A stretch of 35,648 nt of DNA from positions 12,279 to 47,926 of the forward strand of contig JAJQFB010000026.1 in the NCBI GenBank assembly GCA_021201395.1, given 5' to 3'. Positions 1-35,648 of the stretch are shown one piece after another (position 1 is the first letter of the stretch; the number at the start of each line of letters is the position of its first letter). The notes beneath the pieces were generated by a model that was given only the letters and a program-made list of their open reading frames with translations, made no database searches and was not told where the DNA came from. A program made the translations under genes and the position numbers. The DNA comes from Clostridiales bacterium. Its GTDB lineage: Bacteria; Bacillota; Clostridia; Lachnospirales; CAG-274.

Positions 1-108
1 GAAGAAGCTGCCGAAGAAGAAGCTGCTGAGGAAGAAGAAGCCGCTGACGAGGCTGCCGATGAAGAAGCTGAACTTGAAGCAGACGAGGACGCAGCTGCCG
101 CAGAGTAA
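1..108 (+). CDS. 3' end of an unidentified gene with an acidic Glu/Ala tail
   Basis: The first 35 codons read in frame to a TAA at 106-108 and consist almost only of Glu, Ala and Asp, with single Leu residues. The start lies outside the window. Such tails occur at the C-terminus of several housekeeping proteins in Clostridia (ribosomal proteins, chaperones), but nothing in this low-complexity stretch names the protein. A rho-independent terminator follows 36 bases later, so the gene ends its transcription unit. Confidence 0.75.
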   Translation, partial: EEAAEEEAAEEEEAADEAADEEAELEADEDAAAAE

Positions 109-143
109 TCTCTGTATTCAGCTTAAAATATATGTTACCTACT

Positions 144-190
144 CAAAAAAATTCGCCTGCCCATATACGGGAAGGCGAATTTTTTTTATT
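144..190 (+). terminator. Intrinsic terminator after the partial gene
   Basis: An A-rich strand and the arm TTCGCCTGCCC pair with GGGAAGGCGAA (one internal mismatch) around a short ATATAC loop, and a long T run follows. This is the standard layout for ending the gene that enters from the left. Confidence 0.85.
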
Positions 191-245
191 TTTTTTCTCC
201 CCTTAAAGCTTTCAAATATGGCGGAAAGTGTCATACAACACATTA

Positions 246-353
246 TATTATACTAAACACCGATGAGATTTGCAGTCAGAATAGCTTAGCCAAAGCATCT
301 TAGCTGCAGCTCAGTTTAAGCTGCTGTAAATGTTCAAGGCGTTTAGTATAATA
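246..353 (+). ncRNA. Folded intergenic element of unknown identity
   Basis: TATTATACTAAAC at 246-258 is perfectly complementary to GTTTAGTATAATA at 341-353, giving a 13-bp stem that encloses about 80 bases. Inside, ATTTGCAG pairs with CTGTAAAT and GCAGCT pairs with AGCTGC, so a nested fold is plausible. A good ribosome binding site (AGGAGGAG) and a short ORF start within 30 bases of the closing stem. That arrangement resembles a cis-regulatory RNA, but I recognise no riboswitch family. It could also be a remnant of a small mobile element. Confidence 0.35.
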
Positions 354-382
354 AGTTGAATTTAATGCAGGAGGAGATTTTT

Positions 383-439
383 GTGATAATAACAGACCCC
401 ATTAAGAACGGAAAAGACACTGAGAGAATGCTTCCCTAA
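383..439 (+). CDS. 18-residue small ORF behind a strong ribosome binding site
   Basis: A GTG codon lies 8 bases after AGGAGGAG and opens MIITDPIKNGKDTERMLP, stopped by TAA at 437-439. A terminator follows 12 bases later, so the segment has its own ribosome binding site, ORF and terminator. I do not recognise the peptide. It has no membrane segment and is rich in charged residues. It could be a real microprotein, the start of a decayed gene, or a leader peptide controlled by the folded element just upstream. The layout favours translation; function is unknown. Confidence 0.4.
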   Translation: MIITDPIKNGKDTERMLP

Positions 440-450
440 CATAAACAAAC

Positions 451-500
451 AAAAACTCCGGCAGGCTCTTCTCTTTAAGGGGAAGAAGCCTGTCGGTTTT
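451..500. terminator. Bidirectional terminator between the small ORF and leuA
   Basis: The arms CCGGCAGGCTCTTC and GAAGAAGCCTGTCGG pair with small bulges, with AAAA on the left and TTTT on the right. The hairpin can therefore serve both the plus-strand small ORF and the minus-strand leuA, whose stop is at 515. Confidence 0.75.
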
Positions 501-514
501 AATTAATCGGTTTT

Positions 515-2191
515 TCAGTTTTGTACGTTTTTGATTTTCATAATCTGATTCAGGGCGCTTAATATGGCTCTGAAAGAGGATTTCGCCGTGTTTGTGGAGA
601 TGCCTATGCCGTAGAAAGCCTCCTTGCGGCAGTTGTGGAGCTGAATATAGGTTATGGCTCTTGACTTGTTGCCATAGTCTAAGGAGTGCTGGCTGTAGGT
701 GGCGATTTCAAACTCAACGTCGAATTTTTTCTTTATTGAGTCGCAGAAAGCGTCTATAACGCCGTTTCCCGTGCCCTCTACTGTTGAAAACTCGCCGTTT
801 ATAAGAATATCCGATTTTATTTTTATATCCCTGCCCCTTGAGGTTTCATAGTAATATTTAAGGGTCAGGGGGTTTTTAATATAGTAGGTGTCAAAGAAAA
901 GGTCGTAAATTTCCTTGAAGGTAAGCTCTCTGTTCTGTTCGTCGGAGGCTCTTGTAACCGCAAGGCTGAACTGCTGAGCCATCTGTTTGGGAACGTTTAA
1001 GCCGTAGTTGTGTTCCAAAATATAGGAAACGCCGCCCTTTCCCGACTGGCTGTTTATTCTTATAATGGGGTCGTAGCTCCTGCCTACGTCCGCCGGGTCT
1101 ATGGGCAAATAAGGCACCTCCCACCTGTCAGGGTGTTCCCCAAGCCGCTTCATACCCTTTTTTATGGCGTCCTGATGAGAGCCGGAAAAAGCCGTATAAA
1201 CAAGGTCGCCTACATAGGGGTGTCTGGGGTCTATCTTCATATTCGTAGACCTTTCGTATATGTCTATAGCCTCGGTTATCTTTGAAAAGTCAAGCTTAGG
1301 GTCTATTCCCTGAGTGAACATATTCAGAGCCACAACCATAATGTCGCAGTTGCCCGTTCTTTCGCCGTTTCCGAAAAGAGTACCCTCTACTCTGTCAGCC
1401 CCGGCCATAATTCCAAGCTCCGTAGCCGCTATGCCCTCGCCTCTGTCGTTGTGGGCGTGAAGACTTAAGAGTACGTTTTCTCTGTATTTAAGGTTACGGC
1501 TGCAATATTCAATCTGGTCGGCGTATATGTTTGGGGTGGCCATTTCCACGGTTGAGGGCAGGTTTATAATAACCTTTCTGTCTGCCGTAGGCTTCCATAC
1601 GTCCAAAACAGCATTGCAAACCTCGCAGGCATAGTCAACCTCTGTTCCCGTAAAGCTTTCGGGGGAATATTCAAAGCGGAATTTTTCCCTGCCGTATTCG
1701 TCCGCAAGCCGATCAAGAAGTTTTGCGCCGAAAACCGCCAAATCCTTTATTTCATCCTTTGACATATTGAAAACAACGTCCCGCTGGAGGGTTGAGGTGG
1801 AGTTATAAAGGTGAGCTATAGACCGGTTCGGGCAGCCCTCCAAAGCTTCGAAAGTTTTCTTTATTATATGCTCTCTGCTCTGGGTAAGAACCTGAATCGT
1901 AACGTCCTCGGGGATAAGGTTCTGCTCTATAAGGGCGCGGCAGAAAGCAAACTCGGTGTCGCTGGCCGCCGGGAAGCCTACCTCTATTTCCTTAAAGCCT
2001 ATTTTAACAAGATATTTGAAAAAGTTTATTTTTTGGTCAAGATTCATAGGGGTAACAAGAGCCTGATTTCCGTCTCTAAGGTCAACGGAACACCAAACGG
2101 GAGCCTCCGTAATGACTTTGTCGGGCCATGTTCTGTCCTTTAACAATGTTACTTTGGGGAACGGTCTGTATCTGTGAAAATTCATCGCCAT
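515..2191 (-). CDS. leuA: 2-isopropylmalate synthase, long form
   Basis: This enzyme condenses acetyl-CoA with 2-oxoisovalerate, the first committed step of leucine synthesis. The 558 residues match the long (type 2) LeuA family. The metal and substrate motif LRDGNQAL lies near residue 40, the HAHNDRGEG metal-ligand motif near 245, and NGERTGNCD follows it. The last 120 or so residues fit the LeuA allosteric (dimer) domain that binds leucine. The ATG at 2191 sits 11 bases after GGAG; an in-frame ATG at 2185 would begin MNFHRYRPFP and is also possible. The gene stands alone behind a T-box leader and its own promoter, so expression probably rises when uncharged tRNA accumulates. Confidence 0.96.
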   Translation of the reverse strand: MAMNFHRYRPFPKVTLLKDRTWPDKVITEAPVWCSVDLRDGNQALVTPMNLDQKINFFKYLVKIGFKEIEVGFPAASDTEFAFCRALIEQNLIPEDVTIQVLTQSREHIIKKTFEALEGCPNRSIAHLYNSTSTLQRDVVFNMSKDEIKDLAVFGAKLLDRLADEYGREKFRFEYSPESFTGTEVDYACEVCNAVLDVWKPTADRKVIINLPSTVEMATPNIYADQIEYCSRNLKYRENVLLSLHAHNDRGEGIAATELGIMAGADRVEGTLFGNGERTGNCDIMVVALNMFTQGIDPKLDFSKITEAIDIYERSTNMKIDPRHPYVGDLVYTAFSGSHQDAIKKGMKRLGEHPDRWEVPYLPIDPADVGRSYDPIIRINSQSGKGGVSYILEHNYGLNVPKQMAQQFSLAVTRASDEQNRELTFKEIYDLFFDTYYIKNPLTLKYYYETSRGRDIKIKSDILINGEFSTVEGTGNGVIDAFCDSIKKKFDVEFEIATYSQHSLDYGNKSRAITYIQLHNCRKEAFYGIGISTNTAKSSFRAILSALNQIMKIKNVQN

Positions 2192-2260
2192 AGCATATAC
2201 ATCTCCTTTAAAATTTTTTTGATTTTTTCACATTTTTTCTTCTTTAGGTATGTCCGCAAT

Positions 2261-2553
2261 AAAAAACCTCCGCCTCAAAAGAGACGAAAGCATAAATCCT
2301 CCGCGGTACCACTCTGTTTCATCTTTGAAAAGATGCACTCGTAAACGGGTACTTCCATACCCTGTCCTTAAATAACGGGGGACTCATCCGTCGAAGCCTA
2401 TCATGCCCGTAAAGCATATTTCGGCTCCGCCACTCAAAGGCGAGTTCAGGCTTTTTCCGACAGCACCTTCCACCAACCGGCACCTCTCTTAAGACTTCCC
2501 AAGCCCTACTACTCCTTATCACAGTGTTTAAAATTTATAAGTATTTTTCAACT
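2261..2553 (-). promoter_or_regulatory. T-box leader of leuA, probably leucine-specific
   Basis: The minus strand carries the hallmark TGGTACCGCGG (2311-2301). A terminator stem follows (CGTCTC / GAGGCG with a TTTT loop, then GGAGG and six T, 2290-2261). The Stem I AGTA sequence lies near 2512, and GAACTC at 2447-2442 lies where the specifier loop is expected. Taking CTC as the specifier gives leucine, which matches the downstream gene; the adjacent GCC (Ala) is the alternative reading. The base between TGG and ACC is T, which pairs with an A discriminator as in tRNA-Leu. In this family uncharged tRNA stabilises an antiterminator and lets transcription continue. Confidence 0.93.
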
Positions 2554-2559
2554 GCAATA

Positions 2560-2589
2560 ATTGTAACATATATCACTCGCCTTTGTCAA
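2560..2589 (-). promoter_or_regulatory. Sigma-A-type promoter of the T-box-leuA transcript
   Basis: On the minus strand TTGACA (2589-2584) is followed after 18 bases by TACAAT (2565-2560). Transcription would start near 2553, just before the T-box leader. Confidence 0.75.
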
Positions 2590-2597
2590 GCGGTTTT

Positions 2598-3116
2598 TTA
2601 AAGCTTTTTCGGTTCGGGATAAACATTACCGAAAGTTTCGGCGGTGACTTTGGCCATTTTCTGCTCCATAACCGGTCTGTCTCTGAAATCCGCAGCAGCA
2701 GAGGCTATCTCGTCTACCATATCAAGCCCCTCCGTAACCTTGCCGAAAGCGGCATATTGACCGTCAAGGTGAGGAGCGTCCTCGTGCATTATGAAAAACT
2801 GAGAGCCTGCGGAGTTAGGGTTCATAGCCCTTGCCATAGAAATAACACCCCTTGTGTGTTTAAGGCTGTTTTTAAAGCTGTTTGCGGAAAATTCTCCCTT
2901 TATTGTATAGCCCGGGCCGCCTGTGCCGTTCCCCAGAGGACAGCCGCCCTGAATCATAAAGCCCTTTATAATTCTGTGAAAGGTAAGCCCGTCATAATAG
3001 CCCTTGTTTACAAGATTTAAAAAATTGTTTACCGTATTCGGCGCAATTTCGGGATAAAGCTCTATCTTAATCTCTCCGCCGTATTCCATTTCTATTGTAA
3101 CTACAGGATTTTTCAT
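2598..3116 (-). CDS. ppiB: Cyclophilin-type peptidyl-prolyl cis-trans isomerase
   Basis: This cytoplasmic foldase catalyses cis-trans isomerisation of Xaa-Pro bonds. The 172 residues are the usual size of single-domain bacterial cyclophilins, with no signal peptide. The conserved cyclophilin core is visible: FHRIIKGFMIQGG (residues about 46-58, including the catalytic Arg) and GSQFFIMHEDAPHLDGQYAAFG (about 103-124). Translation starts at ATG 3116 behind AAGGAA. The gene has its own promoter. Its stop lies only 9 bases from the leuA promoter, so the two minus-strand genes are close neighbours. Confidence 0.94.
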   Translation of the reverse strand: MKNPVVTIEMEYGGEIKIELYPEIAPNTVNNFLNLVNKGYYDGLTFHRIIKGFMIQGGCPLGNGTGGPGYTIKGEFSANSFKNSLKHTRGVISMARAMNPNSAGSQFFIMHEDAPHLDGQYAAFGKVTEGLDMVDEIASAAADFRDRPVMEQKMAKVTAETFGNVYPEPKKL

Positions 3117-3165
3117 TTTATTTTTTCCTTTCTTTTTTAAATTAAGCCTGCCGGCCTTTTCTTAT

Positions 3166-3194
3166 ATTATAGTATTCTCCGTTCTTATTTTCAA
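3166..3194 (-). promoter_or_regulatory. Sigma-A-type promoter of ppiB
   Basis: The minus strand shows TTGAAA (3194-3189), a 17-base spacer and TATAAT (3171-3166), about 50 bases before the ppiB start. Confidence 0.7.
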
Positions 3195-3224
3195 GATAAT
3201 TTTAAAAAAATTAACTTGTTTTTT

Positions 3225-3259
3225 GCAATAAAAAAGGGTTTTGCCTCTGCAAAAACCAA
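3225..3259 (-). terminator. Intrinsic terminator of sigK
   Basis: Read on the minus strand, GGTTTTTGC pairs with GCAAAACC around AGAG, followed by CTTTTTTATT. It sits about 45 bases after the sigK stop. Confidence 0.75.
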
Positions 3260-3304
3260 CGGAATTAAAAAACAAATATGTATATGTATAGGCGAGACCT
3301 TCGC

Positions 3305-3967
3305 CTATTTGGAGTTTAGCTCTGTTTTAAGCTTTGACAGGGCTTTCTTCTCGATTCTGCTGATGTAGCTGCGGCTTATGCCTAAGATTCGGGCTATTTC
3401 CCTTTGGGTCAGCTCCTCCCCTCCGGCAAGGCCGTAACGCATTTTCAAAATCTGCTTCTCCCTTTCCGTAAGAGCCTTTCCCATACCCCTCAAAAGCCCC
3501 GTCACTTCAATCCTTGTTTCCACTTCTTCGTCTATGGGTCTTGCGCTGTCGGCAATTCTGTCCTGAAGAGCCACCTCGTTTCCGTCCTTGTCATAGCCTA
3601 CCGTGTCCTGAAGATAATAGTCGGAGCGGTGTTTTTTGTTCCGCCGTATATACATAAGAATTTCATTTTCTATACATCTGGCGGCGTAGGTGGCGAGGCG
3701 GACTTTTTTGGCGGAGTTATAGGTGTTTACGGCTTTTATCAGGCCAATGGAGCCTATGGAGATTAAATCCTCCGTATCCTTTTGGTGGTTGGGATATTTT
3801 TTGACTATGTGAGCCACAAGGCGGATATTGTGTTCAATCAGGATGTTTTTGGCTTCCTTTGAGCCCTGTTCCATCTCCTTTATATATTTTTCCTCCTCCT
3901 CGGCACTGAGCGTGGGCGGAAAGCTGTCTGTACGGTGAAAATTTTGCATAATTCTCACACATCCCAA
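3305..3967 (-). CDS. sigK: Sporulation sigma factor SigK, without the long pro-sequence
   Basis: This is the late mother-cell sigma factor that directs coat and cortex genes. The 220 residues hold region 2 (NILIEHNIRLVAHIVKKYPN and the DLISIGSIGLIKAV / RLATYAARCIENEILMYIRR core, residues about 41-110) and region 4 with its helix-turn-helix (ELTQREIARILGISRSYISRIEKKALSKL, near the end). RLATYAARCIENEILM is close to Bacillus SigK. Only about 20 residues precede the conserved FPPTLSAEEEEKY, whereas Bacillus pro-SigK has about 33 before the same point, so the hydrophobic pro-peptide is absent. ATG 3967 follows AAGG by 7 bases; a second in-frame ATG lies 6 codons downstream. The gene appears unsplit, with no skin-like insertion. 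Confidence 0.88.
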   Translation of the reverse strand: MGCVRIMQNFHRTDSFPPTLSAEEEEKYIKEMEQGSKEAKNILIEHNIRLVAHIVKKYPNHQKDTEDLISIGSIGLIKAVNTYNSAKKVRLATYAARCIENEILMYIRRNKKHRSDYYLQDTVGYDKDGNEVALQDRIADSARPIDEEVETRIEVTGLLRGMGKALTEREKQILKMRYGLAGGEELTQREIARILGISRSYISRIEKKALSKLKTELNSK

Positions 3968-4091
3968 AGCCTTATTCTATATTTTATTCCGAGGTGAAGA
4001 ATTTGTGCCTGTATAGAAAAAATTGCTGTGCCATTTAAAGAACTGTTACGGTTTTTCGCAAAAAAAAATAAAAAAATTTTAAGAAAAATGT

Positions 4092-4120
4092 TTGCTAATT
4101 GTATAAAAGTGTGTTATAAT
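4092..4120 (+). promoter_or_regulatory. Promoter of the rsmD-coaD operon
   Basis: TTGCTA (4092-4097) and a perfect TATAAT (4115-4120) are separated by 17 bases and lie 29 bases before the rsmD start. Confidence 0.65.
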
Positions 4121-4149
4121 GATGTTTAGGTATGAGGAGTTGTGAGTTA

Positions 4150-4713
4150 ATGAGGGTTATTTCAGGTTCTAAAAGGGGTTTTAAGCTTAAAGCACCTAAA
4201 GGTATGTCTACAAGACCTACAACAGACCGAATTAAGGAATCTCTTTTCAATATACTTTCCCCCGTCATAAGGGACTGCTTCTTTTTGGATATGTTTGCCG
4301 GAAGCGGCGGCATAGGCATAGAAGCTCTTTCAAGAGGAGCGGAAACCGCCGTCTTTATTGACAGAGGCAGAGAGGCTTTGGAGGTTATAAAAGACAATTT
4401 GAGCAAAACAGACTTTGCCCGCAAGGCTCTCGTTTTGGGAGCCGACTGGAAAACCACCTTAAGACAGCTTAAGGCAAGAGGGCTCAAATTTGACGTTATT
4501 TTTATGGACCCTCCCTATAATTCGGATTTTATTGAAAATATACTTGACGAAATTAAAATTTTGGGTATACTAAATAAAGAGGGTGTGATTGCCTGCGAAC
4601 AGGCGTCAGACGAACCCGAAATCAATAAAGAGGGCTTTGAGGTTTTCCGTATCAAGACCTACGGCAAAACCACAAGGATAAGCTTTTTAACCTTGGAGGA
4701 AGAAAAATGTTAA
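4150..4713 (+). CDS. rsmD: 16S rRNA (guanine-N2)-methyltransferase RsmD
   Basis: RsmD methylates G966 (E. coli numbering) of 16S rRNA using S-adenosylmethionine. The N-terminus MRVISGSKRGFKL and TRPTTDRIKESLFNIL are typical. The SAM-binding motif DMFAGSGGIGIEALSRGA is near residues 47-64, and the catalytic DPPY motif lies near residue 120. I start the gene at ATG 4150 because it gives the canonical MRVISG N-terminus and follows GAGGAG; an in-frame ATG 18 bases upstream lacks a ribosome binding site. The 3' end overlaps coaD by 7 bases, so the two are translationally coupled. The rsmD-coaD pair is conserved across Firmicutes. Confidence 0.95.
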   Translation: MRVISGSKRGFKLKAPKGMSTRPTTDRIKESLFNILSPVIRDCFFLDMFAGSGGIGIEALSRGAETAVFIDRGREALEVIKDNLSKTDFARKALVLGADWKTTLRQLKARGLKFDVIFMDPPYNSDFIENILDEIKILGILNKEGVIACEQASDEPEINKEGFEVFRIKTYGKTTRISFLTLEEEKC

Positions 4714-5198
4714 GAGCGGTTTACCCGGGGAGCTTCGATCCTGTTACAAACGGGCATATAGATATTATGGAAAGATGCTCTGAATTTGTGGATACGCTTA
4801 TTGTGGCTGTTTTGGATAACCCCGACAAGAAATCTCTTTTTACGGTTGAGGAAAGAGTTAATCAGCTTAAGGAAACAACTAAGCATATCCCCAACGTTGA
4901 GGTAAGGTCCTTTTACGGTCTGCTTGTGGATTTTTGCAGGCAGGTTGACGCTAAGCTTGTTATAAGAGGCTTAAGGGCTGTTACCGATTTTGAATATGAG
5001 TTTAAGATGGCTCTTGCAAACAGGAAGCTTAACAGGGAAATTGAAACCATATTTATATCTTCAAGTACGAATAATATGTTTATAAGCTCAAGCAGTATAA
5101 AGGAGATGGCGATGTTTGGCGGTTCTGTTGAGGACATGGTTCCGAAGTATATTAAGGACTGTTTAGACGTGAAATTTAAAAACAGGGAGGAAAATTAA
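4707..5198 (+). CDS. coaD: Phosphopantetheine adenylyltransferase
   Basis: CoaD joins ATP and 4'-phosphopantetheine to form dephospho-CoA, the penultimate step of coenzyme A synthesis. The 163 residues match the family length. The nucleotidyltransferase signature YPGSFDPVTNGHIDI (residues about 5-19, with the T/HxGH motif) and the C-terminal ISSSSIKEMAMFGG motif are intact. The start overlaps the end of rsmD, and the next gene begins 3 bases after its stop, so all three are one operon. Confidence 0.97.
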   Translation: MLRAVYPGSFDPVTNGHIDIMERCSEFVDTLIVAVLDNPDKKSLFTVEERVNQLKETTKHIPNVEVRSFYGLLVDFCRQVDAKLVIRGLRAVTDFEYEFKMALANRKLNREIETIFISSSTNNMFISSSSIKEMAMFGGSVEDMVPKYIKDCLDVKFKNREEN

Positions 5199-5200
5199 TT

Positions 5201-5734
5201 ATGGATTCCATTATCGACATTATCGATGAAATACAGGACTTGCTGGATGCCTGTAAAAAAAGTGCTTTTTCCGCAGGGAAAATTTCTGTAGACAAGGAGC
5301 AGTTAACCGAGCTTCTTCAGGACATCAGGCTTAACATACCCTCTGAAATTGCGCAGGCTAAGCGTATCTCGGAGAAATGTGAGAAGATTGTTCAGGAAGC
5401 CCACAACAAAGCAAACCAGATTATTAAGCAGGCCGAGGATCAGGCCGAGAAGCTTATTATGGACCACGAGATTACAAGACAGGCCAAAGCCGAAGCCGAG
5501 GCAATCGTTGAGGACGCAAGAGAGGACGCAAGAGAAATAAGAAGAAACGCCGTTTCCTACGCCGACGACCTTTTAAGCGATGTTGAAGAGGCTGTCACAC
5601 AAACTCTCCGCAAGGTTGAGGACGAATCGAGAAACGTTCTTAATACAATAGAAGAAACAACAAGCGGCCTTTCCGATTATTTAAACGACGAAATCGATAT
5701 TATAACGGGCAACAGAAACGAGCTTAAAGCCTGA
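5201..5734 (+). CDS. Coiled-coil protein of the rsmD-coaD operon
   Basis: This 177-residue soluble protein is charged and predicted largely helical. Residues about 40-130 are rich in Ala, Glu, Lys and Gln with heptad-like spacing, reminiscent of the stalk subunits of rotary ATPases (F-type b, V-type E/H). Automated annotations therefore often call relatives ATPase or ATP synthase subunits, but no ATP synthase genes are near. A protein of this kind commonly follows coaD in Clostridia. The N-terminus (IIDIIDEIQDLLDACKKSAF) is better structured than the rest. ATG 5201 follows GGGAGG. The molecular role is unknown; the coiled coil also recalls DivIVA-like proteins. Confidence 0.8.
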   Translation: MDSIIDIIDEIQDLLDACKKSAFSAGKISVDKEQLTELLQDIRLNIPSEIAQAKRISEKCEKIVQEAHNKANQIIKQAEDQAEKLIMDHEITRQAKAEAEAIVEDAREDAREIRRNAVSYADDLLSDVEEAVTQTLRKVEDESRNVLNTIEETTSGLSDYLNDEIDIITGNRNELKA

Positions 5735-5752
5735 TTACATACAAAAAATAAA

Positions 5753-5787
5753 AAAATAAGGAGGGGAAAGTATGCCCCTCTTATTTT
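5753..5787. terminator. Bidirectional terminator between the coaD operon and ylbJ
   Basis: AAAATAAGGAGGGG and CCCCTCTTATTTT form a 13-bp hairpin with a short loop, T-rich on both strands. It can end both the plus-strand operon and the convergent ylbJ. Confidence 0.85.
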
Positions 5788-5822
5788 GAAATGTAAGGCT
5801 TTAAGGCGTTAAAATTAAGGCA

Positions 5823-6755
5823 TTAAAGGGCGGCTTTCGCCCGTAAAATTATTATGCAGACAAAAAGGCTTATAAAACCGCAGATTACCTTTCCTGTTAT
5901 GTAGGGCTTCCAAGGCAGATTCGCTTCCTCCAAAAGACTCAAAGACTGGGCGTGGACGCAGAAACCCCCGAAGGAAACCGCAAAACACAAAAAGGGCAGC
6001 TTAAGGGGCGCGTTTAAGTCGGCTGTAAGACGGCAGCCTTTTGTCATTTCCGCCGAAGCCAAAATAAGACTTTCGGTTAAGCGGCTGTCTATACCCAAAA
6101 GGCTTAAGGGCAGGGATATAATCGAAAGTATTCCCGTCATAGATATTATCTCCGTTATTACGGAAAAAAAGACTATAAAGCCCCCTACAAGCAGCATAGA
6201 GCGGCAGCCCTTTTCAACGGAAAGAGAAAGCGCTTTTCCGAAAGCTATAGGCTCCGCCGATTTTTTAAAGTTTAAATTTTCCGCCCGTTCTCCCTTTGGT
6301 TTAAGTAAAATTCCCAATATAACCGGAGCGGCATAGTGGCTTATGAGTATAATTTTCCCGGCGGAGGAATCCTTAAGCATAAGGGCGCCTATGCTTCCCA
6401 AAATAAAAAGGGGGCCGGAATTGCTGCGCCAGACAGAAAGACGAACAGCCTCAGGCCTTGATATAAGCCTTTTTTCATACATTTCCGTCAGGGTATGTAT
6501 GCCTATGGGGTAGCCCGACAGTATGCCGCTTAAAAACACAAAAAAACCCTCGGAGGATATACCGAAAAGCCTTTTTGAAACAGGTGCGGCAGCTTTGCTT
6601 ATGAGACTTACGGCGTTAAGACTTATAAGCAAGGAAGTCCCGACGACAAAGGGAAACAGTGACGGCAGAGCCGTTGTGTACCAGAGTATAAGCCCCTGCT
6701 TTGCCGCCGAAACCGCCTCTTCGGGGAAAAGTATAAGCATAACATTGAAAAACAA
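5823..6755 (-). CDS. ylbJ: Sporulation integral membrane protein YlbJ
   Basis: YlbJ is a polytopic membrane protein needed for spore development in Bacillus (established for the family; the transported substrate is not settled). The 310 residues contain many hydrophobic segments and the family's conserved patches: LSGYPIGI near residue 80, SVWRSNSGPLFILGSIG near 107-123, and VSFGGFCVHAQSL near 260-272. The family is usually nearer 400 residues, so this is a short member. It follows the rsmD-coaD block as in Bacillus, but inverted. The only canonical start in the upstream frame is TTG 6755, which lacks a ribosome binding site. The frame continues open to a stop near 6810 and the upstream codons look coding, so the true start may be farther 5' (see findings). 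Confidence 0.86.
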   Translation of the reverse strand: MFFNVMLILFPEEAVSAAKQGLILWYTTALPSLFPFVVGTSLLISLNAVSLISKAAAPVSKRLFGISSEGFFVFLSGILSGYPIGIHTLTEMYEKRLISRPEAVRLSVWRSNSGPLFILGSIGALMLKDSSAGKIILISHYAAPVILGILLKPKGERAENLNFKKSAEPIAFGKALSLSVEKGCRSMLLVGGFIVFFSVITEIISMTGILSIISLPLSLLGIDSRLTESLILASAEMTKGCRLTADLNAPLKLPFLCFAVSFGGFCVHAQSLSLLEEANLPWKPYITGKVICGFISLFVCIIILRAKAAL

Positions 6756-6911
6756 AACAGATACCGGTATAATATATTTAAAGGGCTTTATTTTAACCGA
6801 CCTCTTTTTTCATATTTATATTCGTATAAGGTTTATTTTATACGGCCTGTGATAAAAGAGATTTTCCTATGTGAGAAAGAGAATTTATGACAAACCGAGG
6901 ATTTGATATAA

Positions 6912-8858
6912 TTGGCAGACAAGAGAAGCAAAACAAATAAAACCTCAAAAAAATCAACCAAACAAAGACGGTCGGAGCCTGTTAGGGGAACAAGCTCTTC
7001 AAGAAGAACGCCCTCTTCAGGTTCAAGGTCTGAAATAAGGAAGGCTTCCTCAAGAACAAGACAGGCCTCTCAGAGGCAAACCCCTCAAAGGACAAGAACG
7101 GCTTCCTCCTATTACGGTTCTTCGGGAAGAACCTCCTACGGAGCCGATTCACGGGCTTATACAAACAGCCGCTCCTCATCAGGCAGCGGCAGAAACGTTA
7201 TAAACATAAACGATGTCAGAAAAAGCCGTGGGTTCCAAACCTCAGGCAGGACTAATTTAAGGCCTATGCCCCAAAAATCCTCACAGAGAATTACGGGGGC
7301 GGCAGGAAGAGCCTCAAGAACCTCGGCGGCGGCCGCTTCCGAAAGTGCTTCAAGAAGAAATGTCAATACAGGGTCGGAAAGAACAAGGCAGGTCTCTAAG
7401 GCTCAAAGACCCCAGAACCGCAGGGTTGTGCATAAAAAGGTCAGCGGTTTGGGCTATGAGGGGGCAGCCCGTGTCTTTATGGTTCTTTTCATACTGCTTG
7501 CCGCTTTTTACATAGGCGGAAACATACTGAGATACGCCGTAAGAACAACCGTAAGCTATGACACAATTCAAATAGGCAGCATAGACACCCCTAAATCGGC
7601 GGAGGGTCTTATCGTAAGAGAAGAAACAGCCTATCAGTCCGACATAGACGGAGAAATTAATTTCCTTGTTCCCTCAGAAGAAAAGGTTAAGACCGGAGAG
7701 GTTATCTGTACGGTTAAGCTGACGGAAGCCGTAGCAGAGGCGGAGCAGTCTATAAACGAAATAAACGACGATATTATAAACTCCGAAACCGTAAGGCAGG
7801 AGGTAGACGAAACAAGCGAGGGCGCCGTAGGGTTCAACCTTGAGCTTAAGGCTCTTGCGGACGAAGCGGCCATGAGCTTTGTGGTTCTCGATACGGAAGC
7901 CCTCAGAGACTTTACAAATAATGCACAGGTTAAGCAGGAAACAAGGAATCAGTCCATAATAAGCAGCAGTACCTCCCGATCCGCTGAAAAACAGCAGGCG
8001 GAGATAGTAATAGCCGAAAATTCCAGAACCTACACTGCCCTTGAGGGCGGTATAGTCTGCCTCGAAACAGACGGCCTTGAGGACGAGCTTAAGTATGAAA
8101 CCATAGGCTCTCTGTCGGAAAACGATATAAAACAGAGTACAGACAGCTCCCACGTTGCCGGGTCAGAGGTGAGTGCAGGGGAAAATATATTTAAAATTAT
8201 AACCTCAAATGTGTGGTATATAGCCGCCTACATAGACTCAGACTATGTTCTTGACTGGGAGCAGGGGGACAGACGCACAATCTACTTAACCGACTCAATA
8301 GGCCAAAGCATAGAAATGGACGTTGTTGTGGAAGCCTTTGTTCCCGACAGCAAAACAACCTATCTTGTTTTAAGGGCTTCAAAATATATGACCGACTTTA
8401 TGTCCTCAAGGAATTTGACCTTTGAAATAGACAAGGTTCAGACGGGCTATAAGATTGCCAACACTTCAATAGTGGAAAATACACTTATAAAGATACCTGC
8501 CGAATATGTTGAAAACGGAACAGTTACAAAGCAAAACGGTACAACCGTTTCCGTAGGGGAGCCAAACGGCGACTACGCCTACTTCCCCGTAGGCTATGAC
8601 GCCCTTGTTCTCCACGACATAATATTAAACCCCGACGACCATTCCGACGCATATGAGCTGACGGAGGTTGAGGCAAGGCAGGGTGTATACATAATGAACA
8701 CGGGCATAGCGGAATTTTATACAATAGATATGGAGGGAAGCTCATCCAACTCTACCCACACAATTTTAGACCCTGTTAAAAACACAAACCTAAGCGTGTA
8801 TGACAGAGTTGTGGTAGACCCTAAGAACATAGAAGCCGACGATATGCTTTACAAGTAA
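6912..8858 (+). CDS. HlyD-like membrane-anchored protein of the division cluster
   Basis: This 648-residue protein begins with about 175 residues of basic, Ser/Arg/Thr-rich low-complexity sequence. One transmembrane helix follows (about residues 184-206, around ARVFMVLFILLAAFYIGGNI), and then a large extracytoplasmic region with barrel-sandwich (biotinyl-lipoyl-like) halves: YDTIQIGSIDTPKSAEGLIVREE early and TGYKIANTSIVENTLIKIPAEYV late. The type resembles HlyD-family adaptor subunits, but no ABC transporter or outer-membrane partner is nearby. Relatives are commonly found directly upstream of yggS-sepF in Clostridia, suggesting a role at the division site (inference). The TTG start at 6912 is 11 bases after CGAGGA. 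A TATAAT overlaps the start codon and is probably fortuitous. Confidence 0.8.
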   Translation: MADKRSKTNKTSKKSTKQRRSEPVRGTSSSRRTPSSGSRSEIRKASSRTRQASQRQTPQRTRTASSYYGSSGRTSYGADSRAYTNSRSSSGSGRNVININDVRKSRGFQTSGRTNLRPMPQKSSQRITGAAGRASRTSAAAASESASRRNVNTGSERTRQVSKAQRPQNRRVVHKKVSGLGYEGAARVFMVLFILLAAFYIGGNILRYAVRTTVSYDTIQIGSIDTPKSAEGLIVREETAYQSDIDGEINFLVPSEEKVKTGEVICTVKLTEAVAEAEQSINEINDDIINSETVRQEVDETSEGAVGFNLELKALADEAAMSFVVLDTEALRDFTNNAQVKQETRNQSIISSSTSRSAEKQQAEIVIAENSRTYTALEGGIVCLETDGLEDELKYETIGSLSENDIKQSTDSSHVAGSEVSAGENIFKIITSNVWYIAAYIDSDYVLDWEQGDRRTIYLTDSIGQSIEMDVVVEAFVPDSKTTYLVLRASKYMTDFMSSRNLTFEIDKVQTGYKIANTSIVENTLIKIPAEYVENGTVTKQNGTTVSVGEPNGDYAYFPVGYDALVLHDIILNPDDHSDAYELTEVEARQGVYIMNTGIAEFYTIDMEGSSSNSTHTILDPVKNTNLSVYDRVVVDPKNIEADDMLYK

Positions 8859-8884
8859 AATACAGTAGGGAATCAGGTGATTAT

Positions 8885-9580
8885 TTGAGCGTAATTAAGG
8901 AAAATTTAGAGGAAATAAGGCTTAAAATCAAAAGAGCCGCCGAAAAATCCGGCAGGAAACCCGAGGATATTATGCTTTTGGGGGTCACCAAAACCGTGGA
9001 CTGCGAAAGGATTCAGGAGCTTGCGGATTTGGGGGTTAAAGAGCTGGGCGAAAACCGGGTTCAGGAGCTTATGACCAAAATTGATGTTATAAAGGGCGGC
9101 GTAAACTGGCACCTTATAGGAAGCCTCCAGACAAACAAGGTAAAATATATTATAGGCAGGGTTAAGCTTATACATTCCGTAGACAGCATACACCTTGCGG
9201 AGGAAATAAGCAGGCGGTCTGTTAAAGCAGGGCTCGCAACCGACATACTCCTTGAGGTAAACGCCGCAGGGGAAGAGAGCAAACACGGCTTTTCCCCGGC
9301 CGAGATTTACGGTGTCGTTGATAAATTAAGGGAATTTGATGGCATAAGAGTAAAGGGTCTTATGACTGTGGCTCCTTATGACGAAAATCCCGACAACAAC
9401 AGAGTATATTTTAAAAAAATGCGTGAATTATTTATTGACATTAAGGCAAAAAACCGTAATAATATAGATATGAGTTTTTTGTCAATGGGAATGACTAACG
9501 ATTACGAAGCTGCAATAGAAGAAGGAGCGAATATTGTACGTATAGGAACGGGAATATTCGGCGAAAGAAATTATAATTAG
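8885..9580 (+). CDS. yggS: YggS/PROSC-family pyridoxal-phosphate homeostasis protein
   Basis: Members bind pyridoxal 5'-phosphate and buffer vitamin B6 without a known enzymatic reaction. The 231 residues form the expected single alanine-racemase-like barrel. The PLP lysine lies in LLGVTKTV (about residue 36). GENRVQELMTK, WHLIGSLQTNKVKYI, LLEVNAAGEESKHGF, GLMTVAP and FLSMGMTNDYEAAIEEGANIVRIGTGIFG are all family signatures. Translation starts at TTG 8885 behind CAGGTGA. It lies 12 bases upstream of sepF, the standard order in Firmicutes. Confidence 0.95.
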   Translation: MSVIKENLEEIRLKIKRAAEKSGRKPEDIMLLGVTKTVDCERIQELADLGVKELGENRVQELMTKIDVIKGGVNWHLIGSLQTNKVKYIIGRVKLIHSVDSIHLAEEISRRSVKAGLATDILLEVNAAGEESKHGFSPAEIYGVVDKLREFDGIRVKGLMTVAPYDENPDNNRVYFKKMRELFIDIKAKNRNNIDMSFLSMGMTNDYEAAIEEGANIVRIGTGIFGERNYN

Positions 9581-9592
9581 GAGGAAGCACTT

Positions 9593-10093
9593 ATGCCAAG
9601 TTTTTTGGAAAACATTAAAGACAAAATTTTCCCCGGAAACAATTACGGTGATGAATATTACGACAGCGACGCAGGGGATGACTATGAGGACGATTACGAG
9701 GAGACCCCGGCCCCGAGGCCCGTTTCAAGCAGGAGAACAACCTCAAGCCGCTACGGCTCCAACTCAAAGGTCTACAGAGTAAACACAAACGTACAGATGG
9801 AGGTTTTGGTAAGCACACCTACAAGTGTTGAGGAAGCGGGAGAGGCCTGCGATGCTTTAAGAGACAAAAAGACGGTCGTTGTAAACCTCCAAAAGGTAAA
9901 CTTTGACACAGCCCAGAGAATAAGCGACTTTTTAAGCGGAGCAAGCTATGTTTTAGACGGCAATCTTCAGCTTATTTCAGACGAGATTCTTATAGTAGGG
10001 CCTATGAACGTAGACATAACGGGCAACTTCGCCGATGAGCTTCAGGCAAACGGCATAAATATCCCCAGAACCGCATCCACAAAGTGGAGATAA
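9593..10093 (+). CDS. sepF: Cell division protein SepF
   Basis: SepF polymerises and tethers FtsZ to the membrane. The 166 residues have the family layout: an N-terminal amphipathic membrane-targeting stretch (MPSFLENIKDKIF), an acidic and Ser/Arg-rich linker (residues about 18-62), and a C-terminal SepF core from about residue 66 (EVLVSTPTSVEEAGEACDAL, VVVNLQKVNFDTAQRISDFLSG, ending near VGPMNVDI). ATG 9593 follows AGGAGG. It sits between yggS and ylmG in the conserved division cluster. Confidence 0.95.
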   Translation: MPSFLENIKDKIFPGNNYGDEYYDSDAGDDYEDDYEETPAPRPVSSRRTTSSRYGSNSKVYRVNTNVQMEVLVSTPTSVEEAGEACDALRDKKTVVVNLQKVNFDTAQRISDFLSGASYVLDGNLQLISDEILIVGPMNVDITGNFADELQANGINIPRTASTKWR

Positions 10094-10114
10094 TAAAATA
10101 AAAAGGGTGATTTA

Positions 10115-10396
10115 ATGAAATATTTGATAATTCAGGCACTGGACGGTATGTCTATGCTGTTTTATCTTCTGATATTGGCGAGATGCTTAATAAGCTGGCT
10201 GCCTGTTGACAGAAGCAATAAAATTATCGATTTGTTATATACACTGACAGAACCGGTTTTGGCTCCTATAAGAGGGCTTTTTGACAGGTCGCCTCTCGGA
10301 GGCTACGGCATGAGAATAGATTTTTCTCCCGTTATAGCAATAATTCTTGTCAATATTGTATGCAACATATTAAAAACGATAGTGGTTTATGTTTAA
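10115..10396 (+). CDS. ylmG: YggT/YlmG-family membrane protein
   Basis: The 93-residue protein has two hydrophobic helices (about residues 12-30 and 70-90) separated by the conserved TEPVLAPIRGLF segment, the signature of the YggT family. Members are linked to cell division and membrane morphology; the biochemical role is unclear. ATG 10115 lies behind AAGGGTGA. The 3' end overlaps the ylmH start by 8 bases. Confidence 0.92.
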   Translation: MKYLIIQALDGMSMLFYLLILARCLISWLPVDRSNKIIDLLYTLTEPVLAPIRGLFDRSPLGGYGMRIDFSPVIAIILVNIVCNILKTIVVYV

Positions 10397-11173
10397 TAAG
10401 AGTGATTTTTTAAGGAATATTTCCGATACGGAGCTTAAAATGTTTATGGCTAAGGGCTTTGACAGGGCGGCCGCTGCCGAGAAAAGACTAAAAACCGCCT
10501 TTTCCGATTTTGCCGACCCCTATAAGGTGACGGCTCTTGCAAATGCCGTAAAAAAGGGCTTTAATCTAAATGTTAAAACCTACGGCGGCTATGAAGGGGC
10601 GGAGAGGCTTATGGCAGGGTTTTATCCCGAATATGCCGAAGATGAGCCTTTCCCATTGTTCCCGTTTTGATAAGCTGTAACCCGGCATTTTCAAAAAAGC
10701 TTGCCCACAGGGACTTTTTAGGCTCTGTTTTAGGTCTAGGAATCGAAAGAAGCAAAATAGGAGATATTGTTTTAAACGAGGGTTCCGCCCTTGTGTTTTG
10801 TGATGAACAGGTGGCGGAATATGTTGCTTCAAGCCTTGAGCAGGTGGGGCATACCAAAGTAAAGGCGGAAATAACAGAGGATGCTTCGGCTTACATTGCC
10901 ACTGATGAGGTAAAGGAAACAGTCAAAACTGTTGCTTCCGAAAGAGCGGACGCTGTTTTAAGCTCGGCTTTTAACATATCCAGAGGGGCTGCTTCCGAGG
11001 CGATTAAGTCGGGAAAGGTTTTCGCAAACTGGGTTCCCGCAGAAAGCGGTTCAAAGAAGCTTTCAGAGGGGGACGTCATAACCCTGAGAGGAAAGGGCAG
11101 AGTTAAGCTTCTTGAATTTATGGGCAGTACAAAAAAGGATAAATTAATTATAAAATTTCAAAAATTTAATTAG
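10389..11173 (+). pseudogene. ylmH: ylmH, S4-domain RNA-binding protein, interrupted by a -1 frame change
   Basis: Two overlapping frames together give one YlmH of about 260 residues, the normal family length. Frame one (10389-10670) holds the N-terminal region up to EDEPFP. The -1 frame then continues IVPVLISCNPAFSKKLAHRDFLG, keeping the family's LAHRDFLGSVLGLGIERSKIGD motif, and ends with the S4 RNA-binding domain (RGAASEAIKSGKVFANW... GDVITLRGKGRVKLLEF). The frames join at T TTC CCA (10649-10655), which matches a -1 slippery heptamer. Alternatively a base is missing from the T or C run. A TTG at 10667 overlaps the first stop and could allow re-initiation, but without the N-terminal domain. 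YlmH-type proteins take part in ribosome-associated quality control in Bacillus; rqcH is in this window too. Confidence 0.88.
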
Positions 11174-11185
11174 GAGGGAAAGATT

Positions 11186-11725
11186 TTGCTTACACCTATA
11201 GATATTGAAACAGTGGAATTTAAAAAGGTTGCGTTGGGATATGCCCCTGAGGGAGTGGACGAGTTTTTAAACAAGGTTATCGTCGAGTTTGAAAGTCTCT
11301 ACAGGGATAATGCAGCCCTTAAGGACAGAATCAAAAATTTAGAGGAAAGCATAAACTATTACTCCTCCTTGGAAGAATCCATAAAAAGCGCCATAGTAAT
11401 CGCCGACAAGGCGGCGGCGGAAACAAAGCAGAATGCCGCAGATCAAGCCGAAAGCATTATTAAAAAGGCTCAGCTTAAGGCGGACGAAATTCTCCTTGAC
11501 GTAAATAAGAAAAAATATAAGCTTGAAACGGCGGTTGCCGATTTAAAGTCAAGATATGCAATACTTTCATCGGGCATTAAGGGTCTTATAAAGACGGAGC
11601 TTGACTATATAGAGCAGTCGGAAAAGCTTTTAAACGAAGCATTCGCCGAGACGGAAAACCCTCAAAAAGCTGCCAGGGCAGCTCCTGCCGCCGAAGCCGC
11701 AGCAGCAAGGTCAAAGAGAAGATAA
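11186..11725 (+). CDS. divIVA: DivIVA-family cell division/polarity protein
   Basis: DivIVA marks negatively curved membrane at poles and septa. The 179 residues start with the family membrane-binding region (LTPIDIETVEFKKVALGYAPEGVDEFLNKV, residues about 2-31), followed by long coiled coils (about 35-75 and 85-140) and an Ala/Arg-rich tail. TTG 11186 follows TAGGAGGG. It closes the yggS-sepF-ylmG-ylmH-divIVA cluster. In many relatives ileS or lspA follows; here the cluster ends and a non-coding segment begins. Confidence 0.93.
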   Translation: MLTPIDIETVEFKKVALGYAPEGVDEFLNKVIVEFESLYRDNAALKDRIKNLEESINYYSSLEESIKSAIVIADKAAAETKQNAADQAESIIKKAQLKADEILLDVNKKKYKLETAVADLKSRYAILSSGIKGLIKTELDYIEQSEKLLNEAFAETENPQKAARAAPAAEAAAARSKRR

Positions 11726-11749
11726 ATATAAATAAACGGAGTCGGTTTT

Positions 11750-11791
11750 ATGGATAAAAAAATATCAGAAATGCTTGCTGATAAAGCCTAA
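11750..11791 (+). CDS. 13-residue small ORF after divIVA
   Basis: ATG 11750 lies 8 bases after GGAG and opens MDKKISEMLADKA, stopped by TAA. The ORF is bracketed by an 8-bp inverted repeat, TCGGTTTT (11742-11749) and AAAACCGA (11791-11798), so the whole frame would sit in the loop of a hairpin. It may be a leader-like peptide, the stub of a decayed gene, or chance. I do not recognise it. Confidence 0.25.
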   Translation: MDKKISEMLADKA

Positions 11792-11858
11792 AAACCGATA
11801 TTCGACCGCAGATTTAAGTCAGGTCTGTAAAGCTTCCCAAAAGAATAAAAAATTTTTC

Positions 11859-11897
11859 AAACGGCAAAAATTGTTTTTGTCCGTTTCAAACTTTTTA
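11859..11897 (+). terminator. Intrinsic terminator of the division operon
   Basis: AAACGGCAAAAA (11859-11870) pairs with TTTTTGTCCGTTT (11874-11886, one bulge), and a T run follows at 11892-11896. A second weak hairpin, GGCAAAA / TTTTGCC, follows directly. Confidence 0.65.
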
Positions 11898-11919
11898 GGC
11901 AAAAAACAAATTTTGCCAC

Positions 11920-11948
11920 TTGAAATTGTATTTTGTATATGTTATAAT
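11920..11948 (+). promoter_or_regulatory. Strong promoter for a short plus-strand RNA
   Basis: TTGAAA (11920-11925), a spacer of exactly 17 bases and TATAAT (11943-11948) form a near-consensus sigma-A promoter. No plausible plus-strand gene follows before the dense hairpin at 11999-12033, so the product should be a short non-coding RNA. Confidence 0.7.
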
Positions 11949-11954
11949 ATAAAT

Positions 11955-12040
11955 GATAAAAGGTTGTAAGTTAATTAGGCCAATCAATTAAACACTACGA
12001 AAGACCCGGGGAGTGCGATTCTCTGGGTCTTTCTATGCCG
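11955..12040 (+). ncRNA. Candidate antisense RNA (antitoxin) to the small membrane peptide gene
   Basis: Transcription from the promoter at 11920-11948 would begin near 11955 and reach the hairpin at 11999-12033, giving an RNA of about 80 bases. It would be antisense to the 3' end of the minus-strand transcript carrying the 36-codon ORF at 12166-12056. Read-through would also cover the ORF itself. The convergent arrangement resembles type I systems such as txpA-RatA of Bacillus. This is inference from promoter and hairpin placement; no expression evidence is available. Confidence 0.45.
11999..12033. terminator. Dense hairpin ending the convergent short transcripts
   Basis: GAAAGACCC at 11999 pairs with GGGTCTTTC ending at 12033, and the stem is extended by GGGGA / TCTC pairs. 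On the plus strand it is followed by TATGCCGTTTTT. T runs are weak on both strands, so termination efficiency is uncertain, but it lies between the two convergent units. Confidence 0.55.
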
Positions 12041-12055
12041 TTTTTGCACGGTGGC

Positions 12056-12166
12056 TTATTCCGTAGGCTTGCTGCCGCCTTTCGCTCTGTCAAGCCATTT
12101 GCAGAAGTAGTGCGATGCTATACCTGCCAAGACAGAAACCGTGAAGGTTATAAACCGGCTAAACAA
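12056..12166 (-). CDS. 36-residue single-span membrane peptide, candidate type I toxin
   Basis: TTG 12166 lies 7 bases after a strong GGGGAGG and opens a 36-residue peptide: MFSRF, a hydrophobic span (ITFTVSVLAGIASHYF), then CKWLDRAKGGSKPTE. The order short basic N-terminus, one membrane helix, polar charged tail is that of small hydrophobic toxins. I recall a (C)KWLDR motif after the helix in small uncharacterised Firmicutes peptides, but cannot verify homologues here. It has its own promoter, a 5' hairpin and a 3' hairpin, and faces a short convergent RNA gene. Function is inferred; the coding call rests on the ribosome binding site and composition. Confidence 0.6.
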   Translation of the reverse strand: MFSRFITFTVSVLAGIASHYFCKWLDRAKGGSKPTE

Positions 12167-12208
12167 ACGCCCACCTCCCCTCTGTTACCAGATTTTAGGG
12201 GCGGCAAC

Positions 12209-12261
12209 AACCGTGAATGAACTTCTTCTTTTGTTTTTTCGGTAGAAGTTCATTCACGGTT
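12209..12261. repeat. 18-bp perfect inverted repeat at the 5' end of the small peptide transcript
   Basis: AACCGTGAATGAACTTCT (12209-12226) and AGAAGTTCATTCACGGTT (12244-12261) are exact complements around a 17-base loop. The right arm overlaps the -10 box and predicted start site of the minus-strand promoter. The message would therefore begin with much of this stem, a form that protects and represses toxin mRNAs in known type I systems. It could also be an operator. Confidence 0.7.
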
Positions 12262-12288
12262 TATAGCAGATAATGTAAGTTCTTGCAA
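12260..12288 (-). promoter_or_regulatory. Promoter of the small membrane peptide gene
   Basis: Minus strand: TTGCAA (12288-12283), a 17-base spacer and TATAAA (12265-12260) preceded by TGC, an extended -10. The predicted start is near 12253, giving a message of about 250 bases ending at the hairpin 12033-11999. Confidence 0.65.
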
Positions 12289-12327
12289 GATAGGAAAAAA
12301 TTTTACAGCAAGGGTTGTTTTATGTTT

Positions 12328-13392
12328 TTAATGTATAACCTCCGCCTTGCCGTTATCGCCTGTGGCTGTAAAGCAGTTCTCAAGGCCTTCGGTTATATAT
12401 ATTTTTCCCTCATCGGTTATAAAAACTGCGTCAAATTCCGTTTTGTTTTTGCGCCAAAATTCCGCTCCTTTTTCCTCTCCCATTATAAAGAGAGCCGTTG
12501 AATAGGCGTCGGCGGCGGTTCCGTTTTCGGAGACAATTGTCACCGAGGAAAGGCCGCTTTCCGCCGGAGCACAGGTTGACGGGTCTATTATGTGGTGATA
12601 AAGTTTGCCGTTTTCTTCAAAATATCGCTGATAATTGCCTGAGGTTATAACGGCCTTGCCCTCTGTTTCTATAATTCCGGCGTAGTCCGTCTGAGTTTCA
12701 GGGTCAATAATCGCAACCCTCCACTTTGAGCCGTCGGTTTTTCTGCCTATTGTCTGCACGTTTCCCCCTAAGGAGAGTATGCCGCTTTCCACCCCCATTT
12801 CCGAAAAAAGAGCCGATATTTTGGCGGAGGTATAGCCCTTTGCCACGGAGCCTAAGTCTATTTCAAGCTTCGCTTCGGTTATGGTTACCGTCATTGTTTC
12901 ATCGTCAAGGCTTATTTTGTTCGGGTCAATATGGCCTTTAAGCAGGCTTAATTCCGAGCTGTCGGGAATACGGTAATCTCCCGTTGTGAAACCCCAAGCC
13001 TTTACAACAGGATAAACCGCAGGATTCAAAATATAATCCGTTTTTTCGGAATAGTTTAAAGCAGCCTTTATAAGGGCGTAGGCGTCCTCGGAAACAGAGG
13101 CGGTTTTTTCGCTGTTAAGCTTATATATTTCGCTGTCGGGGTCTGTAACGGAAAAAAGCCCGTCAAGCCTTTCTATCTCCTCCACAGCTTCTGAAACGGC
13201 TTCTTCCGCTTTTTCGCCGTAGGCGGTTATTGTCATCGTGGTATCCATAGCGAATATGGTTTGTTCCGCCTTTGTATCATCTTCTGTGGCTGTTTCCGTT
13301 TTGCCGTTTTCATCTTCCGTACTATCAGCCCCTGCGCAGCCCGAAAGTAAAAGGGAGGCCGTTAAAAGAGCTGTAATTAATTTATACCTCAC
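12328..13392 (-). CDS. apbE: FAD:protein FMN transferase, lipoprotein
   Basis: ApbE-family enzymes attach FMN covalently to Thr/Ser of target proteins such as Rnf, Nqr or extracellular electron-transfer flavoproteins. The 354 residues start with a lipoprotein signal (LLLSGC, Cys about 19). Family motifs include MDTTMTITAYG, the LNPAVYPVVKAWGF region, the conserved IDLGSVAKGYTSAKI, GILSLGGNVQTIG, HHIIDPSTCAPA (Cys where Gly is usual) and the Mg-binding AADAYSTALFIMG. GTG 13392 follows GGAGGTGA. It lies 27 bases after tyrA in what looks like one operon, although no FMN-acceptor gene is nearby. Confidence 0.93.
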   Translation of the reverse strand: MRYKLITALLTASLLLSGCAGADSTEDENGKTETATEDDTKAEQTIFAMDTTMTITAYGEKAEEAVSEAVEEIERLDGLFSVTDPDSEIYKLNSEKTASVSEDAYALIKAALNYSEKTDYILNPAVYPVVKAWGFTTGDYRIPDSSELSLLKGHIDPNKISLDDETMTVTITEAKLEIDLGSVAKGYTSAKISALFSEMGVESGILSLGGNVQTIGRKTDGSKWRVAIIDPETQTDYAGIIETEGKAVITSGNYQRYFEENGKLYHHIIDPSTCAPAESGLSSVTIVSENGTAADAYSTALFIMGEEKGAEFWRKNKTEFDAVFITDEGKIYITEGLENCFTATGDNGKAEVIH

Positions 13393-13419
13393 GATTTCAC
13401 CTCCGTGGTCTATGGAACC

Positions 13420-14499
13420 CTATAAAATAACGTTATATCCCATCTCAGACAGAGCATCCCCTGCTTTTTTAAGGGAACTGTCGTTTTCAAGGCTTATTCT
13501 CATAACCCCGTCGGAATAGTCTCTGTTGTTTATGATACCTATGTTTTTAATGTTTATGCCTCTGTTGCCCAAAATAACGGCAACCTCCGCAATGGCGCCG
13601 GGTCTGTCCTTAATGTCGATTTTAAGGGTATAGCTCTTGCAGACGCCTCTGCCCCTGCCGGTTTCGAAGCTGTCTCTGTATTCCTTTGCGTTTTTAAAGA
13701 GGTTTGCTATTTCACCGTAGTTTTCGGTTTCGAGGGCGTCTTTAAGAGCCTCCGTACTTTCTTTGAAGCTGTCCAAAACAGTTAAAATTTCTTTCTTGTT
13801 TTCGGAACAGATACTGCTCCACATTTCCGCCCCCGATGAGGCTATTCTTGTTATGTCCCTAAAGCCCCCTGCGGCTAAGGTGTGCATATAGCCGTCGTCG
13901 TCAAGGCTTTCAACAGTGTTTACAAGGGCTACGGCTATAATATGGGGCAGATGGCTTACCGCCGCCACAACGTGGTCGTGTTTATAGGGGTCGAGAACAA
14001 CGGGAATGGCACCTATGCCCTTAACAAGCTCCGTATATTTGTCAACAAGACCGCTGTCAGTATTTTTTGAGGGAGTAAGTATGTAAAATGCGTTTTCATA
14101 CAAATCCTCCTTTGCCGCCCCGTAACCCGTCTTTTCCGAGCCTGCCATAGGGTGGGCGCCTATATAGTTAATGCCCTCTGTTTCGCTGAGCCTTTTAAAT
14201 ATTTCTCCTTTGGTACTGCCTACGTCTGTAATTATGCAGTCCTTTTTTATAACGGGAGCAAGCTCCTCCACATAGCCGCAGATTTTCCCTACGGGGGTAC
14301 ATACGAAAATAATATCGCAGTCCTTAAAAACCGACAAATCCGTCAGGGAATATTCCGACAGGATTCCCTGTTCATAGGCCTCTTTAAGGGGCTTTTCGCT
14401 TCTGCTGTAGGCTTTAATATTCATATTCAGCCTGTTTTTAAGGGCTAGGGCTATAGAGCCGCCTATAAGGCCGAAGCCTAAAATTCCTGCTGTTTTCAT
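13420..14499 (-). CDS. tyrA: Prephenate dehydrogenase with C-terminal ACT domain
   Basis: TyrA oxidatively decarboxylates prephenate to 4-hydroxyphenylpyruvate in tyrosine synthesis. The 359 residues show an N-terminal NAD-binding fold (GILGFGLIGGSIALAL), IGAHPMAGSEKTGYGAAKEDLYENAFYILTP, and HVVAAVSHLPHIIAVALV with the catalytic-region histidines. From about residue 290 there is an ACT regulatory domain (YTLKIDIKDRPGAIAEVAVILGNRGINI), which in relatives senses an amino acid. It starts directly at the stop of the DAHP-synthase-like gene, so the two are translationally coupled. Confidence 0.94.
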   Translation of the reverse strand: MKTAGILGFGLIGGSIALALKNRLNMNIKAYSRSEKPLKEAYEQGILSEYSLTDLSVFKDCDIIFVCTPVGKICGYVEELAPVIKKDCIITDVGSTKGEIFKRLSETEGINYIGAHPMAGSEKTGYGAAKEDLYENAFYILTPSKNTDSGLVDKYTELVKGIGAIPVVLDPYKHDHVVAAVSHLPHIIAVALVNTVESLDDDGYMHTLAAGGFRDITRIASSGAEMWSSICSENKKEILTVLDSFKESTEALKDALETENYGEIANLFKNAKEYRDSFETGRGRGVCKSYTLKIDIKDRPGAIAEVAVILGNRGINIKNIGIINNRDYSDGVMRISLENDSSLKKAGDALSEMGYNVIL

Positions 14500-15474
14500 T
14501 TATAATGTCCTTTCTTCAAGCTGAACAATGGGCTTGATTGCCGCCATAAGGCTGTTAAAATCGTTAAAGCTTAAGGCCTGAGAGCTGTTTGTAGCCGATG
14601 AGGCCGGGTGGGGGTGAACCTCTATAATAAGGCCGTCTGCACCTGCCGCCGCCGCTGCCTTTGAAAGGGGCTTTATATATTCCATAACAAAGGCGGAATG
14701 ACTGGGGTCAACAACAACGGGCAGATGGGACTTTGCCTTTAAAACAGGCACGGCGCTTAAATCGAGAGTGTTCCTTGTGGAGGTTTCATAGGTTCTTATG
14801 CCTCTTTCGCAGAGTATAATATTTTCGTTTCCGTTTACCATAATATACTCCGCCGAGGTCAAAAGCTCGTCAACCGTGGCCGCAAGCCTCCTGCAAAGTA
14901 TAACGGGCTTTCCCGTAAGAGCGCACTCTTTCAGTATGCCGTAGTTTTCCATATTGGCGGAGCCTACAAGCAAAATATCGGCGCATTTTGCCGCCGCCTT
15001 AACAAGAGATTCCCTCTTTACCTCAACGACAATCCGCAGGTTCGTCCTTGCCTTTACCTCTTTAATAAGGCTGTCTGTTTCCGCCGTATAAACACCGCAT
15101 CTCAGAGCCCGTCCCCCTGCGGCCTTTACGGTTTCCGCAATCTGAACCATCTGTGAAACACTTTCAATGGCACAGGGGCCTGCCGTTACGGTAAAGTTGT
15201 CTATACCGAATTTAATTCCTCCGGCATTTATAACCGTAGGCTCTGTTTTGAATTTTCTGTTTGCAAGCTTGTAGCTTTCCGTCAGGTGAATAAGCTTGTC
15301 AACTCCCGGGAAAAGCCTGACCGTATCGGGAACCCTTTTTCTGTCCCCTATAATGCCTATAATCGTTATGCTTTTGCCTGTTGAAAGATGGGTGTTTAAC
15401 CCCAGACCCTCTATATATTCCTTAACTGCGTTTATGTTTGCCTCTGTCGCCGCAGGCTTCATTACAATAATCAT
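14500..15474 (-). CDS. DAHP synthase-like protein lacking the PEP-binding loop
   Basis: The 324 residues have the layout of type I-beta 3-deoxy-7-phosphoheptulonate synthase (AroF/AroA(G) type): an N-terminal ferredoxin-like regulatory domain (residues 1-75) and a barrel with AGPCAIES (99-105), LCERGIRTYETSTRNTLDLSAVPVLK (221-246), VVDPSHS (254-260) and EVHPHP (285-290). However, the KPRTSPYSFQG loop is replaced by a shorter RCGVYTAETDS (125-135), the IGARN arginine is lost in VGSANMEN, and the active lysine of LLKRG is replaced in ILCRRLAAT. These residues bind PEP in characterised enzymes. Synthesis of DAHP is therefore doubtful; a regulatory or altered role with TyrA is possible. It leads the tyrA-apbE operon. 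Confidence 0.85.
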   Translation of the reverse strand: MIIVMKPAATEANINAVKEYIEGLGLNTHLSTGKSITIIGIIGDRKRVPDTVRLFPGVDKLIHLTESYKLANRKFKTEPTVINAGGIKFGIDNFTVTAGPCAIESVSQMVQIAETVKAAGGRALRCGVYTAETDSLIKEVKARTNLRIVVEVKRESLVKAAAKCADILLVGSANMENYGILKECALTGKPVILCRRLAATVDELLTSAEYIMVNGNENIILCERGIRTYETSTRNTLDLSAVPVLKAKSHLPVVVDPSHSAFVMEYIKPLSKAAAAAGADGLIIEVHPHPASSATNSSQALSFNDFNSLMAAIKPIVQLEERTL

Positions 15475-15523
15475 ATTTAACTGACCTCTCTGTTTTATTT
15501 TTTGTTAAGTTTTATTCAACAAC

Positions 15524-15552
15524 ATTTTACCCCAGTAAAGTATAAATGTCAA
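15524..15552 (-). promoter_or_regulatory. Promoter of the DAHP synthase-like - tyrA - apbE operon
   Basis: On the minus strand a perfect TTGACA (15552-15547), a 17-base spacer and TAAAAT (15529-15524) lie about 50 bases before the first start codon. Confidence 0.75.
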
Positions 15553-15582
15553 CTGAAATACTTTTTTTTAACATTTTTATAT

Positions 15583-17382
15583 TTATATTTGAGGTTCCGC
15601 AAGCCGCCTTGCTCTTCTGTCCGTTACGGGGGCAAAAAGCCCGTCTAAGGCAAGGCTTAAATTTTCGTTGTAACAGGGGTCGTTTAACAAAAGCTCTTTC
15701 CCCCATTTTTCCTTAAGCCCTATAATTTCACCGTTAAATCTCTTTATTTTTTCGGGAGAATCCTCAATGCCTCTTGTCAGGGACTCATAGTGATAAAGAC
15801 AAACATCGGATAAACAAATATTGTTTACCCCTAAGCTTTTTACCTTAAGGCAAAAATCCACATCGTTAAAGGCTACGGCAAAGCTCTCATCGAAGCCCCC
15901 TGCCTTTTCAAAAAGGGATTTTTTAACCCCCAGACAAGCCGCCGTTACGGCACTGTAATTATAATTTAGGGCATATCTTCCGAAATAACCTCTTTCGTTT
16001 TTGTGAACGCCTATTCCGCAGCTTCCCGCAAGACCTCCGGCACCTAAAACTATGCCGCAGTGCTGTATTGTGTCGTTGGGATAGAGAAGCTTCGCCCCTA
16101 CACAGCCTATATCGCTTTCACGGCAGGCTCCGGCTATGGCCCCCAGCCAGTTTTCGGAGATTACTTCAGTATCGTTATTTAAAAACAGGAGTATGTTCCC
16201 CTTGGCAAAGCCCGCGGCGATGTTGTTAAGCCTCGAAAAATTAAAGGGTATGTCAAGGCGGAGAACCTTAAAATTGTCTCTTTTACTGTATTTTTCAAAA
16301 AGAGCCGCCGTTTCCGGTTCGCTGCTGTTATTGTCTACAGCTATAATTTCAAAATTTTTAAAGTCTGTTTTTTCATATATTGATTTAAAACAGTTTTCCG
16401 TAATATCGGGCTTGTCCTTTACGGGGATGATTATGGAAACAAAATCTCTTTCGTCCGGCTTAAATTCAATATTGTAAAAGCTTGAATTTTTTACCGCCTT
16501 AACCTCGGCTCTTAAGCCACGTCTTTTAATTGTGTCCTCTATGGCTCTTTTCGCCGCGTCATAGGCAAAGCTCTTTTTGCTTATGTCAGCCGAGGTGGAG
16601 GTGTCAAGAACACGCCAGTGATATAAGACCTTGGGGATATGGTAAAAATTGTCCGTTATGTCAGCCGCCCTTAAGGCAAGGTCGTAATCCTGACTGCCGT
16701 CGTATTGGCTTCTTAAGCCCTTAAGGCGGCCTAAAAGCTCCCGTCTGTAGACGCCTAAATGTGAAATATAATTTAAAGAAATGAGAGTGTGGGGAGAAAA
16801 ATCCGGCTTAAAAAAGGGATCAAAACGTCTGCCCTTTTTGTCGATTTTGTCCTCATCGGAATATATAACGTCTGCGTTCGGGTGTTTGTCTAAGGTGAGA
16901 GCGATTTCCAAAAGAGCGTTGGGGGCAAGTTCGTCATCGTTGTCCAAAAGGGCTATAAAATCCCCCCTTGCCGCTTCTGCGGCAGTATTTGTGGCCTTTG
17001 AAATGTTCCCGTTTTCCTTTCTGTAAATCACATTTATGCGGCTGTCGGTTAAGCTCTTTAAAAAGTCCTTAACAGAGCCATCCGTTGAAGCGTCATCGGC
17101 TATACACAGCTCCCAGTTTTCATAGCTCTGTTTTAAAATGGAATCCACCGCCCTCTTAAGCCATTTTATTTCGGGGTTATAAACGGGCATACAGACGGAT
17201 ATAAGAGGCTCCCTCTTAAGCTCCCGCCTGTGAGAGGACTTTTCGCAGTTTTTAATCCACAGCTTATATTTACGGGGGCTTTTTTCCGATAAATAGATTT
17301 TTGTTCTCCTGAGGGTTTCCCCCAAGCCGTTGTTCTTTAAATAGACACGGCCCCTTTTGATTATGTTTAAAAAATTGCCCAT
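15583..17382 (-). CDS. Two-domain family 2 glycosyltransferase
   Basis: The 599 residues contain two GT-A folds. The first (about 55-290) has SVCMPVYNPEIKWLKRAVDSI, CIADDASTDGS, LLDNDDELAPNALLEIA and IYSDEDKID. The second (about 310-560) has SIIIPVKDKPDITENCFKSI, IIAVDNNSSEPET, LLFLNNDTEV and GGFDESFAVAFNDVDFCLK. DDASTD, DNDD and NNDTE are nucleotide-sugar and metal-binding motifs. There is no membrane segment, so it should act on the cytoplasmic face, probably building a rhamnan- or teichoic-like surface polysaccharide (inference; acceptor unknown). It starts one base after the WYL gene stop and belongs to the tsaD operon. No other polysaccharide gene is adjacent. Confidence 0.9.
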   Translation of the reverse strand: MGNFLNIIKRGRVYLKNNGLGETLRRTKIYLSEKSPRKYKLWIKNCEKSSHRRELKREPLISVCMPVYNPEIKWLKRAVDSILKQSYENWELCIADDASTDGSVKDFLKSLTDSRINVIYRKENGNISKATNTAAEAARGDFIALLDNDDELAPNALLEIALTLDKHPNADVIYSDEDKIDKKGRRFDPFFKPDFSPHTLISLNYISHLGVYRRELLGRLKGLRSQYDGSQDYDLALRAADITDNFYHIPKVLYHWRVLDTSTSADISKKSFAYDAAKRAIEDTIKRRGLRAEVKAVKNSSFYNIEFKPDERDFVSIIIPVKDKPDITENCFKSIYEKTDFKNFEIIAVDNNSSEPETAALFEKYSKRDNFKVLRLDIPFNFSRLNNIAAGFAKGNILLFLNNDTEVISENWLGAIAGACRESDIGCVGAKLLYPNDTIQHCGIVLGAGGLAGSCGIGVHKNERGYFGRYALNYNYSAVTAACLGVKKSLFEKAGGFDESFAVAFNDVDFCLKVKSLGVNNICLSDVCLYHYESLTRGIEDSPEKIKRFNGEIIGLKEKWGKELLLNDPCYNENLSLALDGLFAPVTDRRARRLAEPQI

Positions 17383-17383
17383 A

Positions 17384-18356
17384 TTACCCCTCTTTGAGCC
17401 TTTCCGCCCATTCGTTTACCTTGTTTTTCATTAAACTTACAAGAGCCGAGCTTCCCGTAACTTCAATATCTTCTCCCATACTGAAAATCCAGCCCAAAAG
17501 AGTGTTTGAAAAATATTCATCAACGGATACCCTCATTCTCCCGTCGGCCAGGTGATATACCTTTATGTCGTTTCCGTAGCGGTCGTAAATAACCTTTTCT
17601 ATATTCTTTGTAAAAATATAAACTGCCATACCCTTTTCTCCGAAAGACATATCCTTACTGTAGTTTATCATATCCGAAAGCTCCTGAGGATTTTCGCAGG
17701 GAACGCACTTTTCCCTGAGAAGCTCTGTTCTTTCTATTCTGTCTATTCTGAAACGGCTTATTCCCGTTTCGTGTTCATCGCACTTTCCCAAAATGTATAT
17801 GCCGTCACGGTTTGTGTAGAGCTTATAGGGGGAAATTGTTCTTAAAACCATACCCTCTCTGCCGTTGTAGTCAACACGGATTTTTTTGTTTTCGGCTATG
17901 GCGGTGTTTATAACCTCAAGGTTCCATGAAACGCTGCTTTTTCTGTATTCTTCCCTTTTTCTGTCGGAAACGGCAGGTATAACCTTTTCAAGCTCATACT
18001 CGCTTAAAAGTGAATAGAGTTTCGACTTTATATTTTTGACATCGTTTTTGCTGAAAGATTTAACAGTGTTCAGAGCCGAAGCCGCCATTTCAACCTCGGT
18101 GTATTCAAAAGGACGGCAGGTCAGCTTATAATATTTTTTCGTTCCCTCGTTATAGGTCTGAATTTCTATATAGGGAGTGTCCTCAAAGCATTCGTTTATG
18201 GAGCTTATAAGGGAGGGTATGCTTCTTTCGTTTAGGGATATGCCCTTTTTCTCCAAAAACCTGATTATGTCGCTGTTGGAAACACCGTGGTCGTCATCGG
18301 TATATTTGTAAAGATATTGTAAAACGTATAAGCTTGAGGTTTTCTTTTTTTGCCAT
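17384..18356 (-). CDS. WYL-domain transcriptional regulator, frame broken near the start
   Basis: Residues from TTG 18256 onward (290 aa) include the WYL domain (IRVDYNGREGMVLRTISPYKLY, GIYILGKCDEHETGISRFRIDRI) and a C-terminal region (GDDIEV-like GEDIEVTGSSALVSLMKNKVNEW). The N-terminal DNA-binding part lies upstream in the same frame (YVLQYLYKYTDDDHGVSNSD) but has no start codon. An ATG at 18356, six bases after AGGAGG and abutting the tsaD stop, begins MAKKENL in another frame. Removing one A from the A7 tract gives MAKKKTSSLYVLQYLYKY, a normal helix-turn-helix start. So the gene carries a one-base insertion, a sequencing error, or a slippage switch. WYL domains sense nucleic-acid or small-molecule ligands. 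Confidence 0.85.
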
Positions 18357-19391
18357 TTAATACCTCCTCTCTCCGAGTTTCAGACTCGGCACAGCGTTTA
18401 GGCTCATATCTCCGCGGCAGCCTGCCCTATATTCGTAATAGGCCGCGCTCCCTATCATTGCTCCGTTGTCCGTACATAATACAGGCCGAGGCACAAAAAA
18501 TTCTATGCCCTTTTCCGAGCAGGCACTTTTAAGGCTTGCCCTCAGGGCGGAATTTGCGGAAACGCCTCCGCAGGCCGCCAATTTCATTATGCCGTATTCA
18601 CAACAGGCCCTTATTGATTTTTCCGTCAAAACCTCTACAACAGCCTGTTGAAACGAAGCCGCAATATCCGCCGCCTTATACTCGCTCCCCTGCATTCTGC
18701 ATTTGTTTAAGTGGTTTAAAACCGCGGACTTAAGGCCGCTGAAGCTGAAGTCATAGCTGCCCTCTTCAAGCATAACTCTCGGAAATCTGACACTTTCGGG
18801 GTTCCCCTCCTTTGAAATCAGGTCTATCTTAGGGCCGCCGGGGTAGGGCAGGTTTAAGCTTCTTGCTACCTTGTCATAGGCCTCCCCTGCGGCATCGTCT
18901 CTGGTATGGCCTAAAATGTCAAAATCATTGTAGGAATTTATTTTCACAAGGTTGGTGTGTCCTCCGGAAACCACAAGACAAATAAAGGGAGGCTCAAGAT
19001 TGGGATATTGTATATAATTCGCCGCTATGTGACCCTCGATATGGTGAACGGGAATAAGGGGCAGGTCTAAGCCGAAAGCAAGGGATTTTGCATAGGAAAC
19101 TCCTACGAGAAGCGCCCCCACAAGGCCGGGGCCGTAGGTAACGGCTACGGCGGTTAAATCCTTAAAGCCGACTCCTGCTTCATTAAGAGCTTTCTCCACA
19201 ACGCCGTCAATATTTTCAATATGTTTTCTCGAAGCAATTTCAGGCACAACTCCCCCGAACAGCTTGTGAATCTTAATTTGTGAGGATATAACGTTGGACA
19301 AAACCTCCCTGCCGTTTACCACAACCGCCGCCGAAGTCTCGTCACAGGAGGATTCTATAGCCAAAATAACAATCTTTTCTTTTTCTTCCAT
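18357..19391 (-). CDS. tsaD: tRNA N6-threonylcarbamoyladenosine transferase subunit TsaD
   Basis: TsaD (Gcp/YgjD) transfers threonylcarbamoyl to A37 of ANN-decoding tRNAs, together with TsaB and TsaE. The 344 residues match the family. The start ([20 protein letters not shown]), the metal-binding VHHIEGH (His117/His121), [11 protein letters not shown], the [18 protein letters not shown] segment and the C-terminal CTDNGAMIG motif are intact. ATG 19391 follows AAAGG. It has its own promoter. tsaB and tsaE are not in the window. Its stop abuts the start of the WYL gene. Confidence 0.97.
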
Positions 19392-19432
19392 AAAAATCTG
19401 CCTTTCAATTTTTAAAATCTCTTTTGTTATTT

Positions 19433-19461
19433 ATTCTATCATATTTTTAATGCGTTTTCAA
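19433..19461 (-). promoter_or_regulatory. Promoter of the tsaD - WYL - glycosyltransferase operon
   Basis: Minus strand: TTGAAA (19461-19456), a 17-base spacer and TAGAAT (19438-19433), about 45 bases before tsaD. It is nearly back to back with the transketolase promoter. Confidence 0.7.
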
Positions 19462-19468
19462 TAAATAC

Positions 19469-19497
19469 TTGATTTTAGAGGTAAAATGTTGTAAGAT
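19469..19497 (+). promoter_or_regulatory. Promoter of transketolase
   Basis: TTGATT (19469-19474), a 17-base spacer and TAAGAT (19492-19497), 50 bases before the transketolase start; divergent from the tsaD promoter. Confidence 0.6.
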
Positions 19498-19547
19498 TAA
19501 AATATGTAATGCTTCAAAAATTTGCATATATGATAAGGAGGAAAGTA

Positions 19548-21539
19548 ATGAGTTCAATAGACAATAAAACCGTAAGTACAATAAGAATTTTAGGCTGCGA
19601 AGCCATAGAAAAGGCTAAATCAGGCCACCCGGGTATTGTTTTGGGCTCCGCCCCCATTCTTTATGAGTTGTGGGCAAACCATATGAACCACAACCCCTAT
19701 AACCCCGATTTTATAAACAGGGACCGCTTTGTTATTTCATCAGGTCACGGCTCCGCCCTGCTTTATTCTATGCTCTGCGTTTTTAACTACGGTCTTACAA
19801 CAGAGGATTTAAAGGGTTTCAGACAGTTAGGTACTCTTACCCCCGGCCACCCGGAATACGGCCACACAAAAGGCGTTGAAATTTCAACGGGGCCTTTGGG
19901 TCAGGGCGTGGCAAATTCCGTAGGTATGGCTCTTGCTGAAAGAAGTCTCGCAGCAAGGTTCAATAAAGAGGACATAAAGCCCATAGACCACTATACCTAT
20001 TGTCTTTGCGGCGACGGCTGTCTTATGGAGGGGCTTTCCTATGAAGCCGCCTCTTTCGCAGGGGCCCAGGGCTTAGGCAAGCTTATCGTTCTTTACGATT
20101 CAAACAACATAACAATAGAGGGAAGCACCGACCTTACCTTTAAGGATAATATAAAACAGCGTTTTGAGGCCGTAAACTGGCAGTATTTAAAGGTTAATGA
20201 CGGAAACGACCTTGAAGAAATAGGCAAAGCCATAGAAGAGGCGAAAGCCGAAACGGAGAAGCCTACTCTTATAGAAATAAAGACTGTTATAGGCTACGGT
20301 TCGCCCAATAAGAGCGGAACTCCCGGTGTTCACGGGGCACCCTTAGGGGATATTGAGCTTATGGCCACAAAGGTTAATTTAGGTCTTAATCCGGATAAGG
20401 AATTTTACATTGAAAGCGATGTAAAAGCCCATATGGAAGAGATCTGCGGCAGGTTGGCCCGGGGCGAGGAGGAGTGGAATAAGGTTTACGAAGCTTATAA
20501 GGAAGCCTATCCCGAAGACGCGGCGGAGCTTGAGAGGTGGCTTAATCTGGAATACGGCAGAGACCTTGAAAATAATGAGGAATTTTGGGCTGTTGACGGA
20601 GTTACAAGGTCAACAAGACAGTGTTCCGAGGTTATACTCAACAGAGCGGCTGAGCTTGTGCCCAACCTTATAGGAGGCTCGGCGGATCTTTCCCCCTCAA
20701 ATCTGACTGTAATGAAGGGCAGGTCTTATCTTTCAAAGGAGGAGCCAACGGGAACAAATATTCATTTCGGCATAAGGGAACACGCTATGGCGGCGATTTC
20801 AAACGGTATGTATGTTCACGGAGGCTTCCATCCCTATTTTGCCACATTCTTTGTTTTCTGCGACTATTTGCGCCCGGCTCTGCGTATGGAGGGAATTATG
20901 CACATTCCGCTTATAGCCATATTCTCCCACGATTCAATAGGAGTAGGAGAGGACGGCCCGACGCACCAGCCCGTAGAACAGCTTGCATCGCTGAGAAGTC
21001 TGCCTAATTACGCCGTTTTCCGTCCCTGCGACTTGACTGAAACCGCAGCGGCTTACTGCTTCGCCCTTTCGTCAAAGACAAGCCCCACGGCCATTGTCAC
21101 CTCAAGACAAAACATCCCGCCCGTAGAGGGAACAAGCAAAGAAGCGATTAAGGGCGGCTATATATTCAAAGACGGAGAAAAGGAAATACCGGATATTATA
21201 CTTATAGCAAGCGGCTCTGAGGTTCCCCTTATCGATGAAGCGGAAAAGATTCTTTCAAGAGAGGGCTATTCCGTAAGGTGCGTAAGTATGCCCAGTATGG
21301 ACGTATTTGAGCGTCAGGGTGAGGAATATAAGGAAAAAATTCTGCCGAGAGCCTGTAAGAGACGTGTAGCCGTAGAGGCAGGTTCAAAACACGGCTGGTA
21401 TAATTACGCAGGCCTTGACGGTGCGGTTATTTCAATAGACGGTTACGGCGTTTCCGGAAAATTTGTGGATTTATTCAAGAAATACGGTTTTACGATAGGA
21501 AATGTTGTAGAAAAAGCAAGGGAAGTTTTAAGCAGATAA
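19548..21539 (+). CDS. tkt: Transketolase
   Basis: Transketolase moves two-carbon units between sugar phosphates in the non-oxidative pentose phosphate pathway, using thiamine diphosphate. The 663 residues are full length. Motifs include AKSGHPGIVLGSAP, GPLGQGVANSVGMALAE, the TPP-binding GDGCLMEGLSYEAASFAG...NNITIEG (about 150-185), GVHGAPLG and, in the pyrimidine domain, IHFGIREHAMAAISNG and HDSIGVGEDGPTHQPVEQLASLRS. I chose ATG 19548, which follows AAGGAGG by 6 bases and gives the usual MSSIDNKTV start; an upstream in-frame ATG has no ribosome binding site. It is monocistronic. Confidence 0.96.
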   Translation: MSSIDNKTVSTIRILGCEAIEKAKSGHPGIVLGSAPILYELWANHMNHNPYNPDFINRDRFVISSGHGSALLYSMLCVFNYGLTTEDLKGFRQLGTLTPGHPEYGHTKGVEISTGPLGQGVANSVGMALAERSLAARFNKEDIKPIDHYTYCLCGDGCLMEGLSYEAASFAGAQGLGKLIVLYDSNNITIEGSTDLTFKDNIKQRFEAVNWQYLKVNDGNDLEEIGKAIEEAKAETEKPTLIEIKTVIGYGSPNKSGTPGVHGAPLGDIELMATKVNLGLNPDKEFYIESDVKAHMEEICGRLARGEEEWNKVYEAYKEAYPEDAAELERWLNLEYGRDLENNEEFWAVDGVTRSTRQCSEVILNRAAELVPNLIGGSADLSPSNLTVMKGRSYLSKEEPTGTNIHFGIREHAMAAISNGMYVHGGFHPYFATFFVFCDYLRPALRMEGIMHIPLIAIFSHDSIGVGEDGPTHQPVEQLASLRSLPNYAVFRPCDLTETAAAYCFALSSKTSPTAIVTSRQNIPPVEGTSKEAIKGGYIFKDGEKEIPDIILIASGSEVPLIDEAEKILSREGYSVRCVSMPSMDVFERQGEEYKEKILPRACKRRVAVEAGSKHGWYNYAGLDGAVISIDGYGVSGKFVDLFKKYGFTIGNVVEKAREVLSR

Positions 21540-21553
21540 AGATATTATACTAC

Positions 21554-21596
21554 GCCTGCCTTTCGGGTCAATTAAAAATTGCCCCGAAAGGCAGGC
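21554..21596. terminator. Stem-loop after transketolase
   Basis: GCCTGCCTTTCGGG pairs exactly with CCCGAAAGGCAGGC ending at 21596, with CAATT / AATTG extending the stem. No T run follows on the plus strand, so it may stabilise the 3' end rather than terminate. Confidence 0.6.
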
Positions 21597-21600
21597 CGAG

Positions 21601-21859
21601 GGGGGAGCCACCGGCCACGCCTACGGCACGGCCGACGGCTCCCCCGCAATTCTTCCGGCTTGGTTATAAGGAAAGCTTTGAACCAAGCTTAAGTATAACT
21701 TTTCGGGTTAAGTCTGATATAACCCCCTCATCAACTATTTTTAAAAGTGCGTCAAACCGCCCCGGCGGTTTGACGTAAACTTTCTGCACAGCACAAAAAC
21801 ATCGGGCTGTCAAGGGCGTTAGCTCTGTATTACCCTTGACAGCCCGATGTTTTTGTGCT
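21601..21859. repeat. Array of four further palindromes in the tkt-dacF gap
   Basis: The 357-base gap between transketolase and dacF holds no gene. After the first stem-loop come GGGGGAGCC (21601) / GGCTCCCCC (to 21645), GCTTGGTT (21658) / AACCAAGC (to 21688), CGTCAAACCGCC (21750) / GGCGGTTTGACG (to 21775), and a 27-bp perfect pair at 21790-21816 and 21833-21859. The stretch is more GC-rich than the neighbouring genes. The last stem carries internal T runs and could terminate both converging genes; the function of the others is unknown. Confidence 0.65.
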
Positions 21860-21896
21860 ACCCACCGACGCCGTCGGCCGCAATTTCATTATATTT

Positions 21897-23348
21897 TTAC
21901 CGCCTGTTGTTTCTTTCGTTGTTTCTTCTTGCCTTTCTGTATCTTCTCCTCTGTTTTTTGTACTTTCTCTTGTGCCTGTACATTTTTGAGTTGAATATTC
22001 TGTTTATTATAAAGACTACAATTATAAATATTATAACTCCTATGCCGATTTTAACGGCTAAGGATATAAGCTCCTCAAGCTTTTCCTCTCTTATTAATAC
22101 GTCCTCGGGAATAAGCTCTGCGGCGGTATCTGCGGTTATATCAAGGGAAGTAAGCAGGTTCCCTCCGTAATAAATTTCGGCCTGCCCCAAAACGTCTCCC
22201 ACTGCGGCTCCTGCCGTAATTGTATCGGGAACGTCATAGCTTACGGTGATTGTGTCCTTGTTTACGGCCCCCGGCACATAAGCACTGTAGGAATCCTTAA
22301 CGCTTGCCGTTACCTCTCCCAAATCTATGGTTCTGCCATTATAGTACTGAACCGCAGGAAGAACAATACTCAGTTCTCCGGGGCTTACCAAAGTTTGAGT
22401 GCTGTAGAGGCCGAAGCTGTAGTCAAAAAGCAAAGCCGTATCCGTATATGTATTAACACCCCTGTCCGCCAAAACACAGCAAATAAGCTTTACCCCATCC
22501 TTTTCCGCATAGGAAATAAGTGTATTGCCGGCCTGATCCGTAAAGCCTGTTTTGGCGCCCTTAATATATTGGTAATAATAGGGGGATTCCTCCCATAAAA
22601 TTTTAGCCTTGTGGTTTAAGGGTCTTTCCTCGTCCACTATGTTTGTGGTTGGGATTGTATAGGTAAGACAACTGAAGCTTTCCATAAACCTTTCGCTTTT
22701 AATGGCTTCCCTTAAAATTTGAGCCATATCATAAGCTGTAGTATAGTGGTTATCATTGTGATAGCCGTGGGAATTTGCAAAGTGGGTGTTTACGGCTCCC
22801 AACTCTTTTGCTCTTCGGTTCATTCTTTCCGCAAAGGCGGCTTCCGTTCCGTCTATAAATTCCGCCACTCCCACACAGACATCGTTTGCCGAAGCCATAA
22901 GTATAGCGTGGAGACACTGTTCCATATTAAGGGTTTCTCCCACCCTTACGGCTATAGAACTGCTGCCCTCGCCTATCCCGTAAACAGCGGCATCGGAAAA
23001 TGTAACCAAATCCGAAGGCTCTGTTTCCTCACAGGCTATAAGGGAAGTCAAAACCTTTGTTACGCTTGCAGGGTAGTGCATAGCGTTTTCGTCCTTGCCG
23101 TAGAGAATTACCCCCGTGTCAGCGTCTATAACTACGGCGGATTTTGCCACAATAACAGGCTCTCCGTTTTCGTCTAAATAGGCCGGAATAATATCCTCAT
23201 CGTTATATTCCTCCTCGGACATATCCATAGAATCAAAAACAGTCTCTTCCTCAGATAAATTTTCGTCCTGACCGAATATTTTTATAGCATTATTAAAAAT
23301 AATGGTGTATAATAAAAATAAAGTAAATATTAGTTTTCCGTATCTCAT
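21897..23348 (-). CDS. D-alanyl-D-alanine carboxypeptidase (S11 family)
   Basis: This penicillin-binding protein trims the terminal D-Ala of peptidoglycan pentapeptides outside the membrane. From ATG 23348 there are 483 residues: an N-terminal hydrophobic signal, an acidic linker, and the catalytic domain with the three expected motifs SVTK (nucleophile Ser95), SAN (153-155) and KTG (266-268). A C-terminal beta domain follows, then a transmembrane helix (SLAVKIGIGVIIFIIVVFII) and a strongly basic cytoplasmic tail. A true membrane helix at the end, rather than the amphipathic anchor of PBP5, resembles DacB/DacF-like clostridial proteins. ATG 23348 follows AAAGGA; 18 upstream in-frame codons are not needed. 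Confidence 0.93.
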   Translation of the reverse strand: MRYGKLIFTLFLLYTIIFNNAIKIFGQDENLSEEETVFDSMDMSEEEYNDEDIIPAYLDENGEPVIVAKSAVVIDADTGVILYGKDENAMHYPASVTKVLTSLIACEETEPSDLVTFSDAAVYGIGEGSSSIAVRVGETLNMEQCLHAILMASANDVCVGVAEFIDGTEAAFAERMNRRAKELGAVNTHFANSHGYHNDNHYTTAYDMAQILREAIKSERFMESFSCLTYTIPTTNIVDEERPLNHKAKILWEESPYYYQYIKGAKTGFTDQAGNTLISYAEKDGVKLICCVLADRGVNTYTDTALLFDYSFGLYSTQTLVSPGELSIVLPAVQYYNGRTIDLGEVTASVKDSYSAYVPGAVNKDTITVSYDVPDTITAGAAVGDVLGQAEIYYGGNLLTSLDITADTAAELIPEDVLIREEKLEELISLAVKIGIGVIIFIIVVFIINRIFNSKMYRHKRKYKKQRRRYRKARRNNERNNRR

Positions 23349-23385
23349 ATGCTTTGTCCTTTCGGCTGAATTGGCACTATAAGGT

Positions 23386-23415
23386 ATTATAACACAACCC
23401 ATAGGTTGTTTTCAA
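23386..23415 (-). promoter_or_regulatory. Promoter of the carboxypeptidase gene with a palindromic spacer
   Basis: Minus strand: TTGAAA (23415-23410), 18 bases, TATAAT (23391-23386). The spacer contains ACAACC-TATG-GGTTGT, a 6-bp inverted repeat that could be an operator. Confidence 0.65.
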
Positions 23416-23504
23416 GGACTAATATATTTTTTAATAAAAGAATTCTTTATTGCTTTATAAGCTTTATAGGCGTAATAAGCATAATAAGAGAAAGAGGTTA
23501 TCAT

Positions 23505-23873
23505 ATGGAAAGCAGGAAAACAATATTTTTCTATATTTCCGCCGCCGCGGCTTTGTTTCTGTTATTCTGTCTTTGGTATTTTACGGCAGACAAAGGCCTT
23601 GAAGCCTATCAAGCGGAAAGAGAAGCCATAGCCTACAGGGCTGAGGAGGCTTGGGAAGAAGAGGAAGCGGCGAGACTTATAAACATAAACACCGCCGATA
23701 AAGAGGAGCTTGCTTCCCTGCCCCATATAGGGGAGGTCATAGCCGAAAGGATTATAGCCTACAGGGAAGAAAACGGGGATTTTCGCTCCGCCGAGGAAAT
23801 TATGAATGTAAAGGGAATAGGCGAAAACATATATAATGAAATAAAGGATAATATAATTGTGGAAAACGGCTGA
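23505..23873 (+). CDS. Membrane-anchored helix-hairpin-helix protein (ComEA-like)
   Basis: From ATG 23505 the 122 residues comprise one N-terminal transmembrane helix (about 7-25), an acidic helical linker, and a ComEA-type double helix-hairpin-helix DNA-binding domain (ININTADKEELASLPHIGEVIAERIIAYREENGDF, then SAEEIMNVKGIGENIYNEIK). ComEA binds incoming DNA at the outer membrane face, but no other competence gene is next to it, so the transport role is only possible. I start at 23505 because AAAGAGG lies 7 bases upstream. It lies 36 bases before the response regulator and may share its transcript. Confidence 0.88.
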   Translation: MESRKTIFFYISAAAALFLLFCLWYFTADKGLEAYQAEREAIAYRAEEAWEEEEAARLININTADKEELASLPHIGEVIAERIIAYREENGDFRSAEEIMNVKGIGENIYNEIKDNIIVENG

Positions 23874-23909
23874 CAGGCAGGCGGCTCCCACGGATAGGAG
23901 AATTGAAAA

Positions 23910-24617
23910 ATGAGCAAAATACTTGTTGTTGACGACGAAAAACTTATTGTAAAGGGAATTAAGTTCAGTCTTGTTCAGGAGGGAATGGACGTTTCCGTGG
24001 CCTATGACGGCGAAGAGGCTCTGCGCCTTGCAAGAAAGGAAGATTTTGATATTATACTTCTTGACGTTATGCTTCCCAAGCTTGACGGTCTTGAGGTATG
24101 CTCCGCAATAAGGGAGTTTTCCTCCGTTCCCATAATTATGGTAACGGCCAAAGGAGAGGACATAGACAAAATTATGGGCTTAGAGCTCGGGGCGGACGAC
24201 TATATAACAAAGCCCTTTAACATACTTGAGCTTAAGGCAAGAATAAAAGCCATATTGAGAAGGAACATTAAAAAATCCGCCGCTGACCCGGTAAACAGCG
24301 GTCTCCTTTCCCTGGGAGAGCTTTCCCTCGACACAAAGTCCAGAAGATGTTATGTAGAGGGAAGAGAGGTAAACCTTACGGCAAAGGAATATGAGCTTTT
24401 GCTTCTGCTTATGAAGAATATAGGCACGGTCTACTCAAGAGAAGAGCTTTTAAGCGAGCTTTGGGGAATAAGCCCTAACTCCTCCGGCGAACAGGCCCGC
24501 GAACAAAGACGGGCGGTAGACGTTCACGTAAGACGCCTAAGGGAAAAAATAGAGAAAGTCCCCGGCGACCCTCAATATATACACACGAGATGGGGGGTAG
24601 GTTATTATTTACAGTGA
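23910..24617 (+). CDS. OmpR/PhoP-family response regulator
   Basis: The 235 residues form a receiver domain (VVDDE at 6-10, phosphoacceptor Asp52 in ILLDVMLP, Thr79, Lys101 in ITKPF) and a winged-helix DNA-binding domain (LSLDTKSRRCYVEGREVNLTAKEYELLLLLMKN, ending VHVRRLREKIE...YIHTRWGVGYYLQ). ATG 23910 follows GGAGAATTG-type ribosome binding sequence. The sensor kinase starts 4 bases after its stop. Its targets are unknown; the co-transcribed GerMN protein and nearby carboxypeptidase suggest an envelope signal (inference). Confidence 0.95.
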   Translation: MSKILVVDDEKLIVKGIKFSLVQEGMDVSVAYDGEEALRLARKEDFDIILLDVMLPKLDGLEVCSAIREFSSVPIIMVTAKGEDIDKIMGLELGADDYITKPFNILELKARIKAILRRNIKKSAADPVNSGLLSLGELSLDTKSRRCYVEGREVNLTAKEYELLLLLMKNIGTVYSREELLSELWGISPNSSGEQAREQRRAVDVHVRRLREKIEKVPGDPQYIHTRWGVGYYLQ

Positions 24618-24621
24618 TTCA

Positions 24622-26046
24622 ATGGAGCTGAAATGGTATAACCGCCTGAGATGGAAGCTGTTTTTTCTCTATTTTGCAATAAGCTTCGTTCCTCTTGTTA
24701 TATTTTCCCTTACAATGAACACCGTTCTTGAAAATTATTTTGAAGCGAGAAACGAACAAAACCTGCTCTATCAGGCAAACAAGCTTGCGGGAACCATAAA
24801 AAGCAACAACTATCTTACAGACCCTGCCCTTTCGGTTAAATTTTCAAACGATCTGGACGAAAAAAGCACGGAGCTTTCCGCGAGAATAATCGTTCTTGAC
24901 AAAGACTCCGTGGTTATAGCCGATACAAACAGGTCGGAAACAGACAAAATACTGATTATACCCGAGGTTTTAGACGCCCTTCAGGGCAGCGCCGCAGTAA
25001 ATCTTCGGGAGGACACAGGCAAAATATATGCCTCGGCCGGCATAGACGATCAGGACGGTCAAATTTTGGGGGCTATTCTCTTAGTTTACGGCTCAAACGA
25101 AATTTACGAAATGCTTGCCTCTTTAAGCCATGACTGGCTTTTTCTTACAATTTTTATAAGCATTATAATAGCCGTTATAGTATATATAACCTCAAGCCGC
25201 ATAATAAAGCCCTTAAGTCGCCTTGTGGACTCCATAGGGAAAATCGCCGACGGAGATTTGAGAGAGAGGGTTGACATTAAAAATAAGAACGAAATAGGGG
25301 TTTTGGGAAACGCCATAAATATAATGGCTGAAAAATTGGAGTCCGAGGACAGCTCCCGTTCGGAATTTGTTTCAAACGTATCCCACGAGCTTAAAACCCC
25401 CTTAAGCTCCATAAAGGTTTTAAGCGAGTCAATCCTGTTGCAGGATACGGCACCGGAGGAGATGTATAAGGAATTTCTCCAGGACATAAACTCTGAAATA
25501 GACAGAATGACGAACATAATAAACGACCTTCTGTCCCTTGTAAAGCTTGACAACAGAGAATCAGGCCTTAATCTTAAGGAAATAAACCTGAGAAAAATGT
25601 TAATCGGTATTATGAAAACACTTTATCCCCTTGCAAAGGTAAAGGATATAGAGCTTACCCTCGAAGCCGATAAGGATATTGCAATAGAGGCGGACGAAAC
25701 AAAGCTGTCCCTTGCCATATCGAATCTCATTGACAATGCCATAAAATACACCCCTGCCGAGGGGGTAGTCAAGGTCACCCTTGAAAACGACCACCAAAAC
25801 GCCTTTATTTCGGTTATGGATACGGGCATAGGCATAAGCGAGGAAGAGCAGCCCAAAATATTCAACCGCTTCTACCGAACGGACAAAACCCGAGACAGAG
25901 AAACCGGCGGTACGGGCTTAGGTCTTGCCATAACACACTCTACCGTGCTTCTCCACAGCGGCAGCATAAAGGTATTAAGCAAGGAAGGCAGCGGCGCCGC
26001 CTTTATAGTCAGACTTCCCATAAAGCAGGGCAAGGAGGAGAAATAA
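24622..26046 (+). CDS. Sensor histidine kinase
   Basis: The 474 residues contain TM1 (about 10-32), an extracytoplasmic sensor of about 135 residues, TM2 (about 171-193) and HAMP (to about 245). The HisKA domain follows with the phosphorylated His255 in FVSNVSHELKTPLSSIKVLS. The ATPase domain has the N box (LSNLIDNAIKYTP), G1 (DTGIGISEEEQPKIFNRFYRTD) and G2 (GGTGLGLAI). All catalytic elements are present. It pairs with the response regulator 4 bases upstream. The ATG at 24622 has no clear ribosome binding site, so translation is likely coupled to the regulator. Confidence 0.95.
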   Translation: MELKWYNRLRWKLFFLYFAISFVPLVIFSLTMNTVLENYFEARNEQNLLYQANKLAGTIKSNNYLTDPALSVKFSNDLDEKSTELSARIIVLDKDSVVIADTNRSETDKILIIPEVLDALQGSAAVNLREDTGKIYASAGIDDQDGQILGAILLVYGSNEIYEMLASLSHDWLFLTIFISIIIAVIVYITSSRIIKPLSRLVDSIGKIADGDLRERVDIKNKNEIGVLGNAINIMAEKLESEDSSRSEFVSNVSHELKTPLSSIKVLSESILLQDTAPEEMYKEFLQDINSEIDRMTNIINDLLSLVKLDNRESGLNLKEINLRKMLIGIMKTLYPLAKVKDIELTLEADKDIAIEADETKLSLAISNLIDNAIKYTPAEGVVKVTLENDHQNAFISVMDTGIGISEEEQPKIFNRFYRTDKTRDRETGGTGLGLAITHSTVLLHSGSIKVLSKEGSGAAFIVRLPIKQGKEEK

Positions 26047-26975
26047 TGAACAGAAGAAAAATATACATTATTTTATCCGCAGTTATTTTGCTTTTGATTG
26101 TCGTGAGCTGTATTTTGTTCGCTTTTTCACGCACAAGCAAGGAATTTACGGTTTCTTTCTACTATAAAAACGCCGCAGGGAACAATCTCGACACGGAAGC
26201 GAGAATTATCTCCCGTACGGAGGACATAACAAACGCCGAACTTTTCGACACTGTTATTTCAGAGCTTGAAAGCGGCCCCAAAGTAAATCTTTCTCTTATA
26301 AATACCCTTGCCGACACGGAAATTTTAAGTGCAGACTTAGACGAGACCAAAAAAACCGCCTATGTGGAGCTTTCCGACGGCTTTTCGGAAAAGTCCTCCA
26401 TTGACAGGCTTTTTATAAAGGGCTCCATAGTTTATACTCTTACGGCCTTAGGCTTTATAGACGAGGTTGTAATAACCTCAGGGGGTCAGGCTGTAACAGA
26501 AACCTCCCTTAACAGGAAAAATTTTATACTTAATCCGGATATAGCCTCGGAGAAAATAAACTATCAGTCCATAACACTTTACTTTGCCGACGGCTCAATG
26601 ACATATTTACAGGGAGAACAGCGGCTTTTAGAGGTTAAGCAAAGCCTCGACACGGAATATCAGCTTGTGGAGCTTCTTTTAGGCGGCCCCGAAAGCTCAA
26701 GCCTTGTTTCCCCCATACCCTCGGGCACAAAGCTCATAAACACAACCACCGAAAACGGTATTTGTTATGTAAATCTTTCCTCGGCTTTCCTCAACAAAGC
26801 AAACGGCGGAATAAGCACCCTTCAGGTTTACTCTATAGTAAATTCACTGACAAGCTTAGACTCCGTAAGCTCCGTACAGCTCTATATAGAGGGGCAAAAG
26901 GTGACGGACGCCCTGACCGAGGTTGACATATCAACAGAGCTTGAACGAAACGAAGAGCTTATAAAGACTTCTTAG
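26046..26975 (+). CDS. GerMN-domain lipoprotein-like or membrane-anchored protein
   Basis: The 309 residues begin with one hydrophobic segment (7-28) containing VVSC, a possible lipobox (Cys22), though the hydrophobic run continues past it. Two GerMN repeats follow: about 35-165 (VSFYYKNAAGNNL ... AYVELSDGFS ... GSIVYTLTALGFIDEVVI) and about 175-300 (ITLYFADGSMTYL ... GICYVNLSSAFLNK ... VYSIVNSLTSLDSVSSVQLYIEGQ). The domain is found in the spore germination protein GerM and in SpoIIIA-associated basal proteins. The ATG shares one base with the kinase stop, so the gene is part of the two-component operon and may supply or modulate the sensed signal. Confidence 0.9.
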   Translation: MNRRKIYIILSAVILLLIVVSCILFAFSRTSKEFTVSFYYKNAAGNNLDTEARIISRTEDITNAELFDTVISELESGPKVNLSLINTLADTEILSADLDETKKTAYVELSDGFSEKSSIDRLFIKGSIVYTLTALGFIDEVVITSGGQAVTETSLNRKNFILNPDIASEKINYQSITLYFADGSMTYLQGEQRLLEVKQSLDTEYQLVELLLGGPESSSLVSPIPSGTKLINTTTENGICYVNLSSAFLNKANGGISTLQVYSIVNSLTSLDSVSSVQLYIEGQKVTDALTEVDISTELERNEELIKTS

Positions 26976-26982
26976 AAAAGCC

Positions 26983-27150
26983 TTAAGGAATCGCTGATTA
27001 ATTAGCTCTTCGCATCTTCAACGCTGATTTTTCCGATTGCGGCGTCACTCGCTTTCAACGTAGGCTCCGGCTATGCCCTCAAGCGACTTCCTTGCACTCA
27101 AAAAAATCAGCGTCAAATCTGCTTCGGCGAATTAATCATCGCTTCCTTAA
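26983..27150. mobile_element. 168-bp inverted-repeat element, copy 1 (inverted)
   Basis: This fills most of the gap between the GerMN and S-layer genes. It begins TTAAGGAATCGCTGATTAAT and ends with the near-complement (ATTAATCATCGCTTCCTTAA). It is the reverse complement of the elements at 31770 and 34789, more diverged in the middle than they are from each other. There is no ORF. Size, terminal repeats, copy number and absence of coding capacity fit a MITE. Confidence 0.82.
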
Positions 27151-27281
27151 ATTTTTAAAATACGGTTGAAATATTTCGGGCTTTGGTGTAAAATAAAATA
27201 AAGAGCCGAAAGTAACGGAATTTTATAAAATCGGTTCAAATAAGCTTTACTATACTATAATTAAACACAAAGGAGAAAGGT

Positions 27282-28715
27282 ATGCAAAAGAAAATTTTTG
27301 GTTTATTGATTACTGTTATGCTGAGCTTCGGTGTAGGGGCGGTCTGTGCTTACGGGGCGGACGTTTCCCTTTACCCCACAACAGGCTCATTCAGCTTTGA
27401 CTCCGAAACAGACATAGGAGAGACCTTTGAGGTTTCCTTTTACCTCCAAAACAGCTCTCAGTTCGATTCGGCGACATTTTACATTCTTTACGACCCTGAG
27501 GTTGTTATTTTTAAATCCGGCATAACCGTCGACAAGGACGAAGCCGTTACTTATCCTATTTCTGACGTAAATTCAGCTTATTTTATAAGTGCAACGGGTC
27601 TTGACAATGCTGCGGCTATTGTTAAAAAATCTACCCCCATTTATCAAAAACAGCCCGACGGAGTAAGCACGGCGGCAGAGCTGGGAGAAATGAAGCTTGC
27701 CGCTGTAACGGGCAGCTACGGCGGAAACGGCGGCCTTTACCAGATTACCGACAGCGGAATTCTCTTCTCGGCTGAGTTTGCCGTTGTAGGGGCAGGCAGC
27801 ACGGAAATAGAGGTTGTGGGAACCTCCTCTATGTTTGCCTCAACAGACCACTCCATAGGCTCTCTTGATGTAAGCACCACTCCCTGCAGCATTTACGTTT
27901 CCGGCTCTTCAGCCACTACAACCGCTGCCTCTTCAGACTCGGACGAAACTACGGAAACAACCACAGCTTCTTCGTCCTCCTCTGATTCTTCCTCAGACTC
28001 AAGCAGCAGCTCCTCAGGTTCTTCGGGCTCATCCGGTTCATCGGGTTCTTCAAGCTCTGACAGTACAAGCTCCGACAGCTCAAGCTCCGGCGGCTCTGAC
28101 AGTTCTTCAAGCTCCTCAGGCTCCGAAACGGAAATAAGCGAGGACGAATATGCTTTCCCCGATCTGGCCGATACCCCTTGGGCAGCGGCAGCGGTAAACC
28201 GCCTTGCATCTCTCAAAATCGTAAACGGCTATAATGACGGAAACTTCCTGCCTAAGAACAATGTTACAAGAGCGGATTTCATAATTATGCTCCTTAACAC
28301 CCTCGGAATTTCAGGCACGGCGGAAAGTAACTTTACAGACGTAAGAGAGGACAAATATTACGCAAACTATATAGGCCTTGCAAAGGACCTTGACATAGCA
28401 AAGGGCTACAGTGACGGAACCTTCGCCCCTGAGGACTATATTACAAGACAGGATATGATGGTTCTGACGGCCAGAGCCTTTGAGGCCGTAACAGGCGAGG
28501 CTTTAAACAGCAGCGAAGATGTACTGGCGGATTTCGGCGACAGCGATTTAATTTCAGCCTATGCAAAGGAAAGCATAGCCGGAATGGTTGAAGCAGGCAT
28601 AGTAAACGGCTCTGACGGAAACATCTCCCCCTTGTCAAACACAACAAGAGCGGAAACCGCGGTTATAATGTATAACGTTCTTCAATATATGGAAGAGGCT
28701 GAAACAGAAGAATAA
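27282..28715 (+). CDS. Secreted cohesin-like and S-layer-homology protein
   Basis: The 477 residues comprise a signal peptide ending near AYGA (about 26) and an all-beta domain (about 27-208) whose pattern (GETFEVSFYLQNSSQFDSATFYILYDPEVVIF) resembles cohesins and related adhesion domains. A Ser/Thr-rich linker of about 75 residues follows, then three S-layer-homology domains (starting at YAFPDLADTPWAAAAVNRL, NFTDVREDKYYANYIGLAKD and LADFGDSDLISAYAKESIAGM), each with a GY.DG or equivalent turn and an N/Y-TR motif. SLH domains bind pyruvylated cell-wall polymers, so the protein should be surface-anchored. The ATG follows AAAGGAG. A TATAAT at 27256 is a possible -10 box without a clear -35. Confidence 0.9.
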   Translation: MQKKIFGLLITVMLSFGVGAVCAYGADVSLYPTTGSFSFDSETDIGETFEVSFYLQNSSQFDSATFYILYDPEVVIFKSGITVDKDEAVTYPISDVNSAYFISATGLDNAAAIVKKSTPIYQKQPDGVSTAAELGEMKLAAVTGSYGGNGGLYQITDSGILFSAEFAVVGAGSTEIEVVGTSSMFASTDHSIGSLDVSTTPCSIYVSGSSATTTAASSDSDETTETTTASSSSSDSSSDSSSSSSGSSGSSGSSGSSSSDSTSSDSSSSGGSDSSSSSSGSETEISEDEYAFPDLADTPWAAAAVNRLASLKIVNGYNDGNFLPKNNVTRADFIIMLLNTLGISGTAESNFTDVREDKYYANYIGLAKDLDIAKGYSDGTFAPEDYITRQDMMVLTARAFEAVTGEALNSSEDVLADFGDSDLISAYAKESIAGMVEAGIVNGSDGNISPLSNTTRAETAVIMYNVLQYMEEAETEE

Positions 28716-28746
28716 AAAAAGAGTAAAAATAAAGAATAATAAAACA

Positions 28747-28787
28747 AACTCAGCAGGATTCGGCAGGCCGTTTCCGCTGAGTTTTTT
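28747..28787 (+). terminator. Intrinsic terminator of the cohesin-like gene
   Basis: AACTCAGC (28747-28754) pairs with GCTGAGTT (28776-28783), followed by six T. It is symmetric enough to serve rqcH on the minus strand as well. Confidence 0.75.
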
Positions 28788-28800
28788 ATGCCCTTATTTT

Positions 28801-30564
28801 TTATTCTTTCTTAAGTCTCTCCGTAAGCTCCTCCGTGGGGGTAACATAGGCGGTTTTGTTTGTTGTGTAAATTACAAAACCGGGCTTTGCTCCGTTGGGC
28901 TTTTTTATAAACCTTTTGGGAGTATAGTCCACGGGAACAAGGCTTCCCTGTCTGGCCTTGCTGTAATAGGCGGCAAGACAGGCGGCCTCGGTTATTGTTC
29001 TGTGGGGAACCTCTTTCCCCTCCGTAAAAACAACGACGTGAGAGCCGGGAATCTGTTTGGTGTGGAACCAAATATCCGAATTTTTGGCTGTTTTCATAGT
29101 AAGCTCATCGTTTTGCGTGTTGTTTTTCCCGACGGCGATTAAAAATCCGTCGGAGGAAACAAACTGCATAGGCTGTGACTTTTTACCGTTTTTTTTGTTT
29201 TTCTCAAAGCCCTTGTGTTTCTTTATAAAGCCCTGGTCGAAAAGCTCCCGTCTTATTTCCTTTATATCCTGTTCGTTTGAACATTCCTCAAGGGCGTTTA
29301 AAACACTTTCGAGATAATAAAGCCCATCCTCGTTTTCCTTAATCTGTGTTTGAAGAGCCGCAAAGGTTCTCTTTTCCTTGTTGTATTTCTTAAAATATTT
29401 TTGGGCGTTTTCCTGAGGGGAAAGGTCAGGGTCAAGGGGTATTTTTATTTCACTTTGGTTTTCATCGTAAAAATTTATAACCTTAGCCTCCTTATCGCCG
29501 CTTCTTATGCTGTAGGCGTAGGAAATAAGAAGCTCCCCCCAAAGCCTGTGGGTTTCTCTGTTTTCTATACTCTTAAGGGTTCTTGTCTGTATGTCTTTCT
29601 TTTTTACACAGCGTTCTATATTGTTGTTTATAAGCTTTCTTAAATCGTGGGTTTTCTGACCCATTCTGAAAAGCATATCCCTCTTTGAATAAAAGGCCTC
29701 AAGCAGGGCGGAACAGCTCTCATATTCACTGTGTTTCATCGAAGAAAGAGCGGTCAGCTCTATAGGCGCAAATTCTTTGGGTCTGCCGTCCTTTTCAAAA
29801 TATATAACAGGAGTAAATTTTCCGCCTTTTATATTTTCAAAAACAGCCTTAAAAGCCTTAAACAGGGCTTTTTTGTCCTCCTCCGTAAGCTCTTCCGTAT
29901 TGAGAGAAGAGTTAAGCCCTGCCCTGTAACATATTTCCTCCGCCATAACGGGGCTTATGCCTGTGTATGACTTATATATAAACTGCTGTATTTTAACCGG
30001 GGGGCTTGCCTTTACAGCCGCATAGAAGCCCTCCTCCGTAAGCTCCAAAGGATTAAGCTTCCCCTGCGAGGGGGGATTTTCATATGCTTTCCCGGGCAGA
30101 ACCTCTCTTACAGAACTTAACTCAAAATTTATATGCCTTGCGGCTTCGAGAATAACTCCCTCGTCATTTACAAGTATAAGGTTTGAATACCTGCCCATAA
30201 TTTCAAGTATAAGCCTGTTTACAACAAAATCCCCCATTTCGTTTACGGCCTCTATCTCAAAAATAACCTGCCTTTCAAGACCGGGCTGATAAATTTTTGT
30301 TATCTTCCCTCCGCCGATTCTCTTTCTCAAAACCATACAGAAAAGAGGGGGCGTCTGAGGATTTTCAAATTTTCTCTCCGTAAGGCCGAAACGGGGCGCC
30401 GACGGGTTTGCGCTCAAAAAAAGCCTGTAGGCATTCCCGAAAGCCCTTATCTGTAAAACAATGTTGTCCCTTTCGGGCTGAAATATCTTGTCTATTTTAC
30501 CGTTTATAATTTTATCCTTAAGCTCTCTTACAACAGCACTGACCGTAATTCCGTCAAAAGCCAT
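28801..30564 (-). CDS. rqcH: NFACT-family ribosome quality control protein RqcH
   Basis: RqcH binds stalled 50S subunits with peptidyl-tRNA and recruits tRNA-Ala to add an alanine tail that marks the chain for degradation. The 587 residues match the family: NFACT-N (MAFDGITVSAVVRELKD...NGKIDKIFQP, LFLSANPSAPR, FCMVLRKRIGGGKI, LILEIMGRYSNLIL), helix-hairpin-helix and coiled-coil middle part (about 200-430), and NFACT-R (VGKNNTQNDELTMKTAKNSDIWFHTKQIPGSHVVV, near 475-510). At the functional Asp97-Arg98 pair of Bacillus RqcH this protein has Glu97-Arg98 (GLERQV), a conservative change. The same family has been annotated as fibronectin-binding protein. It is monocistronic with its own promoter. 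Confidence 0.95.
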   Translation of the reverse strand: MAFDGITVSAVVRELKDKIINGKIDKIFQPERDNIVLQIRAFGNAYRLFLSANPSAPRFGLTERKFENPQTPPLFCMVLRKRIGGGKITKIYQPGLERQVIFEIEAVNEMGDFVVNRLILEIMGRYSNLILVNDEGVILEAARHINFELSSVREVLPGKAYENPPSQGKLNPLELTEEGFYAAVKASPPVKIQQFIYKSYTGISPVMAEEICYRAGLNSSLNTEELTEEDKKALFKAFKAVFENIKGGKFTPVIYFEKDGRPKEFAPIELTALSSMKHSEYESCSALLEAFYSKRDMLFRMGQKTHDLRKLINNNIERCVKKKDIQTRTLKSIENRETHRLWGELLISYAYSIRSGDKEAKVINFYDENQSEIKIPLDPDLSPQENAQKYFKKYNKEKRTFAALQTQIKENEDGLYYLESVLNALEECSNEQDIKEIRRELFDQGFIKKHKGFEKNKKNGKKSQPMQFVSSDGFLIAVGKNNTQNDELTMKTAKNSDIWFHTKQIPGSHVVVFTEGKEVPHRTITEAACLAAYYSKARQGSLVPVDYTPKRFIKKPNGAKPGFVIYTTNKTAYVTPTEELTERLKKE

Positions 30565-30599
30565 TTTACTCGCCTCTTTCTTTATTAATTATAACCCTA

Positions 30600-30628
30600 A
30601 TTATATCATATATAAAAAGGCTTTTCAA
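30600..30628 (-). promoter_or_regulatory. Promoter of rqcH
   Basis: Minus strand: TTGAAA (30628-30623), a 17-base spacer and TATAAT (30605-30600), 36 bases before the rqcH start. Confidence 0.75.
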
Positions 30629-30873
30629 ATAACTTTGCTTTAATTTGAAACTTATTTAGGACTTACCATAGTTTAATGGATAATTACGGAAGCTGTATTT
30701 TTATTTTAATCTGCACGGTGTAATATTTGTTTTGTACCTAAGAAAAAAACAGGAAGCGTCAAACTAAAGGTACGGCAAAAATTTACAAGGGGGCGGTTCA
30801 TATGAAATAAGAAGCTTTTACCTAAATGAACGTAAATCATTATAAAATCAATATATATAAAGGAGCGACAGAT
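30629..30873 (+). other. Long leader region before the second S-layer-homology gene
   Basis: No gene is seen. The stretch contains GTACCT and AGGTAC arms (about 30735-30772) flanking an A-rich loop, and AAGGGGGCGG followed by ATGAAATAA, a two-codon ORF with a ribosome-binding-like sequence. The region looks like a transcribed leader, but I cannot assign a riboswitch class. Confidence 0.3.
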
Positions 30874-31695
30874 ATGAAAAGAAAAATTACAGCGCTTTTA
30901 ACAGCGGCTGTTATGGCGGCGGGAAGCTTATCGGGAGTATACGCCGCAGAGCCCGGCAGAGCCTTAAACCCCGGCCGGCAAAATACGGCGGCGGAAATAA
31001 CAGAGGAAGAACCTCCGGAGAAGCCCGAGGATGAGGCTTCGGAAGAGCTTTCCACAGAAAGACCCTCAGAGAAACCCTATGAGGAAAAGGATTATACAGA
31101 GGAAATGACAGAACCCGAAATTTCCGGGGAAGAAATTCCCGAAATTCCCTCTCCGGAATATGAAAAGGAAGGACAGGAGAAGCTTCCCTTTGAGGACATA
31201 AACGAAAATGCATGGTATTATGACGCCGTTTCGGAAATGTATTCACAGGGGCTTATACCCGACTCATCGGAAAAAAGCTTCCGCCCGGAGGAGAACATAA
31301 CGGGAATCGAGCTTTTAAGCCTGCTTTACAGAGCGGACGAAAAAACAAACAATTCAAACGACACAAGGGAAAATGTTATTTCATGGGCAAAGAAAAACAA
31401 CATTTTATCGGACAACGATGAGTGGAAGTTTGAGGCCGACAAGAGCCTGACAAGAGAACAGGTTATGGTTATTGTTTACAGATATATGCTTTACAAGGGC
31501 ATAAACATACAGGGCGGAGACTTATCAGGCTTCTCAGACAGCGGAAAGGTTTCCTCCTACGCGGAAGCTGCCGCCGCAGGACTTGTATCTAAGGGCGTTA
31601 TTTCAAGCTCATCGGGAACCTTAAGACCCGACGAAGCCTTAACAAGAGCGGAAGCTGCCGCCATAATCGTAATTGTCATAAACCTTTCAAAGTAA
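30874..31695 (+). CDS. Secreted S-layer-homology domain protein
   Basis: From ATG 30874 (7 bases after AAAGGAG) the 273 residues comprise a signal peptide (MKRKITALLTAAVMAAGSLSGVYA), an extended Glu/Pro-rich acidic spacer (about 30-110, with EEPPEKPEDE and EEIPEIPSPE) and three S-layer-homology repeats starting near LPFEDINENAWYYDAV, NVISWAKKNNILS and LSGFSDSGKVSSYAEA. The middle repeat is shorter and lacks the usual FxD start. It should be non-covalently bound to the cell wall. There is no recognisable enzymatic domain. A separate upstream in-frame ATG at 30826 would add 16 residues before the signal peptide and is unlikely. Confidence 0.9.
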   Translation: MKRKITALLTAAVMAAGSLSGVYAAEPGRALNPGRQNTAAEITEEEPPEKPEDEASEELSTERPSEKPYEEKDYTEEMTEPEISGEEIPEIPSPEYEKEGQEKLPFEDINENAWYYDAVSEMYSQGLIPDSSEKSFRPEENITGIELLSLLYRADEKTNNSNDTRENVISWAKKNNILSDNDEWKFEADKSLTREQVMVIVYRYMLYKGINIQGGDLSGFSDSGKVSSYAEAAAAGLVSKGVISSSSGTLRPDEALTRAEAAAIIVIVINLSK

Positions 31696-31713
31696 AGCCT
31701 TAACTCAAAACTC

Positions 31714-31750
31714 AAAAAGCCCCGTCTTAAAAGGACGGGGTCTTTCTTTT
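31714..31750 (+). terminator. Intrinsic terminator of the S-layer-homology gene
   Basis: GCCCCGTC and GACGGGG(T) form a GC-rich stem with a TTAAAAG loop, preceded by AAAAA and followed by TCTTTCTTTT. Confidence 0.85.
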
Positions 31751-31769
31751 CGGTTTAAATTATTTTTCT

Positions 31770-31937
31770 TTAAGGAAACGATGATTAATTCGCCGAAGCA
31801 GATTTGCCGCAGATTTTTCCGAGTGTGAGGAAGGCATTTGAGGGCATAGCCGGAGCCTATGTTGAAAATGCGTGACGAAGCAATCGGAAAAATCGGTGGT
31901 GAAGCTGCGAAGAGCTAATTAATCAGCGGTTCCTTAA
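31770..31937. mobile_element. 168-bp inverted-repeat element, copy 2
   Basis: Ends AAGGAAACGATGATTAAT and, on the other strand, AAGGAACCGCTGATTAAT: 16 of 18 positions match. TTAA flanks at both ends suggest a TTAA or TA target. It lies between two convergent genes (S-layer-homology gene and metallo-beta-lactamase-fold lipoprotein). It is very similar to the copy at 34789 and in the same orientation. No coding capacity. Confidence 0.85.
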
Positions 31938-31948
31938 AAATCAACCCT

Positions 31949-33091
31949 CTATTCTACGCATGAGTGCGCCTTATAGCCCTCTTCCAAAGCCTCTTCCTTT
32001 GAAGAAAAATAAGCTCTGTTTTCCTCATTGGGCAGACTTCCGCAGGTCTCGGAATGAAAGACTTTACTGTTTATATTGCCTATATAGGTTTCTTTCGTTT
32101 CTTCGGCCTCTTCGGCTTCACCGTTTTCTTCTTCCCTTTCGGCTGTTTCCGTTAATGCTTCTTCGTTTTCTTCTTCGGTATATATCTCTGTATTTTCTCC
32201 GTCGGAGGTAATTATTATGTCTCCGCAGTCCATTGTTATATAGGTTTCTATACCCTCAAGACGGCTTAATGTAACCTCGGCAGGGTGGCCATAGGAGTTA
32301 TCCTTGCCGCAGGATATAACGGCGTATTTCGGCTGAACCTCATCTAAAAATTCCCTTGTGGTTGAGTAGGCGCTGCCGTGGTGGCCAACCTTTAAAACCT
32401 CCGCCGACAGGTCAAAGCCCCTGTCTATCATATTATATTCCGACTGGCTCCCGGCGTCTCCCGTAAAAAGGAAAGTGTTTTCGCCGTAGGTCATTTTTAT
32501 AACAAGAGAATATTCATTGCAGTCCCGGGTTTCGTTATCCGTAGGGTTTAAAATCTCAAAGCTTACTCCGTCAAGCTCAAACTCCGAGGGAACATCGGGG
32601 TAAACCGTTGTCACACCGTTTTCCTCAAGAGCCTCAAGCATAGCCGTATAGGTTTTGCTTGTATAGCTGTCCTCTGTATCCGGCAGGTAAAAGGTTCCTA
32701 TATCGTAATTTTCCATGACGTAGTCCATTTCGGCTATGTGGTCATAGTGGGGATGGGTGGCAACGGCAATGTCTATGCTGTCGGAGCCCATAGCGGAAAG
32801 GGCTTCTCTTACGGGATATTCCTCCGCCCCGAGCTCCGCCCCTGCGTCTATAAGCATATGACTGCCTGAGGGAGTTGTTATCAATATACTGTCCGCCTGA
32901 CCTACGTCTATATATTTTACGCTTAAAAGCCCCTCTGTCTGAATGTCTTGAAAATCCCGGTTATTTTGAACACCACGGGAATTTTCGGCGTTTTCCGAAT
33001 AAGATGAGCTTCTGCGGGGAGCCGCCTCAAGCTGACAGCCTGAGAGAATTACCCCTGAAACAATCAGAGCAAAAATTCTTTTTTTGTTCAT
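31949..33091 (-). CDS. ComEC-like metallo-beta-lactamase-fold lipoprotein with a C-terminal Ada-like metal-binding motif
   Basis: The 380 residues begin with a lipoprotein signal (VSGVILSGC, Cys19), so the enzyme acts outside the membrane. The metallo-beta-lactamase domain (about 55-290) has IDVGQADSILI, MLIDAGAE, ATHPHYDHIAEMDYV (HxHxDH), FLFTGDAG and VLKVGHHGSAYST, the pattern of the C-terminal domain of ComEC, often a nuclease or phosphodiesterase. An acidic linker follows, then YIGNINSKVFHSETCGSLPNE...FSSKEEALEEGYKAHSCVE, which resembles the two-Cys motif of Ada-type metal-binding tails. It starts 3 bases after the nifU stop behind GAGGAG and so belongs to the Fe-S operon, although a functional link is not obvious. 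Confidence 0.9.
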   Translation of the reverse strand: MNKKRIFALIVSGVILSGCQLEAAPRRSSSYSENAENSRGVQNNRDFQDIQTEGLLSVKYIDVGQADSILITTPSGSHMLIDAGAELGAEEYPVREALSAMGSDSIDIAVATHPHYDHIAEMDYVMENYDIGTFYLPDTEDSYTSKTYTAMLEALEENGVTTVYPDVPSEFELDGVSFEILNPTDNETRDCNEYSLVIKMTYGENTFLFTGDAGSQSEYNMIDRGFDLSAEVLKVGHHGSAYSTTREFLDEVQPKYAVISCGKDNSYGHPAEVTLSRLEGIETYITMDCGDIIITSDGENTEIYTEEENEEALTETAEREEENGEAEEAEETKETYIGNINSKVFHSETCGSLPNEENRAYFSSKEEALEEGYKAHSCVE

Positions 33092-33094
33092 ATA

Positions 33095-33535
33095 TTACTC
33101 CTCTTCGGGAAGATTTTCGTGTTCGCTTATATCGTTTACGGGCTTTTCAAGACCTTCTATGACAATACCGTTTTTCTCCGCATAGTCCCACAGTGCGGCG
33201 TGGAGAGCTTCCTCCGCCAAACAGGAGCAGTGAACTTTAATAGGCGGAAGTCCGTCCAGAGCCTCCATAACAGCCTTGTTTGTAATTTTAAGAGCCTCCT
33301 GTATGGTCTTTCCCTTTATAAGCTCCGTAGCCATAGAGCTTGTGGCCACAGCCGCACCGCAGCCGAAGGTCTTAAATTTGGCGTCAAGAACGATTCCGTC
33401 CTCTATTTTGAGGAAAATTCTCATAATATCGCCGCATTTTGCGTTGCCCACCGTGCCTACGCCGCTGGCGTCCTCAATTTCACCTACGTTTCTGGGATTC
33501 ATAAAATGATCCATAACCTTTTCACTGTACATCAT
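33095..33535 (-). CDS. nifU: NifU/IscU-type Fe-S cluster scaffold protein
   Basis: This protein receives sulfur from NifS and assembles Fe-S clusters for transfer. The 146 residues have the three conserved ligand cysteines: VGNAKCGD, TFGCGAAVATSS and VHCSCLAEEAL. The N-terminal MYSEKVMDHFMNPRNVGEI is characteristic of the clostridial NifU/IscU family. It has only the U-type domain, without the ferredoxin or C-terminal domains of full nitrogenase NifU. It lies 34 bases after nifS and 3 bases before the lipoprotein gene. ATG 33535 or the adjacent ATG 33532 is the start. Confidence 0.94.
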   Translation of the reverse strand: MMYSEKVMDHFMNPRNVGEIEDASGVGTVGNAKCGDIMRIFLKIEDGIVLDAKFKTFGCGAAVATSSMATELIKGKTIQEALKITNKAVMEALDGLPPIKVHCSCLAEEALHAALWDYAEKNGIVIEGLEKPVNDISEHENLPEEE

Positions 33536-33569
33536 AATATATCAACCTCTTTTTCTTTTTTATTATAGT

Positions 33570-34760
33570 TTATTTTTCTTTGTTTTCCGACTTTATAAAT
33601 TCAGCATACAAGGGGGACATCTGTCTCAGCCTTTCTATAATGGGCGGAATTTTCTTTATAACGTAGTCCGCCTCTTCCTCCGTGTTAAAACGGCCTATTG
33701 TAAGCCTTAAGGAGCCGTGAGCCTTTTCGTGGGGCAGACCTATGGCAAGGAGAACGTGAGAGGGGTCAAGGGAGCCGGACGTGCAGGCGCTTCCGCTGGA
33801 GCCGCAGATTCCGTTCATATCCAAAAGAAGAAGTATAGACTCTCCCTCTATAAATTCAAAGGATATATTTATATTTCCCGGCAGTCTGTTTTCTCTTGAG
33901 CCGTTAAGCCAACAATGATCCACCTTTGAGGTAATTGCGTCTATAATTTTATCCCTTATTTTCCGCTGTCTTTCCGCTTCCTCGGTCATATGGGAGACTG
34001 CGTCCTCCATAGCCTTTCCTATGCCTACTATACCGGGGACGTTTTCCGTTGTGGCTCTTCTGCCTCTTTCCTGCTGACCGCCGTGAATCAGGTTTTTAAT
34101 CTTTATGCCCTTTCTTATATACAGGGCGCCTGCTCCCTTGGGGGCGTATATTTTGTGGCCCGACATAGACATAAGGTCTATATTCAAGGCCTTAACGTCA
34201 ATGGGAATGTGGCCTGCGGCCTGAACGGCGTCAGTGTGGAAGATTATGCCGTTTTCTTTTGCAATTTTGCCTATTTCTCCTATGGGCTGGATTGTGCCTA
34301 TTTCATTGTTGGCAAACATTATGGTAATGAGAATTGTGTCGGGGCGTATAGCCGCCTTTAAGTCCTCAAGGCTTACAAAACCTTCTTTGTTTACGGGCAG
34401 GTAGGTCACCTCATAGCCCTTTGACTCAAGGTATTCACAGGTATGCAGAACGGCGTGGTGTTCTATGGCGCTTGTTATAATGTGTTTGCCCTTTCCCGAA
34501 TAGGCCTCGGCTATGCCCTTTATGGCCCAGTTGTCGGCTTCGGAACCGCCGGAGGTAAAGTAAATTTCCTTAGGGTCTGCGTTAAAGGCCGCTGCAACCC
34601 TGCCTCTTGCCTTTTCAACAACCTCCTTGCACTTTTGGGCAGGGGTGCATATGCTTGAGGGGTTAAAGTAGTTTTCCGTAAAATATTCGGAGATTTCCTC
34701 CATAACCTCAGGGCTTACTCTCGTAGTAGCCGCATTGTCAAAATAATATATCTTGTCCAT
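33570..34760 (-). CDS. nifS: Cysteine desulfurase (NifS/IscS)
   Basis: This PLP enzyme takes sulfur from cysteine as a persulfide and hands it to the scaffold. The 396 residues show [79 protein letters not shown], the PLP-lysine motif [17 protein letters not shown] (Lys about 204) and the persulfide loop [11 protein letters not shown] (Cys about 326). Loop length fits the group I (NifS/IscS) type. ATG 34760 follows AAGGAG. It precedes nifU, and the Rrf2 regulator is upstream on the same strand, separated by the third 168-bp element. Confidence 0.96.
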
Positions 34761-34788
34761 TTATAAGACTCCTTTACAGTTAAATTTT

Positions 34789-34956
34789 TTATGGAAACGA
34801 TGATTAATTCGCCGAAGCAGATTTGCCGCAGATTTTTTCGAGTGTGAGGAAGGCATTTGAGGGCGCAGCCGGAGCCTACGTTAAAAATGCGTGACGAAGC
34901 AATCGGGAAAATCGGCGGTGAAGATGCGAAGAGCTGATTAATCGGCGGTTCCTTAT
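34789..34956. mobile_element. 168-bp inverted-repeat element, copy 3, between the Rrf2 gene and nifS
   Basis: The left end reads TTATGGAAACGATGATTAAT and the right end ATTAATCGGCGGTTCCTTAT. The interior matches the copy at 31770 nearly throughout. The left end has TTATGGAA where the others have TTAAGGAA. It lies 25 bases after the Rrf2 stop and about 30 bases before nifS, so it has entered, or separates, what is usually one operon, and would be transcribed if read-through occurs. Confidence 0.85.
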
Positions 34957-34980
34957 ACCTTATATATTTTATTAATTTTC

Positions 34981-35388
34981 TTATTCTTCTGACACAAGGT
35001 CTTTAAGGGTTATTGAACCTGCCGTTTCTCTCAGGCTTGTACTCAGCTTCTGCCATACACCTTTAGCCGTACAGCCGTCACAGCCCACGCTTCCGCAGGC
35101 CCCCTCATCGCCGCACTCAACTAAGCTTAAAGGTCCCTCCAAGGCCTCTAAAAGCTGACAGACTGTTATTTCCTCCGCCGCCATATTGAGCATATAGCCG
35201 CCGCCTGCTCCCCGAACGCTTTTAACATAGCCGCCTCTTTTAAGAGAAGCTATAAGCTGTTCCAGATAATTTTCGGATATACCGTTTCTTTCCGCTATGG
35301 CATTCAGAGAAACGGCCCCCTTATTTTCATTTAAAGCAATATCAATCATAGCCTTAAGGCCGTATCTCGCCCTTGTCGATATTTTCAA
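34981..35388 (-). CDS. Rrf2-family (IscR-like) transcriptional regulator
   Basis: From TTG 35388 (4 bases after GAGGTGGTATT-type ribosome binding sequence) the 135 residues start MKISTRARYGLKAMIDIAL, the family hallmark. The winged-helix domain (SLNAIAERNGISENYLEQLIASLKRGGYVKSVRGAGGGYML, about 30-70) is complete. Cysteines in ECGDEGACGSVGCDGC (about 93-108) match the three-Cys Fe-S-binding region of IscR, with one extra Cys. Such regulators sense Fe-S status and control iscS/nifS-nifU, which follow downstream. The frame continues 26 codons upstream, but the TTG gives the conserved N-terminus. Confidence 0.93.
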   Translation of the reverse strand: MKISTRARYGLKAMIDIALNENKGAVSLNAIAERNGISENYLEQLIASLKRGGYVKSVRGAGGGYMLNMAAEEITVCQLLEALEGPLSLVECGDEGACGSVGCDGCTAKGVWQKLSTSLRETAGSITLKDLVSEE

Positions 35389-35461
35389 AATACCACCTCT
35401 TACTTTTAATTTCTGTCCGTCCGCAATAGGTTCAGCATAACAAGCCGTCCGCAGCAGTTCA

Positions 35462-35518
35462 GCCAATCACTCGCACATCTGCTGTTGCCCGGCAATAGTA
35501 GATGTGCGAGTGATTGGC
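35462..35518. repeat. 19-bp perfect inverted repeat upstream of the Rrf2 gene
   Basis: GCCAATCACTCGCACATCT (35462-35480) is exactly complementary to AGATGTGCGAGTGATTGGC (35500-35518), with a 19-base loop that itself contains TTGCC-C-GGCAA. No T run adjoins. It lies about 75 bases before the Rrf2 start, in a 260-base region to the window edge that otherwise shows no gene. It could be an operator, an attenuator hairpin or a remnant element. Confidence 0.65.
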
Positions 35519-35648
35519 GTTCCGCTCGTGGCTTTTTCAGCATGCACATATGGCGATAAAAATTTAATATTTTGATGGGGTAAAAAACACCGGGGGACAG
35601 TTGGTGCAAAAACCCAAATTTTTTATTGGTTTTTAATATAATAAAAAA

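Follow-up and report, generated by a model that had tools for sequence, protein, structure and literature searches.

The stretch of DNA analyzed here, called the window in the following, comprises 35,648 nucleotides of a Clostridiales bacterium and carries a ylmH gene that is split into two reading frames on the forward strand. YlmH is an S4-domain factor of bacterial ribosome-associated quality control that binds to the 50S subunit (PDB 8s1p, 8s1u, 2fph). The 5' part is an open reading frame from 10389 to 10670, which aligns collinearly with residues 1-92 of the orthologue from the congener G003, where the gene is intact (72% identity). It ends with ...YAEDEPFPLFPF, followed by the stop codon TGA at 10668-10670, which is out of frame for the rest of the gene. 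The 3' part lies in the -1 frame, reads FPIVPVLISCNPAFSKKLAHRDFLG... from 10649 onwards, and runs to 11173. It is 78% identical to residues 88-261 of the G003 protein, and it matches the Pfam families YlmH_RBD (RNA-binding domain of YlmH, PF17774, E 2e-14) and S4 (PF01479, E 3.6e-6). The N-terminal region and the rest of the protein are not continuous in one frame in the window, and the -1 offset is found at 10649-10655. The sequence at this site is TTTCCCA, with the 0-frame codons TTC CCA, and it has the phase X XXY YYZ of a slippery heptamer upstream of a 0-frame stop. An earlier note on this DNA had described a split of ylmH exactly at T TTC CCA, which a slip of one base backwards would repair, and both the frames and the restored C-terminal part were confirmed. 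The TTG that it had seen overlapping the first stop is also present (10667-10669); it opens a frame of 168 amino acids on the forward strand (10667-11173), a possible re-initiation product without the N-terminal domain.

The G003 orthologue matches YlmH of B. subtilis (PDB 8s1p) with an E value of 3.2e-32 over 225 residues. The gene in the window resembles YlmH in its domain order, i.e., N-terminal region, YlmH_RBD, and S4, and differs from it in being distributed over two frames through one missing base. The neighborhood, read from the translations of the open reading frames, fits as well, with sepF-like and ylmG-like genes directly upstream and a divIVA-like gene downstream. Surroundings of the sepF, ylmG, and divIVA type are the usual ylm neighborhood. 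A second ylmH copy was not found in the genome, no phage relatives were detected, and neither a promoter nor a terminator was found locally at the junction.

The alignment with ylmH genes of relatives, which the earlier note had proposed as a check, was performed with genomes of the same genus, family, and order. Matches were obtained in 55 of the 61 genomes searched. In all eight other members of the genus a single frame runs through the junction, and the sequence is one base longer than in the window; likewise, one frame passes through the junction in the 46 other genomes of the family and order with a match. The split is thus absent from the eight congeners and from all other matching relatives. 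In a genus-wide DNA search ylmH had a length of 786 bases in G003 and G004, the two closest congeners, versus 785 bases in the window. The codons at the junction are CCT TTT CCC in G004, GAC TTT CCT in G008, and CCT TTC CCA in the window, i.e., the congeners have one base more between conserved flanking codons. Closer relatives were sought among genome contigs, which yielded only loci at 77% and 58% and no assembly of the same species. The earlier note had regarded a lost base as the simpler reading, and it had named an extra T or C in reads or related strains as the observation speaking against recoding. Such an extra base was indeed found, in congeners and not in the same strain, and the simpler reading is therefore supported.

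Among the 55 matching genomes an internal stop outside the window was seen only in G004, at a different place of the gene. This is an in-frame TGA about 168 codons into ylmH (L004:1551-1553, G004:C233), at a position where G003 has Ser. A reassignment of TGA could be ruled out, because the ylmH genes of the congeners themselves terminate with TGA.

In comparison with G003 and G004, dN/dS was about 0.21-0.22 upstream of the junction and about 0.11-0.13 downstream of it. Both parts of ylmH are under purifying selection, and therefore the loss of the base is either very recent or not real. This is as expected for a protein that was intact until very recently, and on its own it does not separate a sequence error, a recent mutation, and recoding from one another.

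The deciding result was a survey of frameshifts in the whole assembly. About 983 kb of this genome were compared with open reading frames of congeners, for the most part from about 1.1 Mb of G008, and about 284 kb could be judged; in the reverse survey, with the open reading frames of this genome as queries on G008, about 261 kb could be judged. Eleven distinct frameshifted orthologues were found in this genome and none in G008, although the comparisons were between different species, so that some of the indels could be real. This corresponds to about one frameshift in every 26 kb of the conserved genes sampled, an excess of one-base indels relative to a comparable genome. Frame-aware alignment revealed single-base changes at nine of the eleven loci; a base was lost at eight of these and gained at one, and seven of the nine changes are at A/T runs of 4 to 7 bases. 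The nine genes, putatively named from their sequences, are ylmH, a SAM-dependent methyltransferase, rsgA, gdpP, proB, a penicillin-binding protein with PASTA domains, mutL, a tyrosine integrase, and a CapA-like gene. Of the remaining two loci, a glycosidase-like gene has a larger gap, about 61 nt long, and the other is a recombinase; the frameshifted set thus includes mobile elements (integrase and recombinase). The methyltransferase gene lies outside the window on the same 57-kb contig as ylmH and lacks one T in a run of Ts (G000:C119, about 1352-1358, L063). The mutL gene is frameshifted by one base near 10092 of L133 (G000:C128). A manual inspection of in-frame stops in the surveyed genes yielded only one candidate for an internal nonsense codon, which points to a signature of indels and not to general gene decay. 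An apparent internal stop was seen in a sigma-factor-like gene (L157:4556-5263, G000:C94), at a position where the congener has Lys. A hexamer/Viterbi scan for frameshifts was insensitive, missed ylmH itself, and was not used.

The earlier note had raised the possibility that the split is real recoding. Programmed or corrective -1 frameshifting at T TTC CCA would yield full-length YlmH and would place a quality-control factor under frameshift control. The gene shares with known cases of -1 programmed ribosomal frameshifting (reviewed in PMC5009743) a correctly placed, in-phase X XXY YYZ before the stop, and the protein restored by the -1 frame is under purifying selection; the gene differs from them in the lack of a stimulatory structure, of an upstream Shine-Dalgarno-like element, and of conservation. 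The region 10656-10760 (105 nt) had a z of 0.61 and the shorter region 10660-10710 (51 nt) a z of -0.79 versus shuffled sequences, so that no stable downstream RNA structure was seen when folding was performed without pseudoknots, and inspection of 10620-10648 revealed neither AGGAG nor GGAGG. The heptamer is not remarkable in itself. TTTCCCA occurs four times in the window versus 9.5 times expected. In the sampled genome T TTC CCA itself is rarely seen in phase (3 in 222,966 codon pairs), while any in-phase X XXY YYZ is found about 3.3 times per gene of 260 codons. Its presence at the break has a simple reason, because T TTC CCA is what inevitably remains when one T is deleted from CCT TTT CCC ATT, and this single deletion suffices. 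Two other slip sites also have in-phase heptamers, T TTT TTA in the methyltransferase gene and A AAA AAT in the integrase gene, showing how easily a heptamer appears by chance when a run loses a base; at six of the nine resolved sites there is no such heptamer. In addition, the A-site tRNA would have to change its pairing from CCA to CCC, which requires an unfavorable wobble. With a split that is missing from every congener and many similar one-base slips in the assembly, the recoding claim is not supported, and we regard programmed or corrective frameshifting as very improbable. Even less credence is given to the variant that the deletion is real and fixed in the species, with full-length YlmH made by a corrective -1 slip at T TTC CCA; if it were true, a factor of stalled-ribosome quality control would itself be the product of recoding. 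The earlier note's suggestion of re-initiation, with a stop at the TGA 10668-10670 and a new start at the overlapping TTG at 10667, would result in two separate chains and fared no better. The TTG does open the frame of 168 amino acids, but inspection revealed no ribosome-binding or Shine-Dalgarno-like sequence upstream of it, no relative has such an arrangement, and the product would be without the N-terminal domain, the deletion of which renders B. subtilis YlmH inactive and unable to bind to the 50S subunit (PMC11317155). This reading is likewise extremely improbable.

It is thus almost certain that the split of ylmH stems from an error in the sequence or from a recent mutation, and that it does not represent a novel form of gene regulation. 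If the deletion of one base is real and recent and inactivates ylmH in this strain, it could be tolerated, because the loss of ylmH has little effect in B. subtilis, where YlmH is redundant with RqcP (PMC11317155), and RqcH, an RqcP-like protein, and tmRNA are all encoded in the genome. The gene of the RqcH/NEMF family, which encodes the partner factor of YlmH in ribosome-associated quality control, is intact (28801-30564, reverse strand, 587 amino acids). It matches the NCBIfam models RqcH_arch (E 8.7e-63) and EfbA (E 2.8e-147), although neither match reaches the curated cut-off. The RqcP-like S4 protein of 89 amino acids (L122:837-1106) was assigned by resemblance and by its position beside an HU-like gene, and it had no match to the curated RqcP model; the tmRNA is found on G000:C77. 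In a protein search RqcH had no match in the congeners G004 and G008, which is possibly due to assembly gaps or lineage loss, while the proteins of other congeners are about 70-80% identical. A real deletion would also be in line with the in-frame TGA in the ylmH of G004 and with the frameshift in mutL. If the latter is real, a defect in mismatch repair could contribute to slips in run length, and it is conceivable that such a defect is behind the slips. However, the observed rate in conserved genes such as rsgA, proB, gdpP, mutL, and the gene of the penicillin-binding protein is high for a living genome, no frameshifts were seen in G008, those found here come with few nonsense codons, and relaxed selection is not seen in the downstream part of ylmH. 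Several slip sites are, moreover, in short runs, on which the loss of mismatch repair acts least. A real mutation is therefore possible but rather unlikely.

The best explanation is that ylmH is an ordinary gene from which one T was lost at CCTTT(T)CCC, most probably through a sequencing or assembly indel and not through a change in the organism. One T would have dropped out of CCT TTT CCC in the assembly, which would break the frame and let the TGA at 10668-10670 be read as a stop, and the slippery heptamer T TTC CCA would have arisen as a by-product. An assembly error is favored because slips occur at the given rate in many conserved genes that are unrelated to one another, and none was seen in G008, and we infer that the slips across the assembly are technical rather than biological. 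Residual errors of long-read assemblies are mainly indels and 1-bp errors in homopolymer length (PMC8442456). The slips resemble such errors in being one-base losses mostly in A/T runs, many per Mb, and in unrelated conserved genes; they differ from them at a few sites, where the runs are very short. The run in ylmH is itself short (T4 to T3), and short-read assemblies seldom err at runs as short as T4. Further points against an indel of the assembly are that no other broken gene was noticed in the rest of the 35-kb window, that real decay is plausible for the mobile elements in the frameshifted set, and that some slips could be biological in a survey that spans species.

Taken together, ylmH illustrates that, when one base is lost beside a short run, a slippery heptamer can arise in phase exactly at the break. 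Because the loss itself can create it, the presence of a heptamer where a gene is split says little in favor of recoding. Judging from the survey, frameshifts that are false or recent appear to be numerous in this assembly, at about one for every 26 kb of the conserved genes sampled, and other split genes in it should therefore be viewed with distrust.
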